Source: Mucilaginibacter aquatilis (lineage in GTDB: Bacteria; Bacteroidota; Bacteroidia; Sphingobacteriales; Sphingobacteriaceae). From it: a stretch of 64,000 nt of DNA. Of the stretch, positions 1 to 64,000 are shown piece by piece (the stretch's first letter is position 1; every line of letters starts with the position of its first letter). The notes below the pieces were generated by a model. The model was not told the DNA's origin. It did no database searches and was given only the letters and a program-made list of their open reading frames with translations. The DNA lies in assembly GCF_009755275.1 (NCBI RefSeq), contig NZ_WQLA01000004.1, forward strand, positions 1 to 64,000. The letters are read 5' to 3'. A program made the translations under genes and the position numbers.

Positions 1-352
1 AATCAGGGGGAAAGGGTGTGTTCTTAATTTGTTGTTGTTTGATAAGTAATAGGCAACTGCTGTACCAGCAGCCGCTAAAAAACAGCAAACGAAGCAAAAA
101 CAGCCCTGATATATACAAAAACACACTTTTTGCATCGTGCCAAAAACACAAAGTAAGCCGCACAGCGGTTAACCTGTGGTTAAGTTTTCCCCAACTTTAC
201 TCAGCTGATGGGGAATTGTGCTTCCACAGGTAATATGTTTTTTAATGCAATGACATCAATTAGTATAACTTAAAAACAAAAATGCCCCTCCATACCGGAG
301 AGGCACTTGTGCAAAGCCTGGGCAGCTTTACACGGCGATCAAAGTTAAAATA
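1..352. other. Intergenic stretch at window edge with nested inverted repeat
   Basis: No convincing gene in this stretch. It holds a small hairpin at 57-71 (CTGCTG/CAGCAG, 3-nt loop), a nested inverted repeat at 173-230 (outer arms CCTGTGG 173-179 and CCACAGG 224-230; inner arms TTCCCC 187-192 and GGGGAA 210-215), and the terminator of the kinase gene at 271-304. A reading frame at 18-233 is low complexity, has no start context and is probably noncoding. Confidence 0.5.
271..304 (-). terminator. Rho-independent terminator of the GAF histidine kinase gene
   Basis: Read on the minus strand, an 8-bp stem (GCCTCTCC/GGAGGGGC with one G-U pair; positions 284-291 and 297-304) with a 5-nt loop is followed by a T-rich tract (271-283). 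It lies 49 nt past the stop codon at 353. Confidence 0.75.
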
Positions 353-1582
353 CTATTTTTTTGAGGCCTGTTGCGGCAAGCTTACAGTAAACGTAGTGCC
401 ATTGCCTGTTTTCGATATCACCTGCAATTGTCCACTCAAACTATCAATAAGGTGTTTAACAAGTGCAAGTCCAAACCCGTATCCTTGTTCACCATGCGTT
501 CCGTTTGTTGATTCGCCTTTACCACTCATTATTTGCTGTATCCGTTCGGGCGTGATACCCACTCCCGAATCCTCAACTTTTATGTGAAGCGTACGACCTT
601 CGTTTACACTATCTAATGATAAATGCGTTTTAACAAATCCTCCCTCAGGCGTAAACTTAATGGCGTTTGAAATTAGATTACCTACAATTTGCAGCAACTT
701 GTTTTTAAAGAATGGGATGTTTTGCGTATCGGCACTTGTATTTACACTAAACGTTACCTTTTTGTTAATTGCTTGAGGGGTGTATAGTTTGAGTAATTTT
801 TCTTTGAATGTTACCTGGTTGAATTCGTCTGAAGCAAGTTTTACTTCATTGGCTGCCTGGATTGATTTAACGCTTAATATTTCATCAGCAAGCTCTAAAA
901 TCGAATGACCGCTTTTTTGGATAAGATGAATAAATTCCAGCACCTCTTCCATTGTGTTTTCGTCACCTTGTTCGCTTATTATACGTGCCAGCCCAATAAT
1001 GCCGCCTAACGGTCCGCGTATATCATGTGCTACCCTGCGCTGATTTTCAGTAACTTCAGATACATGGTTGCGCATGCTTTCGATAACCTTAAGTGCTTTA
1101 AGCCTATTTACAATCTCATCGGCAATTATTTTAAGCATCTCCACCTTTTCGGGCGTAAGGTTATGTAGTTGGGTATCAAGAACGCACAGAGCACCTAAGT
1201 TTATACCATCATCAGCACGAAGCGGAACACCGTAGTAGTAACGTAAATTAGGATCGCTGGTTACGTAGAACTTATTTTTAAAACGATCATCTTCTGAAAG
1301 GTCCTTTACCTCAAATCCATCATTTCCTAAAATTGTATATTGGCAAACAGAATCTTCCCTGCTCATCTGGTCCACATCAAGACCATAGTTTGATACAGTC
1401 CATTGCGTGTAGGTATCAATCAGGTTCACCATTGAAATTTCGGTACCTGCTACTTTAGCAGCAAGCTTACTTAAACTTTGTAAATTTTCGTTAAGTGCGG
1501 TATAATCAAGGTCTAAATCGGCCAGGGCTTTCAACCTGTCCATTTCGTTGGCTGGTACGGGAGCTAGTGAAGTTTGCATCAT
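353..1582 (-). CDS. GAF-domain sensor histidine kinase
   Basis: Predicted soluble, cytoplasmic two-component sensor kinase. A GAF domain (about residues 25-165) is followed by a HisKA dimerisation region with the phosphoacceptor in AHDIRGPLGG (H186), an N-box NLISNAIKF (about 302-310) and ATP-lid glycines in DSGVGI (338-343) and GYGFGLALV (367-375), so the catalytic domain is complete. No signal peptide or membrane segment is visible, so it should sense an internal signal. The H-box is HDIRGP rather than the common HELRTP, a Bacteroidota-type variant. It is a single-gene unit: no response regulator is adjacent, and a terminator follows it. The start is one of two tandem ATG codons (1582 or 1579). 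The signal and partner are unknown. Confidence 0.9.
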   Translation of the reverse strand: MMQTSLAPVPANEMDRLKALADLDLDYTALNENLQSLSKLAAKVAGTEISMVNLIDTYTQWTVSNYGLDVDQMSREDSVCQYTILGNDGFEVKDLSEDDRFKNKFYVTSDPNLRYYYGVPLRADDGINLGALCVLDTQLHNLTPEKVEMLKIIADEIVNRLKALKVIESMRNHVSEVTENQRRVAHDIRGPLGGIIGLARIISEQGDENTMEEVLEFIHLIQKSGHSILELADEILSVKSIQAANEVKLASDEFNQVTFKEKLLKLYTPQAINKKVTFSVNTSADTQNIPFFKNKLLQIVGNLISNAIKFTPEGGFVKTHLSLDSVNEGRTLHIKVEDSGVGITPERIQQIMSGKGESTNGTHGEQGYGFGLALVKHLIDSLSGQLQVISKTGNGTTFTVSLPQQASKK

Positions 1583-1603
1583 AATATTTTAAATTAATAG
1601 GGG

Positions 1604-1625
1604 AATATTATTGGGGAATAATATT
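1604..1625. repeat. AT-rich inverted repeat upstream of the GAF kinase
   Basis: Arms AATATTAT (1604-1611) and ATAATATT (1618-1625) flank TGGGGA. The sequence GGGGAATA also occurs twice in direct orientation here, near 1600 and 1613. It lies about 20-45 nt upstream of the kinase start, in the divergent gap with yjbQ, so it could be an operator, but AT-rich inverted repeats arise easily by chance. Confidence 0.3.
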
Positions 1626-1727
1626 AATACCTTTTACTTAAATCTTAAAAAAAATGTTATAGTTAAAGGAATATTTTTTTGATGCGGTTATAAAATCCCC
1701 TATACTTAATAAACATCTTTTATCTAT

Positions 1728-2150
1728 ATGAAAATATTTCAGCAAAGCATCCGTCTGCAACCAAAACAACGTGGTTTTCACTTAATTACTAAAGAGGTAA
1801 TTCAGAATTTTCCGCAATTGAAGCAGATACACACTGGCATTTGCCAGGTTTTCATACAACATACATCTGCATCGTTAACCATAAATGAAAACGCCGACCC
1901 AACCGTAAGGCATGATTTTGAAACATTCTTTAATAAAGCTGTCCCTGAAAACGACCCTGATTACCTGCACAAAGATGAGGGACCGGACGATATGCCGGCA
2001 CACTTAAAGGCGGCCATGCTTGGCAATTCAGTAATGATACCGGTAAGTGATGGAAGATTAGCGTTAGGAACGTGGCAAGGTATCTATTTATGCGAGCACC
2101 GGGATTACGGCGGATCGAGGAATATTTTAATTACAGCCTGGGGAGAATGA
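1728..2150 (+). CDS. yjbQ: YjbQ family protein (UPF0047)
   Basis: A 140-residue single-domain protein of the YjbQ/UPF0047 family, a small beta-rich fold that forms trimers. Some members have weak thiamine-phosphate synthase activity, but the physiological role is unsettled. The family signature is clear: FIQHTSASLTINENADP (about 44-60), then HDFE, a DDMPAHLKAA segment and a C-terminal GTWQGIYLCEHRD with conserved histidines and acidic residues that bind metal. Length is normal for the family. It is transcribed alone, divergent from the kinase and convergent with the DUF6089 gene. Confidence 0.9.
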   Translation: MKIFQQSIRLQPKQRGFHLITKEVIQNFPQLKQIHTGICQVFIQHTSASLTINENADPTVRHDFETFFNKAVPENDPDYLHKDEGPDDMPAHLKAAMLGNSVMIPVSDGRLALGTWQGIYLCEHRDYGGSRNILITAWGE

Positions 2151-2286
2151 TTGCCTATGTCTGTTTAGTGCTTGATTGGTATATAAAGGGTTCACAACGT
2201 GGTATAGCCCAAATTAATCAAGTTTAAACTTATAGATCTTCAAAAGCGAAAACAAAGCACTTAAACGATTTTAGCATCTTACTCAA

Positions 2287-3072
2287 TTAGTAATAACACT
2301 TTTGACTTAGGAATGTATAAGACAGGCTGATTTGAAAAAACATGTAAGTATCATGCTTACGGGTATCGCCTCTTTGGGTGCCTGCATCACCTATATAAAT
2401 ACCGTTACGTTCTCCTGAGCGATCACTTAGCGCACGGGCAATAGGATCTGTAAATGATGATTTTGGAGCATATAGGCCGCTTACGTCGTCAAGGCGATCG
2501 GTATAAGCGGTGCGGTAACCTACTTCGCCGGTAAGACTCAACTTGCCAAGAATATTATACTTCACTCCCGCGCCAAACGGTACGGCAAGGGTACTGTTTT
2601 TATAAGGTACGCGTTGCTGCTCAGTGCGCAATGAACGCAGTTCGTAGCTTTGTCCATTGTAATTTGCTTGAGGGTTATAATTTGCACTTGCCAACCCTAA
2701 AAATATGTAGGGCGTAAAACTATTATAGCCTGCACCGGGAAGGTATTCCATAAAGTTTAACTCACCAATAAGAGCCACCTCGGTTAATGGTGTAAAAAAA
2801 CTCAGGTTGCGGTCGCGTTGTTGTTTAAAGCGCGATGTGCTATCTGCACCTTCTATCTGTGCTTTAGTGATACTTAATCGGGCTGCAGCATAACCGCTAA
2901 AATTGTAACGGGCAAATAAGCCGGCAGCTACACCGCTAACTTGTAAAGGGTTGCGTTGATTTAAATCGCCCATATACCCTGAGCCACCTGCCAATACACC
3001 AAACTCCCATTTTTGGGCCCGGGCTGTTGTAAAACAGATAAACAACAGAATTATGGTGAGCAAACGCGGCAT
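2287..3072 (-). CDS. DUF6089-type outer membrane beta-barrel protein
   Basis: Exported protein of about 261 residues. I chose the start at 3072 (MPRLLTIILLF...) because it opens with a signal peptide ending TARAQ and leaves 8 nt after nadK; an in-frame ATG at 3108 would overlap nadK and bury the signal peptide. The mature part alternates aromatic and polar residues as in beta-barrels (VAAGLFARYNFSGYAAARL, FMFFQISLSYTFL-like last strand), with the glycine-rich opening GVLAGGSGYMGDLN typical of DUF6089 proteins. It is last in the hydrolase-CBS-nadK cluster. In related genomes this gene is often followed by undecaprenyl synthase and bamA, which is not so here (from memory). Function unknown; probably an outer membrane assembly or structural protein. 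Confidence 0.75.
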   Translation of the reverse strand: MPRLLTIILLFICFTTARAQKWEFGVLAGGSGYMGDLNQRNPLQVSGVAAGLFARYNFSGYAAARLSITKAQIEGADSTSRFKQQRDRNLSFFTPLTEVALIGELNFMEYLPGAGYNSFTPYIFLGLASANYNPQANYNGQSYELRSLRTEQQRVPYKNSTLAVPFGAGVKYNILGKLSLTGEVGYRTAYTDRLDDVSGLYAPKSSFTDPIARALSDRSGERNGIYIGDAGTQRGDTRKHDTYMFFQISLSYTFLSQKCYY

Positions 3073-3080
3073 AAACAAAT

Positions 3081-3959
3081 TTAGTAATTGCGGGCGTCTA
3101 ATCCCCATAATAATTTATTGCGCAGGGTAGACAGGTAACTTTCATTGTTAAGCCTTATTAAATTTAAGCGAAAGCCTGCCTTACGGATGTCAAACTTCAT
3201 GCTGGTATCAATTACTGCCGTACGGGAGTCGCAGCTTATTAAATAGTTAGCGCTGCGTGTTTGAACCTCAAACGTTAATGTAATATTATCGGGCAGCACA
3301 ATTGGCCTTACGTTAAGATTGTGAGGAGATACCGGCGTTAACACAATGCTGTCGCTTTGTGGGTAAATGATTGGTCCGCCGCAACTTAATGAATAAGCTG
3401 TGGAGCCAGTAGAGGTAGATATTATAATACCATCGCCCCAGTAAGTGTTGAGAAACTCACCGTTCAAATAAGCATGCATGGTAATCATGGCTGAGTCATC
3501 ACGCTTGTGAATGGTAATATCGTTAAGGGCAAAGTTATCCTTTCCAAAAATCTCAGCTTCTGAACTTATGCAAATCAGCTCGCGGCTGTCTAACGTAAAT
3601 TGCTGATTTACTACCGCATTAATAGCGGCGGCAATATCGTCTTTATTTACGCTAGCCAAAAAGCCAAGCCTGCCAAAGTTTATACCTATAACAGGTATAC
3701 CGCTGTCGCGAATGAGCGTAACCACGTCAAGCATGGTACCATCGCCACCAAGCGTTAAGAATACATCAATAAAACCTTTTAGCTCACTTGTACTATCAAG
3801 CACAGGATAATTCAGATTATCAATTTGATCTTGTAGCGTTGCCTGCAGTTGCGGGTGAATGTATACTTCAACATTATGCTGTGCAAGTACATTAAATACC
3901 TGTTGAATATAAGGTATAACCGTGTCGTTAAACTGGCGGCCGTAAACTGCTATTCTCAT
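3081..3959 (-). CDS. nadK: NAD kinase
   Basis: Phosphorylates NAD+ to NADP+ in the cytoplasm. The 292-residue length is normal. The diagnostic GGDGTML motif is at 71-77, followed by the NDITIHKRDD segment and the glycine-rich GDGIIISTSTGSTAYSLS and GGPII motifs that bind NAD and ATP/polyphosphate. It sits 9 nt after the CBS-ACT gene and 8 nt before the DUF6089 gene, so it is almost certainly co-transcribed with them and with the hydrolase upstream. Confidence 0.97.
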   Translation of the reverse strand: MRIAVYGRQFNDTVIPYIQQVFNVLAQHNVEVYIHPQLQATLQDQIDNLNYPVLDSTSELKGFIDVFLTLGGDGTMLDVVTLIRDSGIPVIGINFGRLGFLASVNKDDIAAAINAVVNQQFTLDSRELICISSEAEIFGKDNFALNDITIHKRDDSAMITMHAYLNGEFLNTYWGDGIIISTSTGSTAYSLSCGGPIIYPQSDSIVLTPVSPHNLNVRPIVLPDNITLTFEVQTRSANYLISCDSRTAVIDTSMKFDIRKAGFRLNLIRLNNESYLSTLRNKLLWGLDARNY

Positions 3960-3968
3960 GGATAGTAA

Positions 3969-4628
3969 TTACATGTTGAGATAATTCATGAACGATTCAT
4001 ACCGGTTCATGGAATCATCATCATCGTCGTTATGATTGAACGTGGCTTTAACGTCATAGCCATACCGCAAAAATGCAGCGTTAATTGAAGAAATATCGGC
4101 TTTGTTTAATTTAAGCGTAACCTCCATACGGGTGGAATCAGGAAAGTTACGTGCGTATGAGCTTAATATTTGCGCATTGTCTGACTCAACAATCTGTGCC
4201 ATTTGCGACATTGAATTCTCGCGGTTACTTACTTCGAGCACAATAATACCGCCCGGTTGTGCTATGGCGGTTATCTCACCAAAATAAGCATTCATGGCAT
4301 ATTGGTTTATTACGCCATCGTACGTTTTATTTGGCCCAAGCACAGGTACAATAGTTAAATTATGCTCATAAAACATCCGCACTGCATCATACACATGCTT
4401 ATCTTCATAAACAAATGTATTCACATGCAACTGCTGTAATGAACTTATGGGCAGGCTATGGTCAGGGTCGGTAATATCAGCTTCGGCCAGCAAGCCAATA
4501 AACAATTGATCATTTACAACAGGCAGGTGCCTAACCTTAAACTCGGCCATACGGTCAATGGCAAGTTGAATGCTGTCGGTTGTGGTAACCGGCGGTATGG
4601 TATTGGCAGCTAACTCTATCGCAAGCAT
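3969..4628 (-). CDS. CBS-domain protein with C-terminal ACT-like domain
   Basis: A 219-residue cytoplasmic protein with two CBS motifs (about 1-60 and 68-125) forming one Bateman module, which usually binds adenine nucleotides. The C-terminal part (about 128-200; IIVLEVSNRENSMSQMAQIV onward) reads like an ACT domain, a small-ligand regulatory fold. There is no enzyme domain, so it is probably a regulatory sensor. It lies 4 nt after the hydrolase and 9 nt before nadK; an NADP- or ATP-sensing role beside NAD kinase is an inference from context. The tail NHNDDDDDSMNRYESFM is very acidic. Confidence 0.8.
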   Translation of the reverse strand: MLAIELAANTIPPVTTTDSIQLAIDRMAEFKVRHLPVVNDQLFIGLLAEADITDPDHSLPISSLQQLHVNTFVYEDKHVYDAVRMFYEHNLTIVPVLGPNKTYDGVINQYAMNAYFGEITAIAQPGGIIVLEVSNRENSMSQMAQIVESDNAQILSSYARNFPDSTRMEVTLKLNKADISSINAAFLRYGYDVKATFNHNDDDDDSMNRYESFMNYLNM

Positions 4629-4632
4629 AATG

Positions 4633-5400
4633 TTAAGCTTTTTGTTTCAGTTCGTTTAAATACTCCCTCAGTTTTTTGTTAAACTCGTCAGGGCGTTCCA
4701 TCATCGGTGCGTGGCCGCATTTATCAATCCAGTATAATTTTGAATCAGGTAGTAACTGGTTAAATTCAACCGCTACTTCCGGGGGCGTAATTTTATCGTC
4801 GCGTCCCCAAATTAATCCTACCGGCATAGTAATTTTGTTTAACTCCTTGGCCATGTTATGCCTTATAGCCGATTTAGCCATAGCCAGCAAACGAACCACC
4901 TTTGAGCGGTCATTTACCAGGATGAACACCTCGTCAACCAAATCTTTGGTTGCAGTAGCCGGATCGTAGAAAGTGTATTCAACTTTTTCCTTTACAAATT
5001 CGTAATTCTCGCGGCGTGGAAACGACCCGCCAAAAGCATTTTCATATAAGCCGGAGCTGCCCGTTAAAACCAGCGACTTAACCCTCTCAGGATGCAGCAC
5101 GCAATATATTAAACCGGCATGGCCACCTAGTGAATTACCAACCAGTACAAAGTCGTTCAAATTCATGTGCTTTACAAAGCGGTGCACATGCTTGGTTAAC
5201 GTTTTAACACCGGTAGTTAACAGCGGTAAATCAAATATTGGCAGTATAGGTATCACTACCCTGTAATCATGCTTAAACTCATCTATAACACCTTCCCAGT
5301 TGCTTAAACCGCCCATTAAACCGTGCAGCAATAACAGCACAGGGCCCTGCCCTTCGTCAATATAAATAAATCCCTTTTCTTCTTTAAGCACGTATTTCAT
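4633..5400 (-). CDS. Alpha/beta-fold hydrolase
   Basis: A 255-residue alpha/beta hydrolase. The oxyanion-hole region LLLLHGLMGG (22-31), nucleophile elbow VGNSLGGHAG (Ser90), acid in WGRDDKITP (about 206) and catalytic histidine in KCGHAPMMERP (about 231) form a complete triad. No signal peptide, so cytoplasmic. The substrate cannot be told from sequence; related proteins include esterases and C-C hydrolases. It is first in the cluster with the CBS-ACT protein, nadK and the DUF6089 gene. Confidence 0.9.
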   Translation of the reverse strand: MKYVLKEEKGFIYIDEGQGPVLLLLHGLMGGLSNWEGVIDEFKHDYRVVIPILPIFDLPLLTTGVKTLTKHVHRFVKHMNLNDFVLVGNSLGGHAGLIYCVLHPERVKSLVLTGSSGLYENAFGGSFPRRENYEFVKEKVEYTFYDPATATKDLVDEVFILVNDRSKVVRLLAMAKSAIRHNMAKELNKITMPVGLIWGRDDKITPPEVAVEFNQLLPDSKLYWIDKCGHAPMMERPDEFNKKLREYLNELKQKA

Positions 5401-5525
5401 ACAATTCAGAGCAGTATAAGCTGTAGTTTTTCGTTACGACCAACTTGTTTATATTTTAAACAGCGGTAACAAGGTTGTAAAGTTAGTTTAATTTGAAACG
5501 TTGCTTCAATACTAAACAAATTAAA

Positions 5526-5975
5526 TTAAGCAAGCAATTGTTTCACCACTTCAGATATTGTTTTGCCATCGGCTTTGCCGGCAAGCTCCTTGTTAGCAGC
5601 ACCCATTACCTTACCCATGTCTTTGACCGAGATAGCACCTACCCTGCTAATCAAATCTTTCAAAAAAGCTTCAACTTCGTCGCGGCTCATTTGCTTTGGT
5701 AAGTAAGCTTCAATGACGTCCATTTCTTCCTTTTCCACCTGATATAAGTCGGGACGGTTTTGTGCCTGGTAAATATCAGCCGATTCCTTACGTTGCTTCA
5801 CCAACTTTTGCAGTACCTTAATTTCGACCTCTTCAGTTATATCTTCTGAGGCCCCTTTTTCGGTTTTAGCTAACAAAAGAGCCGACTTAATTGCACGCAA
5901 TCCGCGCAGCTTAGCTTCGTTTTTGGCAAGCATAGCTTGCTTTATATCCTGGTTAATGGTTGTTTCGAGTGACAT
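5526..5975 (-). CDS. GatB/YqeY domain-containing protein
   Basis: A 149-residue YqeY-family protein related to the tail domain of the GatB subunit of Asp/Glu-tRNA amidotransferase. The family core is visible: INQDIKQAMLAKNEAKLRGL at the N-terminus, ESADIYQAQNRPDL, then EEMDVIEAYLPKQMS and a C-terminal MGKVMGAANKELAGKADGK. I placed the start at 5975 (MSLETTINQD), since family members begin there; a longer frame to 6047 adds an unrelated 24-residue extension. Probably tRNA- or translation-linked, but the function is not established. Single-gene unit on the minus strand. Confidence 0.9.
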   Translation of the reverse strand: MSLETTINQDIKQAMLAKNEAKLRGLRAIKSALLLAKTEKGASEDITEEVEIKVLQKLVKQRKESADIYQAQNRPDLYQVEKEEMDVIEAYLPKQMSRDEVEAFLKDLISRVGAISVKDMGKVMGAANKELAGKADGKTISEVVKQLLA

Positions 5976-6071
5976 TTTTCTTTTAATTGTATTGTTATAA
6001 GTTAGCTTAGTTAAGTAACTGATTAAGAATTGATCACAGTAACACAATCAATCAACTGCTTAATTATTCAC

Positions 6072-6830
6072 TTATGCACGATGTATCATAGTTCCGGTAG
6101 CCTGGGCGGTAGGCATCAGCACCAAATCATTAATATTTACATGCGCCGGACGCGATGCCACGTACCAAATGGTTTCAGCTACGTCCTGTGCACTAAGCGG
6201 TGTAAAACCTTCGTATACCTTTTTAGCCCGCTCTTTATCACCTTTAAAGCGCACTTCCGAAAATTCGGTTTCTACGGCTCCGGGGTGAATTGCGGTTACT
6301 TTGATACCATGCTGCAGTAAGTCCATGCGCATGCCTTTGCTAAGCGCATCAACTGCCGATTTAGTTGCACAATACACGTTTCCGTTTGTATAGGTGTCTT
6401 TACCAGCAATTGAACCAAGATTAATGATGTGCCCTTTTTTATTGCCAATCATCCAGTTAGCTACCAATTTGCTTACATACAGCAGGCCTTTTAAATTGGT
6501 ATCAATCATAGTGTCCCAATCATCATAGCTTCCGTTTTGCAAAGGATCAAGCCCCTGGCTTAGGCCTGCGTTGTTAATGAGAACATCTACCTGCTTAAAA
6601 TCACCAGGCAGGGTATCTAAATGATGTAAAACCTGTTCGCGGTTACGAACGTCAAACGCAGCAACGGCTATACGCACGTTGTAGGTTGTGTTGAGCTGCT
6701 GCGCAAGCGCATCCAGCCTTTCTTGCCTACGACCTGTTAAGATCAAATCATACCCTTCGCGGGCAAACAGATGAGCACAGGCCTCGCCAATACCGGCGGT
6801 AGCTCCTGTTATTAATGCAATTTTAGCCAT
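6072..6830 (-). CDS. SDR-family NAD(P)-dependent oxidoreductase
   Basis: Classical short-chain dehydrogenase of 252 residues: cofactor loop TGATAGIG (8-15), NNAG (87-90), and catalytic Ser140, Tyr153 and Lys157 (YCATK). GRR after the second strand (33-35) suggests NADP preference. It is closest by motif to the YdfG type that oxidises 3-hydroxy acids or serine, but the substrate is not certain. A -7-like box (TAATTTCG, minus strand, 6850-6857) lies just upstream. Confidence 0.92.
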   Translation of the reverse strand: MAKIALITGATAGIGEACAHLFAREGYDLILTGRRQERLDALAQQLNTTYNVRIAVAAFDVRNREQVLHHLDTLPGDFKQVDVLINNAGLSQGLDPLQNGSYDDWDTMIDTNLKGLLYVSKLVANWMIGNKKGHIINLGSIAGKDTYTNGNVYCATKSAVDALSKGMRMDLLQHGIKVTAIHPGAVETEFSEVRFKGDKERAKKVYEGFTPLSAQDVAETIWYVASRPAHVNINDLVLMPTAQATGTMIHRA

Positions 6831-6849
6831 AGGTATTAAACTATAGGGG

Positions 6850-6857
6850 CGAAATTA
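6850..6857 (-). promoter_or_regulatory. Candidate -7 box for the SDR gene
   Basis: TAATTTCG on the minus strand resembles the Bacteroidota TAnnTTTG -7 element and sits about 20 nt upstream of the SDR start codon (6830). No clear -33 box was identified. Confidence 0.4.
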
Positions 6858-6928
6858 TGTTTTTTAGCCCGAACACCGTATAACTACAATAAATATTTAC
6901 AGCTTGTACATAATGTTATTTAACTTAA

Positions 6929-6965
6929 AAGCCGGAGATAAGGAATGTTCCCTTGTCTCCGGCTT
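6929..6965 (-). terminator. Hairpin downstream of the TonB-receptor-like gene
   Basis: A 10-bp stem, AAGCCGGAGA (6929-6938) and TCTCCGGCTT (6956-6965), follows the stop of the barrel gene (6990) on the minus strand. The T-tract after the hairpin is weak, so termination efficiency is uncertain. Confidence 0.55.
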
Positions 6966-6989
6966 AAATTACTTGGTGATTGCTATGGT

Positions 6990-9833
6990 TTAAAAAAAGC
7001 TACCATCGCCACGTCGGCGCATTGGCCTGCCGTTACGCATTGGCGTTCCGCTCCATTTTTGCAGATTGGTACGTACGCTAAACATAAAGTACCGGCTTAG
7101 TGCATTTGAAAGTGTATTGGTAAAACCATTATCATTAATTACCTGGTTGGTAAAGTTGTTTTGCTTTAATAAGTCAAACACCTGCAAGCGGAAAGTAAGG
7201 TTGCGTTTTGCTAAAAAGTTCTTTTCTAGATAGGCATTTATCACCAACGGATTGCTGCTGTACCCTTGCTGGCTTACAAAATTTTTGCTGGCATCATAAC
7301 CAATGGTCAGTGAGCCTTCTTTAAGTAAAAAGAATCGACCGTCAATAGCAAGTGCGGTACGGCGTATGCTGGTTGTTTTGGTGTCTGATACAATGAGGAA
7401 GGTTGTCGTGTAATCATAAGAAATAAACGGATTTACCTCCATCCACTCGTTAGGATTAATGCGTGGTCCAAACCTTTGATTTATTCTCCATCCGTTGCTG
7501 GTGGTGGGTAAATTGTCAACCATAGCCAACGTATGGTTATAGCTGACACTACCATTTAAAGCGAGGTTGTATTTACGGTCGGCCAGTTGCTTTGATAAGG
7601 TGTAATTACCTCCAATGCTATATGACCCGCTGATGTTAACGTAATTGGTTTGATTAATAAACGCCTTCTTTTCCGGATCTAACGGGTCAATAATCCTTAC
7701 GTTGTTAGTAGTAATTTGATTTTGAACGCTTGTACCATATAAGTTGGCACCAATGGTAAACCTGGAGTTTGACAAATAATTATTGTAGCGTGCATTTATA
7801 GTATGCCTGAACGCAACCTTTAAGTTTGGATTACCAACAATAGGGTTTGAACGGTTTGATGAATCAACAATTGGCTGTATTTGATTAAAGCTTGGCTCCT
7901 GCGGGGCACCTGTGTAATTTATTGAAGCCCTGTGCTGCCTTGACCAGGCATACTCAAAACGTGCAATCGGAATAATAAAGAAATTATTACGACTAGTTTC
8001 AATACCACCGCGACTTACATTAGTACCTGAAAGGTTGGTAGGCACCGCTGTAACACCAAACGACATGTTGAACTTGGTTTGATTGTAACGGTAGTTTAAC
8101 GCCATACGGCTTTCGGTAAATGAATAATTAAAAATGTTATTCAAGTTGCTACTTAATGCTACACGGTTGCCGGCCGGTGTAATGCTGTCAATCAAAGCGT
8201 TGTTATCATAAGCACGCCTGTTTATTTGAGCATTAAATTCCAACTGCGATTTTGGGCTTAAAGGCTCAACATAAGTTATACTTGTACGAAAGTTGCGTGT
8301 TAAATTATCACGGGTTGTTAAGCGGTGTGTATTTAAATCACGCGTAACATTTCCTAATGAATCTTTAAATAGCGTGTTGTTATCGTTTTCGGTACTTTGC
8401 TGCTGGTTACTGCGGGTATAGCTTAATTGCACAGATGCGTTTCTGCGCGGTTTTTTAAATATGTGCTGGTAAAACACAATACCACCGTAATTAGGCGTGG
8501 AGTTATCACTTATGCCCCTGCCGGTGTTATCCTGAAAACGTAAACCTGTATCAAACCTGTTTGAAAAGCTATTGGCAACAGCATTGCTGAGCGAAAAGCT
8601 TGGTGTCACCCGCAAAAAGTTAGCACTATCAATGCTATACTCCATTTCGAATGTAAAATTGTGATTCTTGCTGTTGTTTTGCGATTCGCTGTTGCGCGTA
8701 AATATCAATGTATCAGACGATGTAACTCCACCTGGTAACCTGTTTTGATAGTATGTTTGACCGTAGCTGTTATTGATTGAATTTACGTTATTAAAGTTGT
8801 ACCTATAATTTAAGTTAACTTCAATTTTTTTCCCCCACTGATCGCGGTATGTAATTGACGGGCTGCCCGAGGTTGTTGTACCACCGCTGCCACCACCGCC
8901 ACCGGCATTACCACCACCCTGACCTATGCCACGGCCGCCATCAGCGCCGCCGGCAATACCACTTGAGGCTACACCGTTTACAGTATTGCGAAAATTTCCG
9001 CTAACGTTAAGCACCTTATTGCCGTTTATGCGCCTCAGGTCAATATTGGTTTCATACCGCTCGTTGTTTCCGGCTCCTGCATTTATACGTGCTGTATTAC
9101 CAACCGAGCGGTCGGCACGGGTGGTGATGTTTAGGATCTTTTGCGGGTCGCCATCTTTGATGCCTGTACGGGCGGCCTGATCGCCGTAGTCATCAACCAC
9201 CTGAATCTTCTCAACTATATCAGCACCTAAGGTTTGTATGGCCCGCGCCAAATCTCCTCCGGCGTAGTCTTTTCCATTAAGTTTAGCTTTGGTTACCTGT
9301 TGTCCCTGGTGCGTAACAGAACCATCGCTGCCCACCTCCATGCCTTCCATTTTCTTCAGCAACTCATCTACTGTTGCATTGGGGCGTACTTTGTAATCAC
9401 TGGCCCTGTATTCAACCGTATCGGTTTTGTAAGTTATGGTTGGTCCTTTAACTTCAACTGCCGCCAACTGGTTAGCCTGCACACCTAAAACAAAAGGATC
9501 AAGCACCAGGCGTGCAACGGCATCATTATTAAGCATGCGCTTAACCACAGGTTTGTAACCTATACTCGTTATGCTTATAACGAACGTAGCCGACTTTACG
9601 TTTTTAAAAACAAAGATACCATCGGCGTTGGTTGTGGTAATTGAACTATCGGTGCCGGCTTTTAGCTTTACGGTTGCACCAATGATGGTATTATCGGTGC
9701 TGTCTTTAACTATACCGCTAACCTCACGTACGGGTAAAGGGGGCTTGCTGTTGCCACCTTGCCGCGCCGGCAGCTGAGCAAAAACCGTAGCTGTACACAG
9801 CAGTAAGAAAATAAAAAGTAGTATATGTTTCAT
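6990..9833 (-). CDS. TonB-dependent-receptor-like outer membrane barrel protein
   Basis: A 947-residue outer membrane protein. The start at 9833 puts a signal peptide (residues 1-20, ending TVFAQ) at the N-terminus; an ATG seven codons earlier is less likely. After it come a carboxypeptidase-regulatory-like domain (about 35-115, VSGIVKDSTDNTIIGATVKL), a plug-like region (about 130-230, LLKKMEGMEVGSDGSVTHQG and GADIVEKIQVVDDYGDQA), a striking glycine-rich linker (about 290-325) and a long C-terminal barrel of the OMP_b-brl_3 type. No SusD partner is adjacent, so I would not call it a SusC glycan importer. The next gene upstream encodes another exported glycine-rich protein and is probably in the same operon. 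Substrate unknown. Confidence 0.85.
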   Translation of the reverse strand: MKHILLFIFLLLCTATVFAQLPARQGGNSKPPLPVREVSGIVKDSTDNTIIGATVKLKAGTDSSITTTNADGIFVFKNVKSATFVISITSIGYKPVVKRMLNNDAVARLVLDPFVLGVQANQLAAVEVKGPTITYKTDTVEYRASDYKVRPNATVDELLKKMEGMEVGSDGSVTHQGQQVTKAKLNGKDYAGGDLARAIQTLGADIVEKIQVVDDYGDQAARTGIKDGDPQKILNITTRADRSVGNTARINAGAGNNERYETNIDLRRINGNKVLNVSGNFRNTVNGVASSGIAGGADGGRGIGQGGGNAGGGGGSGGTTTSGSPSITYRDQWGKKIEVNLNYRYNFNNVNSINNSYGQTYYQNRLPGGVTSSDTLIFTRNSESQNNSKNHNFTFEMEYSIDSANFLRVTPSFSLSNAVANSFSNRFDTGLRFQDNTGRGISDNSTPNYGGIVFYQHIFKKPRRNASVQLSYTRSNQQQSTENDNNTLFKDSLGNVTRDLNTHRLTTRDNLTRNFRTSITYVEPLSPKSQLEFNAQINRRAYDNNALIDSITPAGNRVALSSNLNNIFNYSFTESRMALNYRYNQTKFNMSFGVTAVPTNLSGTNVSRGGIETSRNNFFIIPIARFEYAWSRQHRASINYTGAPQEPSFNQIQPIVDSSNRSNPIVGNPNLKVAFRHTINARYNNYLSNSRFTIGANLYGTSVQNQITTNNVRIIDPLDPEKKAFINQTNYVNISGSYSIGGNYTLSKQLADRKYNLALNGSVSYNHTLAMVDNLPTTSNGWRINQRFGPRINPNEWMEVNPFISYDYTTTFLIVSDTKTTSIRRTALAIDGRFFLLKEGSLTIGYDASKNFVSQQGYSSNPLVINAYLEKNFLAKRNLTFRLQVFDLLKQNNFTNQVINDNGFTNTLSNALSRYFMFSVRTNLQKWSGTPMRNGRPMRRRGDGSFF

Positions 9834-9868
9834 GTGATAAGGTTTCAAATGCAAAATAACAGATAAGC

Positions 9869-10690
9869 TTATGGTTTAGCCAACTTATACTTTCCCCAAA
9901 AATCAGTGGGTGACATCAATTCGAGCATTGTATCGCCAAAAGCTCCGCCGCCACTAATAGAAATGTTACCGCCGAAATTTCCGCCACCATTGCCACCGGG
10001 CCTGCCCTCACCCCGTTCACGGTTGCCGCCAAACTGCATTCCATTCAGCTTTAAATTGTAGGCTAACTCGGTAGCATTGCCGGCGCTTAACTCAAGCAAC
10101 TTTAACGGCACGGCAAGCTCATAAAATAGGTTACCCTTGGAGTCGAAGTTTATACCGGTTTTAATGCCATCAGTATTGTAAATAGATATAAGCGTATCAG
10201 TAATTTGTTTAATTCCTATAACACTTATTTCTTTAGCCGCAGCTACCATTTGTTTTCGCGAGTTTACCAGTGCTGCGGTATCAACGTTAATATTAGTGCC
10301 TCGACCACCAAAACGCATACCCCTAAAGCCACCACCGTTTTTGCCCTGTAGCGGATACTGAATTTGTACTGCATCTTTCTCCTTCTTTTTACCGTCTTTG
10401 TTTATGGTGAAAGTTAATCCGCCGGCCAAAAGCTTATTAATGTTTTGGTTATCGGTACAGTTAAGCACCAGGTAAAGATTGTTAGCATCATTTGCCAAAG
10501 TGTAGCGCACGGTGGTAGCTTTGTTGTAAGCAGGCAAATTTCCCCATTCAGTTATCTTGCCGTCAACTTTTACTGTTAACGGTGCTTTAACTCCTGATGA
10601 AATGTCAGAGTTTTGAGCATACAAACTGTTGTTAATACCAGAATAGCATAAAAAGGCAACAAGCGGCGCTACTATGTTTTTAAATTGCAT
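9869..10690 (-). CDS. Secreted glycine-rich protein with CBM9-like domain
   Basis: A 273-residue exported protein with a signal peptide ending SLYAQ (about 1-25). The segment LTVKVDGKITEWGNLPAYNK, then NDANNLYLVLNCTDNQNINK (about 38-85) matches the start of CBM9-like domains, which in Bacteroidota often occur in secreted proteins without proven carbohydrate binding. Two glycine-rich stretches follow (about 118-132 and 220-253, with NRERGEGRPGGNGGGNFGG). It lies 35 nt upstream of the barrel gene on the same strand, so the two are probably co-expressed and may interact at the outer membrane. Function unknown. Confidence 0.7.
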   Translation of the reverse strand: MQFKNIVAPLVAFLCYSGINNSLYAQNSDISSGVKAPLTVKVDGKITEWGNLPAYNKATTVRYTLANDANNLYLVLNCTDNQNINKLLAGGLTFTINKDGKKKEKDAVQIQYPLQGKNGGGFRGMRFGGRGTNINVDTAALVNSRKQMVAAAKEISVIGIKQITDTLISIYNTDGIKTGINFDSKGNLFYELAVPLKLLELSAGNATELAYNLKLNGMQFGGNRERGEGRPGGNGGGNFGGNISISGGGAFGDTMLELMSPTDFWGKYKLAKP

Positions 10691-10984
10691 ATTTTAAGGT
10701 TGTTGATGTATAGCAAGTACGACTGCAAAGCCAGACGACGGTTTATTGTGAAGTATAAATGTTACAGTAGATGTTTATATGGTTACAACTACAAATTTAG
10801 TACAGCTTTATAAATTATAATGAGGCATATCGTAATAAATTCAATACATTATGTTACAACACAATTATGTTACATAATAATATAACGACTCAAACTAAGC
10901 TATTGATAGTGTTGTTATTTTTGAAACTAAACTATATTTAAAAACTCAGGTCTAACAATCCTACCATCTCAAATACTTTAAATA

Positions 10985-11680
10985 GTGAAACTATTCTACA
11001 CAATCATATTTTCCTTTGTTGTATTAAATGTTTTTGCACAGGAAACAGTTGAGCGCAGCCGCAAGCTTACTCCGGGTGTAACCGAGCGCTACCGCGTGCT
11101 TAAATCTGATTACTCTGTTCTGAATGGTCAGTATGCAGCTTACTTGAAAAAAACGCTTATTGCCGCCGGTTTATATGACCATAACCAAAAAAAAGCAACC
11201 TGGACATTTTTTGATAAGAAGGGCAAACTTACACAACGTTATAATTACGATAGGGACAGCCTGATTTACGAAGCTGCTCCAGACAGTAATCAACGTATAA
11301 TGTATATTGTTGATGACTCACTGAACAACGACCCTCGTTTTACAAGGCCAATACGAGTTGGTGGTAGTTACTATGGGTTTTTGAACTACGTAAATTTAGT
11401 GCGCTTACCCAAAGACTATTGGAGCATAAGTAATGACATGGCTTCCGTTACCATGGAGCTTTTGATAAGTCCTTACGGGAGACTCGCAGAATTCAAAGTG
11501 CGCATTAAACCTGCAAGGCCGGTACCGTATCAAGAAGATGCACTACTAAATCTTAATATTAAGCTTTTGAGTGATGAAGATAAAGTATTTGTACCGGCAA
11601 CGCTCAACAATGAACGTGTAGCGGTAAGAATGGTAATTCCCTGCAGATTTACCGGCGCCGACCGGCTGGAGATGTTATAA
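10985..11680 (+). CDS. Secreted protein of unknown function with MORN-like segment
   Basis: A 231-residue exported protein beginning with GTG (10985); the encoded KLFYTIIFSFVVLNVFAQ is a clear signal peptide. Residues about 45-95 (LNGQYAAYLKKTLIAAGLYD, KKGKLTQRYNYD) look like MORN/YwqK-type repeats. The C-terminal third (VTMELLISPYGRLAEFKVRI onward) resembles the C-terminal fold of TonB-like proteins, but I could not confirm that. It is transcribed alone and shares a bidirectional terminator with the convergent FKBP gene. No function can be assigned. Confidence 0.7.
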   Translation: MKLFYTIIFSFVVLNVFAQETVERSRKLTPGVTERYRVLKSDYSVLNGQYAAYLKKTLIAAGLYDHNQKKATWTFFDKKGKLTQRYNYDRDSLIYEAAPDSNQRIMYIVDDSLNNDPRFTRPIRVGGSYYGFLNYVNLVRLPKDYWSISNDMASVTMELLISPYGRLAEFKVRIKPARPVPYQEDALLNLNIKLLSDEDKVFVPATLNNERVAVRMVIPCRFTGADRLEML

Positions 11681-11717
11681 AATAAAAGAGCCGCTTAAAT
11701 TAAGCGGCTCTTTTATT
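11681..11717. terminator. Bidirectional terminator
   Basis: Perfect 17-bp inverted repeat (arms 11681-11697 and 11701-11717, core AGAGCCGCTTA) with a 3-nt loop, giving a T-tract on both strands. It lies between the convergent secreted-protein gene (stop 11680) and FKBP gene (stop 11718). Confidence 0.93.
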
Positions 11718-12224
11718 TTAGTGCTGGTGATGACCGTCAGGTCCGTGAGCATGGCCATGAGCCAACTCTTCAGGATTTGCCGGACGAACGTTAATAATTT
11801 CGCCTTTAAAGTGCAACTCCTGACCTGCCATAGGGTGGTTAAGGTCAACAATAACCGAATCTTCGGCAATTGATACTACCTGGCCTTGGAAACGGTTACC
11901 CTGGTTATCCTGTAAAGGTAAAATTGAACCAACTTCAGGTAGTTCCGCACCTTCACCTTCAAACATTTCTTTAGGCAGGTTGGCTACCGCCTCATCATTA
12001 TATTCGCCATAAGCGTCTTCGGCGCTTAGTTTAAAGTCAAAACTATCACCTGTTGACAGTGTGCTCAGGTTTTCTTCAAAACGTGGCAACATTTGGCCGG
12101 CGCCATATAAAAATGTTAATGGCTGTTCCTGAGTTGCGCTCTCAACCAAGCCTTCTTGTCCGTCTTCCTGGTTAACATACAAATCGTAAGTTAACGATAC
12201 GACGTGTTGTGATTCAATTTTCAT
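11718..12224 (-). CDS. SlyD-type FKBP peptidyl-prolyl isomerase
   Basis: A 168-residue FKBP-fold prolyl isomerase of the SlyD type, a cytoplasmic folding helper. The FKBP part (about 1-70 and 130-150: FLYGAGQMLPRFEENL, GDSFDFKLSAEDAYGEYN) is split by an insert-in-flap chaperone domain (about 75-125). The C-terminus is histidine-rich (HGHAHGPDGHHQH), as in SlyD, where it binds nickel and other metals. It lies 25 nt after the YyaL gene and is probably co-transcribed with it. Confidence 0.93.
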   Translation of the reverse strand: MKIESQHVVSLTYDLYVNQEDGQEGLVESATQEQPLTFLYGAGQMLPRFEENLSTLSTGDSFDFKLSAEDAYGEYNDEAVANLPKEMFEGEGAELPEVGSILPLQDNQGNRFQGQVVSIAEDSVIVDLNHPMAGQELHFKGEIINVRPANPEELAHGHAHGPDGHHQH

Positions 12225-12249
12225 TGGATAATTGTTTAATAATGTAAAG

Positions 12250-14262
12250 CTACGAAAGCCATATTTGTTTTACAGCTTCGGCCGCCGACAGGGCCGGCAA
12301 TCCGCAGGTTTTGTCTTTGCAAACAAAAATGCGGGTGTCTTCTCCCGTTCTGTTTTGCAGTAAAGGTAAGTTTTCCTCGTTACCGCCCAACATAATTTTA
12401 TCAGGAATGTAAAATTGTTCCATCTCGGCACGCATATCATCAGCATCGTTACCTGTAATGGCTACTTCATATAAGCCACTTATTTCTTCAAGCAACAGCA
12501 AGCACCAGTTTGAATACGACGATCCGTATTTACCCATGAAAGGCATTACATTGCACAGCAACTGCGCCGATATTTCTTCATATCTACTTGCCTCAAACAG
12601 CATACCCAACCGTTTAAGGTTACGTGCCATTACTGAATTGGATGAAGAAATTACGCCATCCATTATTTCACTTTTGCGGGCTATCAGTTCCTCATCATCG
12701 GCGGCAGTGTAAAAAAACATACCATCAACATCATTAAGATAGAATTGAATGGCTTTATCGGCCAGGTTACGCGCCACGGCCAACCATTGAAAATCGAAGG
12801 TTACCTCATATAGTGCAAGGTAGGCTTCTATCACATTGGCGTAATCATCTAAAAAGGCTACAGCTTTTTCGTCTTGCGCATCTATTTTGCAAATACGTAT
12901 TAAACGGCCATCGGCATTAATCATGTTTTGACGAATGAATTTGGCATTATTTAACGCTAACTGTAAATATGCCTCCTTATCAAAAACCCGGTAAGCCTCG
13001 CACAGGCCTTTAAGCATTAACCCGTTCCATGATGCCAGTATTTTATTATCCAACCCCGGACGAACGCGGGTGGCGCGCGCTTTAAATACTTTAAGCTTTG
13101 CTGCAGCTATAGCCGTTTGTAGCTCTTCGGTAGTTAAGCCCAACGTTTTAGCTAAAAGGGCATCCTGCTCCTTACGGTAAAATACGTTAGTATGTTCCTC
13201 TTCCCAGTTTCCGTCATCAACTACGTGGTAGTAGATACAAAACAGATCAGCATCGTCACCTAAAATTTCTTCAATTTCGGGTTTTGTAAAAGTATAGAAC
13301 TTGCCCTCCACTCCTTCGCTGTCAGCATCAAGTGCCGAATAAAAGCCGTAATCGGGTGATGTTAATTCGCGTTTGGTAAAGGCAATGGTTTGCTCAACTA
13401 CTTCCTTATATAACTCGTTATTGCTCCAGGCGTAAGCTTCAGCGTACAAACCTACAAGCTGCGCATTGTCATACAGCATTTTCTCAAAATGAGGCACATG
13501 CCAGCGACCATCAACCGAATACCTGGCAAAGCCACCACCAATATGATCATAAATACCACCAAACGCCATTTTATGCAAAGTGAGCTTAACCAATTGGGCA
13601 AGGCTATCATCTTTAATATGGTGTGCATAGCGCATCAAAAACAACCAGTTATTAGGCATCGGAAATTTAGGTGCGCGGCCCATACCCCCTTCTGTCGCGT
13701 CCAGGTATTTTTTCCAGTTGGCAACAATGGTCTGTAAATCATTTAAGTCGTATTCCGGCTCCTCGGTTATCAGCTTCACAGTTTCGTATTGCTGTATTCC
13801 CTCGGTAAGCCTTACCGCATACTCAATGGCTTCATTGGGCCGGTTGTAATAAAAATCGGCCAGGCTCATGAGTATGTTCATCCAATCATGCTTTTGATAA
13901 TAGGTGCCGCCGTAAATCGGTCGCTGATCGGGCAGGCAAATACAATTCAGTGGCCAGCCTCCACGGTTGGTCATGAGTTGTACGGCACTCATATATATTT
14001 GGTCAACATCAGGGCGTTCTTCCCTATCTACCTTAATACATACAAAATGCTCATTCATTAAGGCAGCAACTTCAGCATCCTCAAAACTTTCGTGCTCCAT
14101 AACATGGCACCAGTGGCACGCAGAATAACCAATACTTACCAGTATAAGCTTATTTTCATCTTTTGCCCTTTGCAAGGCCTCGGTACCCCAGGGGTACCAA
14201 TCAACGGGGTTATTAGCGTGTTGCAGTAAATATGGTGATGCTGAATTGGCAAGACGATTCAT
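12250..14262 (-). CDS. YyaL-type thioredoxin-domain protein (DUF255)
   Basis: A 670-residue protein of the DUF255/YyaL/SPATA20 family. The N-terminal thioredoxin-like domain (about 1-160) carries the CHWC redox motif at 49-52 and the family signatures NPVDWYPWG and [11 protein letters not shown]. The remainder (about 190-670) is a predicted (alpha/alpha)6 barrel of the glycosidase-like type, with [16 protein letters not shown] and [10 protein letters not shown] typical of the family. No signal peptide, so cytoplasmic. The cellular role is unknown. It begins at ATG 14262 and is followed closely by the FKBP gene. Confidence 0.93.
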
Positions 14263-14268
14263 TTTGAT

Positions 14269-14385
14269 TTCGGGATTTGGGACGTTTGATGTCGGATTTA
14301 TGTAAACCAGCGGGCTAAGCTAAAGGTTTTTCCTGATTTGAATTTCGGATGTTAGATTGCAGGATTATGTTTAAATCAGAATTGC
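14269..14385. repeat. Degenerate GATTTCGGATTT-like low-complexity intergenic repeat
   Basis: Intergenic sequence made of variations on ATTTCGGGATTTGGGACG, GTCGGATTTA and AATTTCGGATGTTAGATTG. Such degenerate tandem stretches recur between genes in Sphingobacteriaceae, from memory. No gene is visible in it. Confidence 0.35.
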
Positions 14386-14490
14386 AAGAGCGGCTACATA
14401 TAGGCACGAATTAAAATGACGTCACTCGGTGAATACATAATGATTTCACAAATTCGTATAACTCTGCTTTCGCCTTTCAGCCCAAAGTTC

Positions 14491-14498
14491 TAATTTCG
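14491..14498 (+). promoter_or_regulatory. Candidate -7 box for uvrD/pcrA
   Basis: TAATTTCG, close to the Bacteroidota TAnnTTTG -7 element, lies 27 nt upstream of the TTG start at 14526. A TTTCG sequence at 14468-14472, 18 nt further up, could serve as the -33 element. Confidence 0.4.
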
Positions 14499-14525
14499 CA
14501 GTTTAATAGAAAGAGGAAAAAAATT

Positions 14526-16811
14526 TTGGATTATTTACAGGGATTGAATCCGCAGCAGAGGGCTGCCGCCGAGCAAATTAACGGACCGGTAATGATTATT
14601 GCAGGTGCCGGCTCGGGAAAAACGCGGGTTATTACCTACCGGGTGGCTCACCTTATACATACAGGCGTTGATCCGTTTAATATACTGGTACTAACCTTTA
14701 CCAACAAAGCCGCTAAAGAAATGCGCGAGCGTATAAGTAAGGTAGTAGGCCCCGAGGCCAAAAACATTTGGATGGGAACTTTCCACTCCGTGTTTGCCAA
14801 AATATTGAGAGTTGAGGCTACTAAAATTGGTTACCCAAGCAATTTTACCATTTACGATACCGACGACAGTAAGAGCGTATTAAGGGCCATTTTAAAAGAA
14901 ATGAACCTCGATGATAAATTATACGCTCCAAATTATGTTTACGGGCGTATATCGGCTGCTAAAAACAATCTGGTGTCATGGTCAGAGTATCAGCAAAATG
15001 AGCAAATACAGGCTGACGACTTTTCAAATGGTCGTGGTCATTTAGGTAAGGTTTATGAAATGTATGCCCAGCGCTGCTTTAAAAGCGGTGCCATGGATTT
15101 TGATGACCTTTTATTCCAAACCAACCGCCTGCTAAAAGAACATACTGATGTACTATATAAGTATCAGAATAAGTTTAAGTATTTAATGGTGGATGAGTAT
15201 CAGGATACCAACTTTTCGCAATATCTCATTGTAAAAAAACTCGCTGCTATAAATGAAAACCTTTGTGTTGTGGGTGATGATGCGCAAAGTATCTATGCTT
15301 TCCGCGGTGCAAACATCCAAAACATACTCAACTTCGAAAAAGATTATCCAGATTTGAAAGTGTTCAAGCTGGAGCAAAACTACCGCTCAACGCAAAACAT
15401 TGTTAATGTTGCCAACAGCATCATATCAAACAATAAAGAGCAGCTTAAAAAGAACGTTTTTTCGGAGAAAGATCACGGCGATAAAATTAAGGTGATACGT
15501 GCTTACAGTGATAATGAAGAAGGCAAGACTATTGCCGAAGCCATTATGCAAGACCGTAGCACAAAAGGTATGAAATGGAACGACTTTGCCATTTTATACC
15601 GCACCAACGCCCAATCGCGTTCTATGGAGGAAGGTTTGCGCAAGCTAAATATTCCGTATAAAATTTATGGCGGCTTGTCGTTCTATCAACGTAAAGAGAT
15701 CAAGGATTTAATTGCCTACTTCAGGCTAACCTTCAACCCAAACGACGAGGAAGCACTTAAGCGCGTAATCAATTATCCTAAACGTGCTATTGGCGATACC
15801 ACCGTAGACAGGATTATTTTGGCCGCCGGCCAAAATGATACTACCCTATGGGAAATTGTTAAAGAACCAGCCAAGTATATTGACGGGCGTAGCACAGCTG
15901 CTGTAGCAACGTTTTCAACCCTTATACAAAGCTTTCAGGTAATTGCGCAAACGCTGAGTGCTTATGATGCAGCTTTGCATATTGCACAGCATTCGGGTTT
16001 GTTGAAAGATTTATATGAAGACAAATCGGTTGAGGGCCTTAATCGCTACGAAAACATACAGGAACTACTCAATGGTATCAAGGAATTTTCAGAACGTGAA
16101 GATATTGAAGAGCGCGGTCTGGATATTTTTATGCAGGATGTGGCCCTGTTGACTAATGACGATAACGACAAAAATCCAAATGCCGATACCGTTTCATTAA
16201 TGACCATACACGCATCAAAAGGACTTGAGTTTCCGCAGGTATACGTGGTTGGTTTGGAAGAAAACCTGTTTCCTTCGCAAATGTCACTTAACTCGCGTAC
16301 CGACCTGGAAGAGGAACGCCGCCTGTTTTACGTGGCCGTTACCCGTGCCGAAAGTAAGTTGACTATAAGCTATGCTACATCGCGCTTTAAATTCGGCACA
16401 TTAATTAACTGCGAACCGAGCCGGTTTTTAGATGAAATTGATGCTCAGTACCTGGAGTTAGACTTTAAGGCTAAACAACAAACCGGTAACCCGTTTTTTG
16501 ATGATGACCGCAAAGCATGGAATCGTAATAGTGATACGTTTTCGAAGCCAAAGGCGGCTGCATCGCCAACGCCTGCAAAGGTTAAAACCACATCTCTGTT
16601 AGCTAAAGCACACGTACCTTCGGCAGGCTTTGCCCCTTCTGACACATCAAACCTGCAAGTGGGAATGGAGGTAGAGCATGAACGTTTTGGTTACGGTAAA
16701 GTGATAAACCTTGAAGGCAATAAGCCAGATATCAAGGCCACTATATTTTTCAAAGAAATTGGCAACAAGCAACTACTGTTAAAATTTGCCAAATTGCGAA
16801 TAGTTGAGTAA
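14526..16811 (+). CDS. UvrD/PcrA-type 3'-5' DNA helicase
   Basis: ATP-dependent superfamily 1A helicase for repair and replication restart (761 residues). Walker A is AGAGSGKT (26-33). Other conserved helicase motifs are FTNKAAKEMRERI, DEYQDTN, VGDDAQSIYAFRGA, LEQNYRST, and in the C-terminal half MTIHASKGLEF and VTRAESKL. The last 55 residues (GMEVEHERFGYGKVINLEG onward) form the PcrA-type Tudor-like domain known to contact RNA polymerase. The start is TTG at 14526: it follows AGAGGA and puts Walker A at the usual distance, and no ATG is available near it. Single-gene unit with its own terminator. Confidence 0.96.
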   Translation: MDYLQGLNPQQRAAAEQINGPVMIIAGAGSGKTRVITYRVAHLIHTGVDPFNILVLTFTNKAAKEMRERISKVVGPEAKNIWMGTFHSVFAKILRVEATKIGYPSNFTIYDTDDSKSVLRAILKEMNLDDKLYAPNYVYGRISAAKNNLVSWSEYQQNEQIQADDFSNGRGHLGKVYEMYAQRCFKSGAMDFDDLLFQTNRLLKEHTDVLYKYQNKFKYLMVDEYQDTNFSQYLIVKKLAAINENLCVVGDDAQSIYAFRGANIQNILNFEKDYPDLKVFKLEQNYRSTQNIVNVANSIISNNKEQLKKNVFSEKDHGDKIKVIRAYSDNEEGKTIAEAIMQDRSTKGMKWNDFAILYRTNAQSRSMEEGLRKLNIPYKIYGGLSFYQRKEIKDLIAYFRLTFNPNDEEALKRVINYPKRAIGDTTVDRIILAAGQNDTTLWEIVKEPAKYIDGRSTAAVATFSTLIQSFQVIAQTLSAYDAALHIAQHSGLLKDLYEDKSVEGLNRYENIQELLNGIKEFSEREDIEERGLDIFMQDVALLTNDDNDKNPNADTVSLMTIHASKGLEFPQVYVVGLEENLFPSQMSLNSRTDLEEERRLFYVAVTRAESKLTISYATSRFKFGTLINCEPSRFLDEIDAQYLELDFKAKQQTGNPFFDDDRKAWNRNSDTFSKPKAAASPTPAKVKTTSLLAKAHVPSAGFAPSDTSNLQVGMEVEHERFGYGKVINLEGNKPDIKATIFFKEIGNKQLLLKFAKLRIVE

Positions 16812-17151
16812 TTGATTTGAAGTAATTATTAAAAAGGCCGCCGTTTTGTAGCGGCCTTTTTAATAACGCCATGTTTTCATTTTAATTAAAATTTTTTACG
16901 GCTAAATTATTCTGCAAACTTGTGCTTAAAGCTCAATTTGCTATATAAGCAACAGCTGGTAAAAAGCACCCCATTTTGAGTAAGATATCAGTTCTAAATT
17001 TCCCGCATTTGTGGAATTAATTCAACACCCTTAACTGAAAGGATTATTCATATTGCCTTTTTGTTACATTAATGCTAACTTTTGGTTGTTGGCATATGCT
17101 TTGAATTATTAGCCGTAACACCCCCTTTCCCCTTCGGTGTTTAAACTTTTT
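16812..17151. other. Intergenic region between helicase and XRE regulator
   Basis: This stretch carries the helicase terminator at its 5' end; beyond that I see no gene or RNA. A weak 6-bp stem (AACACC 17117-17122 with GGTGTT 17136-17141) lies just before the XRE start codon and could affect translation. Confidence 0.4.
16829..16863 (+). terminator. Rho-independent terminator of the helicase gene
   Basis: Perfect 11-bp stem AAAAAGGCCGC (16831-16841) with GCGGCCTTTTT (16851-16861), 9-nt loop, extendable by two A-T pairs; starts 18 nt after the stop codon. Confidence 0.9.
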
Positions 17152-17520
17152 ATGAGCCCATTAATTAACAACAAAGCGGTGAATTCAGTAGGAAATAACA
17201 TCCGCACATTACGTCATCAACGTGGCTGGAGCCAGGAAGATGTAGCCAACAGATTAGGCATATCTATACCAGCCTTTTCAAAAATTGAGACCGGTATTAC
17301 TGATGTAAATCTTTCGCGATTAGAGCAAATTGCTAATATTTATGAAATCAGCGTAGTACAACTATTAGGTTTAGGCCTTACCGAAACCGAAAAACAGTAT
17401 TCAAGCATGAGTGCTGCGCAAAAAAAATTAACAGACCGCGAGGCTGAAATTGCTGATTTGCAGCGCAAGGTAATTGAACTGTATGAAGAACTGCACAATA
17501 AAAGGTCATATGCAGTATAA
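17152..17520 (+). CDS. XRE-family helix-turn-helix transcriptional regulator
   Basis: A 122-residue DNA-binding protein. The Cro/CI-type HTH is at about 13-70 (IRTLRHQRGWSQEDVANRLG, then ISIPAFSKIETG), followed by a short coiled coil (about 88-115, KKLTDREAEIADLQRKVIEL) that probably drives dimerisation. I start at the ATG at 17152, because an in-frame GTG at 17137 adds five residues outside the domain. This domain arrangement is common in Sphingobacteriaceae. The target genes are unknown; no toxin or phage gene is adjacent. Followed by its own terminator. Confidence 0.88.
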   Translation: MSPLINNKAVNSVGNNIRTLRHQRGWSQEDVANRLGISIPAFSKIETGITDVNLSRLEQIANIYEISVVQLLGLGLTETEKQYSSMSAAQKKLTDREAEIADLQRKVIELYEELHNKRSYAV

Positions 17521-17527
17521 GAATATG

Positions 17528-17565
17528 ATGCGTTAACAGATAGACTTAACGCATTTTATATTTTA
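17528..17565 (+). terminator. Rho-independent terminator after the XRE gene
   Basis: 9-bp stem ATGCGTTAA (17528-17536) with TTAACGCAT (17546-17554) and a following T-rich tract. Confidence 0.75.
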
Positions 17566-17722
17566 TAAAGGACATAAATAAATTGTACCGTATAAATTGC
17601 TTAAACGTAAGTTAAATACGTTTCGTGAAAATCAATTAATACGGTATTTTTATTTTTATTCATTCTAATTACCCTTTTGGAGTAATAATTGTGTCGTAAT
17701 AAGCTGACTAAAACAAGTTATT

Positions 17723-18022
17723 ATGACTAACTACTTGCTATCCACCTCAAATAATCAGCGCCAAAAATTAGGCACTATTCATGATCCGGATACAAAGCTC
17801 AAAGTAACAGTTGTTGATTTATTAACAGCGCCGTTTAAGCCAAGTAAAGGTGAGGTAAGATTTTTCGTTACCGATGGTGATACGCAGCTTGCGTTTGAAA
17901 CCCGTGGTTACAGTAAACATCGTAAAGTTTTGATATTGCAAATGATTGCGTGGTATTGCTTATATTTAGGCTTGATTGAAGCGCAAATACACAGCACATT
18001 ACCATTATTGCACGCAAGCTGA
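17723..18022 (+). CDS. Hypothetical protein
   Basis: A 99-residue protein I do not recognise. The N-terminal half is polar; near the middle VRFFVTDGDTQLAFETRGYS could form a small beta structure, and residues about 70-92 (ILQMIAWYCLYLGLIEAQIH) are hydrophobic enough for one membrane segment or a buried helix. Upstream lies a short inverted repeat (AATTAC/GTAATT around 17667-17687). It is convergent with the TPR/H-box gene with a gap of only 33 nt and no visible terminator. Confidence 0.55.
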   Translation: MTNYLLSTSNNQRQKLGTIHDPDTKLKVTVVDLLTAPFKPSKGEVRFFVTDGDTQLAFETRGYSKHRKVLILQMIAWYCLYLGLIEAQIHSTLPLLHAS

Positions 18023-18055
18023 ATAAAGTAGGCAGGTAATTGTTGAAGAGTGATA

Positions 18056-19498
18056 TTACATTCCGGCGCGTTCGGGATTGTGCAGCATATCACTCATATC
18101 AATAATTTTGTCGTCAATTTCAGATACACATTTGATCATCATCTGTATACATTCTTCCTGACTCACCAGCCCTTCCCTTTCCAGGTTCATTAACCCTTTG
18201 AGAGTTGCTATTGGCCCGCGTACCTGGTGCGATAGATGTGAGGAATATTCCGAAAGCTTTTTATTTTTTAACTGCAAATCTTTGGTGCGCTCATCAATGA
18301 TTTCTTCTAAGTGATGATTAATCCTGTCCAAGTTATCTTTCTGGTTTGATATCTCGGCATTAAGCTCAGTAAGTTTTTTGTTGGTTTCGGCCTTACGTTT
18401 TACGTTACTTGTTAGTAATACAATTACCACAATAAGCAGCGCTGCTAAAACAATGGTACCAATTGCAATGCTCCGTTCATATTTTTGCCTGTCAGTAATA
18501 CGTTCGTTTTCCCTTCTTAACTCCTCCTGCCTGTATTTAGCCTGAAACAGCGTTAAAGCTGCTGAGTTTCGGGATGCGTATTCAATGCTGTCTTGCTTAT
18601 AAATGGCCTGCAAATGCAAAAGCGCACGTTCAAAATTCTTTTGTTTTAGTTCGAGCAAGTAAGAGTTATTTTCGAAATCTTTAAGCAATTTTTCGCTTTT
18701 GCTTAAAATAGCATAAGCACGCCCCTCTTGTAAACATTGGCGTGCCTTAGCATAATCACTTTCACTGATGTATATTTCAGCTAACGATAAATTGATTTGC
18801 GCTACAGGAGAGTTTAAATCTAACCCCTTAGCCAGGCCTAACGAACTAAATAGATATTCCTTAGCCTTATCGGTGTTTCCTATAGATGTGTAAACAACAC
18901 CTAAGTTTTGCATGGCCGTTACCTTAAGCTCATCGTTATCCAGCTTGTGAATAATTTGGTAACCTTTCATATAATTGTTCAGCGCCTTATTATAATTTGC
19001 CTGTAACTGATAAACGTTACCCATATTCAGATATATGGACGCCAGGATATCAAGGTTATCTAACTTAGCCGAATAATAGGAATCACGGGCTTCATTCAAA
19101 TACTCTAAACACTTATCATAATCGACATATTGATATAGAGTACTTATATTTAGGTAAATACGAACCTCACCTATAGTATTGTTTATCTTTTGATAGTGAG
19201 CTAATGCCTCAAAATAGTTTTCTATAGCTTTTTCATTGTTACCTAAATAATGCTCGCCTAACCCTTTAATACGATAGGCTGCTGCTATGCCTTTAGTGAA
19301 GTTGATTTTTTTTGCCAGTCTTAAAGCTTTATTAGCATACTTTACGGTTTGTGTAGGATCTGTAAGCCTCACATCAAAACCACGCCCTATAGTGCTCAAC
19401 ACCTCATTTGAATCTTGTTTGCTGGCTAAATGATCGGGAAGTGCATACGCAACGCAACTTATCGCCAGCAACAACAAAAGGGTGAAGAATTTTCTCAT
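18056..19498 (-). CDS. TPR sensor protein with histidine-kinase H-box but no ATPase domain
   Basis: A 480-residue protein with a signal peptide (1-19, ending CVAYA), a TPR array (about 50-310; AAYRIKGLGEHYLGNNEKAI, YLNMGNVYQLQANYNKALNN, QNLGVVYTSIGNTDKAKEYL), one membrane helix (about 340-362, SIAIGTIVLAALLIVVIVLL) and a cytoplasmic coiled coil leading to SHLSHQVRGPIATLKGL. The presumed phosphoacceptor His is at about 424, only 56 residues from the stop, so there is no HATPase_c domain. The TPR part should be periplasmic. It may be phosphorylated by another kinase or only dimerise. Start chosen at 19498 for the signal peptide; the frame opens further upstream at 19558. It is divergent from two small exported proteins. 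Confidence 0.82.
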   Translation of the reverse strand: MRKFFTLLLLLAISCVAYALPDHLASKQDSNEVLSTIGRGFDVRLTDPTQTVKYANKALRLAKKINFTKGIAAAYRIKGLGEHYLGNNEKAIENYFEALAHYQKINNTIGEVRIYLNISTLYQYVDYDKCLEYLNEARDSYYSAKLDNLDILASIYLNMGNVYQLQANYNKALNNYMKGYQIIHKLDNDELKVTAMQNLGVVYTSIGNTDKAKEYLFSSLGLAKGLDLNSPVAQINLSLAEIYISESDYAKARQCLQEGRAYAILSKSEKLLKDFENNSYLLELKQKNFERALLHLQAIYKQDSIEYASRNSAALTLFQAKYRQEELRRENERITDRQKYERSIAIGTIVLAALLIVVIVLLTSNVKRKAETNKKLTELNAEISNQKDNLDRINHHLEEIIDERTKDLQLKNKKLSEYSSHLSHQVRGPIATLKGLMNLEREGLVSQEECIQMMIKCVSEIDDKIIDMSDMLHNPERAGM

Positions 19499-19589
19499 TA
19501 AACACATATTACGATAACCCAAACCAAATGTTTTAAATATAATAACAAAGCGGGCCAAAAATGAGCAAAAAATTTTTTTTTAAATTTTT

Positions 19590-19619
19590 TTTGAATGTAT
19601 AAAAACTTAATTACTTTTG
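19590..19619 (+). promoter_or_regulatory. Bacteroidota-type promoter of the small exported protein genes
   Basis: A -33 TTTG (19590-19593) and a -7 TACTTTTG (19612-19619, matching TAnnTTTG) are separated by 18 nt, the best promoter match in the window. The first downstream start codon is at 19668, giving a leader of roughly 40 nt. Confidence 0.7.
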
Positions 19620-19667
19620 TAGTGTTGCTTTAGGTAACAGATATAAATAACTACTAAACAATTTTTT

Positions 19668-19862
19668 ATGAAAAAGATTTTATTGATCGCCGCATTATTT
19701 ATTTCAACTGGTATCGTGTCTTCATGTACTAAAGAAAAAGAAGTTGCTCCAACTGTAACCAAGGTAGCAGGTAATACCGAGAGCGATGAAGATAACACTG
19801 AGATTGGTGGTGGCGGTTTAGGTACCGGTGACGGTGGTGTTGAGCGTCCGGGCAAACCGTGA
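19668..19862 (+). CDS. Small lipoprotein with C-terminal GTGDGG motif
   Basis: A 64-residue predicted lipoprotein. Residues 1-20 form a lipoprotein signal ending in the lipobox IVSSC (Cys20). The 44-residue mature part is acidic in the middle (ESDEDNTE) and ends GGGGLGTGDGGVERPGKP, so it is disordered. No known family. It starts 48 nt after a strong promoter and lies 45 nt before a second small exported protein, with which it shares the motif GT-x-DGG. Likely an envelope peptide of unknown role; overall translation is well supported by the signal sequence and promoter. Confidence 0.65.
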   Translation: MKKILLIAALFISTGIVSSCTKEKEVAPTVTKVAGNTESDEDNTEIGGGGLGTGDGGVERPGKP

Positions 19863-19907
19863 TAGATGCTAAACAGTACAAACCCAAGTCATAACTTCAA
19901 AAAACTC

Positions 19908-20114
19908 ATGAAACGTTTATTTATTTTATCTGCTTTAGTCATCACAGCGGGCATCTCAAAAGCTTCGGCAACACCTGATGTTCGCGTGAGGCCGGGAACA
20001 GCTGCTAACACTACGGTTGCAGCTTTAAAACTGGCAGAAGCTAAGGCAGTATTAAGTAAAGCCAGTTCAAAGGGTATAAAAGCCATACTGGGTACAGCTG
20101 ATGGAGGCAGGTAA
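19908..20114 (+). CDS. Small secreted protein with C-terminal GTADGG motif
   Basis: A 68-residue predicted secreted protein. The start at 19908 (MKRLFILSALVITAGISKAS) gives a signal peptide with cleavage after ASA at residue 21; an in-frame ATG at 19866 adds an unlikely extension. The mature part (about 47 residues) is Ala/Lys rich (AALKLAEAKAVLSKASSKG, probably one helix) and ends AILGTADGGR. The motif matches GTGDGG in the preceding lipoprotein. Same operon by spacing. Function unknown. Confidence 0.6.
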   Translation: MKRLFILSALVITAGISKASATPDVRVRPGTAANTTVAALKLAEAKAVLSKASSKGIKAILGTADGGR

Positions 20115-20371
20115 TATCCTGTATTAACCATTGATTGCCTTGCTTTTAAAGTTGTAATTGGAATAGCTTAAGGTGTGTATGCCAAGCATATTTTAGCCTT
20201 AAAATTAAGTATTGTTTAATTATTGCGCAATAACATGTTTATAACTTTAGTCTTATTTACATAAGCGGGTTTAAACGTTGATTTGCAACCATTAATCTTT
20301 ATCCTCATACGGTGGATGAATTGATTAAGTTTTAGCAGCAGTTTTGTAAACTGCAGCCTGTTTAATAATTC

Positions 20372-20379
20372 TATATTTG
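20372..20379 (+). promoter_or_regulatory. Candidate -7 box for the M20 peptidase gene
   Basis: TATATTTG matches the Bacteroidota TAnnTTTG -7 element and is 23 nt before the start codon at 20403. The nearest TTTTG is 25 nt upstream, longer than usual. A 7-bp hairpin (GCAGTTT/AAACTGC, 20338-20354) overlaps the spacer. Confidence 0.5.
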
Positions 20380-20402
20380 CAGCATTACCAAATGGGCAAA
20401 AT

Positions 20403-21770
20403 ATGCAAGTTATAAGACAGTATATTGAAGAGCATAAACAACGTATGCTCGATGAGTTATTCGATTTGCTGCGTTTTCCATCGGTTAGCGCCGATCCGAA
20501 ATACAAGGCTGACGTATTAAAAACAGCCGATTATACGGCAGCCAAACTGCGCGAAGCAGGTGCTGACAATGTGGAAGTTTGCCAAACGGCCGGCTACCCC
20601 ATAGTATACGGCGAAAAAATTATTGATAGCACAAAGCCAACGGTTTTGGTATACGGACACTATGATGTTCAACCGCCCGATCCGCTTGAGCTTTGGGAAA
20701 CTCCACCGTTTGAACCTACAGTTCGCGATGGAAAGATATATGCCCGTGGTGCTTGTGATGATAAAGGCCAGTTTTACATGCATGTAAAGGCCTTTGAACT
20801 CATGATGCAAACCAATACCCTGCCATGCAACATAAAGTTTATGATTGAAGGCGAGGAAGAAGTTGGATCAAACAACCTGGGCATTTTTGTAAAGGGAAAT
20901 AGAGAGCGGTTAAAGGCTGATGTTGTATTGATATCAGATACTTCAATGCTTAGCATGGAAACTCCATCTCTGGAAACAGGGTTAAGAGGTCTTTCATACC
21001 TTGAGGTTGAAGTTACCGGACCTAACCGCGATTTGCATTCAGGCGTTTATGGCGGTGCGGTAGCAAACCCTGCTACTATACTGTCAAAAATGATTGCCTC
21101 CTTGCATGACGAAAATAATCATATAACCATCCCGGGTTTTTATGATGACGTTGTTGAACTTAAAGACAGTGAGAAGGACGCATTAAACTCAGCTCCTTAC
21201 AATGAGGATGAGTATAAAAAAGATTTAGGTATTGACGAGGTTTGGGGCGAAAAGGGATACAGTACTTTTGAGCGCACCGGCACACGCCCTACTCTTGAAG
21301 TAAACGGAATTTGGAGCGGCTATATTGGGGAAGGTGCTAAAACAGTATTACCTTCAAAAGCCAATGCAAAAATTTCGATGAGACTGGTACCTAACCAGGG
21401 TTCTGACAAAATCACACAGTTATTTACTGAGCATTTCTCACGCATTGCTCCTCCTTACGTAAAGGTTAAAGTTACACCTCATCATGGTGGTGAGCCCGTT
21501 GTTACACCAACCGATAGCGTGGCATATCAGGCAGCCCAAAAGGCCATTACCGAGGCATTTGGTGTTGAACCTGTTCCAACCCGTGGCGGTGGCAGTATAC
21601 CAATTGTAGCTTTATTTGAAGCAGAACTGGGTGTTAAAACAGTGCTTATGGGCTTTGGTCTTGACAGTGATGCATTGCACTCCCCCAACGAAAAATACGA
21701 TATATTTAATTACTATAAAGGTATTGAGACTATACCGCTGTTTTACAAAAATTTTGCGGCGCTTAGTTAA
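20403..21770 (+). CDS. M20-family dipeptidase
   Basis: Metallo-exopeptidase of 455 residues that cleaves dipeptides or short peptides with a di-zinc centre. The M20 ligands are in order: VYGHYDVQPPDP (His), ARGACDDKGQ (bridging Asp), EGEEEVGS (general-base Glu and ligand), ISDTSM (Asp) and SDALHSPNE (C-terminal His). The lid/dimerisation domain has DLHSGVYGG. No signal peptide, so cytoplasmic. Dipeptidase is the usual activity for this subgroup; the substrate range is unknown. Runs alone under its own promoter. Confidence 0.93.
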   Translation: MQVIRQYIEEHKQRMLDELFDLLRFPSVSADPKYKADVLKTADYTAAKLREAGADNVEVCQTAGYPIVYGEKIIDSTKPTVLVYGHYDVQPPDPLELWETPPFEPTVRDGKIYARGACDDKGQFYMHVKAFELMMQTNTLPCNIKFMIEGEEEVGSNNLGIFVKGNRERLKADVVLISDTSMLSMETPSLETGLRGLSYLEVEVTGPNRDLHSGVYGGAVANPATILSKMIASLHDENNHITIPGFYDDVVELKDSEKDALNSAPYNEDEYKKDLGIDEVWGEKGYSTFERTGTRPTLEVNGIWSGYIGEGAKTVLPSKANAKISMRLVPNQGSDKITQLFTEHFSRIAPPYVKVKVTPHHGGEPVVTPTDSVAYQAAQKAITEAFGVEPVPTRGGGSIPIVALFEAELGVKTVLMGFGLDSDALHSPNEKYDIFNYYKGIETIPLFYKNFAALS

Positions 21771-21886
21771 TCATACAACTAAAATGAATTTGAATTTTGG
21801 CTTTAAACCGCATGAACTGAAAACTTTAGTCAATCAATTAATATTATAAGATTAATAATTTGATTGTTTAACTTAATACTACAGTT

Positions 21887-22012
21887 ATGCCTACGTCAAA
21901 GAAAAGTTCGAAAAGCGAAGCTTCAAAAGAAATGAGAGATCCGAAAGCTTCAAAACAAGAAAAAAGTGCCGCTGCTAAAGAAATGGCAAGCGACAACAAA
22001 AAAAAGAAATAG
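21887..22012 (+). CDS. Lys/Ser-rich 41-residue protein
   Basis: A tiny basic protein, 41 residues, almost entirely Lys, Ser, Ala and Glu. It has the pattern SEASKEMRDPKASKQ and EKSAAAKEMASD, which resembles small conserved proteins of bacteria that end SAAGSALSQ-like and whose function is unknown (from memory). The gene has its own ATG 117 nt after the peptidase stop, and a strong terminator directly follows, which supports a real transcription unit. Nucleic-acid binding is plausible from the charge but not shown. Confidence 0.6.
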   Translation: MPTSKKSSKSEASKEMRDPKASKQEKSAAAKEMASDNKKKK

Positions 22013-22030
22013 TTTATGCTATTCCTTTAT

Positions 22031-22070
22031 AAACAAGCCGTGCTCAATAAAAGCACGGCTTGTTTGTTTA
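22031..22070 (+). terminator. Rho-independent terminator
   Basis: Perfect 14-bp stem AAACAAGCCGTGCT (22031-22044) with AGCACGGCTTGTTT (22052-22065), 7-nt loop and T-rich tail, 18 nt after the 41-residue ORF. Confidence 0.9.
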
Positions 22071-22106
22071 GTGCTTTATTGAAATTCCTTGTAAATTGCC
22101 GGCATT

Positions 22107-23456
22107 ATGATGCAATGGGAAAAGCTCATCTCGGCAAAACGGTGGGGAATTGATAACGATGAAGTTCAGGATCAGGATAAAGCACGCTCTCAGTTTCAGC
22201 GTGATTACGACCGGCTAATATTTTCTTCGCCTTTTCGTCGTCTGCAAAATAAAACACAGGTTTTCCCGCTGCCCGGCAGCGTGTTTGTTCACAACCGTCT
22301 TACTCACAGTCTCGAGGTTGCCAGTGTTGGTCGCTCATTAGGCGCCATATTTTATAACAACCTTAAAAAACAAGATAGCAAAGTAGATGAACGCCTGCCA
22401 CTCATCAGTGAGGTTGGCAATATGGTTGCGGCAGCATGCCTGGCGCATGATATGGGCAACCCGGCCTTTGGCCATTCGGGCGAATCGGCTTTGTCGCGCT
22501 ATTTTACTGACGGTGATGGCAGTGTTTATCGCTCGCAGCTTAGTGACGAGCAATGGCACGACTTTACGCACTTTGAGGGCAACGCTAATGCATTGCGCAT
22601 ACTTACACATCCCTTTTATGGCAAGGGAAACGGTGCTTTTGCGTTAACTTACACCACCTTGGCATCCATTGTTAAGTACCCTTGCGATGCTATTGCCGGC
22701 CATGTTAAAGGCAATATTCATCAAAAAAAATATGGTTTTTTTCAGTCCGAACAAGCTAGCTTTCAAACTATAGCTACCGAACTTGGCATAATCAAGGCTC
22801 ATGATCATCCATTAATCTACAAACGCCATCCACTTGTTTACTTAGTTGAGGCGGCCGATGATATTTGCTATAATATCATCGACCTCGAAGATGCGCATCG
22901 ACTTAAAATATTAACTTACGATAAGATACAGGAGTTATTGTTGCCGCTGTGCAATAGCTCGCGCATGGGCAAATGGCTGGAAGATGAGTTTGAAGATGAA
23001 GATGCCAAAGTAAGTATTATGCGCGCCAAGGCAATAAACAATCTTATAACCGCCTGCTCCGAGGTATTTATGGACAATCAGCAAGCTATGCTCAGTGGCA
23101 ATTTTAACATGGGTTTAACTGATGCTTTGCCCGAGCCATTCCAAACACCGTGGAAAGCCATCAGTAAAATATCAGTTGAAAAAATATACAATTACCAATC
23201 AGTAGTTCAAATTGAGGTAGCGGGCTATAAAGTAATGGGTGGTTTACTGGAAGAATTTATACCTGCAGTAATGCACAACAACACGCATTACCATCAAAAA
23301 CTTGTAAAGCTTATTCCAAAGCAATTCATCACCAAAAACACTGATGTGTATTCAAAAATTCAGAGTGTGCTTGACTTTGTTTCTGGTATGACCGATTTGT
23401 ATGCAGTTGAGCTATATCGTAATATAAAAGGCATATCGTTTCCGGCAATACATTAA
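22107..23456 (+). CDS. dgt: dGTPase (HD-domain dNTP triphosphohydrolase)
   Basis: Hydrolyses dGTP/dNTPs to the nucleoside and triphosphate, controlling nucleotide pools. The 449-residue protein has the HD-domain metal ligands: RLTHSLEVA (His67), CLAHDMGNPAFGHSGE (His114, Asp115) and further on the ADDICYNIIDLEDAH helix (Asp). The opening RSQFQRDYDRLIFSSPFRRLQ is characteristic of Dgt proteins. Length fits the 430-500-residue bacterial type. Two ATG codons in tandem start the gene (22107 and 22110). Confidence 0.94.
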   Translation: MMQWEKLISAKRWGIDNDEVQDQDKARSQFQRDYDRLIFSSPFRRLQNKTQVFPLPGSVFVHNRLTHSLEVASVGRSLGAIFYNNLKKQDSKVDERLPLISEVGNMVAAACLAHDMGNPAFGHSGESALSRYFTDGDGSVYRSQLSDEQWHDFTHFEGNANALRILTHPFYGKGNGAFALTYTTLASIVKYPCDAIAGHVKGNIHQKKYGFFQSEQASFQTIATELGIIKAHDHPLIYKRHPLVYLVEAADDICYNIIDLEDAHRLKILTYDKIQELLLPLCNSSRMGKWLEDEFEDEDAKVSIMRAKAINNLITACSEVFMDNQQAMLSGNFNMGLTDALPEPFQTPWKAISKISVEKIYNYQSVVQIEVAGYKVMGGLLEEFIPAVMHNNTHYHQKLVKLIPKQFITKNTDVYSKIQSVLDFVSGMTDLYAVELYRNIKGISFPAIH

Positions 23457-23628
23457 GTGTTCATCACTAAACCTGTCAGTGCCGGCATTCCTATGTATTA
23501 TAGTAACTTACAAGCTTATCAAAGTATTTGAGTACTTAATGCGCAATGTGCTACCGATATTTTTGTGTGATTACTAAAAATTTACACATTTGCAGCAATT
23601 ATTTTACCCGTACCCACACAAATTAGTT

Positions 23629-23636
23629 TATATTTG
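23629..23636 (+). promoter_or_regulatory. Candidate -7 box for the DUF4290 gene
   Basis: TATATTTG matches TAnnTTTG and lies 111 nt before the start at 23748, giving a long leader. The rest of the 291-nt gap (23457-23747) shows no gene. Confidence 0.45.
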
Positions 23637-23747
23637 CGTTACCCGTATATAATATATTTATTAACTTACCGAATCGGGCGCTGCTTATATCCAATGCTTT
23701 TAATTAAAAGTACAGCGCCGAACTAAAATTTTACTCAAAACAATTAC

Positions 23748-24482
23748 ATGGCTGCAAAAAATACGCCTGGAGAATTTGATTATAACTCAACCCGAAGCAA
23801 ATTACTTTTAACCGAATATGGCCGCAATGTACAAAACATGGTAAAGTACATTGTGAACCTGCCAACCAAAGAAGAGCGTAATCGTTACGCAAATGTGGTT
23901 ATTGAGCTTATGGGCTTTTTAAACCCGCACTTGCGAGATGTGGCCGATTTTAAGCATAAACTATGGGATCACCTGCACATTATATCTGATTATAAGATTG
24001 ATGTGGATTCTCCCTACCCTTTACCCTCACCCGAAGCTATACACCTTAAGCCCGAACCGTTAGGCTATCCTAACCAGCGGATACGTTTTAAGCATTATGG
24101 TAAAACCATTGAGCTGATGATTGCTAAGGCTAAAAGCATTGAAGAACCGGCACGCAAGCAACACATGGTACAAGCTATAGCCAATTTTATGAAAATGGCT
24201 TATGTACAATGGAATAAGGATTCAGTTAGTGACGAGATTATTTTAAACGACCTTTATGAACTTTCAAAAGGGGAGCTTAAATTGGAAGATAACGTAAACC
24301 TGAACAAGGTTGAGTACCGTACACCTGTTCAAAACGCACGCAATAACAACCCTCGCAACAACCAGCAAAACCGTGGCGGAGGTCAGCAAAACCGTGGTGG
24401 AGGCCAGCAAAACCGTGGCGGAGGACAACAAAACCGTAACAATAACCAAAACCGTAACAACGGCGGCTCAAGAAAATATTAG
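23748..24482 (+). CDS. DUF4290 protein with Asn/Gln/RGG-like tail
   Basis: A 244-residue cytoplasmic protein of family DUF4290, found in Bacteroidota. Residues 1-185 form the conserved domain (NSTRSKLLLTEYGRNVQNMV, then a run of helices). The last 40 residues are low complexity, with NRGGGQQ repeated three times, then NRNNNQNRNNGGSRKY. This tail looks like the RGG/RG-rich disordered tails of RNA-binding proteins and would promote RNA binding or condensation. It is coded by three 21-nt tandem units (24363-24425). It sits between dgt and murA. Confidence 0.85.
   Translation: MAAKNTPGEFDYNSTRSKLLLTEYGRNVQNMVKYIVNLPTKEERNRYANVVIELMGFLNPHLRDVADFKHKLWDHLHIISDYKIDVDSPYPLPSPEAIHLKPEPLGYPNQRIRFKHYGKTIELMIAKAKSIEEPARKQHMVQAIANFMKMAYVQWNKDSVSDEIILNDLYELSKGELKLEDNVNLNKVEYRTPVQNARNNNPRNNQQNRGGGQQNRGGGQQNRGGGQQNRNNNQNRNNGGSRKY
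24363..24425 (+). repeat. 21-nt tandem repeat (three units) in the DUF4290 gene
   Basis: Units CAGCAAAACCGTGGCGGAGG plus one variable base, at 24363-24383, 24384-24404 and 24405-24425, with changes only at codon third positions. They encode QQNRGGG repeats; such coding tandem arrays may vary in copy number between strains. Confidence 0.85.
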
Positions 24483-24484
24483 TA

Positions 24485-24553
24485 AGCCAAAAACAAGAGC
24501 TAAGAGCCAAGAACCAAGATTTCATTTTAGAGTCTTTGTTTTTGGCTCTTTTT
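24485..24553 (+). terminator. Long hairpin terminator candidate after the DUF4290 gene
   Basis: AGCCAAAAACAAGA (24485-24498 region) pairs with TCTTTGTTTTTGGCT (24533-24547) with a single bulged T, then CTTTTTG. Between the arms is a purine-rich AAGAGCCAAGAACCAAGA tract, part of a low-complexity intergenic repeat. Confidence 0.5.
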
Positions 24554-24714
24554 GTTGAAGAGACAATCGCTTTGGATATTTCTTCCATTCCTTGTTCTGG
24601 CCCGTTGATTCTTGTCTCTCTGTTAAAAGCTCTTGTTTCTTGCTACTCTTTTAAACATCTTTGCAAACAAAATAAACCGGTGATAGTGTCTGTTAAACAC
24701 TATATAGATTTTTT

Positions 24715-26022
24715 ATGAAGAATGCTTTCGAAATTGTAGGTGGTAAAAAACTTAAAGGCGAAATTACACCTCAGGGTGCGAAAAACGAAGCCTTGCAAAT
24801 CATATCGGCCGTATTGCTAACAGCCGATAAGATAACCATCAGCAACATACCTGATATAAAAGACGTTAATAAGCTTATTGAATTGCTTGGCGACATGGGT
24901 GTCAAAATTGAGCGCCTTGCACCCGATACCTATACTTTTGAGGCAAGTAACATTAATCTTGACTTTTTTCAATCGGCCGAGTTTAAAGCTAAAGGTGGCA
25001 GCCTGCGTGGTTCCATCATGATTGTTGGTCCGTTACTGGCCCGCTTTGGCAAAGCCTCCATACCTAAACCGGGAGGAGACAAAATTGGCCGCCGTAGATT
25101 AGATACGCACTTCTTGGGCTTTGAAAAACTGGGTGCGCGCTTTGATTATAATCCTGAAGACGGTTTCTTCCGCGTAGATGCCTCAGACCTCAAAGGTACT
25201 TACATTTTACTTGATGAGGCCTCTGTAACCGGTACAGCCAATATTGTTATGGCAGCAGTACTGGCTAAAGGTACAACTACCATTTACAATGCAGCCTGCG
25301 AACCTTACCTGCAACAACTTTGTAAAATGCTTAACCGCATGGGTGCAAAAATTACCGGTATTGGTTCTAACCTTTTAACAATCGAAGGCGTTACCGAACT
25401 GCATGGCACAGAACACCGCATGCTGCCAGATATGATTGAAATTGGTTCATTCATTGGTTTGGCTGCTATGACCGGTTCTGAAATTACCATTAAAGACGTC
25501 CAGTATAAAGAGCTTGGTATTATCCCAGATGTTTTCAGGCGCTTGGGTATTAAAATGGAACTGCGTGGTGATGATATTTTCATCCCGTCACAAGACCATT
25601 ATGAAATCGAAACTTTCATTGATGGTTCAATTATGACCATAGCCGATGCACCATGGCCGGGCTTCACCCCTGATTTGTTAAGCATTGTACTAGTTGTAGC
25701 CATACAGGCTAAAGGATCTGTGCTTATTCATCAAAAAATGTTTGAAAGCCGCCTGTTCTTTGTAGATAAATTGTTAGACATGGGCGCGCAAATTATTCTT
25801 TGTGATCCGCACCGCGCTACAGTAATTGGCTTAGATAATCAGGTTAAATTGCGTGGTATTTCAATGACCTCCCCTGATATTCGTGCCGGTGTTTCATTAC
25901 TTATAGCTGCATTATCTGCACAAGGTAAATCAACTATTTACAACATTGAGCAAATTGAACGCGGCTACCAACATATTGACGAGCGACTAAAAGCATTGGG
26001 AGCCGATATAACGCGTATCTGA
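24715..26022 (+). CDS. murA: UDP-N-acetylglucosamine 1-carboxyvinyltransferase MurA
   Basis: Catalyses the first committed step of peptidoglycan synthesis, adding enolpyruvate from phosphoenolpyruvate to UDP-GlcNAc. The 435-residue length is normal. Visible motifs: QGAKNEALQ (Lys-Asn active-site pair, 20-28), LRGSIMIVGPLLARFG (97-112), then PKPGGDKIGRRRLDTH. In E. coli MurA the loop residue here is Cys115 (PGGCxIG), the fosfomycin target; this protein has Asp122 instead (codon 25078-25080). C-terminal DEASVTGTANIVMAA and PDIRAGVSLLIAA are also family signatures. A strong terminator follows. The only murA in the window. Confidence 0.96.
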   Translation: MKNAFEIVGGKKLKGEITPQGAKNEALQIISAVLLTADKITISNIPDIKDVNKLIELLGDMGVKIERLAPDTYTFEASNINLDFFQSAEFKAKGGSLRGSIMIVGPLLARFGKASIPKPGGDKIGRRRLDTHFLGFEKLGARFDYNPEDGFFRVDASDLKGTYILLDEASVTGTANIVMAAVLAKGTTTIYNAACEPYLQQLCKMLNRMGAKITGIGSNLLTIEGVTELHGTEHRMLPDMIEIGSFIGLAAMTGSEITIKDVQYKELGIIPDVFRRLGIKMELRGDDIFIPSQDHYEIETFIDGSIMTIADAPWPGFTPDLLSIVLVVAIQAKGSVLIHQKMFESRLFFVDKLLDMGAQIILCDPHRATVIGLDNQVKLRGISMTSPDIRAGVSLLIAALSAQGKSTIYNIEQIERGYQHIDERLKALGADITRI

Positions 26023-26047
26023 TAAACTCAACAGATACGTTATATCT

Positions 26048-26090
26048 AAAACCACTGCTTGTTCACCATCAGGCAGTGGTTTTTTTGTTT
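26048..26090 (+). terminator. Rho-independent terminator of murA
   Basis: 11-bp stem AAAACCACTGC (26048-26058) with GCAGTGGTTTT (26073-26083), extended by a T-G and a T-A pair, followed by a run of T residues to 26090. Confidence 0.9.
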
Positions 26091-26115
26091 TTACCTATTC
26101 TAATTTCACATAAGC

Positions 26116-27366
26116 ATGCTTACCCAGGCACTCAACCTTTACAAAACAGCATACAGCGGCCTTGCGCGTAGTAGCTGGAACTTATCACTGGTATTGTTGG
26201 TAAACCGCAGTGGTACTATGGTACTTCCGTTCATGACAATTTATTGTACGCAACATCTGCATTTCACTATTGCCGAGGCAGGTATCGTAATGTCAATGTT
26301 TGGCTTTGGCTCGCTTGCCGGAGCTTTCTTGGGTGGAAAACTTACCGATAGGTACGGATTTTATGATGTGCAATTTGGTGCATTATTAAGTGGAGGCGCA
26401 TTATTTTTAGTTCTTGGTTTTCAGCAAAGCCTGGTGGGGGTTTGTATCAACTCATTCATTTTAAGCTTATGTAACGATGCCTTCAGACCAGCCAACTCAA
26501 CTGCCGTAGCACATTACAGTACAACCGAAACACGCACACGGTCTTACTCATTAAATCGGCTCGCTGTAAATTTAGGTTGGGCCGTTGGTGGTGCCGTTGG
26601 TGGATTTATAGCATCTGTAAATTATAGTCTGTTGTTTTGGGTTGATGGCTTTACCAATATATTTTCGGCTCTGCTGCTTGTTAAGTTGATGCCGCGTTCG
26701 GGCGCAATCAAAAGCGCAGCCAGTAAGGTAATGCATACAGTAAAAGCAGCATCAGCATATAAAGATGTGCCCTACCTCCTGTTCCTGCTTTTTACTACAT
26801 TGTTTGCAATTTGCTTCTTTCAGTTTTTTACCATACAGCCTGTTTTCTTTAAAACGCACTGGCACTATAGTGAAATGTTTATCGGCTTCCTTATGTCGAT
26901 GAACGGTTTGCTGATTATTCTTATTGAAATGGTTTTAGTGCATAAACTGGATGGACGGCATCATCCATTAGTATACATACCCTTTGGTGTATTACTCACG
27001 GGCGCAGGGTTTGCCCTAACTAATATATTACCAGGAGTTGCGTTTACAGGCGTATTAATTATTGTTTTTTTAACCATAGGCGAAATTTTAAGTATGCCGT
27101 TTATGAACGCCTTTTGGATATCAAGGGCCGGAGAAGGCAATACCGGGCAATACGCCGGGCTGTATAGCATGGCATGGTCAACCGCACAAATTTTGGCACC
27201 TGCAATGGGTAGCTTTTTGGTTGATTTTAATGGGTATAGCTTTTTATGGTGGGCGCTGGGAATAATAAGTATAGCATCGGCCGCGGGGTTTGCATCATTG
27301 TATGCTTACCGCTTTAAACCACAACGCGGCAACGTAATAAAAGCAGCTGATGTAAACCCAACGTAA
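26116..27366 (+). CDS. MFS transporter
   Basis: Inner membrane protein of 416 residues with about 12 hydrophobic segments and the loop-2-to-3 signature GGKLTDRYGF (73-82), which fits the major facilitator superfamily motif GxLaDrxGrr. The first segment is LSLVLLVNRSGTMVLPFMTI. Sequence resembles drug/H+ antiporter-type or sugar-type MFS proteins; the substrate cannot be told. It follows murA after a terminator, under its own promoter-like TAATTTCA just upstream, and is 19 nt before the HAD gene, probably co-transcribed with it. Confidence 0.92.
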   Translation: MLTQALNLYKTAYSGLARSSWNLSLVLLVNRSGTMVLPFMTIYCTQHLHFTIAEAGIVMSMFGFGSLAGAFLGGKLTDRYGFYDVQFGALLSGGALFLVLGFQQSLVGVCINSFILSLCNDAFRPANSTAVAHYSTTETRTRSYSLNRLAVNLGWAVGGAVGGFIASVNYSLLFWVDGFTNIFSALLLVKLMPRSGAIKSAASKVMHTVKAASAYKDVPYLLFLLFTTLFAICFFQFFTIQPVFFKTHWHYSEMFIGFLMSMNGLLIILIEMVLVHKLDGRHHPLVYIPFGVLLTGAGFALTNILPGVAFTGVLIIVFLTIGEILSMPFMNAFWISRAGEGNTGQYAGLYSMAWSTAQILAPAMGSFLVDFNGYSFLWWALGIISIASAAGFASLYAYRFKPQRGNVIKAADVNPT

Positions 27367-27385
27367 TTTAAATGGTTATCTAAGT

Positions 27386-28021
27386 ATGATTAAAGCGCTA
27401 ATACTTGATTTAGATAACACCATTTACCCGGTAAGCTCAATAGGCAATGAACTTTTTGAGCCGTTATTGCAACTTTTAGAAGAGAGCAAGCCTCAAATTG
27501 CTGACGAAAAAATTAAGCAGATTAAAGCAGAGATTATGAGAAGGGCGTGGCAGAAAGTGGCAGACGATTTTGACCTGAGCGCTGAGCTAAAACAAACCGG
27601 CACCGAACTACTGCGTGAGTTGACTTATGATAAGCCAATGCAAACTTTTGCTGATTATAAGGAAGTGAAGTTAATTGACCTTGCTAAGTTTTTGGTAACT
27701 ATGGGTTTTACCAATATGCAACAAAGCAAGGTTGAGCAACTCAACATCACCAACGATTTTACGGAAATACACATTAACGACCCCGAGTTGACTAAAGACA
27801 CAAAAAAAGAAGTTTTTCAGGATATTATGCTTAAATATACCTTTAAACCTCAGGAAATTTTGGTTATTGGCGACGATCCTGAATCAGAGATAAAAGCTGC
27901 ACTTGATTTAGGTATACCAACGGTGTTGTATGACCGCAACAGTTCGTATGCTCAGCAGAAAGCTGATCATCGCATCAGTAATTTTAAAGAATTACCCAAA
28001 GTTATTGAGCAGTACGCTTAA
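27386..28021 (+). CDS. HAD-family hydrolase
   Basis: A 211-residue haloacid-dehalogenase phosphatase. Motif I is LDLDNTIYP (7-15), with nucleophile DxDNT, and motif IV is GDDPESEIKAA (about 158-168). The cap region at about 20-100 is helical. The substrate is unknown; the DLDNTIYPVSS opening resembles those of predicted pyrimidine 5'-nucleotidases or phosphoglycolate phosphatases. The stop codon overlaps that of the convergent DinB gene. Confidence 0.88.
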   Translation: MIKALILDLDNTIYPVSSIGNELFEPLLQLLEESKPQIADEKIKQIKAEIMRRAWQKVADDFDLSAELKQTGTELLRELTYDKPMQTFADYKEVKLIDLAKFLVTMGFTNMQQSKVEQLNITNDFTEIHINDPELTKDTKKEVFQDIMLKYTFKPQEILVIGDDPESEIKAALDLGIPTVLYDRNSSYAQQKADHRISNFKELPKVIEQYA

Positions 28022-28533
28022 GCCTCGTGCTTTAATACGCCAACAGTTACCAGCAACTGCCCAAGATGCCGCATAGTATGCTCAGCGGCATGAGTGTACA
28101 ATCCAATTACGGTTGATGGCAGTTGCGCACGCCCAACACCTCTAAATTCAATAAGAGTTTGGGGGTCTTGGGTTTTTATTTGCTCTAAAGCTAAATCTAT
28201 TTGGTTCGAAAACGATTGAACCAACCCAGCTACTGTAATGCCGTTCGCGTTTGCATTACCCTCGGCTGCAAGGTAATTCAATTGCTGCTCGCTAAGTTCA
28301 TCTTGCCGAATGTAAGTGAATAGCCTATCAAGCACACCGGTTAAATGCTGCAAATGGAATGCAGGCGATGCAAGGTTAGCTGGTTTAGTCCACAATTGCT
28401 GCTCGGGAAATCCATTCATTAACTCTGCAATTTCTTCCCTGGCTTGCAGTAAAGCATGCGCCACGGGCTGTAATAACGCCGGAACATCATCAAGTGGTCC
28501 GCGCAGCCACACCTCTGGTTGTTTACTTTTCAT
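28018..28533 (-). CDS. DinB-family protein
   Basis: A 171-residue four-helix DinB/YfiT-like protein with a metal site made from histidines: AFHLQHLTGVLDR (two His, about 58-61), and TVIGLYTHAAEHTMRHLGQLL at the C-terminal helix (three His). Some members are thiol-dependent transferases or metal hydrolases; the function here is unknown. It is convergent with the HAD gene, the two stops overlapping at 28018-28021, and divergent from the L,D-transpeptidase gene. Cytoplasmic; no signal peptide. Confidence 0.9.
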   Translation of the reverse strand: MKSKQPEVWLRGPLDDVPALLQPVAHALLQAREEIAELMNGFPEQQLWTKPANLASPAFHLQHLTGVLDRLFTYIRQDELSEQQLNYLAAEGNANANGITVAGLVQSFSNQIDLALEQIKTQDPQTLIEFRGVGRAQLPSTVIGLYTHAAEHTMRHLGQLLVTVGVLKHEA

Positions 28534-28676
28534 ACTGTAAAATTATGCTAAACTATACAATAGCGTATCATTTCAATCTAACATGATATGTGTATTGATG
28601 GTTAAACAGCCATTTACAAGTATAAACATAGGTGTGGTATAGCAATTGCATTAAGCCAGCCATTAACAATCGATCC

Positions 28677-30224
28677 ATGAAAATACTCAACACATTTAGT
28701 TTTAAGAGCAAGTGGCATACCCTATCCGTTGGGTTATGTGCACTTTTGGTAATTACGTTTGCAAGCTGTAAGCATACCAAACGATCAGATATGGCGCAAA
28801 CCATATATGAAGTAAACAAAAACAAAGCATTCAATAAAGTAACTGAAGAAGGCTTCCAGCCGGTATTTCAAAAGATACTTGCCGAAAAGAAAGCCAAACT
28901 TAAAAACCCGAAAGTTATAACTGGATTTTACGAAAGCAACGGTTACGACCCTGTGCTGGTACTTGACCACATGAAAGGTGAAGACCTTAAAACCCTTGCG
29001 GCTTATTTGAAAAAGTCGGGTGAGCACGGCCTCGATCCTAAAATATTCCAGGCTGATGACATCAACAACCTGGTTGATAAATTTTACAGCAAAGACGCCA
29101 TTAAAACTCCCGAAGAAGCTTATGAGACTATGGCCCGCCTTGAAGTTGCACTTGCTAACTCACTTATTAATTATACCAACGCACTTCAATATGGATTAAT
29201 CAGTCCGCGTAAAATTTATGCGCGCTATTTCACCCAAACCCTTCGCCCTGATAGCACATCAATGAAAAAGGTGTTTGGTATTGCCGATATGAAATCGTTT
29301 TTAGACAGCATTCAGCCCAAAAGTGCTCAGTATGTAGCTTTACAAAAAGCACTTGCATCAAACGTACAGGTTCCGGGTAAAACTGCCGAAGAAACTGACA
29401 GGATTTTAAAAGTAAATCTTGAACGCCTGCGTTGGAAAAACAAGCCTGCTGATGATAAATACGTAGTTGTCAATATTCCTGATTACCGTTTGGATGTGAT
29501 GCAAAACGGCAAATCGGTTATGAACATGAAAGTTTGTGTTGGCGAAGGGCGTAACATTGACCGCACAGATAATCTGGTTGAATATGACGAAAGCGATAAA
29601 GTAGACAGGCCGTTCTCACGTGAAACACCTCAACTTAACAGTGCGATTTATACGGTACAAGTAAACCCGGTTTGGAACATACCAAAAAGTATTGCTACTA
29701 AAGAGATTATGGTTGCAGCAGCCCAGGACCCTTACTACCTTTCAAACCATAATATGGCGGTTTATCAAAATGGAAAAGAGATTGAAGACAGTGAAACAAT
29801 CGACTGGTCATCTGCCGGGCCAAATGATTACGAGTTCAAACAGCGTCCGGGCGACAACAACGCGCTTGGTAAAATCAAATTCCTGTTTAAAAACAGCAGC
29901 AGTGTTTATTTACACGATACTCCTGCAAAGCTTGCCTTCAATAAGCAGATGCGTGCGGTAAGCCATGGCTGTGTTCGTGTTGAACGCCCGCTTGACCTTG
30001 CACATGCTCTATTTGGCGACGGTAATAAGTTTGATACCATTAAATCAGACATGGAAGCCGGAAGTTCGGAACCGAAAGATATTGCACTGCCTAAAAAGGT
30101 GCCTGTATATTTAACATACACAACCTGTTGGGCAGATAAAAGTGGAACCTTACAATTCAGACCTGATATTTACGGGTTAGACATTGTGTTATTTGCACAT
30201 TTAAACAAATACTTAACCGCATAA
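28677..30224 (+). CDS. L,D-transpeptidase (YkuD/YcbB type) lipoprotein
   Basis: Periplasmic peptidoglycan cross-linking enzyme that makes 3-3 links or attaches lipoproteins. The start at 28677 gives a 515-residue precursor with a lipoprotein-like signal ending ITFASC; an in-frame ATG at 28632 adds an unneeded extension. The N-terminal half (about 60-250) resembles the YcbB/PG_binding region (FYESNGYDPVLVLDHMKGED). The YkuD catalytic domain has HDTPAKLAFNKQMRAVSHGC, in which the second His and the Cys (about 432) are catalytic. Bidirectional terminator follows. Confidence 0.93.
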   Translation: MKILNTFSFKSKWHTLSVGLCALLVITFASCKHTKRSDMAQTIYEVNKNKAFNKVTEEGFQPVFQKILAEKKAKLKNPKVITGFYESNGYDPVLVLDHMKGEDLKTLAAYLKKSGEHGLDPKIFQADDINNLVDKFYSKDAIKTPEEAYETMARLEVALANSLINYTNALQYGLISPRKIYARYFTQTLRPDSTSMKKVFGIADMKSFLDSIQPKSAQYVALQKALASNVQVPGKTAEETDRILKVNLERLRWKNKPADDKYVVVNIPDYRLDVMQNGKSVMNMKVCVGEGRNIDRTDNLVEYDESDKVDRPFSRETPQLNSAIYTVQVNPVWNIPKSIATKEIMVAAAQDPYYLSNHNMAVYQNGKEIEDSETIDWSSAGPNDYEFKQRPGDNNALGKIKFLFKNSSSVYLHDTPAKLAFNKQMRAVSHGCVRVERPLDLAHALFGDGNKFDTIKSDMEAGSSEPKDIALPKKVPVYLTYTTCWADKSGTLQFRPDIYGLDIVLFAHLNKYLTA

Positions 30225-30263
30225 ATAAAAAAGGCTGCCTTGATCAAGGCAGCCTTTTTTATT
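30224..30263. terminator. Bidirectional terminator
   Basis: Perfect 40-nt palindrome (arms 30224-30243 and 30244-30263; core GGCTGCCTTGATCAAGGCAG) with A/T tracts at both ends, between the convergent L,D-transpeptidase and GH28 genes. Confidence 0.93.
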
Positions 30264-30264
30264 C

Positions 30265-31698
30265 TTAATAGTGAAGCTTCTTTTCCTCGTCAGTTATCTT
30301 AACCTGTTCGGTTAATAAGCCTGTTCCGTTAATAACAACATTTTTCAATTGTAACCCTTTTAGGTTGGCTATGTTGTACGCCTTTTTCACGTTGTTTATA
30401 GTAACATTGGTAAGCTTTAGGTATTGAACCGGTTGCTCTTTATAGCCTTCAACTACCACGCCAGTGTTTCCTCCATTATCCACCTGCATATTGCTCACCT
30501 CAATGTTTTTTATCAGCGGCATATAATTGCCCTTATCTTCATAAAACATCGTCACTAAAATAGCTTCCTGTTTAACTTGCCCAACCTTTATGTTGCGCAT
30601 GTAAATATTTTCAATTACGCCGCCACGTGCCGAGCTGGTTTTTATACGTAAGGCACGGTCAAGCTCCGGGCTGTTCATGGTGCAATTTTCTGCAAATATA
30701 TTTTTAGCGCCGCCCGAAATTTCGCTGCCTATTACTACGCCACCATGTCCGTTCGCCATGGTACAACCTTGTATTACCACATTTTCACATGGTATACCAA
30801 TTCTACGTCCGTCGCGGTTGCGGCCAGATTTTAAGGCAATGCAATCATCACCTGTATTAAAGTAGCAGTCTTTAATCAAAACGTTTTTGCAGGATTCAGG
30901 GTCGCAGCCGTCAGTATTGGGGCCTTCGCTTTCAACTGTCACTTTACTTATGGTTACGTTGTTGCATAACACCGGGTTAAGTATCCACATTGGTGAATTA
31001 ATGATACGTACCCCTTCAATAAGCACATTATTGCACTTATAGGGCTGCACAAACTGAGGGCGTAGGTAAAAGCCGTTACCAAAACGTCGTTCGGCCATGG
31101 GCACATCTTTTTCTGCCATGGCAAACAGTGCTGGCCTGTTTCCTTTATCTACCTGGCTTGCACTACCCGCTTTAAAGCCATATTCTTTTTTGCCTTTCCA
31201 AGGCCACCAGTTTTGAGCGGTGGCTTGTCCGTCAAGTACACCATCGCCGGTAATTGCAATGTTTTTCTCGTTGTAGGCATAAACCAGCGGTGAATAATTC
31301 ATCAGTTCAATACCCTCCCACCGGGTTGGCACCAAGGGTAAATAGTCATCAGGTTTGGTTGAGAATAGTAAAGTTGCACCTTTCTCCAAATGCAGGTTAA
31401 CATTACTTTTTAAATATACCGGCCCTGTTAAGTATCGGCCCGCCGGAATAATTACTCTACCACCACCAGCCTTATGGCACGCATCAATAGCTGCCTTTAT
31501 AGCTGCGCTACAATTCTTTTTACCTGTGGCATCGGCCCCATAGTTTTTAACAAAGAACATGCGCTTAGGAAAGCTCGGACGCTTGATTTTAGAAAGAATA
31601 CCATCTAACTGATTCCATGGGTCTGTTTGTGCATACAGGTTTGCACAGCCTGTACCGAGTATAAACAGCAGAACATATTTAAAAAATGATTTTAACAT
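30265..31698 (-). CDS. Glycoside hydrolase family 28 (polygalacturonase-like)
   Basis: Exported right-handed beta-helix enzyme that hydrolyses pectic polysaccharides. The start at 31698 (MLKSFFKYVLLFILGTG) gives a signal peptide ending NLYAQ; a frame to 31731 adds 11 residues before it. GH28 active-site motifs are present: NTDGCDP (two Asp), TGDDCIALKSG (Asp pair), GHGGVVIGSE (His) and RIKT (Arg/Lys). It stands alone: no SusCD pair or other pectin genes are adjacent. Substrate by family only; rhamnogalacturonan is possible. Confidence 0.92.
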   Translation of the reverse strand: MLKSFFKYVLLFILGTGCANLYAQTDPWNQLDGILSKIKRPSFPKRMFFVKNYGADATGKKNCSAAIKAAIDACHKAGGGRVIIPAGRYLTGPVYLKSNVNLHLEKGATLLFSTKPDDYLPLVPTRWEGIELMNYSPLVYAYNEKNIAITGDGVLDGQATAQNWWPWKGKKEYGFKAGSASQVDKGNRPALFAMAEKDVPMAERRFGNGFYLRPQFVQPYKCNNVLIEGVRIINSPMWILNPVLCNNVTISKVTVESEGPNTDGCDPESCKNVLIKDCYFNTGDDCIALKSGRNRDGRRIGIPCENVVIQGCTMANGHGGVVIGSEISGGAKNIFAENCTMNSPELDRALRIKTSSARGGVIENIYMRNIKVGQVKQEAILVTMFYEDKGNYMPLIKNIEVSNMQVDNGGNTGVVVEGYKEQPVQYLKLTNVTINNVKKAYNIANLKGLQLKNVVINGTGLLTEQVKITDEEKKLHY

Positions 31699-31860
31699 AG
31701 CCGAATATACAGGTTGGTGCGTTAACGGCAAGAAACATTTGGGCTACAATCTATAAATGATAAACAAACAGTGTCTGCAAATATCATTTTAGCTTAACAA
31801 CATATGATGTATATTAGTGGTGCGGAGCAATATGGCTCTGCACTGATCTTATCATACCTG

Positions 31861-32943
31861 GTGAAACTAAACTCAATTGTTACAATTATTTTTTGCTTGC
31901 TGATATCAGCTTGTGGCAAAAAAACCGAAGCACCGAAGCAGGCAACAACAACGCCTCCAATTAGCGGTTCAAACCCAGGAAGCGGCGGCACAACTCCCGA
32001 AGATGTACTTTACCATAAAGACGGTGATGTAAACAAGTTATATTATAATATGGCCAATGGTGTTAACATAGTTGTACTTGGTGATGGGTTTGTTAAGGAG
32101 GACTTAAAAAAAAATGGCGTATTTGATACGCAGGTAAAAAAGGTGATTGATTATCTTTTTACCGTGGCTCCGTTTAAACAATACAAACAATATTTCAATA
32201 CTTACGTAGTATATGCCGAGTCTGGCAAGCAGGGAGCAGCCGTAGGTTCAACCTCAGCCGATAATAAATTCGGTTCCTATTTTTCGCCGGTTACAGACAG
32301 GTTGCTGATGGCTGGAAATTATAACACCTGTTACCAATATGTTGATAAGGCTATTCCGCGCGCCATTGCACACCTTATAGTTCTTGTGGTAAACGACAAT
32401 AAATATGGCGGTTCTGGTGGCAATATTGCAGTAGTATCAACTAACGAAGCTTCGAGATATGTAATGGTACATGAGGTGGGTCACACCTTTTGCGGCCTGG
32501 GCGATGAATACATCGAAGAAGAAATTGCAGACAATTACCCATTAAGCCGGCTGCCAATGATGGCTAACATTGATGTAACCGCCGATGCATCAAAAGCTAA
32601 GTGGTCGCACTTTGTTGGCCGTGCCGGATACGGTGGCGTAAACTCTTTTGAAGGTGCATACTACCGTAGAAAAGGTATGTACCGGCCAGAAAATAATAGC
32701 TTAATGTCGAGCTTAAATACTCTGAATTTTAACGCACCCAGTCGCGAAGCAATCGTAAAACGCATTTTAATGCTAACCGGCGTCACTTATAGCTTTGAAA
32801 ATTTTTTGCGGGATGATGCTGCATCAGCTACCACAGCTTCAATAAACCTTAATACCAACTATGCAATTCCAAAAAATGATTTCCTGAATATGGATAGCCG
32901 CCTGCAAGAACTTAAGGCGGAGGCAAAAAGACTTGAGCATTAG
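31861..32943 (+). CDS. M64-family (IgA-type) metallopeptidase lipoprotein
   Basis: Zinc metallopeptidase of the M64 family. The catalytic zinc motif VMVHEVGHTFCGLGDEY contains HExxH followed by the GDEY extension of this family. I place the start at the GTG at 31861, encoding a compact lipoprotein signal (KLNSIVTIIFCLLISACGKK, lipobox ISAC, Cys18). An ATG at 31804 would add 19 residues to the front and is an equally possible annotation. After the Cys comes a short Pro/Thr/Gly linker and the peptidase domain; the substrate is not known, and the name IgA peptidase reflects only family relationship. Confidence 0.82.
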   Translation: MKLNSIVTIIFCLLISACGKKTEAPKQATTTPPISGSNPGSGGTTPEDVLYHKDGDVNKLYYNMANGVNIVVLGDGFVKEDLKKNGVFDTQVKKVIDYLFTVAPFKQYKQYFNTYVVYAESGKQGAAVGSTSADNKFGSYFSPVTDRLLMAGNYNTCYQYVDKAIPRAIAHLIVLVVNDNKYGGSGGNIAVVSTNEASRYVMVHEVGHTFCGLGDEYIEEEIADNYPLSRLPMMANIDVTADASKAKWSHFVGRAGYGGVNSFEGAYYRRKGMYRPENNSLMSSLNTLNFNAPSREAIVKRILMLTGVTYSFENFLRDDAASATTASINLNTNYAIPKNDFLNMDSRLQELKAEAKRLEH

Positions 32944-32984
32944 TAATCAAGCGTACCTAGAAGGCTTACATTATTAAAAAATTA

Positions 32985-32992
32985 TAAATTTG
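32985..32992 (+). promoter_or_regulatory. Candidate -7 box adjacent to the kdsA start
   Basis: TAAATTTG matches TAnnTTTG and is followed after 5 nt by the ATG of kdsA. If transcription starts about 5-7 nt after the box, the message would be leaderless or nearly so. Confidence 0.5.
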
Positions 32993-32997
32993 CCTGC

Positions 32998-33777
32998 ATG
33001 ACACTTTACGAACAAATACAGCACAAGCCTTTTTTTATTTTGGGTCCTTGTGTTATGGAAAGTCAGGATTTACTTTATCATGTTGCAGAACAGGTTGCAC
33101 GCGTAAAGGAAAAGTATAATGTTCCGGTAGTATTCAAATCATCTTTTGATAAGGCCAACCGTACGTCAGTTGCCTCATACCGTGGTCCTGGTTTAGAAGT
33201 GGGTATGCAAATGCTGCAAAACGTGAAAGAAAAGTTTGGCCTACCTGTTACCACAGATATACATGAAAGCCATCAGGCAGCAATAGCTGGTGAGGTCTGT
33301 GACATTTTACAAATACCGGCATTTTTGTGCCGCCAAACAGATTTACTTGTAGCTGCGGCAAATACCGGCAAAATTGTAAATGTGAAAAAAGCACAGTTCC
33401 TGTCGGGCCAGGATATGTTTTATCCGGCACAAAAAGTGGCCGAGGCCGGTAACACGCAAATAATATTAACCGAGCGCGGCAATATGTATGGCTATAATAA
33501 TTTAGCAGTTGATTTCAGAAATATATTCGACATGAAAGCTTTTGGTTACCCGGTTTGTATGGACTGTACGCATTCCGTGCAACGCCCGGGCGGTGCAGGC
33601 GGTAAAACTGGTGGCGACCGTACCTTTGTACCTATGATGGCATTGGCTGCAAAGGCGTTCGGCGCTAATGGCTACTTTATGGAAATCCACCCCGACCCTG
33701 ATAACGCCCTAAGCGATGGCCCTAACATGGTTAAGCTGCAAAATCTGGACAAGGTAATGGAATCCTTATTGAGCTAA
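32998..33777 (+). CDS. kdsA: 3-deoxy-8-phosphooctulonate synthase (Kdo-8-P synthase)
   Basis: Condenses phosphoenolpyruvate and arabinose-5-phosphate to Kdo-8-phosphate, for lipopolysaccharide inner core. A 259-residue TIM-barrel enzyme with FILGPCVMES (14-23), FKSSFDKANRTS (46-57), VKKAQF and CTHSVQRPGG and EIHPDPDNALSDGP. The Cys in GPCVMES is at the position of the metal ligand of the metal-dependent class (E. coli has Asn there), and the His, Glu and Asp of CTHS, EIHPDPDNAL complete the site. It is followed after 90 nt by kdsD. Confidence 0.96.
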   Translation: MTLYEQIQHKPFFILGPCVMESQDLLYHVAEQVARVKEKYNVPVVFKSSFDKANRTSVASYRGPGLEVGMQMLQNVKEKFGLPVTTDIHESHQAAIAGEVCDILQIPAFLCRQTDLLVAAANTGKIVNVKKAQFLSGQDMFYPAQKVAEAGNTQIILTERGNMYGYNNLAVDFRNIFDMKAFGYPVCMDCTHSVQRPGGAGGKTGGDRTFVPMMALAAKAFGANGYFMEIHPDPDNALSDGPNMVKLQNLDKVMESLLS

Positions 33778-33867
33778 TTTTCTTTCCATCATAAATCGAA
33801 ATCAAGTTTCAGCCGGTATCATGTTATAAGTAGTGTATCGGTTAGTACGTTAAACCAACTCTTAATT

Positions 33868-34803
33868 ATGCAACACATAGCTCAACGTGTATTTAATGAT
33901 GAAATTGAATCTCTTAAAGAGGCTGCTGCACTTATTGATGAGCATTTTTCTTCAACCGTTGACCTTATACTGCAAAGTAAGGGTAAGGTAATAATCACCG
34001 GAGCAGGTAAATCCGGCTTAATTGGTAAAAAAATATCGGCCACGCTGGCAAGTACTGGTACTGCAAGTTTTTTCATGCATCCAACCGAGGCATTTCATGG
34101 TGACTTGGGTATGGTGGGTAAGGAGGATGTGTTAATACTTATATCCTATTCAGGCGAAACTGATGAAGTGATCAAAATTATTCCATTTTTAAAATGGAAT
34201 AAGAACGCAACTATCAGCATAACGGGCAATCCAAACTCAACTATTGCTAAGAATACCAATCATCACCTTAACGTACGTATAACTCACGAAGCGTGTGCTT
34301 TGAAACTTGCGCCGACTTCATCTACTACAGCAACCCTGGTAATGGGTGATGCTTTGGCAGTGGCCCTTATGGAGGCACGAAAATTTCAGCCCGAAGATTT
34401 TGCACGTTTTCACCCCGGTGGAAGTCTTGGGCGCAAGTTACTTGTTAAGGTTAAAGATTTAATGCGCACAGAACAGCTGCCGTTTATTGACGAAGACGCG
34501 TCATTTACTGATGTGCTGCTACGCATGTCAGAAGGCCGGTTGGGAATGGTAATAGTTGGCAATAAAAACTACGTTAAAGGTGTTGTTACCGATGGCGACT
34601 TACGCAGGGCACTTTTACGCAACCCCAATACATCAACACAAACCGTAAGCAGCATGATGAGCAGCAATCCGGTTATTATACCCGCCGATGAACTAATAAA
34701 CCAAGCAGAGCAGCTTATGATTGGACGTAAAATTACTACCATACTTGTTGGCTCTCCTACTGATCGTACCGTTTCAGGCATTTATCAAATTTACACCCGG
34801 TAG
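33868..34803 (+). CDS. kdsD: D-arabinose-5-phosphate isomerase (KpsF/GutQ type)
   Basis: Converts ribulose-5-phosphate to arabinose-5-phosphate, the KdsA substrate. The 311-residue protein has an N-terminal SIS sugar-isomerase domain (about 30-165: GAGKSGLIGKKISATLASTG, FFMHPTEAFHGDLGM, SYSGETDEV) and two C-terminal CBS domains (about 200-255 and 265-311). Length and order are as in KdsD. Next to kdsA, which supports the assignment over GutQ. Confidence 0.94.
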   Translation: MQHIAQRVFNDEIESLKEAAALIDEHFSSTVDLILQSKGKVIITGAGKSGLIGKKISATLASTGTASFFMHPTEAFHGDLGMVGKEDVLILISYSGETDEVIKIIPFLKWNKNATISITGNPNSTIAKNTNHHLNVRITHEACALKLAPTSSTTATLVMGDALAVALMEARKFQPEDFARFHPGGSLGRKLLVKVKDLMRTEQLPFIDEDASFTDVLLRMSEGRLGMVIVGNKNYVKGVVTDGDLRRALLRNPNTSTQTVSSMMSSNPVIIPADELINQAEQLMIGRKITTILVGSPTDRTVSGIYQIYTR

Positions 34804-34858
34804 TAGTAATGGCAACAAAATACAGCCCCACCTTGTTATCTCTTTTAAATACAATGCT

Positions 34859-35194
34859 ATGGAGAAGGACGAACAACAGGAAGTTTATAAAGAATTTAAA
34901 GACCTTGTAAATATGCCGGCTGCGGCTTTAGATAAATGGCTGAATACTGATGAATCGAAAGATGCGGGATGGGATAGCGGTGACGGTGAATCAGTTGGGC
35001 ACAAGTCCGGAGAGAAGATTATTGACATCGTTCGTAAAAAGAAGGATGAGCTAACAGTTACTGACTATAAACATATGCAAAAGGTTGTGGGCTATATTAA
35101 AAGGCATACAGCCCAGCAACCATCAGGTAACTTAAAAGATTCAAAATGGAATTATTCTCTCAAAAATTGGGGATACGATTATTCCAAAAAGTAA
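34859..35194 (+). CDS. DUF3140 domain-containing protein
   Basis: A 111-residue protein of family DUF3140: EFKDLVNMPAAALDKWL near the start, then KSGEKIIDIVRKKKDEL, and a conserved tail KVVGYIKRHTAQQPSG with SLKNWGYD. The start at 34859 (MEKDEQQEV) is favoured; a longer in-frame reading to 34721 would overlap kdsD in another frame. Function unknown; possibly DNA-associated. It lies 55 nt past kdsD and may share its transcript. Confidence 0.82.
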   Translation: MEKDEQQEVYKEFKDLVNMPAAALDKWLNTDESKDAGWDSGDGESVGHKSGEKIIDIVRKKKDELTVTDYKHMQKVVGYIKRHTAQQPSGNLKDSKWNYSLKNWGYDYSKK

Positions 35195-35576
35195 TACTTA
35201 TATAATCCAGTTTATAATTGCAGCAAAGCAAATAAGAGCCAATATGCAGCCCTGCATTTTTTGTTCGATGGTTAAATTAGTTATGTTCATTTTATTAGGG
35301 GATATATAGCAAATATAGGCCTGGCGTACTTTTTTGCAAGGGTTTACAGCATTTTTAAGAATTATTTAGTTGTTTGACCATCTTGATAAATTTTTTTCAG
35401 TAAACACTATTTTTTTTTGAACAGGTGTTATGAATTTAATAGAAATCAAGGGTTAAATCAGGACAACGAGACCGGTTATTTCACCTATTTTTTCTAACGA
35501 AAACAACCTTTTCATGTAAAAAAGCCACAATTAAGTTTAATTCAATTGCTGCCGCATTAATACTAAAAGTTAAATT
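35195..35576. other. Intergenic region before the aldehyde dehydrogenase
   Basis: AT-rich. It contains a candidate 30-residue membrane-peptide ORF on the minus strand (35198-35290). The rest shows no gene, RNA or clear terminator that I can support. Confidence 0.4.
35198..35290 (-). CDS. Possible 30-residue membrane peptide
   Basis: A short minus-strand ORF with ATG at 35290 and TAA at 35198 encodes MNITNLTIEQKMQGCILALI followed by CFAAIINWII. It would be a single hydrophobic helix (about residues 13-30) with a short polar N-terminus. Nothing identifies a function; it has no recognisable ribosome-binding site. It could be a chance ORF. Confidence 0.3.
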   Translation of the reverse strand: MNITNLTIEQKMQGCILALICFAAIINWII

Positions 35577-36944
35577 ATGTCAATTAAATCAGTAAATCCT
35601 GCCAATGGCCAGGTTGTTAAAATTTATAAAACGCACACTGATGAACAAGTGGCCGATAGAATAAAACAAACTCATGATGCGTGGTTAAAGTGGCGCAAAA
35701 GTGATAGTAGTTTACGCGCCAATTTGCTGCGCAAGTTAGCGGAGGTATTAAACAAACGCAAAAGTGAGCTTGCAGAACTGATGGCCGTTGAAATGGGAAA
35801 ACCGGTTAAGCAGGGCGCATCAGAAATTGAAAAATGTGCAACGGTTTGCGAGTATTACGCTGATAACGCTGCTAAATTCTTAAAAGAGCAATTGATAGAA
35901 ACCGAAGCTCAAAAAAGCTATGTTACCTTTAACCCTCTTGGTGTGGTACTCGCCGTTATGCCCTGGAACTTTCCGTTTTGGCAGGTATTTCGCTTTTTAG
36001 CGCCGGCGTTAGCTGCAGGCAATTGCGGGGTGCTAAAACATGCTTCGAACGTACCGGGCTGTGCCCTTGTTATTGAAGATATGGTACGCGAGGCTGGTTT
36101 TCCGGATAATGTATTTCAAACGCTTTTGGCTGTTAATACCCAGGTTGATGCCATTATAGAAAACGAACACATTAAAGCGGTTACCTTAACAGGCAGTACT
36201 AACGCCGGTATAAAGGTGGCACAAAAGGCTGGCTCTGTACTTAAAAAAAGTGTGCTTGAACTGGGAGGCAGCGATGCTTATATCATACTAGAAGATGCTG
36301 ACCTTGAATTAGCGGCCAGTACCTGTACGGACAGCCGCCTGATTAATAGCGGACAAAGCTGTATTGCTGCCAAGCGATTTATAGTAGTTGAATCCGTTGC
36401 CGACAAATTCACAGCATTAATGTTGAAGAAAATGGAAAGCAAACGTGTTGGTGATCCTCTGAAACAAGAAACCGAGGTGGGTCCTCAAGCCAGGGTTGAT
36501 TTACGCAACGAATTACATGAGCAAGTACAAAAGTCTGTTGCGGCGGGCGCGAAATGTATTTTAGGCGGAACTGTTCCTGAAGGTGAAAATGCTTTTTATC
36601 CACCTACTATTCTTACCAATGTAAAGAAAGGTATGCCGGCTTATGACGAAGAATTATTTGGCCCTGTAGCCGCTATAATTGTTGCTAAAGATGAGGCGGA
36701 AGCCATTGACATAGCTAACGATAGTGTATTCGGTCTTGGAGGCGCTATATTCACTCAAGATGTTAAACGCGGGGAACATTTGGCCGCTAACAATCTAGAG
36801 GCAGGCTCGTGCTTTGTTAATTCACTAGTTAAATCAGATCCGCGCTTACCCTTTGGTGGCATTAAACAATCAGGCTATGGCCGAGAATTAGGGATGTTTG
36901 GCATTCACGAATTTGTAAACATCAAAACCGTTTATATAAAGTAG
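35577..36944 (+). CDS. NAD(P)-dependent aldehyde dehydrogenase (succinate-semialdehyde type)
   Basis: Oxidises an aldehyde, by similarity probably succinic semialdehyde to succinate. 455 residues, ALDH fold: PWNFPFWQVFRF (123-134), cofactor loop GSTNAGIKVA (about 203-212), catalytic glutamate in ELGGSDAYIIL (about 226), catalytic cysteine in NSGQSCIAAKRF (about 260), and the C-terminal SLVKSDPRLPFGGIKQSGYGRE typical of SSADH. The glutamate decarboxylase or GABA transaminase partners are not adjacent. Single-gene unit. Confidence 0.9.
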   Translation: MSIKSVNPANGQVVKIYKTHTDEQVADRIKQTHDAWLKWRKSDSSLRANLLRKLAEVLNKRKSELAELMAVEMGKPVKQGASEIEKCATVCEYYADNAAKFLKEQLIETEAQKSYVTFNPLGVVLAVMPWNFPFWQVFRFLAPALAAGNCGVLKHASNVPGCALVIEDMVREAGFPDNVFQTLLAVNTQVDAIIENEHIKAVTLTGSTNAGIKVAQKAGSVLKKSVLELGGSDAYIILEDADLELAASTCTDSRLINSGQSCIAAKRFIVVESVADKFTALMLKKMESKRVGDPLKQETEVGPQARVDLRNELHEQVQKSVAAGAKCILGGTVPEGENAFYPPTILTNVKKGMPAYDEELFGPVAAIIVAKDEAEAIDIANDSVFGLGGAIFTQDVKRGEHLAANNLEAGSCFVNSLVKSDPRLPFGGIKQSGYGRELGMFGIHEFVNIKTVYIK

Positions 36945-37014
36945 GCAAACCAGCCTCCTTTCAGCTTTTACCCTACCCTGACGGTGCATATTTTATCCTA
37001 CCGTGCTTATATAT

Positions 37015-37022
37015 TATCTTTG
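37015..37022 (+). promoter_or_regulatory. Candidate -7 box for mnmA
   Basis: TATCTTTG matches TAnnTTTG; the ATG at 37031 is 8 nt further, giving a very short leader. Confidence 0.5.
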
Positions 37023-37030
37023 TCAACTAT

Positions 37031-38119
37031 ATGAGTAAGCACGGTAGAATTTTAGTAGCCATGAGTGGTGGTGTTGATAGTTCGGTAGCAGCAATAATGT
37101 TACATGAACAGGGCTACGAAGTTATTGGCCTTACCATGAAAACATGGGATTACGCATCATCTGGCGGTAGCTCCAAAGAAACCGGCTGCTGCAGCCTTGA
37201 TAGTATTAATGATGCACGGGCTTTAGCCGTTGGCTATGGCTTTCCACATTATATATTAGATATACGCAACGAGTTTGGCAACTATGTTATTGACAATTTT
37301 GTTGACGAATATTTAGCCGGCCGCACTCCTAACCCTTGTGTACTTTGTAACACGCATATAAAATGGGAAGCATTGCTTAAACGTGCTGATAAGTTAGACT
37401 GTGAATTTATTGCTACCGGCCACTATGCCAACATTCGCCAGCAAGACAATGGCCGCTATGTGGTATCAAAAGGCAGAGACGAAAATAAAGATCAATCGTA
37501 CGTGCTTTGGGGTGTATCACAAGAAAACCTGGCACGTACCAAGTTTCCGTTAGGAAGCTTTACCAAAGCCGAAATACGGCAAATGGCGCTTGATTACGGC
37601 CAGGTTGAGCTTGCCGGTAAAAGCGAGAGCTACGAAATCTGTTTCGTTCCTGATAATGATTACCGTGCCTTTTTGCGCCACAAAGTTGAAGACCTTGATC
37701 AGCGTGTTGGGCCGGGCAACTTCATTTTAACTGACGGCACCGTAGTGGGTAAGCATCAAGGCTATCCGTTCTACACTATTGGTCAACGCAAGGGTTTAGG
37801 TATAGCTTTAGGGCAACCTATGTTTGTTACGCAAATAAACCCGCATAATAACACCGTTGTGTTAGGCGTTGCTGAAGAGTTACAACGCAAGGAAGCCTGG
37901 GTGAGAGATCTTAATCTTGTTAAATACGAAAGTATAACCGAACCCCTGCAAGCAGTTACCAAAATACGTTATAAAGATGCCGGGTCTGAAAGTAGTATTG
38001 TTCAAATGGGCGAACACATGAAAGTTGACTTTCATCATCATGTTTCTGGCATTGCTCCGGGTCAGTCGGCTGTATTTTATGAAGGAAGCGACCTGCTTGG
38101 TGGTGGCTTTTTAATGTAA
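37031..38119 (+). CDS. mnmA: tRNA 2-thiouridylase MnmA
   Basis: Inserts sulphur at C2 of U34 in tRNA Lys, Glu and Gln (wobble modification). 362 residues: PP-loop SGGVDSSVAA (12-21), nucleophilic Cys103 in TPNPCVLCN, second catalytic Cys204 in SYEICFVPD. The length and both cysteines are as in functional MnmA. The IscS/TusA sulphur relay is not in the window. Followed 134 nt later by topA. Confidence 0.95.
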   Translation: MSKHGRILVAMSGGVDSSVAAIMLHEQGYEVIGLTMKTWDYASSGGSSKETGCCSLDSINDARALAVGYGFPHYILDIRNEFGNYVIDNFVDEYLAGRTPNPCVLCNTHIKWEALLKRADKLDCEFIATGHYANIRQQDNGRYVVSKGRDENKDQSYVLWGVSQENLARTKFPLGSFTKAEIRQMALDYGQVELAGKSESYEICFVPDNDYRAFLRHKVEDLDQRVGPGNFILTDGTVVGKHQGYPFYTIGQRKGLGIALGQPMFVTQINPHNNTVVLGVAEELQRKEAWVRDLNLVKYESITEPLQAVTKIRYKDAGSESSIVQMGEHMKVDFHHHVSGIAPGQSAVFYEGSDLLGGGFLM

Positions 38120-38252
38120 AAACAAACCCCGTCCTTCAATAAGCAAACCGAACAATTGTGTACAATTGCTGTTGCAATTATGAAAATAATAGCAGCAGAG
38201 AATTTGTGTTTCATATTCTTTGTGTTTATTTGCAGAAAATAAAAAGCATTTA

Positions 38253-40592
38253 ATGGCTAAAAATCTACTCATTGTTGAATCTCCGGCGAAAGCCAAAACT
38301 ATCGAAGGTTACCTTGGTAAAGACTTTACGGTTAAATCAAGTTACGGTCACATCCGTGATTTGGTAAAGTCTGAGGATGCCATTGATATACCAAATAACT
38401 TTGCACAACGATATGAGGTACCTGCCGATAAAAAGCAGGTAGTAAGCGAGTTAAAGAAACTTGCTAAGGAAGCAGAGATGGTTTGGCTTGCATCCGATGA
38501 GGACCGTGAGGGGGAAGCTATTTCATGGCACTTATTTGAAACGCTTGGACTTAAGAATGATAAAACTAAACGTATTGTTTTTCATGAGATTACTAAGCCG
38601 GCTATAATAAGAGCTATTGAAAATCCGCGTACCATTGATTATAACCTCGTGAATGCACAACAGGCCCGCCGCGTTTTAGACAGGCTTGTTGGTTTTGAAC
38701 TGTCACCGGTTTTATGGAAAAAGGTTAAGCCATCTTTATCTGCAGGACGAGTACAATCGGTAGCCGTTAGACTAATTGTAGAGCGCGAACGCGAGATTAA
38801 CCGTTTTACTCCCGAAGCTGCATTTAGAATCGTTGCCATATTTGGTAAAGGCCGCGACGCTTTTAAAGCTGAGCTTGCTGAAAGATTTGCTGAACAGGTA
38901 CAGGCCGAAAAGTTTTTACAGGACTGCATTGATGCTGCATTTACAGTAAACTCGCTTGAAACCCGCCCAACCAAACGTTCGCCTGCCGCCCCATTTACAA
39001 CATCTACTTTACAACAGGAAGCAAGTCGCAAATTGGGCTTTTCGGTATCACGTACCATGTCTGTAGCGCAAAAGCTATATGAATCGGGTAAGATCACCTA
39101 TATGCGTACCGATAGTGTGAACCTATCTGAAATGGCATTAAATGCTGCTCAACAGGAAATTACATCTGCTTATGGCGAACGTTACCATCAATCACGTAAA
39201 TACAAAACCAAATCTGCCAGTGCGCAGGAAGCTCACGAAGCTATAAGGCCAACTTACTTCAACGAGCATACAATTGATGGCGATAACGCCGAGAAGCGCT
39301 TGTACGAACTGATTTGGAAGCGAGCAATAGCCTCACAAATGAGTGAAGCACAGTTTGAAAAAACAACTGCAAAAATCGGCATATCAACACGGCCCGAAGG
39401 TTTAGTAGCCAATGGAGAGGTTATGAAGTTTGATGGTTTCCTAAAAGTGTATTTGGAATCAAATGACGAAGATGACGATAGCAACCAGGATGGTGATAAC
39501 GCCATATTGCCGCCTTTAACAAAAGGCCAGCAGCTAACCTTGCAGGAGATGACGGCAACCGAGCGCTATTCACGTCCGCCGGCCCGTTATACCGAGGCAA
39601 GCCTGGTAAAAAAACTTGAGGAGTTAGGTATTGGCCGCCCATCTACTTATGCACCTACTATATCAACGGTACAAAACCGTGGGTATGTAATTAAAGAGGA
39701 ACGTGAAGGTAAAACCCGCAATTACCGGGTACTCACACTTAAAGATAAGGCGGTAAAGCAGGAAGAAAAAACGGAAAATACCGGTGCCGAAAAAAACAAG
39801 CTCTTCCCTACTGATATTGGTGCCGTAGTAAACGATTTTTTAGTGCAGCACTTCAATGGTATTGTTGACTTTCATTTCACTGCAAATGTTGAAAAGCAGT
39901 TTGATGAGATTGCGCAAGGTTTGACCGAATGGACCGCTATGCTTAAAGACTTTTACACGCCTTTTCATGAAGGTGTTGAAAGTACTATACAAACGGCAGA
40001 TAAAGCACGTGGTGAACGCGATTTAGGTGTACACCCAGAAAGCGGTAAAAAAATATCAGTACGTATAGGTCGTTTTGGTCCGTTTGTGCAAATTGGTGAT
40101 ACCGAAAATGAAGAAGAAAAACCTCAGTATGCAAGCTTGCGGACCGGTCAGATGATTGAAACCATTACTTTAGAAGAAGCTTTAGAATTGTTTAAGCTTC
40201 CTAAAAAAGTTGGTGTGTTTGAAGATAAAGATATGACTGTTGCCATTGGCAGGTTTGGCCCGTACATTCGCCACAACAGTACTTTTTATTCGTTGCCTAA
40301 AGGCGTTGACCCTATGGGAGTGACTGAACCCCAGGCTATAGAAATTATTGAGGATAAGCGTAAAAAAGACGCCGAAAAGCTTATCAAGACGTTTGATGAA
40401 AACCCGGACGTTAAAATTTTAAATGGACGCTGGGGACCGTATATAGAATTTGGAAAGTTAAACGTTAAAATACCTAAAGGTAAAGAGCCGAAGGAACTCA
40501 CTTACGAAGAGTGTAAGGCCCTTGCCGATGCGATGGAAAAGGATCCAAAAGCAAAGAAGCCTGCAGGAAAAAAATTTGCTAAGAAAAAATAA
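38253..40592 (+). CDS. topA: DNA topoisomerase I
   Basis: Relaxes negative supercoils by a type IA strand-passage reaction. 779 residues, started at 38253 (MAKNLLIVESPAKAK). Toprim domain with IVESPAKAKTIEGYLG (7-22) and DEDREGEAISWHL (82-94); catalytic Tyr283 in KITYMRTDS; type IA motifs SAGRVQSVAVRL and IGRPSTYAPTISTVQNRGY. The C-terminal part has three repeats of the IGRFGPFVQIG kind instead of the zinc fingers of E. coli TopA, and ends in a lysine-rich tail. A 7-bp hairpin terminator follows at 40599. Confidence 0.96.
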   Translation: MAKNLLIVESPAKAKTIEGYLGKDFTVKSSYGHIRDLVKSEDAIDIPNNFAQRYEVPADKKQVVSELKKLAKEAEMVWLASDEDREGEAISWHLFETLGLKNDKTKRIVFHEITKPAIIRAIENPRTIDYNLVNAQQARRVLDRLVGFELSPVLWKKVKPSLSAGRVQSVAVRLIVEREREINRFTPEAAFRIVAIFGKGRDAFKAELAERFAEQVQAEKFLQDCIDAAFTVNSLETRPTKRSPAAPFTTSTLQQEASRKLGFSVSRTMSVAQKLYESGKITYMRTDSVNLSEMALNAAQQEITSAYGERYHQSRKYKTKSASAQEAHEAIRPTYFNEHTIDGDNAEKRLYELIWKRAIASQMSEAQFEKTTAKIGISTRPEGLVANGEVMKFDGFLKVYLESNDEDDDSNQDGDNAILPPLTKGQQLTLQEMTATERYSRPPARYTEASLVKKLEELGIGRPSTYAPTISTVQNRGYVIKEEREGKTRNYRVLTLKDKAVKQEEKTENTGAEKNKLFPTDIGAVVNDFLVQHFNGIVDFHFTANVEKQFDEIAQGLTEWTAMLKDFYTPFHEGVESTIQTADKARGERDLGVHPESGKKISVRIGRFGPFVQIGDTENEEEKPQYASLRTGQMIETITLEEALELFKLPKKVGVFEDKDMTVAIGRFGPYIRHNSTFYSLPKGVDPMGVTEPQAIEIIEDKRKKDAEKLIKTFDENPDVKILNGRWGPYIEFGKLNVKIPKGKEPKELTYEECKALADAMEKDPKAKKPAGKKFAKKK

Positions 40593-40598
40593 TACAAC

Positions 40599-40620
40599 AC
40601 GCCTGGAGACAGGCGTTTTT
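40599..40620 (+). terminator. Hairpin terminator of topA
   Basis: 7-bp stem ACGCCTG (40599-40605) with CAGGCGT (40610-40616), GAGA loop and a TTTTT tail. It lies directly before the start of the next ORF (40627), which could thus be transcribed by read-through. Confidence 0.7.
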
Positions 40621-40626
40621 AGTTAT

Positions 40627-41031
40627 ATGATAAAAGATTTGCCACAAAACATAGTTGAAGATATTGCTGTTGCCGTTGCGCTTGAAAAAGAGAGTGTTGA
40701 AAGTAAGGTTTGGTACGTTTATATAATAAACTTAAAGCAGCAGGCTATCGAAAACGTATTGATTACCTCAAAAGGATATGGAGAAAAAGACGGTGAGCAG
40801 GTTAAAACATCTACCTTACGTCATATGATACCATTGATTGAGGCTGGAAAGTCTGCATTGATTGAACCAATTGATGAACAAACATTTGGTCTGAACAATG
40901 AGTACTGGATAAGCTACTATATTGGGAAAGATATATATGACAAGAAATTCATCTTTTTACCCGAAAGCATTGTTGATGGAAACTTTATAAAGCTGCCGGT
41001 ATTAAACAAGGTTGGCGTAATGATCAAATAA
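40627..41031 (+). CDS. Conserved hypothetical protein
   Basis: A 134-residue protein I do not recognise with confidence. It begins MIKDLPQNIVEDIAVAVALE and ends with GNFIKLPVLNKVGVMIK; a beta-rich middle has KVWYVYIINLKQQ and NEYWISYYIG. Some genome annotations may label similar Bacteroidota proteins as phenylalanyl-tRNA synthetase subunit alpha, but there is nothing synthetase-like in it. No signal peptide. It lies 34 nt after topA behind a hairpin. Confidence 0.7.
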   Translation: MIKDLPQNIVEDIAVAVALEKESVESKVWYVYIINLKQQAIENVLITSKGYGEKDGEQVKTSTLRHMIPLIEAGKSALIEPIDEQTFGLNNEYWISYYIGKDIYDKKFIFLPESIVDGNFIKLPVLNKVGVMIK

Positions 41032-41073
41032 CATTGGAGTTAGTCCTTGTTGTAAAGTTACCAGCAGTAACAA

Positions 41074-41640
41074 CTATTGTAAACGTTTTAGCTGCTGGTA
41101 TACTTTTTCGGTAGGCAAACCTACAACATTGGTATATGAACCGTTTATTCGCTCAATTGCTGTTATGCCTACCCACTCCTGTATGCCGTATGAACCGGCT
41201 TTATCCAAGGGCTTGTATCTACTTACATAACTTACTATTTCCGGCTCGGTAAGTTCACGAAAAAACACTTCAGATACGTCATGGAATAAATTGTACTCGC
41301 CTTTATGCAGCATGCAAACGCCTGTCACAACTTTATGAACCCTTCCTGAGAGTAATTTAAGCATCTCAACAGCATGAGCCTCATCATTGGGCTTGCCTAA
41401 AATAAGGTTATCGATGGTCACAATGGTATCAGCTGTAAGTACTACCTCGTCGTTAACTGTACCATCGTAAGCTTCAGCTTTTTTACGGGCAATGTAAACA
41501 GCTACTTCTTCAGGTGTCAATCCTTCCGGATATGACTCATCAACCTCTTTAAGCACTATTTCAAATTCAACATCCATTTGCTTTAACAACTCTTGCCGGC
41601 GTGGTGATTTTGATGCCAGAATGATTTTAGGTAAGCTCAT
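41074..41640 (-). CDS. maf: Maf-like nucleotide pyrophosphatase
   Basis: Hydrolyses non-canonical or modified NTPs (house-cleaning) and is related to septum-formation inhibition. 188 residues with LASKSPRRQELL (8-19), ADTIVTIDNLILGKP (70-84; catalytic Asp) and GSYGIQEWVG (about 147). Length normal. It is 52 nt after kdsC on the same strand and probably co-transcribed. The Maf subtype (UTPase or 7-methyl-GTPase) is not assigned. Confidence 0.92.
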   Translation of the reverse strand: MSLPKIILASKSPRRQELLKQMDVEFEIVLKEVDESYPEGLTPEEVAVYIARKKAEAYDGTVNDEVVLTADTIVTIDNLILGKPNDEAHAVEMLKLLSGRVHKVVTGVCMLHKGEYNLFHDVSEVFFRELTEPEIVSYVSRYKPLDKAGSYGIQEWVGITAIERINGSYTNVVGLPTEKVYQQLKRLQ

Positions 41641-41692
41641 GATTATTTACAGTTGAAGTATTTATAAAGAGGGATTATACAAAAATCTGAAA

Positions 41693-42205
41693 CTACCAGC
41701 TGTAAGCTTCAGCGCCCATCCACTTACCCTGAATTTTTAATGCTTTTTCAATAACGTCTCGCGCACAACCTTTACCACCGGTTAGCGGAGAGATATATTC
41801 ACAAAGCTCTTTAATTTCTTCCGCTGCATCTGCCGGGCAAACCGGCATACCAACCATTTTCATCACTTCCAAATCAGGTATATCATCGCCCATATACATT
41901 ACGTTCATCGGGCTAATACCACGCTCGTTAATGTAAAGCTTAAAGGTGTCGGTTTTCACACTGCAACCCAAGAATATATCTTTAATACCTAAACTACTTA
42001 AACGATGTATAGCTATTTTTGAGCGGCTGCCAGATATGGCGCATACATTATAACCGCATTTAACGGCTAGTTGTAACGCATATCCATCTTTTATATTGAA
42101 AGAGCGGGTTTGTTCGCCGGCTTCATTCACATATACCGACCCATCGGTTAATACACCATCAACGTCAAATATAAACGTGGTAATGTCTTTAAATTTTGTA
42201 AGCAA
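41693..42205 (-). CDS. kdsC: Kdo-8-phosphate phosphatase (HAD type)
   Basis: Removes phosphate from Kdo-8-phosphate to give Kdo. 170 residues, HAD superfamily III: nucleophile motif IFDVDGVLTDGSV (11-23), AISGSRSKIAIHRL and GDDIPDLEVM (about 106-115). KdsC proteins are typically of this small size and form tetramers. With kdsA and kdsD (about 8 kb away) it completes much of the Kdo pathway. The gene runs 66 nt past the IscX gene and before maf. Confidence 0.92.
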   Translation of the reverse strand: MLTKFKDITTFIFDVDGVLTDGSVYVNEAGEQTRSFNIKDGYALQLAVKCGYNVCAISGSRSKIAIHRLSSLGIKDIFLGCSVKTDTFKLYINERGISPMNVMYMGDDIPDLEVMKMVGMPVCPADAAEEIKELCEYISPLTGGKGCARDVIEKALKIQGKWMGAEAYSW

Positions 42206-42271
42206 TGTTTTGTAAAGTTTATATCAAATCAAACAATTTTAAGAAAATAGTTGAATAATTCCTACTTAAAA

Positions 42272-42514
42272 TTATTGATTATCACGCCATTCATAAACCC
42301 AGGCAGATTGTATTTGCTCCAGGTGACCTTCGTTTGATTCTTCACGCGTGCCGGCAAAATTTGGAATAGTTAACACCCACTCCAGCAAATCGGTAAAGCG
42401 TATACGGTAAATTTTAGATTCGCTAAAATCATCGCCAAACTTTTCATAAAGCCCCATGGCAATATCTTCATAATCATTCCAATGAATTGGAAGTGCAAAT
42501 TTATCGTTATTCAT
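42272..42514 (-). CDS. iscX: IscX-like iron-sulphur cluster assembly protein
   Basis: An 80-residue protein of the IscX (YfhJ) family, an acidic small adapter that binds iron and regulates IscS. Its core IHWNDYEDIAMGLYEKFGDD and IYRIRFTDLLEWVLTI matches the IscX pattern (WxDxxEI...RFTDLxxW). I start at 42514 (MNNDKFALPI). It is followed 66 nt later by kdsC and preceded 95 nt earlier by a 2Fe-2S ferredoxin, as in isc operons; no iscS, iscU or hscA is here. Confidence 0.85.
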   Translation of the reverse strand: MNNDKFALPIHWNDYEDIAMGLYEKFGDDFSESKIYRIRFTDLLEWVLTIPNFAGTREESNEGHLEQIQSAWVYEWRDNQ

Positions 42515-42609
42515 TATTGTATGTTGTAAATCTATATATAAGGAGTGGCAATTTATCCAGGTCAACATCCGTCTACTATGTAGCAACATTTAAGCTACTA
42601 GCAGGGCCA

Positions 42610-42942
42610 TTAATGACCCATAAATGCCGATTGATCCGGAATAAGCACCTCAATATCACCATTGATAATAACGCACTGGCATCCTAAGCGTGATGTTATA
42701 CGCGGATTAACTGCACGGTCAATAAAGTCTTCCTCTTTGTCTGAAATTTCCTGTATGTTATCCATACCCTTTGTTACATAAACATGACAGGTGCTGCAGC
42801 CGCAAACACCGCCACAGTTGTGTTGTAATTCAATGCCATTCTCAAGGCAAACATCCAGTACTGATTCGCCTGCGGCTATCGGAAGTTCAACCGGTGCGTG
42901 GTCGGGCTCCTCAAAGCTTATTTTAACTTTAAAAATATCCAT
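42610..42942 (-). CDS. 2Fe-2S ferredoxin (isc type)
   Basis: A 110-residue plant-type/adrenodoxin-type ferredoxin. The cluster ligands are in HNCGGVCGCSTC (first three Cys, C-x5-C-x2-C pattern) with a fourth in LGCQCVI near the C-terminus. I start at 42942 (MDIFKVKISFE). It is adjacent to iscX, indicating a role as electron donor in Fe-S assembly; the reductase is not visible. Confidence 0.92.
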   Translation of the reverse strand: MDIFKVKISFEEPDHAPVELPIAAGESVLDVCLENGIELQHNCGGVCGCSTCHVYVTKGMDNIQEISDKEEDFIDRAVNPRITSRLGCQCVIINGDIEVLIPDQSAFMGH

Positions 42943-42961
42943 TTTGGCAAAAGTAATAAAA

Positions 42962-43744
42962 TTACTCAACCCTGTATTGCCCCTCTCCCATTTTGATGAT
43001 ACACTGACTTAACAGCTCATAAATTTCTTTTAAAACAGGCTCATTGTCCAACAAGTGAATGTGCGCATCCATCGTATTTTTATCGTTACGTATTGCTGGG
43101 CCGGTTTGCACTTTGGCCGGTAATTGAAACTGTACTTTTTCAGCGGTTTCCAAAATAAGCGGGCGCATTAAATTAAAATCTAACTGATGCGTGGCTAAAA
43201 GCTCCTGTGCAATATTGTACAAGTAATTAGGAAAATTGCATGCAAATACCGCCGCCAAATGCAACCTTTTACGTTGTGCCGAATTGACTTCGCTAACGTT
43301 GCTGCTAATGGTGTAAGCAAGCTCTTTTAACATAGCGGTAAGATCTTCATATGCACCCTCAATGCATAACGGCACCATGCTAAAATTTACCTCTCTTATT
43401 TTGCTGAAGGTTTGCAATGGATAGAAAACTCCTGCATGTTCGGTATATTTTAACAAAACCTGTATAGGTGTAGCACCCGATGTATGAACTATAGGTTTTT
43501 GATGTACTGCTAGCTGTGACGCAACACTATCTATCACGCTGTCACTTGTGCTGATGATAAACAAATCTGTCTCTGCACTAACCATCATCAAATCATCAAT
43601 GGCGTCTGCTTTGAGGTGATACGCCAACAGAGCAGCATTCTGCTGATTGCGACTGTAAACCTGTACTATGTAATGGCCCGCATTTTTAAGAGCAGCACCT
43701 AAATGGGTAGCTACGTTACCTGAGCCGATGAGGGTGATACGCAT
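42962..43744 (-). CDS. DUF2520 Rossmann-fold protein
   Basis: A 260-residue protein with an N-terminal NAD(P)-binding Rossmann domain (RITLIGSGNVATHLGAAL, 2-19) and a C-terminal DUF2520 helical domain (about 130-260, FACNFPNYLYNIAQELLATH). It resembles the pyrroline-5-carboxylate reductase/6-phosphogluconate dehydrogenase group. Function unknown. Its start overlaps the end of the PhyH gene by 34 nt, so it is probably translated from the same transcript. Confidence 0.9.
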   Translation of the reverse strand: MRITLIGSGNVATHLGAALKNAGHYIVQVYSRNQQNAALLAYHLKADAIDDLMMVSAETDLFIISTSDSVIDSVASQLAVHQKPIVHTSGATPIQVLLKYTEHAGVFYPLQTFSKIREVNFSMVPLCIEGAYEDLTAMLKELAYTISSNVSEVNSAQRKRLHLAAVFACNFPNYLYNIAQELLATHQLDFNLMRPLILETAEKVQFQLPAKVQTGPAIRNDKNTMDAHIHLLDNEPVLKEIYELLSQCIIKMGEGQYRVE

Positions 43745-44466
43745 GATTCAAAAGTAATTATCTTCTCCGCCCAGTCCAACGTGTTAGGTAAATTGAACTT
43801 ACTAAATTCGACATGCACTACTCTCCTTCTATTATTGCCCGTACTCCGGCTTGATGCGTGTAGCAGCAAAGGACGCATAATCATAATGCCACCTTTTGGC
43901 ACATCACAAGTAGCTTCATGCTCTTTGCTCCAGTCAATAGTTTCCGGACGGTAAATGCCTTTTGAGTGTGAACCGGGTACTACTCGCAGTGCACCGTTAG
44001 TCTGGTCGGTATCGTCGAGGTGAATGCGGATAGTGAAGTTTTGTTCAAGTATTTCTAACGGTGGTTGTACAGCGAATTGGTTTTGCTTTACCGTCCACGG
44101 ACCATAGCCCGGTAAGTTGGCAAGTTTATCAACCGAAATAGTTAAATCCTGATGATAAGCAACAAACCAATTAGATTTTTCAGGCTTGTCAAAATAAATG
44201 GATTTTACCAAAAAATAGTCATCACTAAACAGCGTTTCAATTAGTCCTTTGAGTGCTTTATTTAAAATTAAAGTTTTAACCTCCGGTACCTCTTTTAGAA
44301 ACTGCCTGATGGCAAACAGATCATCGGTTTTGCGAAAAGTTGTATTGCCAGTATCAGCCTTGCTTATTTGATTAAGAATGGTTTTAACTTCATACTCGCT
44401 AAAGACATTGCCGATGATGGTGAACCCATCATCGGCAATGTTCTTTAAATGAAGCCGCTTATCCAT
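43711..44466 (-). CDS. Phytanoyl-CoA dioxygenase (PhyH) family protein
   Basis: Fe(II)/2-oxoglutarate-dependent oxygenase of 251 residues, a cupin-type PhyH enzyme. The iron site is made by YHQDLTI (His-x-Asp, about 123-125) and a distal His in LLLHASSRS, with a 2-oxoglutarate-binding Arg after it (RRVVHVEFS). LDDTDQTNGALRVVPGSH is the family core. Substrate not known. It begins at 44466 where ATG overlaps the last base of the ccmF stop, implying translational coupling. Confidence 0.9.
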   Translation of the reverse strand: MDKRLHLKNIADDGFTIIGNVFSEYEVKTILNQISKADTGNTTFRKTDDLFAIRQFLKEVPEVKTLILNKALKGLIETLFSDDYFLVKSIYFDKPEKSNWFVAYHQDLTISVDKLANLPGYGPWTVKQNQFAVQPPLEILEQNFTIRIHLDDTDQTNGALRVVPGSHSKGIYRPETIDWSKEHEATCDVPKGGIMIMRPLLLHASSRSTGNNRRRVVHVEFSKFNLPNTLDWAEKIITFESCVSPSSAQVT

Positions 44467-46931
44467 TAGCTAACTTTAAGCTCTTTATTCCTCCTGAATA
44501 TTGACATTAGAAATCCAATAACCATTATAATGGTGCCCGACCAAAAAAAGTTGATGTAAGGGAACTCAATGGCCCGCATTACAATGTATGATTTTTCGCT
44601 TTCGGGTTGCTCTAATACCGTAATTTCAAATTTATTGTCAGATGGAATTATTTTAGTGAAACGAATTTTCAAACCGGCATCGTCAACTTTACGTGCGAAG
44701 TCAAATGTATTTCCTCCTTTTATCATGAACACAGGCTCCGCCTTGTAAGTTTTATCGTGCGAATACACATCCAGCATAGCACCAACTGCTACATCGTTTT
44801 TACCTAAAGGTATATTCTGTAATTTAGGAGACTTGTTAAGATTACGCAATATCATGTAACCTTCTCTGAAACGGATGGTATCACCTAAACCAACTTCGTG
44901 TACAACAGGTGGGTTATATTTTTTATCGTCACCTGCATGATCTTCTGCAACCTCGGTAGCGCCGGCAGCCAAATCCTGCTCCTGCTTAATAGGCGCTGCT
45001 GTTATGTGCGTATATAAATCGCGAAACAAATAGTGCTTTGTATCAGGAGATGACACCAAACCCATTTTAGCGTTAGCCTGCGAGTTAGGTTTTAAAACAA
45101 AATGCTCAATTACATTACCTGTTGCATCAACTTTTTTGTAATCAACTAAAAAGTAATGGTTAGGCGCTACAAGTGAATCGCCAACGTATGTCACTTTATA
45201 GCCACCCATGTCTACGGGCTGATTTTTGTAGAGCATTATATTTTCGCGTGCGTCACCAGCTTTGTCAAAGTCTTTCACCTGTATAACACCGCTTTCATTT
45301 TTTGATACTACCCTGCTGGTACCTGCAGCTATTAATGCGCCAACCAACAATAAGGCAAAACCAATGTGAGCAACCGCAGAGCCGGCTAATTTGAACTTAC
45401 CTTTAAGTGAGTCGGCAAGTATTTTAGCATTGGCTAGCACGCCGTAAACCGAACCAAACATAGCCAGCATAAATACAACCTTAAGCTTATACAAGCCGGT
45501 TATATAAATGATAATTGCACTGATGATGGCAGCCACTACCAGGTATACCAACGTACTAATGAAGAATTTGGCAGGTTCGGTTCTTTTGTATTTCAGAAAT
45601 TGAGTAAAACCTAAAAACAAAGTCACCACTACAGCAAACCCTGCCTGAAAGATATTATATAACGTAATAGGATTTGCCGGAGGAGCGATTTTAGTACCGA
45701 ATATTGCATTCCACACCGGGAAAGATGTGACGATAACCAATTGCAAACATGATAACGCCAGGAATGATGACCCCACGAATACCCAAAATTCACGCGAGTA
45801 AGTTTCTTCTTCCTTTTTTGAGAACGGAAGATCTTTCCAACGCCATATGAGTAAACCCACCATAATACTAAGAAAAACAAGCACATCAATTACCAGGTGC
45901 CAGAACATACCAAGGTCGGTAAAAGCATGTACTGATGTTTCGCCAAGGATGCCGCTACGTGTTAAAAATGAAGCGTAAAGCACCAGCACGAAGCTCAACA
46001 TGGTGAGCAAGGTGGCGGTGAAGTATGAGTGTCCTGTGTTTTTATAAACAATTAATACGTGAACTGCCGCAATTAGAACCAGCCATGGAATAAGCGAAGC
46101 ATTTTCTACCGGGTCCCAGTTCCAGAAACCGCCAAAGTTAAGCGATTCGTATGCCCAAAATGAACCCATGATGATACCAGTTCCCAAAATCATTACCGCA
46201 AATAAGGCGTAAGGAATTGCAGCGGCAACCCATTCCTTGTATCTGCGCTGCCATAAACCCGCTACCGCATAGGCAAACGGAACAATCATCGAAGCAAAGC
46301 CCAAAAACAGGGTTGGTGGGTGAATAACCATCCAGTAATTTTGCAGCAAGGGATTCAATCCATTACCATCTTTTATATACTGTAAATAATCAGGCCGGCT
46401 GAATATTGGTGCTTCAATAGCATCGCGCAGCATAATAAAAGGTGAGCTGCCTATGCGTTCGCCAAACATTTCAACTCCGATAAGCATTGAACTTAGCAAT
46501 ACTTGTGACAAGCTTACCACAGCCATTACAGGCCGTTCCCATGATTTAGCTTTCCAGATAAGTACATTACCTAATAATGCTTGCCAAAAAGTCCATAACC
46601 AAAAGCTGCCTTCCTGCCCTTCCCAATAACTGGATATGATGTAGTAGACCGGCAACGTGCGCGATGAGTGCGCCCAAGCATAGTGGTACTCAAATAAATT
46701 ATTGTAAATGATATAAAACAGGCAGCAACCAATAGCAACCACCGAAAAGGTATTTACAAAAAATGCCGCGCGGGCTATGCGGAACCAGGATTGATCAGAA
46801 AGATCAGACTGTTGTTTTGCAGAAAAAAAGTAACTGATGGCAGCAAGCAATGCCGAGCCAAAGGACAGGATAACAAAAGCCTGCCCAAGGTGCCCCGGTA
46901 AAAGGTGCTCCCCTGTAAAAACTGTGTTCAT
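44466..46931 (-). CDS. ccmF: Cytochrome c maturation haem lyase subunit CcmF
   Basis: Inner membrane protein (821 residues, about 15 membrane segments) that attaches haem to apocytochrome c in system I. The WWD haem-handling signature is present as GGFWNWDPVENASLIPWL (267-284). SYWEGQEGSFWLW (101-113) and conserved HPPTLFLG (His204) also fit. It is longer than the E. coli protein (about 650) because of a C-terminal periplasmic extension (about 540-790) typical of Bacteroidota. Next to ccmE on the same strand, 9 nt apart. Confidence 0.94.
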   Translation of the reverse strand: MNTVFTGEHLLPGHLGQAFVILSFGSALLAAISYFFSAKQQSDLSDQSWFRIARAAFFVNTFSVVAIGCCLFYIIYNNLFEYHYAWAHSSRTLPVYYIISSYWEGQEGSFWLWTFWQALLGNVLIWKAKSWERPVMAVVSLSQVLLSSMLIGVEMFGERIGSSPFIMLRDAIEAPIFSRPDYLQYIKDGNGLNPLLQNYWMVIHPPTLFLGFASMIVPFAYAVAGLWQRRYKEWVAAAIPYALFAVMILGTGIIMGSFWAYESLNFGGFWNWDPVENASLIPWLVLIAAVHVLIVYKNTGHSYFTATLLTMLSFVLVLYASFLTRSGILGETSVHAFTDLGMFWHLVIDVLVFLSIMVGLLIWRWKDLPFSKKEEETYSREFWVFVGSSFLALSCLQLVIVTSFPVWNAIFGTKIAPPANPITLYNIFQAGFAVVVTLFLGFTQFLKYKRTEPAKFFISTLVYLVVAAIISAIIIYITGLYKLKVVFMLAMFGSVYGVLANAKILADSLKGKFKLAGSAVAHIGFALLLVGALIAAGTSRVVSKNESGVIQVKDFDKAGDARENIMLYKNQPVDMGGYKVTYVGDSLVAPNHYFLVDYKKVDATGNVIEHFVLKPNSQANAKMGLVSSPDTKHYLFRDLYTHITAAPIKQEQDLAAGATEVAEDHAGDDKKYNPPVVHEVGLGDTIRFREGYMILRNLNKSPKLQNIPLGKNDVAVGAMLDVYSHDKTYKAEPVFMIKGGNTFDFARKVDDAGLKIRFTKIIPSDNKFEITVLEQPESEKSYIVMRAIEFPYINFFWSGTIIMVIGFLMSIFRRNKELKVS

Positions 46932-46940
46932 TAAGTAAGA

Positions 46941-47351
46941 TTATAAGTTAGCTTGTTTGGCAGAAACCTCGGTTACCTCAAGCTTATCTTCGGTATATTT
47001 AGACGGGCACTTCATTAAAATTTTTGAGGCATGAAACTCCCTGCCCCTCATTTGTCCGGTAAGCACTATTTGCTCAGAACGCTCAAAATCCTGCGGCTTT
47101 GTTCCGGTAAATACCACTTTGCATTCCTCGCCCTTATTGTCAAGCATATAAAATGAAAAGTAATTGGCATCTTTAGTAGGATCGTAGTACAGCTCTTTGT
47201 TTTTAACCAAATGGCCTACCACATGCAACTCCTCAGTAGTGGCACCTGCATCTTTAAATGAACCGTAAGTACTTGTATTTGAATATGTACTGATGATAAC
47301 TGCTATAGCAATAGCAATTACAATAATACCTAAAATAGAACTTTTCTTCAT
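46941..47351 (-). CDS. ccmE: Cytochrome c maturation haem chaperone CcmE (CxxxY type)
   Basis: Periplasmic haem chaperone that carries haem from CcmC to CcmF. 136 residues: N-terminal anchor (about 5-22), then an OB-fold beta domain (VVGHLVKNKELYYD, FTGTKPQDFE) and the terminal haem motif. In E. coli CcmE the covalent haem ligand is His130 in a HxxxY motif. Here the corresponding segment reads ILMKCPSKYTE, so the residue is Cys115 with Tyr119 (CxxxY). This variant is known from archaea and Desulfovibrio. The codon is at 47007-47009. Confidence 0.9.
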   Translation of the reverse strand: MKKSSILGIIVIAIAIAVIISTYSNTSTYGSFKDAGATTEELHVVGHLVKNKELYYDPTKDANYFSFYMLDNKGEECKVVFTGTKPQDFERSEQIVLTGQMRGREFHASKILMKCPSKYTEDKLEVTEVSAKQANL

Positions 47352-47458
47352 TGAAAATTACCTGTTGTAAAACAATTCACAAAAATACAAAACGTATAAC
47401 CAATATAATTTATTACCGCAGATATATCTTATTTAGAACTATTCTTAACAATATAATA

Positions 47459-48073
47459 TTAACGCATAGCCTTGTACATCTTTTCAAGATCAATGTAGTT
47501 GTTATACTGCATAAAAGTTTTGCCTACCTGTGTCAACAAGCCCTTACTTTGTGCTTCATCTGCCCCTTTCATCAGCGGTGAATTGATGCTCAACACCCTG
47601 CCGTAACTGTATGTGCACAAGTAAGTTTGCTTAACTACGTTTGATTGGTCTCCCTCAGGCAAATAGTATGTCCAGAACAGATACGGTTTATTATTAAGCG
47701 TTATCCACTCTGTTGTGCTTACCAGGTTATCTACCTTCAAAATCTTCTTAGCGTAATCAATTTCCGACTGTACATAGCCTAAAACAAGTTCCTTTTGCTT
47801 ATCAGGTGTGCGCGATAGTGTATCATTGATAACAGGTGTAAATGCAAACTGCAAAACCTGGGTACCAACCAATATAACGTACGGGTGCTCTGTGGCTTTA
47901 ACCTCGCTGGACGCTACATCCAGTGTAAGCGCACGCTTGCGGCTAGTGTAAGCTACCCTTGCACCAAACTTGGTTTTAATTATCCCGGTTTCGAAGTACT
48001 CGGGTGGAGCGTTTTGTGCAAATGAACAGGTTGCATATAACATTAAGGCAAGCACGCCCGGTATAAATCTCAT
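47459..48073 (-). CDS. Secreted protein of unknown function
   Basis: A 204-residue exported protein. The start at 48073 gives a signal peptide of 20 residues ending CSFAQ; a frame opening at 48115 runs ahead of it. The mature part is beta-rich with charged regions (GARVAYTSRKRALTLDVASS, WTYYLPEGDQSNVVKQTYL). I do not recognise the family. It lies between glutamate dehydrogenase and ccmE in the ccm region, but nothing shows a role in haem maturation. Confidence 0.7.
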   Translation of the reverse strand: MRFIPGVLALMLYATCSFAQNAPPEYFETGIIKTKFGARVAYTSRKRALTLDVASSEVKATEHPYVILVGTQVLQFAFTPVINDTLSRTPDKQKELVLGYVQSEIDYAKKILKVDNLVSTTEWITLNNKPYLFWTYYLPEGDQSNVVKQTYLCTYSYGRVLSINSPLMKGADEAQSKGLLTQVGKTFMQYNNYIDLEKMYKAMR

Positions 48074-48108
48074 TAGTTTGATTAGTGAATTTGTAAATGC
48101 GTATTTAA

Positions 48109-48145
48109 CAAACAAAAATAGCGATAACCATTAGGGTTATCGCTA
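48109..48145 (-). terminator. Rho-independent terminator of glutamate dehydrogenase
   Basis: On the minus strand an 11-bp perfect stem (TAGCGATAACC 48119-48129 with GGTTATCGCTA 48135-48145, 5-nt loop) is followed by TTTTTGTTTG. It follows the gdh stop (48187) by about 40 nt. Confidence 0.9.
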
Positions 48146-48186
48146 CTGAAACGGTTTTTAAACCAAATAAGTATTGCTGGATTTAT

Positions 48187-49620
48187 TTACGGCCAAACAC
48201 CTAAATTTTGGTATGATACCGCAATTTTATTTATTGCGCCAACAAAAGCAGCAACACGAAGCGTTTTTGCCTCCGGATTATTGCGTAAAGTCTCGCGTAT
48301 CTCATGGTATGAGCGAATCATAGTATCCTCCAAACCAGAGTTAACCAATTCAAGCTCAGTAGCGCCTTTAATAATAGTTTCGCGCTGAAGCGGAGTTAAT
48401 GAAACGCCGGTAATGCCTTCAACCATGTTAACTATGTTCAAGTTCGAGTTTTCTTCAAATCTGCGGTTCATACGACCGAATGAAACGTGTGAAAGATTTT
48501 TTAACCACTCAAAATATGAAACGGTTACACCGCCGGCATTGGCATACATATCAGGTACGATTATGCCGCCGTTTTCGTAGAAAATGGCTTCTGCTTCAGG
48601 TGTAGTTGGTCCGTTTGCACCCTCAACTATAATTTTAGCTTGTAGGTTACGAACGTTTTCAATTGTAATTTGATTTTCTAATGCAGCCGGTACCAGTATA
48701 TCACATGGCTGCTCAAGTCCTTCTCCCGAACGGGTAAATTCCTTTGTAGCGCCTGCAAAACCTAATATTGAACCCGTGGCTTTACGGTGTTGAAAAACAG
48801 CTTCATAATCAAGACCATCTTCATTATAGATGGCGCCTTCATATTCGCATAAGCCAACAATGGTTGCGCCAAATTCAGATAGGAACTTAGCAGAGTAGTA
48901 ACCTACATTACCCAAGCCTTGTACAATTACTTTTTTGCCTGTTAACCCGGTTGTTAAACCAAGTTTTTGCATGTCTTCGCCAACGCTAACACATTCCCTG
49001 GCAGCTATGGCAACACCACGGCCGGTAGCTTCTCTTCTGCCTGCAATACCGTGCAGTGCAATCGGCTTTCCGGTAACGCAACCTAATGCATCGCCCTGGT
49101 TAGGGTTCATGGTTGCATAAGTATCAGCAATCCAGCTCATTTCACGCTCGCCTGATCCATAATCTGGTGCAGGTACGTCAATGCTTGGGCCTAAAAAGTT
49201 TTTCTTGGTAAGTTCTACTGTATAACGGCGGGTGATGTTCTCTAACTCCTGTACCGTGTAGTTTTTTGGATTGATTTTGATACCGCCCTTAGCACCACCA
49301 AATGGTACGTTTACAATAGCACATTTGTAAGTCATTAACGCTGCAAGCGCCATCACCTCATCTTCGTTAACCATTTCACTGTAACGAATACCACCTTTGG
49401 TAGGCGATTGGTGATGCGAATGCTCAACGCGCCATGCATCAATAACTTCAAAGCCGTCACCTTTACGTATAGGAAAGCGAAAACGGTAAACACTGTTACA
49501 TGATTTAATTTGATCTAATAAACCGGCATCGTGTTTGGTAAATTGAGCTGCGTGATCAAAATTGGCGCACACATCTGAAAAGAAATGAGTGTCCTGATCG
49601 GATATAATTAAATTGCTCAT
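48187..49620 (-). CDS. Glu/Leu/Phe/Val dehydrogenase (glutamate dehydrogenase)
   Basis: Interconverts glutamate and 2-oxoglutarate plus ammonia with NAD(P). 477 residues: TKGGIRYSE (74-82), catalytic-lysine segment [19 protein letters not shown] (96-114), and the Rossmann loop [14 protein letters not shown]. The ordering is typical of hexameric GDHs. It sits inside the ccm region on the minus strand, but with its own terminator and no obvious link. Substrate class inferred from similarity. Confidence 0.93.
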
Positions 49621-49706
49621 ATATGAATTTGATTAATAATTGGTAAAGTTTTACGCAATAAATAGTTGAATTAAAAAGTTAACACATTGCAAGTGCCAAA
49701 AAAGTT

Positions 49707-49910
49707 TTAGTCTTTGTGCTTTTCAATACGGTTTAAACGCCTGTCCATACTAAACAGGTATAAAGCCAGGCCAACAAATACAATAACTATGGTGCCTATA
49801 ACAACATATATTTTTCCTTCGCTCCGCATAGTATCAGCCATTTCAACATCTTGTGCAAATGCGCCTAAATAGCCCATCAGCAATACGGCTAAACAAGTAA
49901 GTTTCTTCAT
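49707..49910 (-). CDS. CcmD-like small membrane protein
   Basis: A 67-residue protein with an N-terminal cleavable-type hydrophobic stretch (LTCLAVLLMGYLGAFAQ) and one membrane helix (about 32-51, IYVVIGTIVIVFVGLALYLF) followed by a basic tail (SMDRRLNRIEKHKD). This is the arrangement of CcmD-family proteins in Bacteroidota. It lies 6 nt after ccmC on the same strand, and probably helps stabilise the haem exporter. Assignment is by position and topology more than sequence. Confidence 0.75.
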   Translation of the reverse strand: MKKLTCLAVLLMGYLGAFAQDVEMADTMRSEGKIYVVIGTIVIVFVGLALYLFSMDRRLNRIEKHKD

Positions 49911-49916
49911 GATGAT

Positions 49917-50588
49917 TTATAAGGAGTTGTTTTTATTTTCGATTAAACGTATACGGTAACGCAAAGTTGCAATCCACAAAGCAATAAGCATCCAGCCTAT
50001 AAATGCAGGATATAACACGGCACGCATTTCATTGGTCATATCATACTTACCAAAGGCCGGGTTACCACCATTACCCGGGTGTAACGAATCAGTTAAGCGT
50101 GGCAGTATAAATAACAAAACCAACATTATCGGGAAAGCAAATATGTTGTAGATGGCCGAAATACGTGCACGCTTTTGCTCTTCATCTATGGCGTTACGCA
50201 AGACCAAGTAAGCACAGTAAAGCAAAAAAGCAATTGCGGCACTGTTTTGTTTAGGATCATTACTCCAGTATTGCCCCCAGGTATACCGGGCCCAAAGCAT
50301 GCCGCTTAGCAATCCTAAAATATAAAATATAATACCGGTGTTAACGCTTTCAATGGCAATTAAATCATACTCTTCCTTGCCAGTGGCTAAATAGCGCACA
50401 CTGTAAAAAACCGATACACCAAACACCAAAAACATTGCCATCCACATGGGCACGTGGAAGTATACATTGCGTATGGTTTCGTGTAAAATAGGCAATCTAG
50501 GAACAGTTAGCATGAACCCGGCCACCAGTGTATACATCACCAGCACAACGCCTAAAATTTTCCACCAACTTTGATATATAAATTTCAT
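49917..50588 (-). CDS. ccmC: Cytochrome c biogenesis protein CcmC/CcsA
   Basis: Inner membrane haem-handling protein of about 223 residues with six membrane segments, starting at 50588 (MKFIYQSWWKILG). The periplasmic WWD-type segment is WARYTWGQYWSNDPKQNSAA; the third Trp of the usual WGxxWxWD is Asn here. Conserved histidines are in VYFHVPMWM and elsewhere. It is the third gene of a ccmB-ccmC-ccmD-like order, though a carboxypeptidase-like gene separates it from ccmB. Promoter-like box at 50604-50611. Confidence 0.88.
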   Translation of the reverse strand: MKFIYQSWWKILGVVLVMYTLVAGFMLTVPRLPILHETIRNVYFHVPMWMAMFLVFGVSVFYSVRYLATGKEEYDLIAIESVNTGIIFYILGLLSGMLWARYTWGQYWSNDPKQNSAAIAFLLYCAYLVLRNAIDEEQKRARISAIYNIFAFPIMLVLLFILPRLTDSLHPGNGGNPAFGKYDMTNEMRAVLYPAFIGWMLIALWIATLRYRIRLIENKNNSL

Positions 50589-50603
50589 ATAAAATTCAAC
50601 GCG

Positions 50604-50611
50604 CAAAGGTA
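50604..50611 (-). promoter_or_regulatory. Candidate -7 box for ccmC
   Basis: TACCTTTG on the minus strand matches TAnnTTTG and is 15 nt upstream of the ccmC start codon (50588). No -33 was found at the usual spacing. Confidence 0.4.
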
Positions 50612-50659
50612 AAACAATTAGTTAAAATTACTATGCTTACATAGCAAATATCATGTAGG

Positions 50660-51889
50660 CTATGGCTTATTTTGCTGCCCTATATACGGTGGTGTATAGG
50701 TTGCAGATGGTTCAAAGTCTACCGGCAGCAACTCCGCTATTTTATTCTTTGACCATGTACCTTCCTGCAACGGGCTTGGATTTGACAAAATTGAGCCATT
50801 TTTATCAAACAGTATATATGGCGTATAAAGCGTTATCACACTTGTTTCAAAATTGTCCCAATCAAGGGGCCTGTAAATGTCTTTAAAATCCTGCGTTTCG
50901 CGCTTTTTAGTGTAAACAACATAAAGGCACTCCGGAAACGCCATGCCGTATATACCCTGCCTGTCTGTCTCTTTTACTACCTGCTCAATTTTGAGTGGAT
51001 CGCGGTAGAGGTGCTCGTGATATTTTGGCAACTGATATTTGTTTACCCAGTACCTTAATGAATCGCTATTTACGCCGTCAAACTTATCAATCTTGCGTTG
51101 TATAACCGGGTCGGGCGGGCGCTCAGCATTTGGTCGTCGGGCCAGGATGCGCATAACAAAACCATCACGCTCGTAATTACCATCAACCAGTGAGCGGAAA
51201 AACTGCATTGCTGAACCGTAGTAAATATCCTGCCTACGCTGCTCCCAAATTTTTTTTTGAGCCGCGCTTCCGGGCAACTCCTCGTATAACACCTTTCCTT
51301 GCCAGGATATTATATTGTTTAATTTATCACTTTTAAAGTTTTTAAGTAGGAAACGTATGCGGTAGCCTAGTGCCTTATTTTCAATATTAATGAAGTCGTA
51401 AGACAAAGCCGTAAGGGTTCGTTTTGATTTGCTGTAAATGAGAACCAGATCGTGCGGATTGGATATTTTACATTGCCTGGCATAGGCAGATGTGCCAAAA
51501 AACTCAGCCAAGAACATTTGATAATTTGCCTTCCAATTATCATTATTAGTGACTACTACGTCCTCAAGTTGCATAACACGCGCTTTCATTTCAGCGTTAA
51601 TGGTAATTGGTTTTTCATCAACCAAAACCTGTTGAGTAAAATCTTCAAATCCTACTGAGGTAGCAACCAAATCATACTGCCCTGGCCTGATGTTACGAAG
51701 TGTAAAATTTCCGGCTTCATCTGTAGTAGCACCAACAGTTGCGTTACTTAAAAAAACGCTTACCTTAGCTAGTGGTGCCTTGGTGTCTGCGCGTACAATT
51801 TTGCCACTTATGGTACCAGTTTGCGCTTTGGCTAAGGCAAACACCATGAGGTTTAACAACAGCAAGAAGTATACACGCACCAGTTTCAA
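50660..51889 (-). CDS. Exported protein with carboxypeptidase-like regulatory domain
   Basis: A 409-residue exported protein: signal peptide (1-22, ending LAKAQ), a carboxypeptidase-D-regulatory-like (beta-sandwich) domain at about 25-110 (GTISGKIVRADTKAPLAKVS, TDEAGNFTLRNIRPGQYDLV), then about 300 residues of unknown type rich in charged and aromatic residues. It has no barrel, so it is not a TonB-dependent receptor. Such proteins are widespread in Bacteroidota, with unknown roles, perhaps envelope-attached. It lies between ccmC and ccmB on the same strand. Confidence 0.8.
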   Translation of the reverse strand: MKLVRVYFLLLLNLMVFALAKAQTGTISGKIVRADTKAPLAKVSVFLSNATVGATTDEAGNFTLRNIRPGQYDLVATSVGFEDFTQQVLVDEKPITINAEMKARVMQLEDVVVTNNDNWKANYQMFLAEFFGTSAYARQCKISNPHDLVLIYSKSKRTLTALSYDFINIENKALGYRIRFLLKNFKSDKLNNIISWQGKVLYEELPGSAAQKKIWEQRRQDIYYGSAMQFFRSLVDGNYERDGFVMRILARRPNAERPPDPVIQRKIDKFDGVNSDSLRYWVNKYQLPKYHEHLYRDPLKIEQVVKETDRQGIYGMAFPECLYVVYTKKRETQDFKDIYRPLDWDNFETSVITLYTPYILFDKNGSILSNPSPLQEGTWSKNKIAELLPVDFEPSATYTPPYIGQQNKP

Positions 51890-51935
51890 TGTAGAATTTT
51901 ATAATTGCTTGTTATAAGATAGCCCACAGCAGATA

Positions 51936-52619
51936 TCAATCGCGCCATAAAAACGGAAACAATATAAGAGATACTGCTATCACTATCACATTAATTGCAC
52001 CCAGTACACCAAAGTTACCATAAGTAAGACTGCGTTCAACACCATCCATAGCACTCTTACTAATTTTTACCAGCAACATAATTACAGGTATTATCACCGG
52101 GAAACTCAATATAGCCATTAAAGTTCCGTTGTTACCGGCTTTGGCTGCTATAGCCGAAACCATAGTAAATACAGTAGAAAACGTTACACTGCCTGATAAC
52201 ACCACCAGGAAATACCATAAGGCATCGCCAACGTTATTAGTAAAAAAAAGGATGTAAACTATGAGCGCCAATGTGCTTAACAAACCCATGAGCAAGGCGT
52301 TGTAGACTGTTTTAGATAAAATTATAGCATGCGGACTTGCAATGGTGTAGTAATAAAGCAGACGACTTCGGCTTTCTTGAAGGAAACTTTTAGCAATGGC
52401 GTTTACAGAAGCAAACAGGATGATTATCCAAAACAATACGTTCCAAACTACAGGGTACCCTTGACTTTTTGTAAAGCCGGGCGTTAAATTAAACGCTATA
52501 TAACAAACAAAAACGGTAGAAACAATATAAAGCAACACCCCGTTGAATGCATATTTAGAGCGCCACTCCAATAATATTTCTTTCCTGAGCAAATAGCCTG
52601 TTTGGCGCAATAATTTCAT
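51936..52619 (-). CDS. ccmB: Haem exporter protein CcmB
   Basis: Membrane subunit of the CcmAB ABC transporter of system I cytochrome c maturation. 227 residues with six hydrophobic segments, the opening LRKEILLEWRSKYAFNG (11-27) and a central FASVNAIAKSFLQESRSRL which match CcmB. The ATPase partner ccmA is not in the window. It starts at 52619 just 6 nt from a -7-like TATATTTG (52625-52632), so the message may be leaderless. Confidence 0.88.
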   Translation of the reverse strand: MKLLRQTGYLLRKEILLEWRSKYAFNGVLLYIVSTVFVCYIAFNLTPGFTKSQGYPVVWNVLFWIIILFASVNAIAKSFLQESRSRLLYYYTIASPHAIILSKTVYNALLMGLLSTLALIVYILFFTNNVGDALWYFLVVLSGSVTFSTVFTMVSAIAAKAGNNGTLMAILSFPVIIPVIMLLVKISKSAMDGVERSLTYGNFGVLGAINVIVIAVSLILFPFLWRD

Positions 52620-52624
52620 TACTG

Positions 52625-52632
52625 CAAATATA
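52625..52632 (-). promoter_or_regulatory. Candidate -7 box adjacent to the ccmB start
   Basis: TATATTTG on the minus strand matches TAnnTTTG; its 3' end is 5 nt from the ccmB start codon. Confidence 0.45.
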
Positions 52633-52680
52633 GCAAAAAGCTGTTGTGGCTTGCTAAGGTTTAATGACAGGCAGTAAAAC

Positions 52681-54627
52681 TTAAGCTAACTGCTTACCCT
52701 TTGATATCTCAAGCAGATGTTGCATTTTTTCATGCAATTGGTATGGCTGAAACGGTTTAGATAGAATATCGTTCATACCAGCCGAGAGCGCCTGTTGCTG
52801 CTCATGATCAAAAGTGGCTGCCGATAAAGAGATGATTGGTATACTGCGCTTTGGTTCTGCAAAGTTCATACGGATAGTTTTGGCAGCGTCATACCCATTC
52901 ATTTCGGGCATATGCGTATCCATCAATATCAGGTCAAAATCTTTCGCCAGCAATTTATCAAGTACTTTTTGTCCGTTGTCTACTATCTCAAAGTTTACAT
53001 TCCAGTCTTTAAGCATCTTCGACATCATAAATTGATTCACCAAGTTATCTTCGGCTACCAATACATGTACATCTATAAACGGAGTTAAACTTCTTTGCTT
53101 GTTACCGTCAATCTTTTCAGCCTTAGGGGCATCAGCAACAGCGTACCAGTTAGTAAAGTTAAATACGCTCCCACTACCTATCTGACTACTTACCGTGAGT
53201 TCGCCCCCTTTAAGTTCAATAAGTTTTTTAACTATGGTGAGCCCCAGTCCGGTGCCACCATATTTAGTCAGTGTATCATCTTCAGCCTGCTCAAATGATT
53301 CAAATATTTTTGCAAGCCGATCTGTGGCAATACCGATTCCTGTATCGATAACGCTAAACTTAACTTTTACATTACTCTCAACATTTTGCAATACCGAAAG
53401 TACCAGCTTAACATAGCCGCGCTCGGTAAATTTAATGGCATTGCTAAGCAAGTTCATCAATATTTGATTAAGGCGCAGGGCATCAAAAAGCAAGCATTGA
53501 GGCACATCACTATCAATTTCCAGCAGCAGATCAATGTTTTTTTCGTCGGCTTTATATTTAAGTAAATCAAAAGTAGCCTGAACTACCTGGCGTACATTAT
53601 TATTTTTACGAATAATGCTAAACTTACCTGCTTCTATTTTAGATATATCAAGCACGTCATTAATAACACCCAGTAATGATTGTGAGGAAACATCAAGCAA
53701 GTCAACTATATTTCTTTGATGCTCATCAAGGTCGCCCTTGCGCAACATGTTGGTTAGGCCCAAAATACCGTTAACAGGCGTGCGCAACTCGTGGCTCATG
53801 TTTGCCAGAAAGCTTTCTTTAACCTTACGTGAATGCTCGGCTGCCTCTTTTGATTTGATGAGCTCCTGCTGATAGCTTTTCTGCGGTGACACATCACTTA
53901 TATTAATAAATAATATTTTATTATTATAAGTAATACGACACTCGGCCCAAATAGTACGTTTATCAAACGTTTCTAATTGATATTCGGCTACTGCAAAGCT
54001 CATGTTGTTGTTTACAATCTCAGAGAGCTTTTTACGCAGTTTTGGCTGATCGTCCGGCACGGCCATATCAACAATACTTGTTTGTTCAAGCTCGTTAACC
54101 TGGTAGCCAAGCAACTTTTTTACAGCCTGATTTATCGAAAGTATACGAAAAGTTTTAGCATCAACGGTGGTAATGATATCAGCAGAATTTTTAACCATTA
54201 TGGCATAGTTCTGCAACTCCTCATTCTTCTCCTTGATGTCTTTCTGGTGTTGAGCTAACTGAATAAATGCATCAACTTTGGCTGATGTTATATAGGGGTC
54301 GAGTGGTTTATACAAGTAGTCAACTGCACCTGTACCAAACCCTTTAACTGCGTACTTAGATTCTTTGGAGATTGCTGTAACAAATATGATGAGTATGTCT
54401 TTAGTGCGCGGATTTGCTTTGAGCATTTCCACCAATTCAAAGCCGTCAATCTCAGGCATCTGAACATCAACCAGGGCAATACTAATTTGATTTTCCCAGG
54501 CAATGCGCAAGGCTTCATTTGGTGATGTAGTAGAAATTATATTGATATCATCGCGGCGGAGCAAAGCCTCCAACGCAACAATATTTTCTTCCCTATCATC
54601 AACAACTAATATATTAACGGCACTCAT
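52681..54627 (-). CDS. Hybrid histidine kinase (REC-PAS-HisKA-HATPase-REC)
   Basis: A 648-residue cytoplasmic protein with no membrane segment, started at 54627. The N-terminal receiver (about 4-120) has VVDDREENIVAL with a phospho-Asp in ALVDVQMPEIDG. A PAS domain (about 135-255) follows, then HisKA with FLANMSHELRTPVNGI (His about 284), HATPase (about 390-510; NLLSNAIKFTERG, DTGIGI, GGTGLGLTIVK), and a C-terminal receiver (about 530-640; VAEDNLVNQF, LILMDTHMPEMNG). It could receive phosphate via the first REC and pass it through the second. It is last in the cluster with CheB, CheR and the larger hybrid kinase. Confidence 0.92.
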   Translation of the reverse strand: MSAVNILVVDDREENIVALEALLRRDDINIISTTSPNEALRIAWENQISIALVDVQMPEIDGFELVEMLKANPRTKDILIIFVTAISKESKYAVKGFGTGAVDYLYKPLDPYITSAKVDAFIQLAQHQKDIKEKNEELQNYAIMVKNSADIITTVDAKTFRILSINQAVKKLLGYQVNELEQTSIVDMAVPDDQPKLRKKLSEIVNNNMSFAVAEYQLETFDKRTIWAECRITYNNKILFINISDVSPQKSYQQELIKSKEAAEHSRKVKESFLANMSHELRTPVNGILGLTNMLRKGDLDEHQRNIVDLLDVSSQSLLGVINDVLDISKIEAGKFSIIRKNNNVRQVVQATFDLLKYKADEKNIDLLLEIDSDVPQCLLFDALRLNQILMNLLSNAIKFTERGYVKLVLSVLQNVESNVKVKFSVIDTGIGIATDRLAKIFESFEQAEDDTLTKYGGTGLGLTIVKKLIELKGGELTVSSQIGSGSVFNFTNWYAVADAPKAEKIDGNKQRSLTPFIDVHVLVAEDNLVNQFMMSKMLKDWNVNFEIVDNGQKVLDKLLAKDFDLILMDTHMPEMNGYDAAKTIRMNFAEPKRSIPIISLSAATFDHEQQQALSAGMNDILSKPFQPYQLHEKMQHLLEISKGKQLA

Positions 54628-54658
54628 AATAAGTAGGTAAAGGTACAAATATGCTAAG

Positions 54659-55303
54659 CTAAACCTGTAATAACTGAAATATTTGATTTGAGCTTAATAC
54701 GTAATCTGCTGCATCAATGTTTATCGCAGCCGCAGGCATATCCTTCATTTCTGCATCAGCCGGATCCTGTACTATAGTAAGTGATCCATTATTACGCAGT
54801 TTCAACAATCCCTCCGCCCCATCCTGGTTGGCTCCAGACAAAAGCACAGCTGTACATTTGTCCTTAAAAACATCGGCAGCACTTTCAAATGTTACATCGA
54901 TAGATGGCTTGGAATACCAGACTGCCTCTGAGACATCCAAGCTAAATTGTTTTTCATTTTCAACCAGCGTATGGTAGTTTGCCGGTGCTATGTAAATGGT
55001 GTTACTATCTATTCTATCCTTGTCGCTTATCTCACGGAGGTACATACGACTATTTTCAGCGAACAGTTTTTCAATTTCACTAAAAAAATTTTTTTTCCGG
55101 TGAATGATAATGATTACCGTTTTATTCAAATCGGCAGGCAAATTTTTGACTGCATGAAATAACAGCTTGAACGACCCGGCCGAACCTGCAAGCAACAAAA
55201 CCTTGGAGTTATGCCACCTATCCTTAATGTCGTTACTAAGCTCCAATTTTTTGATAAATATTTTCTTTGGAATTGATTGTCTTGAAGCGCCTCTTAAAGG
55301 CAT
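54659..55303 (-). CDS. cheB: CheB-type methylesterase domain protein without receiver
   Basis: Protein-glutamate methylesterase domain lacking the N-terminal receiver of classical CheB. The serine nucleophile is in LLLAGSAGSFKLL, the histidine in IIIIHRKKNFF, the acid in LSGANQDGAEG, and IYIAPANYHTLVE is the conserved domain core. The start is unsettled: ATG at 55303 or 55330, both inside cheR, or TTG at 55246. Overlap with the end of cheR (55236) suggests translational coupling. Substrate receptors are unknown, as no MCP gene is in the window. Confidence 0.82.
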   Translation of the reverse strand: MPLRGASRQSIPKKIFIKKLELSNDIKDRWHNSKVLLLAGSAGSFKLLFHAVKNLPADLNKTVIIIIHRKKNFFSEIEKLFAENSRMYLREISDKDRIDSNTIYIAPANYHTLVENEKQFSLDVSEAVWYSKPSIDVTFESAADVFKDKCTAVLLSGANQDGAEGLLKLRNNGSLTIVQDPADAEMKDMPAAAINIDAADYVLSSNQIFQLLQV

Positions 55304-56075
55304 CGGAGCGTATAGCCTCCTTGCTGCCAAGACACAAGAAACCTAACGGACATAAGCTTTTGTAAAACAAGTCCAATATCTTTTCCTGCAAATGCGATTC
55401 GAAATAGATGAATACGTTACGGCAACTAATCATCTGAAACTCGTTGAACACATTGTCAGATATAAGATTATGAACCGAGAATAATGTATTCTGCTTCAAC
55501 TCGGCTTGTACGGTTGCTGCATCATATAAAATGGTAAAATGATCGGTAATGGTGCCTGGCAGGCCACAGTACTGATAGTTTTCGGCGTATGATTTAATTT
55601 TGCGTAAACTGTAAATGCCCTTCTTTGCTTCCTTCAGCACTTCTGTATTTATATCGGTACCGTATATAAAAGATTTTTTGTGCAATCCGGCTTCACGCAA
55701 AAGTATAGCCAATGAGTAAGCCTCCTCGCCTGATGAACAACCGGCACTCCATATTTTTACATGCTGAAAGGTTGACAGGTAAGGCAGCACTTGTGCATTC
55801 AGCGCCTTATAAAATAAAGGGTCGCGAAACATTTCGGTAACGTTCACAGTAACTTCTTCCAAAAAGTGCTGAAAGAACGCCGCATCATTAATTAAAAGAT
55901 GCTTGAGATCATAAAACTCAAGCTTCTTTAACTGCATAATACGCGTTATGCGCCTTTTAAGTGAAGCTTTTGAATAACCCGAAAAATCAAACCCATGTAT
56001 TTTTTTTACAACGTTTACAAGCTCATCAATTTCTACAGGCGTTAAGCCTTGCGTGTCTGTACTTTCATTTATCAT
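55236..56075 (-). CDS. cheR: CheR-type protein methyltransferase
   Basis: SAM-dependent methyltransferase for glutamate side chains of receptors (279 residues). The N-terminal helical domain (about 10-70) is followed by the CheR core TVNVTEMFRDPLFYKAL, then the SAM-binding IWSAGCSSGEEAYSLAILL (about 108-126), RNVFIYFE and a C-terminal LCLGSKEAIRSD. It is 3 nt after the large hybrid kinase and overlaps the CheB gene, a tight operon. Confidence 0.92.
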   Translation of the reverse strand: MINESTDTQGLTPVEIDELVNVVKKIHGFDFSGYSKASLKRRITRIMQLKKLEFYDLKHLLINDAAFFQHFLEEVTVNVTEMFRDPLFYKALNAQVLPYLSTFQHVKIWSAGCSSGEEAYSLAILLREAGLHKKSFIYGTDINTEVLKEAKKGIYSLRKIKSYAENYQYCGLPGTITDHFTILYDAATVQAELKQNTLFSVHNLISDNVFNEFQMISCRNVFIYFESHLQEKILDLFYKSLCPLGFLCLGSKEAIRSDAFKRRFKTINSKENIYQKIGA

Positions 56076-56078
56076 AAA

Positions 56079-59000
56079 TTACCCCTCTAACCATAACTGC
56101 ATCAATGATATCAAACGGTCCATATCAATTGGTTTAGTTATGTAATCATTAGCGCCGGCGGCCAAACACTTTTCTCTATCTTCTTTCATAGCTTTGGCCG
56201 TTAGTGCTATTACAGGTAATTTATTCCATTTGTTTTGTTTTCTTATTTGCCGTGTTGCTTCGTAGCCATCCATTTTTGGCATCATAATGTCCATCAGCAC
56301 TATATCAACCCCTTCGGTAGCTTCAAGTTTTTCAAGCGCCTCGTCGCCGTCATTAGCTATCTCAACAATCAGATCATATTGTTGCAATGCACTGCTTAAG
56401 GCAAATATGTTGCGCATATCATCATCAACAATGAGCACTTTTTTACCTTTAAGGCTATCTTTTCCTTTGTTTGGTGCAAAGGTTTTTGGAGCCGACTCTG
56501 CTGATGGTGACGAGCTTACCTTATGAAGGAATAAATTAACCTCATCAATCAACCTATCAGCCGATTTGTTGGTTTTCATTACCATGGCATTAGCGTACTG
56601 CATCAAACGGTTAACTGAAGTTTTATCCAGTTCCATAGCCGTATTCACAATTACCGGAAGCTCGGCAAAACGATCAATGGCTTTGATTCGGTCAAGTAAA
56701 TCAAGGCCCGATTCGTCAGGAAGGTTCAAATCCAATATCACGCATTGATATTCATTTTGCTGCAGCATGTTAAATGCCTGTTGACCGTTAAATGCCTGGT
56801 CAACCGTAATTCCCTGTTTTTGCATCAGGTCCTTCAACGCCTGACTTTGCGCTTCGTGATCTTCAACCAGTAGTATTTGTTTAAACGAAACACCACTTTG
56901 GCTCATCATATCGTTAAAGAGCTTATCAAGCGTTTCGGTGTTTATAGGCTTTTTCATAAAGCTTATAGCACCCTCTTTGCGCACCCTGTTTGCAGCTGCC
57001 TCTCCGGCAGACATTAAGTGGACAGGAATATCTTTGGTTGAAGCATCAGCTTTAAGTTCCTTCAATATTTGCCACCCATCTTTGCCAGGCAGCATAATAT
57101 CAAGTATAACGGCGTCAGGCATGTTGTCTTTGATAAACTCAGGCGCATTGGTACCTTCATTCAGCATCAAAGCTTCATATCCATGGTCGCGGGCATAGTC
57201 TTGTAATATGTCGGCAAAGTTTTTATCGTCTTCAACAATTACTACCAACGGAGTTGTGCGGCCTGGTTTACGTATTTGCGCTTGCGAAGCCGGTTTCAAT
57301 GGCTCAGAAACCGGTTTGAAACTTTCAACTGTAGGAACCTGCGGCTCTTCTTCGCTGCGGGCTGTTGGCGTACCCGTTACCGGAATAGTTAAAATGAATT
57401 CACTGCCACGGCCAACCTCGCTGCTAAGTGTTATTTCTCCACCTAAAAGCGCCGCCAATTCACGGCTTATTGAAAGGCCTAAACCGGTGCCGCCGTACTT
57501 ACGGCTGGTAGAACCATCGGCCTGCTGGAATGCTTCAAAAATAATTCTTTGCTTCTCAGGAGCTATACCTATACCGCTATCTTTTATTGCAAAGCTAATT
57601 GTCCCTTCATTTTTACCAGGAAGCGCCTTAATAGCTATGCTGCCATTTTCAGGAGTAAACTTGAAGGCATTTGAAAGAAGGTTTTTGATGACTTGCTCAA
57701 CCCTTACCTTATCAGTAAATATAATGTCAGGAACATTAGTTACCTGATTGGTGAAGCTTATATTTTTATTACCGGCAACTTCGGCAAAAAGCATCTCCAT
57801 GTCTTTCAATATCTCAGACACACGGATGTCGTCATAATTTAAATCAAGCTTGCCCGATTCAATTTTTGATAAATCAAGGATATCATTTATAAGTGTAAGC
57901 AGATCATTACCGGCATTAAAAATTACGCTGGCATATTTAATCTGATCTTCACTTAAATTATCTGTCTTATTATCTTTTAATATGCGCGCTAAAACCAATA
58001 TACTATTCAACGGCGTGCGCAACTCGTGACTCATATTAGCTAAAAACTCCGATTTGTATTTGCCGGTAGTTTCCAGCTCCGTAACCTTAAGGTTTATGGC
58101 TGCACGAGCTTCTTCAATAGCTTGATTTTTTTCTTCAAGCAAGCTGGCCTTTTCCTCAAGCTCGGCGTTGATGGTACGCAGCTCTTCCTGCTGAACGCGC
58201 AACTCCTCTTCAGAGGCCTGCAGCATTTCAGTTTTGTTCAGAAGCTCCTCATTAGTAACGCGCATTTCTTCCTGTTGGGCTTCCAGCTCCTCGGCCTGTT
58301 GCTGCGTTTCTTCAAACAAGTCATGCATTATGGTGCGGGCCTGCGCAGTATTTATTGCAATACCAATATCATCCGCCGCAGCTAAAATGTATTCTTTGTC
58401 AACCTCTTTCACCTCCTTTTGGAAAGCAACTTCCATTACGCCTTTTAGCTTTTTGTCAAAGAAGAATGGCACAATAAGGATTTCGGCAAGTTCCTGATCA
58501 ATAATGGACGTTTGGAGTTTCAGTTTATCGTTCAAATTACCTTTGATAGTAGCCGATTTTTGATCTTGCGCTACCTGCCCCATCCAACCTTCAGACAATT
58601 TGATTTTAGGCTTTAATACACCTAAATCATGAAAAGCGTAGTAAGAATATAGGTCTAAGTTTTCGTCATTCTCGTTATAAAGGTATAGGGTTCCGCTTAG
58701 AGCGTTGGTATACTTGCAAACCTCATTTAATACATTTTCGGCAAGTTCTTTTTCATTTTGCTGCCCCTGCATCTTTTCGTTCAGCAAGCCTATGCCTGTG
58801 AGTAGCCAGTTTCGCTGTTCATTCTCAGCAAGTACTTGGCCCAACTCAGTATTTGTATCCTTAATCTCCGCCTCTATCTTCTTTTGTTGTTCAAACGTTT
58901 TTTGAATATAAAAGAATAATACAACGATGATGATCAAAAATATTACTGAGCCCGTAGTTATGGTTAAAATAGTTGAATAGGCCGCCTGAGTAGTTTGTGC

Positions 59001-59519
59001 CTTACCAATGGTTAACGAGCGTGTTTCAACCCTATTAATTTCGTCAATTGTTGTACGAATGCTATCCATTAACGCTTTACCGTTAATGAGCATATCATGA
59101 GCCACCATGTACTCAAGGCCTAGGTCGTCACGCTTTTCAACATTGGTTTTCATTAGCCCCAACTGGTTGTTGGTTAACGTAAACAGCATGTTTACGTTGC
59201 CTTGCTGGTCGGCATCGTTAATAACCAAACTCTCGAGCTTTGATAAGTTTTGACTGATACGTGGCAAGGCAGCGTTATACGGATCTAAAAACTTAAGCTT
59301 GTTCGTTGCCACGTAACCGCGCATACCGGTTTCAGCGTCAATAAGGTTTTGTAATACATTGCGTGATGTAGTTACAATTTCCTGGCTATGCTCTACAGAT
59401 TTTTGATTATCTTGAAGCTGGTTGATGCTGCGGAAAGAGAATATACCGACTATAAATACCAGCACAATGGATAACGCAAAGCCAATTAAGACCTGCGTGC
59501 GGAAGTTTAACTTAAGCAT
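56079..59519 (-). CDS. CHASE3-GAF hybrid histidine kinase with three receivers
   Basis: A 1146-residue membrane sensor. TM1 (about 10-28), periplasmic CHASE3 (about 38-175), TM2 (about 187-205), no HAMP recognisable, GAF (about 250-390), a long coiled coil (395-490, with several QEELR-type repeats), HisKA with FLANMSHELRTPLNSI (His498), HATPase (about 600-735; DSGIGIAPEKQ, GGTGLGLSISREL), then three receivers (about 775-890, 905-1015, 1028-1146; VVIVEDDKNFADIL, ILLVEDHEAQSQ, VLIVDDDMRNIFAL). It leads a four-gene cluster (this gene, cheR, cheB, REC-PAS kinase). Similar architectures act in stress signalling in other bacteria. Confidence 0.93.
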   Translation of the reverse strand: MLKLNFRTQVLIGFALSIVLVFIVGIFSFRSINQLQDNQKSVEHSQEIVTTSRNVLQNLIDAETGMRGYVATNKLKFLDPYNAALPRISQNLSKLESLVINDADQQGNVNMLFTLTNNQLGLMKTNVEKRDDLGLEYMVAHDMLINGKALMDSIRTTIDEINRVETRSLTIGKAQTTQAAYSTILTITTGSVIFLIIIVVLFFYIQKTFEQQKKIEAEIKDTNTELGQVLAENEQRNWLLTGIGLLNEKMQGQQNEKELAENVLNEVCKYTNALSGTLYLYNENDENLDLYSYYAFHDLGVLKPKIKLSEGWMGQVAQDQKSATIKGNLNDKLKLQTSIIDQELAEILIVPFFFDKKLKGVMEVAFQKEVKEVDKEYILAAADDIGIAINTAQARTIMHDLFEETQQQAEELEAQQEEMRVTNEELLNKTEMLQASEEELRVQQEELRTINAELEEKASLLEEKNQAIEEARAAINLKVTELETTGKYKSEFLANMSHELRTPLNSILVLARILKDNKTDNLSEDQIKYASVIFNAGNDLLTLINDILDLSKIESGKLDLNYDDIRVSEILKDMEMLFAEVAGNKNISFTNQVTNVPDIIFTDKVRVEQVIKNLLSNAFKFTPENGSIAIKALPGKNEGTISFAIKDSGIGIAPEKQRIIFEAFQQADGSTSRKYGGTGLGLSISRELAALLGGEITLSSEVGRGSEFILTIPVTGTPTARSEEEPQVPTVESFKPVSEPLKPASQAQIRKPGRTTPLVVIVEDDKNFADILQDYARDHGYEALMLNEGTNAPEFIKDNMPDAVILDIMLPGKDGWQILKELKADASTKDIPVHLMSAGEAAANRVRKEGAISFMKKPINTETLDKLFNDMMSQSGVSFKQILLVEDHEAQSQALKDLMQKQGITVDQAFNGQQAFNMLQQNEYQCVILDLNLPDESGLDLLDRIKAIDRFAELPVIVNTAMELDKTSVNRLMQYANAMVMKTNKSADRLIDEVNLFLHKVSSSPSAESAPKTFAPNKGKDSLKGKKVLIVDDDMRNIFALSSALQQYDLIVEIANDGDEALEKLEATEGVDIVLMDIMMPKMDGYEATRQIRKQNKWNKLPVIALTAKAMKEDREKCLAAGANDYITKPIDMDRLISLMQLWLEG

Positions 59520-59633
59520 TTTATAGGATAAGAATGTAATATCAGCCCTTGCGAGACTAACGAATCAAAGCTAACAATAAATCAAAATATGTTGAAATAA
59601 AAATCTTTTCGTACGAGGAATTACCTATAATAG

Positions 59634-60011
59634 TTACCACTTCTTGAAAACTACAAATACGGCAAGCATAATCAACCCAAAACCTACCATATGGTTCCAG
59701 GCAATTTTCTCGGTTTTAAAAAACAGCGTGGTAAATATCATAAAAATGGTAATGGTAAGTGCCTCTTGAATTACTTTGAGTTGTAATAAGCTAAAGGGGC
59801 CTCCCTCCTCCTCGAAACCGGCCCTGTTTGCAGGTACCTGGAAAAGGTATTCAAAAAAAGCCATACCCCAGCTAAGCAAAATCACCATTATAAGCGGAAG
59901 GTTTTTTGCCCATTGAAAATCTTTAAACCGCAAATGCCCATACCAGGCAAACGTCATAAACGTATTAGAAATAATAAGGAACAGTATTGTTTTTATTCCA
60001 CGCGCCAGCAT
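59634..60011 (-). CDS. DUF486 / DMT-like small membrane protein
   Basis: A 125-residue protein with four predicted membrane segments and the family opening TILFLIISNTFMTFAWYGHL. DUF486 belongs to the drug/metabolite transporter clan and has no confirmed substrate. It follows a small membrane-protein gene (12 nt) on the same strand, and its own downstream gap holds nothing notable. Confidence 0.85.
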   Translation of the reverse strand: MLARGIKTILFLIISNTFMTFAWYGHLRFKDFQWAKNLPLIMVILLSWGMAFFEYLFQVPANRAGFEEEGGPFSLLQLKVIQEALTITIFMIFTTLFFKTEKIAWNHMVGFGLIMLAVFVVFKKW

Positions 60012-60023
60012 ATTAAATCAATT

Positions 60024-60458
60024 TCATGACTTAACATCGGTTACTGTGGTTTGTTGCGTGAGCGGAAATCTTTCTTTGGGATTGGCAAGGATGCTTAAAA
60101 CAGGACCGGCAAAAAGCAAGTACCAGCCCCATTTAAATTTTATTTGATGTGTAAAAAAACCGGCAATTCCCTTAAATGGTATGAAGCTGAAAAAATCGTG
60201 CACCTTTAACTGCGCTGCAGTAAATACCAATAACACCAATGCCAAACCTATCCACGCCACAAGGCGGGCTATTGAAAATTTGCGCAGTATAACGCAGGCT
60301 ACGCCCACTACAGCCATTAATAAGACAACCATGGCAAATGCCTTTTCCAAACCGTACAAATTGTAAGTTTTTAAGCCAAAAGCGGTAATTAAGGGGCACC
60401 ATGTACCGGCAAGCAGCAATATAAATCCAAAAAATGACAAAAACGATTTGGGCGACAT
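60024..60458 (-). CDS. Hypothetical integral membrane protein
   Basis: A 144-residue protein with four hydrophobic segments (about 5-25, 38-58, 65-83, 110-126) and a polar C-terminus (NPKERFPLTQQTTVTD). No known family recognised. It lies 48 nt after gldC and 12 nt before the DUF486 gene, so it probably belongs to the same transcription unit. Confidence 0.7.
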   Translation of the reverse strand: MSPKSFLSFFGFILLLAGTWCPLITAFGLKTYNLYGLEKAFAMVVLLMAVVGVACVILRKFSIARLVAWIGLALVLLVFTAAQLKVHDFFSFIPFKGIAGFFTHQIKFKWGWYLLFAGPVLSILANPKERFPLTQQTTVTDVKS

Positions 60459-60506
60459 ACGTTTTGGGTGGCTGAGTTTTGTAAAAAGGTTTTTAGCAGT
60501 TAAAGA

Positions 60507-60836
60507 TTACTTTGTGATTTCCATTTTTTCGGCAAAGTGAGCACAATAGTCGCGCAAATCTTCTACAATATTCGTTTCACCTGTAGCACGTAAAAAGCTA
60601 TCACCCATAGTTTGCAACGTTTCAAAGAAAAACTTCTTCATTTCGTTAACCGGCATATCTTTAGTCCATAAATCAATACGCATGGTATTTTTATAATTAT
60701 GATCCCATAAAGCCAGCATGAAAGATTTTACCGGAACAGCATCTTTGTTAGCGGCATCGGTAGACTCCCAGGTAATTTTTTCAGGAACGTTATTATCGTC
60801 AAGATCTACAATTAATTTAATCTCAGCTCTTTTCAT
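60507..60836 (-). CDS. gldC: Gliding motility-associated protein GldC
   Basis: A 109-residue protein of the GldC family (RAEIKLIVDLDDNNVPEKIT with a central WESTDAANKDA). GldC is an accessory factor of gliding and type IX secretion in Flavobacterium and is also retained in non-gliding Bacteroidota, where its role is unclear. No other gld or por gene is in the window. The surrounding small genes probably form an operon. Confidence 0.88.
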   Translation of the reverse strand: MKRAEIKLIVDLDDNNVPEKITWESTDAANKDAVPVKSFMLALWDHNYKNTMRIDLWTKDMPVNEMKKFFFETLQTMGDSFLRATGETNIVEDLRDYCAHFAEKMEITK

Positions 60837-60847
60837 TTATTCAATTA

Positions 60848-61117
60848 TTATTTTACAAGTAAATATATAACCACTGTAAGCGCTATAAAGCTGCCTTCAA
60901 TAAGCCAAAGGGTTTTTAAGTCTTTAAAAAAATTACGAAAAATCATATCCAGGAAAGCCGAACCCACCGCATAAACCAAGAAAACCAGGGCAATTGCGCC
61001 GGTAAGCTGCTGTGGCTGGTTATCAATAATACTTGCCGGTTTAAACAGCCATGTAATTAATGCCAGTACTAAAAAAAAGGCCGTGGCAAAGTTTAAGGGG
61101 GTTATTCTAATTTTCAT
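60848..61117 (-). CDS. Hypothetical small membrane protein
   Basis: An 89-residue protein with three predicted membrane segments (about 8-24, 38-57, 70-88) and a short polar loop. No family recognised. It is 12 nt after the DEAD-box gene and 11 nt before gldC, in a run of closely spaced genes. Confidence 0.7.
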   Translation of the reverse strand: MKIRITPLNFATAFFLVLALITWLFKPASIIDNQPQQLTGAIALVFLVYAVGSAFLDMIFRNFFKDLKTLWLIEGSFIALTVVIYLLVK

Positions 61118-61129
61118 TCTTTCGAAAAG

Positions 61130-62473
61130 TTATCTTTTACGCAAGGCCTTACCGCGGGTTGTTTTGGGTTTACCATGTTTTTTTGCCAACTGCTGTTTGT
61201 GGCCAAGCTTCGGCTTCTTCTCTACACGCTCTTTTTTCTCATGAAATGCCCCTTTAAAGTCAGGGTCTTCTCTGCGTTTCTGCAAGTCAATTTCGCGTGC
61301 CTGCTCCTGGCGTTCTTCATAAGGTGTTTCTTCAATGAAAACATCCTCGGGTATTTGCTGCACGGCAATTTGCTGCCTTATAAGCTTTTCAATTTTCCCA
61401 ACGTAATACTCTTCTGCAGGGTTACAAAAGGTTACTGCTTCGCCACTTTGATGCGCACGGCCGGTGCGCCCTATACGGTGAACATAATCTTCAATAACAA
61501 TAGGCACATCAAAGTTAATCACATGGCTTACATCGCTCACATCAATTCCTCGCGAAGCTACATCAGTAGCCACTAAAATTTTAATATCATCATTTTTGAA
61601 TGAATTGATAGAGTTTATACGGGTGTTTTGGCCTTTATTGGCATGCAACACCTTAACCTGCTGATCATCATATTTACGAACTAAGAATTTGTAAACATCT
61701 TCGGCAGCATTACGGGTTTTAGTAAACACAATAAGCTTCTTAATATCCTCGTTACGGTCAAGCAGCTTTTTAAGCAGGTTAATTTTGGTTTTTACGTTAG
61801 GTACGTGAAACAGTGATTGCGTTACGGTTTGTGCAGGTGTAGCCTGCGGTGTAACTTCAATTACCGTAGGAAATTCAAGAAAATTACCAGACAGGGTTTG
61901 AACCTTATCAGACATGGTAGCCGAAAACAATAAATTTTGCCTTTTGCGAGGTACCACTTCCAAAATGCGGTTAATTTGCGGCATAAAGCCCATATCCATC
62001 ATTTTGTCGGCTTCATCAAGTACGAGTACCTGTAATGGCTTGGTAACAATGTGCCCGGCAAGATAAAGATCCATAAATCTACCAGGTGTAGCTACAATTA
62101 TATCAACGCCCTTTTTTATGTTTTCTATCTGGGTTTTAGGTCCCAAGCCTCCATATAGAATAACGGTACGCAAATCGGTATTGGCAGCAAAGCTGCGTAT
62201 GTTCTCCTCAATTTGCATAGCAAGCTCACGGGTTGGAGCTAAAATTAGTGCACGTGCATCGTTACCCTGTGCATACTTTAACTTCATAATTATTGGCAAC
62301 ACATAGGCGGCAGTTTTACCTGTACCCGTTTGCGCAATGCCCATCACGTCCTGACCGTTTAAAATAGGCGGAAAAGCTTTTTCCTGTATCGGTGTGGTTT
62401 CGGTATAGCCGGCATCAGCAACAGCATTTAATATCTGCCGGTTAAATTTAAAATCATCGAAAGGTACGCCCAT
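61130..62473 (-). CDS. DEAD-box RNA helicase (RhlE type)
   Basis: ATP-dependent RNA helicase of 447 residues. Q motif and Walker A AQTGTGKTAA (52-61), DEAD in VLDEADKMMDMG, SAT in LFSATMSDK, and C-terminal HRIGRTGRAHQSG. The basic C-terminal tail (about 405-447, EKKPKLGHKQQLAKKHGKPK) probably binds RNA. I start at the ATG at 62473 (MGVPFDDFKFN) because a -7 box TATCTTTG (62480-62487) covers an earlier TTG at 62482, which would make the message leaderless. Function: ribosome or mRNA processing by family. Confidence 0.93.
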   Translation of the reverse strand: MGVPFDDFKFNRQILNAVADAGYTETTPIQEKAFPPILNGQDVMGIAQTGTGKTAAYVLPIIMKLKYAQGNDARALILAPTRELAMQIEENIRSFAANTDLRTVILYGGLGPKTQIENIKKGVDIIVATPGRFMDLYLAGHIVTKPLQVLVLDEADKMMDMGFMPQINRILEVVPRKRQNLLFSATMSDKVQTLSGNFLEFPTVIEVTPQATPAQTVTQSLFHVPNVKTKINLLKKLLDRNEDIKKLIVFTKTRNAAEDVYKFLVRKYDDQQVKVLHANKGQNTRINSINSFKNDDIKILVATDVASRGIDVSDVSHVINFDVPIVIEDYVHRIGRTGRAHQSGEAVTFCNPAEEYYVGKIEKLIRQQIAVQQIPEDVFIEETPYEERQEQAREIDLQKRREDPDFKGAFHEKKERVEKKPKLGHKQQLAKKHGKPKTTRGKALRKR

Positions 62474-62479
62474 AGCGGG

Positions 62480-62487
62480 CAAAGATA
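62480..62487 (-). promoter_or_regulatory. Candidate -7 box overlapping the upstream start of the DEAD-box gene
   Basis: TATCTTTG on the minus strand matches TAnnTTTG and ends 6 nt from the ATG at 62473. It covers the alternative TTG codon at 62482, which argues against that start. Confidence 0.5.
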
Positions 62488-62594
62488 CGCTTTTAGTGAA
62501 GAAGTGGGAAAGTACTTGCTTACTGAGTTGGTCGTCAAGCAGTCATTTTACTGGCAAAAGCATTAGCTTTTATTATATGGAACAAGTATTTGCT

Positions 62595-62629
62595 CAAAAA
62601 AAGCCCGGGGCCCTACCAAAGCCCCAGGC
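62595..62629 (-). terminator. Rho-independent terminator of the DUF4142 gene
   Basis: On the minus strand a 9-bp stem GCCTGGGGC/GCCCCGGGC (positions 62603-62611 and 62621-62629, one G-U pair) with a 9-nt loop is followed by a T-rich tract (62595-62602). Confidence 0.85.
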
Positions 62630-62645
62630 AAATCAACAATTATTA

Positions 62646-63173
62646 TTATTGTGCGTTTACGGTGGTGTTCAATTGGCGTGCTTCCTCTAAATGAGCTTTT
62701 AGCGTAGGCAGTTTTTCGCGTGCAAAGTTTTTCAGGTCGTCATCTTCAACGTTGTTTGAAGCCTGTTCAAATAAGTTTACTTGCTCCTCGTGCGATTGTA
62801 CCATTAACGTAGCGAAGCCTTTATCAAACGCAACACCGGTTAATGGCATTAAACTGTTTAATTTTGTTTGATGTTTTTCAAGTAGTTGCGTTGGTACAGT
62901 GAAACCTTCGTTATTAGCCAAGGTAGTTAACTGAGTACTTGCTGTAGTGTGATCATTAACCATGTGATGACCGTAATTTTTCACCTGCTGGCTTACACCT
63001 TTTTGCTCCGCCATGGCACCAGCCTGAATTTCGAGCATGTTACCACTTGCTGCCTCATTTACAAAAAGCTGGTTCTGCATTTTCATGGCATCATCATCGT
63101 CATCATCAGAGCATGCTGAGAATGTGAAAACGCTTAACGCAAGCATTATTACTAAAATAAATTTGTTTTTCAT
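62646..63173 (-). CDS. DUF4142 lipoprotein
   Basis: A 175-residue predicted lipoprotein: signal ending TFSAC (Cys21), then SDDDDDDAMK, a short acidic linker before the domain. The rest is a four-helix ferritin-like bundle of the DUF4142 family (MLEIQAGAMAEQKGVSQQVK, NYGHHMVNDHTTASTQLTTL, VQSHEEQVNLFEQA). Members are often induced by stress; the function is unknown. It ends in its own terminator and is divergent from the dihydroorotase gene. Confidence 0.88.
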   Translation of the reverse strand: MKNKFILVIMLALSVFTFSACSDDDDDDAMKMQNQLFVNEAASGNMLEIQAGAMAEQKGVSQQVKNYGHHMVNDHTTASTQLTTLANNEGFTVPTQLLEKHQTKLNSLMPLTGVAFDKGFATLMVQSHEEQVNLFEQASNNVEDDDLKNFAREKLPTLKAHLEEARQLNTTVNAQ

Positions 63174-63237
63174 ATTGATTAATTATCTTACTCAATAAGC
63201 AATAAACGCAATTGATGTTTCCGTGCAATGGGCTTTC

Positions 63238-63272
63238 GGGTATTTATCGGGTAAGTATGGGTATTAATACCC
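63238..63272. promoter_or_regulatory. Operator-like GGGTA array in the divergent gap
   Basis: GGGTA occurs at 63238, 63249 and 63259, spaced 11 and 10 nt (about one helical turn), the last being part of a 14-nt perfect palindrome GGGTATTAATACCC (63259-63272). It lies between the DUF4142 lipoprotein gene and dihydroorotase and could bind a regulator of either. Confidence 0.35.
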
Positions 63273-63359
63273 TTCGGCCTGTCAAATAATTAAACAATAA
63301 CATTCTTACGCATTCAAACTTTTAAGCAATAAATATCCAAATCTGCATACCTTTACCAC

Positions 63360-64000
63360 ATGTCATCTATTCTCATAAAATCTGCTACCGTAGTTAACGA
63401 AGGCCAAAAGTTTGTTGCCGATGTTTTAGTAAAAAATGGCTTGATAGAGCGGATAGACCATAACATTGACGCTCATGCCGATGAATTAATTTACGCTGAA
63501 GGGCTGCACCTGCTCCCCGGCGCAATTGATGACCAGGTACACTTTCGTGAGCCTGGTTTAACGCATAAAGCTAACATATACACGGAGGCGCGCGCAGCGG
63601 TAGCCGGTGGCATTACATCTTTTATGGAAATGCCCAACACCGTACCTAACACACTAACCCAGCAGCTTTTACAAGATAAATATGACATCGCCGCGCAAAA
63701 CTCGCTCGCTAATTATTCCTTTTATATGGGAGCATCTAACGATAATATTGAAGAAGTTTTGCGTACTGATGCTCGCAATGTTTGTGGCATTAAGGTATTT
63801 ATGGGTTCATCAACGGGTAATATGCTGGTTGACAATCCGCGAACTTTGGAGAACCTTTTCTCACAATCACCTATGCTTATCGCTACCCACTGCGAGGATG
63901 AGCAAACCATAAAAAACAACCTTGCACACTATAAAGAATTAATGGGCGATGACATTACTATTGATTATCATCCAAAAATTCGTAACACCGAAGCTTGCTA
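63360..64000 (+). CDS. Dihydroorotase, 5' part (cut by window end)
   Basis: The first 213 codons of a dihydroorotase (pyrimidine synthesis; carbamoyl-aspartate to dihydroorotate), running off the window. The zinc-ligand motif DDQVHFREPGLTHKA (HxR form) and AGGITSFMEMPNTVPNT are visible, and ATHCED further on. The gene begins at 63360, where the ATG is preceded by TACCTTTA at 63348-63355, a -7-like box with A in place of the final G. The C-terminal part, including the rest of the metal site, lies outside the window. Confidence 0.9.
   Translation, partial: MSSILIKSATVVNEGQKFVADVLVKNGLIERIDHNIDAHADELIYAEGLHLLPGAIDDQVHFREPGLTHKANIYTEARAAVAGGITSFMEMPNTVPNTLTQQLLQDKYDIAAQNSLANYSFYMGASNDNIEEVLRTDARNVCGIKVFMGSSTGNMLVDNPRTLENLFSQSPMLIATHCEDEQTIKNNLAHYKELMGDDITIDYHPKIRNTEAC

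Follow-up and report, generated by a model that had tools for sequence, protein, structure and literature searches.

A cytochrome c maturation gene of Mucilaginibacter aquatilis raised the question of which residue of its product, CcmE, would carry haem and to which maturation system the gene would belong. The gene lies in a stretch of 64,000 nucleotides that was analysed as a whole (the window).

Identification of the CcmE gene

A first-pass annotation of the window had reported a CcmE with a CxxxY motif at 46941-47351. Both the identity and the coordinates held, as the Pfam match and the reading of a CPSKY motif showed, and the strand, which had been left unstated, is the minus strand. The ORF starts with an ATG at 47351, ends with a stop at 46941 and encodes 136 aa; the first plus-strand frame of the same interval is full of stops. 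The protein scored 52 bits with the Pfam CcmE model, for which the cut-off is 24.6. For CcmE, CcmB, CcmC and CcmF of the window, all NCBIfam matches stayed below the curated cut-offs and only the Pfam cut-offs were passed.

The protein consists of an N-terminal membrane helix, an OB-fold domain and the C-terminal CPSKY, with the ligand segment near the C-terminal end reading ILMKCPSKYTED. The CPSKY codons occupy 46995-47009 on the minus strand, with C115 at 47007-47009 and Y119 at 46995-46997. An AlphaFold2 model showed the N-terminal helix (residues 3-23) and the OB-fold body with a mean pLDDT of 80.9, and residues 117-126, Y119 included, had a pLDDT below 50. A fold search with the model returned CcmE structures at ranks 3, 4, 5, 15 and 24 with weak Foldseek E-values (4e-3 to 3e-2), and unrelated OB folds scored equally well or better.

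Position and conservation of the putative haem ligand

A profile of 23 CcmEs of the phylum Bacteroidota was aligned with E. coli CcmE. The alignment was gap-free at the ligand site and placed C115 on H130 and Y119 on Y134, where the E. coli numbering was counted from the printed alignment range; the claim of the first-pass annotation that Cys115 and Tyr119 stand at the E. coli haem-ligand site was thus confirmed. The best-scoring solved relative of the profile was the Cys-type CcmE of D. vulgaris (2kct, E 1.3e-7), followed by matches with E. coli CcmE (8ce8_E, E 7.5e-7; 1sr3, E 9.6e-7).

Conservation was assessed in 296 genomes drawn evenly from Bacteroidota, among which 193 were CcmE-positive, with one locus read per genome. 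The alignment across the phylum, which had been proposed in the first-pass annotation, showed Cys and Tyr at the ligand site in 193/193 CcmE-positive genomes (CPSKY in 191, CPSRY in 2) and His at the ligand position in none of them. Identity to the window CcmE over residues 29-122 ranged from 29% to 83% among these 193 proteins, with a median of 40%. Since Cys and Tyr were kept in all despite identity down to 29%, the motif is not a product of chance. Eleven CcmE columns were kept in at least 191/193, and five of them are C115 to Y119. The count of 193 leaves out one repeat (L306, the genome and locus of L004), 15 CcmE-like paralogues without the motif and the additional CcmE match that G062 and G294 each had. 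It includes L070, in which the CPSKY-bearing frame of two was counted, and L303, which is cut by a contig end with the motif visible. In L070, a draft genome, the spread of ccmE over two frames reflects a sequencing error or a broken gene.

The same alignment bears on the idea, raised beforehand as the outcome that would overturn a cysteine ligand, that a nearby histidine is the true ligand and Cys115 is structural. The window CcmE does have H43 and H107, the latter in an FHA stretch before the motif, and these are the best other His columns near the CcmE domain. Histidine was found at H43 in only 93/193 and at H107 in 51/193, against Cys at C115 in every protein, and C115 occupies the exact column of E. 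coli H130. As minority columns, neither H43 nor H107 is therefore a general haem ligand, and we regard a histidine ligand as very improbable.

Among the best 80 of 562 relatives, the closest named ones were mostly Mucilaginibacter, then other Sphingobacteriaceae. CPSKY occurred in all of these 80, which lie outside the 193, and was rejected as evidence of conservation because the search pattern contained KCPSKY. Two Mucilaginibacter relatives had a duplicated ccmE; the extra gene was a lipoprotein-like copy without the Cys in one (L152, 5534-5920) and a full tandem copy with CPSKY in the other (L153, 6412-6822).

In 15/193 genomes (L013, L024, L027, L125, L128, L129, L131, L138, L240, L241, L243, L246, L251, L252 and L253), ccmE is accompanied by a further CcmE-like gene, whose product of about 120 aa stops short of the haem-ligand motif. 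It lies downstream of ccmE, about 670 bases off in L013, and has GH(V/T)H in 14/15 and a later (F/V)H(A/T) in 15/15. Without CPSKY, its product is possibly a haem- or metal-binding helper.

The ccm cluster and gene order

All ccm genes of the window are on the minus strand. CcmB (51936-52619, 227 aa), CcmC (49917-50606, 229 aa) and CcmF (44466-46931, 821 aa, with a WWD-type motif) passed their Pfam cut-offs. In CcmC, H51, H176, W110 and W114 were kept in 99-100% of 176 aligned sequences. Directly after ccmC, a ccmD of the CcmD_alt family (PF20077) was identified at 49707-49910 (67 aa, 78.2 bits). The first-pass description of the window as having ccmB, C, E and F and no ccmH was accurate, with this CcmD_alt gene overlooked.

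Between ccmD and ccmE lies a gene at 48187-49620 (minus strand) which we take to be Glu/Leu dehydrogenase-like, and a homologue of it stood before ccmE in 45/211 loci, the own-genome locus included. The complete order ccmB-C-D-E-F was found in 28/211 loci; most others showed partial stretches, many of them limited by the fetched length. Between the dehydrogenase-like gene and ccmE, a 218-aa frame with a signal-peptide-like start was observed at 47459-48115 on the minus strand. It had no Pfam or NCBIfam match and, among the 211 gene-order loci, was present in the own-genome locus only.

The CcmA candidate

No neighbour of ccmB in the window was an ABC gene. In the own genome, the CcmA model TIGR01189 gave 51 ABC matches with none over the cut-off. 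At least ten loci of relatives have an ABC ATPase gene immediately ahead of ccmB, and a CcmA profile was built from eight such ATPases. With this profile, G000:C6:77380-78015 ranked first of 48 ABC matches in the own genome, 28 bits ahead of the next. At E ≤ 1e-30, the candidate was found in 34/34 CcmE-positive genomes of the same class and in 0/20 CcmE-negative genomes (54 compared), the latter belonging to three families only; 12 of its 34 matches span one stop codon. The gene lies between what are presumably lpxA-like and efp-like frames. Judged from the profile scores and this co-occurrence, it is likely to be an unlinked CcmA, on another contig than the ccm cluster.

CcmF and its additional domain

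H204, H291, H335 and H522 of CcmF were invariant in 157 aligned CcmFs. No conserved Cys partner for Cys115 of CcmE was found in the aligned CcmF and CcmC sequences, as the best Cys columns reached 49% of 157 and 23% of 176, respectively. The window CcmF, with 821 residues counted from its ATG, exceeds T. thermophilus CcmF (6zmq, 660 residues) by 161, and relatives had similar lengths (quartiles 812-838 residues in 156 frames, measured from stop to stop). The span from H522 to W797 comprised at least 200 residues in 156/157 aligned CcmFs and in 79/80 full-length frames from the phylum sample.

A model of this part of CcmF showed two beta domains with a mean pLDDT of 85.4. The second (model residues 134-238) matched the periplasmic domain of 6zmq with a Z of 10.7 over 94 residues (2.6 Å) and CcsBA 7s9y with a Z of 8.4 over 89 residues (3.3 Å), and the Foldseek E-values, taken alone, were weak (7s9z, 1.8e-2; 6zmq, 6.0e-2). 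The extra periplasmic domain, at approximately residues 560-660 (44952-45254, minus strand), precedes the domain that matches 6zmq. Alignment of the two domains with hhalign gave a probability of 71.6% over 57 columns with 4% identity, which indicates weak kinship. The enlarged CcmF might make up for the missing CcmH and CcmI, with the extra beta domain holding or positioning the apocytochrome, and we consider this proposal doubtful. According to a 2011 review, bioinformatic work on System I* had not pointed to any compensating features (PMC3601427).

CcmH, ResB and the cytochromes to be matured

A genome-wide search for CcmH, a check suggested at the first pass, gave 0 matches with PF03918 in the own genome, and the same search was positive in 4/14 control genomes. 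In the phylum sample, 7/296 genomes had a PF03918 match, 2 of them over the cut-off, and all seven were CcmE-positive. By eye, six of the matches (L032-L036 and L038) were membrane proteins of the zinc-ribbon type, each containing two Cys-rich stretches that resemble CcmH, and the seventh (L037) lay within a histidine kinase-like frame. All seven were rejected as CcmH of this system because they were on other contigs than ccmE or more than 190 kb away from it, although they may conceivably play some part in it. No recognisable CcmH of this system was therefore found among the 193 CcmE-positive genomes of the 296-genome sample. The zinc-ribbon genes are adjoined by presumably DUF2318-like frames in L033-L036 and L038, with none seen in L032, and stand beside frames that we take for FtsX-like permeases in L034, L035 and L038; these loci are perhaps metal transport loci.

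For CcmG, TIGR00385 gave 16 thioredoxin-fold matches in the own genome; the best scored 60.2 bits, below the cut-off of 123.15, and a remote protein with CcmG function may nevertheless exist. One DsbD-like membrane protein, a 575-aa frame, was found elsewhere in the own genome; the DsbD search was positive in 10/14 controls, and many genomes that lack Ccm have proteins of this type as well. When the window was scanned with a simple CxxC pattern, two matches appeared, one in a 689-aa frame with CHWCH on the minus strand (5' end near 14319), presumably thioredoxin-like, and one in a frame with CSTCH near 43008, assumed to be ferredoxin-like.

Whether the ccm cluster might be a remnant, with the cytochromes matured by another system, was weighed at this point. 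The absence of an ABC gene beside ccmB, the position of the CcmA candidate on another contig and the missing CcmH would agree with decay. However, the search for ResB gave 0 matches in the own genome, all four CcmF histidines and the CcmC histidine pair are kept, and eight PF13442 proteins with CxxCH (one to six motifs per frame) in the own genome need maturation. ResB matched in 119/296 genomes of the phylum sample, 110 over the cut-off, and CcmE and ResB sorted mostly into different genomes: CcmE only in 174, ResB only in 100, both in 19 and neither in 3 (n=296). At least eight of the ResB matches in the 19 double-positive genomes are weak, lie in frames of 786-865 aa and are probably CcmF. 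A relic is thus hardly credible. Overall, the systems seen in the Bacteroidota sample were System I* and System II, with no His-type CcmE.

Proposed haem pathway

The window CcmE very probably belongs to a cytochrome c maturation apparatus of the cysteine type (System I*), with haem loaded on Cys115. By homology with proteins studied by others, and given the gene set, carriage of haem on this cysteine explains the observations best. In this apparatus, CcmA and CcmB together with CcmC and CcmD would load haem onto Cys115 of the membrane-anchored CcmE. Cys115 would most likely be joined to a haem vinyl group by a thioether, and Tyr119 would lie close to the iron or bind it. CcmF, working without CcmH, would then hand haem over to apocytochromes at the thiols of their CxxCH motifs; such transfer without CcmH is what we infer from homologues studied by others. 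Reductant might be supplied by the DsbD-like protein mentioned above.

Haem might also be held by Cys115 through coordination only, without a covalent bond, so that CcmE would act as a chaperone by ligand exchange in a variant of the same system. The nearest structural relative gives this reading some ground, as the best PDB match of the phylum profile is the CcmE of D. vulgaris. That CxxxY-type protein is reported to hold ferric haem by C127 without a covalent bond (PMC3884852). The work on it reportedly relied on a purified domain to which haem was added and not on the full loading machinery, which weighs against coordination only. On the other hand, the CcmE of D. desulfuricans is reported to bind haem covalently (PMC3601427), and that of M. 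acetivorans was haem-stained on gels, with the stain lost in C120A (PMC9084895). Coordination only is hence unlikely, and a covalent bond between Cys115 and haem is likely in the window CcmE, not certain because of the D. vulgaris report. Our searches of the open-licence literature brought up no biochemistry on a Bacteroidota CcmE.

The view taken at the first pass, that haem is carried on a cysteine, stood in so far as Cys115 is at the ligand position, no nearby histidine is a likely ligand and CcmH has no match. The further statement that the haem-transfer chemistry of this lineage differs from the textbook one had to be recast: the system is not new, being the published System I*, and "this lineage" is too narrow since the motif was present in all CcmE-positive genomes sampled from the phylum.

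Comparison with known systems

System I* was described in 2006, has been tested in D. desulfuricans and M. acetivorans with Cys-bound haem demonstrated, and occurs in archaea, Desulfovibrio and other bacteria (PMC3601427, PMC9084895), in agreement with the statement in the first-pass annotation that CxxxY-type CcmE is found in archaea and Desulfovibrio. According to the 2011 review, CPSKY is its majority motif (25/36 bacterial genomes), CcmH is present in about one third of the bacterial System I* genomes, and the hosts named there are delta-proteobacteria, Chloroflexi and Firmicutes (PMC3601427). The swap of Cys and His in CcmE is tolerated by neither System I nor System I*, and with the ccm genes of D. 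desulfuricans, holocytochrome is formed in E. coli even in the absence of CcmH and CcmG (PMC3601427). The same review raised the question of how a Cys-haem thioether is made and then broken (PMC3601427). A phylum-wide Cys-type CcmE without recognised CcmH offers test hosts for it in Mucilaginibacter, Pedobacter and Sphingobacterium. These are culturable genera. In the part of PMC5492636 consulted, the CcmF of Melioribacter is mentioned and its CcmE is not. Our searches of the open-licence literature brought up no description of System I* in Bacteroidota.

The apparatus of the window differs from System II (ResB/CcsA), as the own genome has no ResB match. It resembles the textbook System I of E. 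coli (CcmABCDEFGH) in its CcmB, C, E and F homologues and in the same ligand position, and departs from it in having Cys where E. coli CcmE has the His of HxxxY, no CcmH match and a CcmD assigned to the Pfam family CcmD_alt. With the streamlined Ccm of Methanosarcina acetivorans it shares the CxxxY of CcmE, a CcmABCEF core, in which CcmA is a candidate here, and the lack of CcmH/I (PMC9084895). M. acetivorans has, according to the sections consulted, no CcmD and a CcmF split in two (PMC9084895), whereas CcmD_alt and a one-chain CcmF were found here. There is also a close likeness to System I* of Desulfovibrio desulfuricans and D. vulgaris, with Cys for His and CxxxY in CcmE and no CcmH (PMC3601427); Desulfovibrio is also described there as having no clear CcmG (PMC3601427), and in the window genome no thioredoxin passed the CcmG cut-off. 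The differences from Desulfovibrio are the phylum and the CcmA candidate, which lies away from the ccm cluster. What the present analysis adds to the published System I* is a motif that is invariant throughout the phylum sample, a CcmA candidate without linkage to the ccm cluster, and an additional domain in CcmF.
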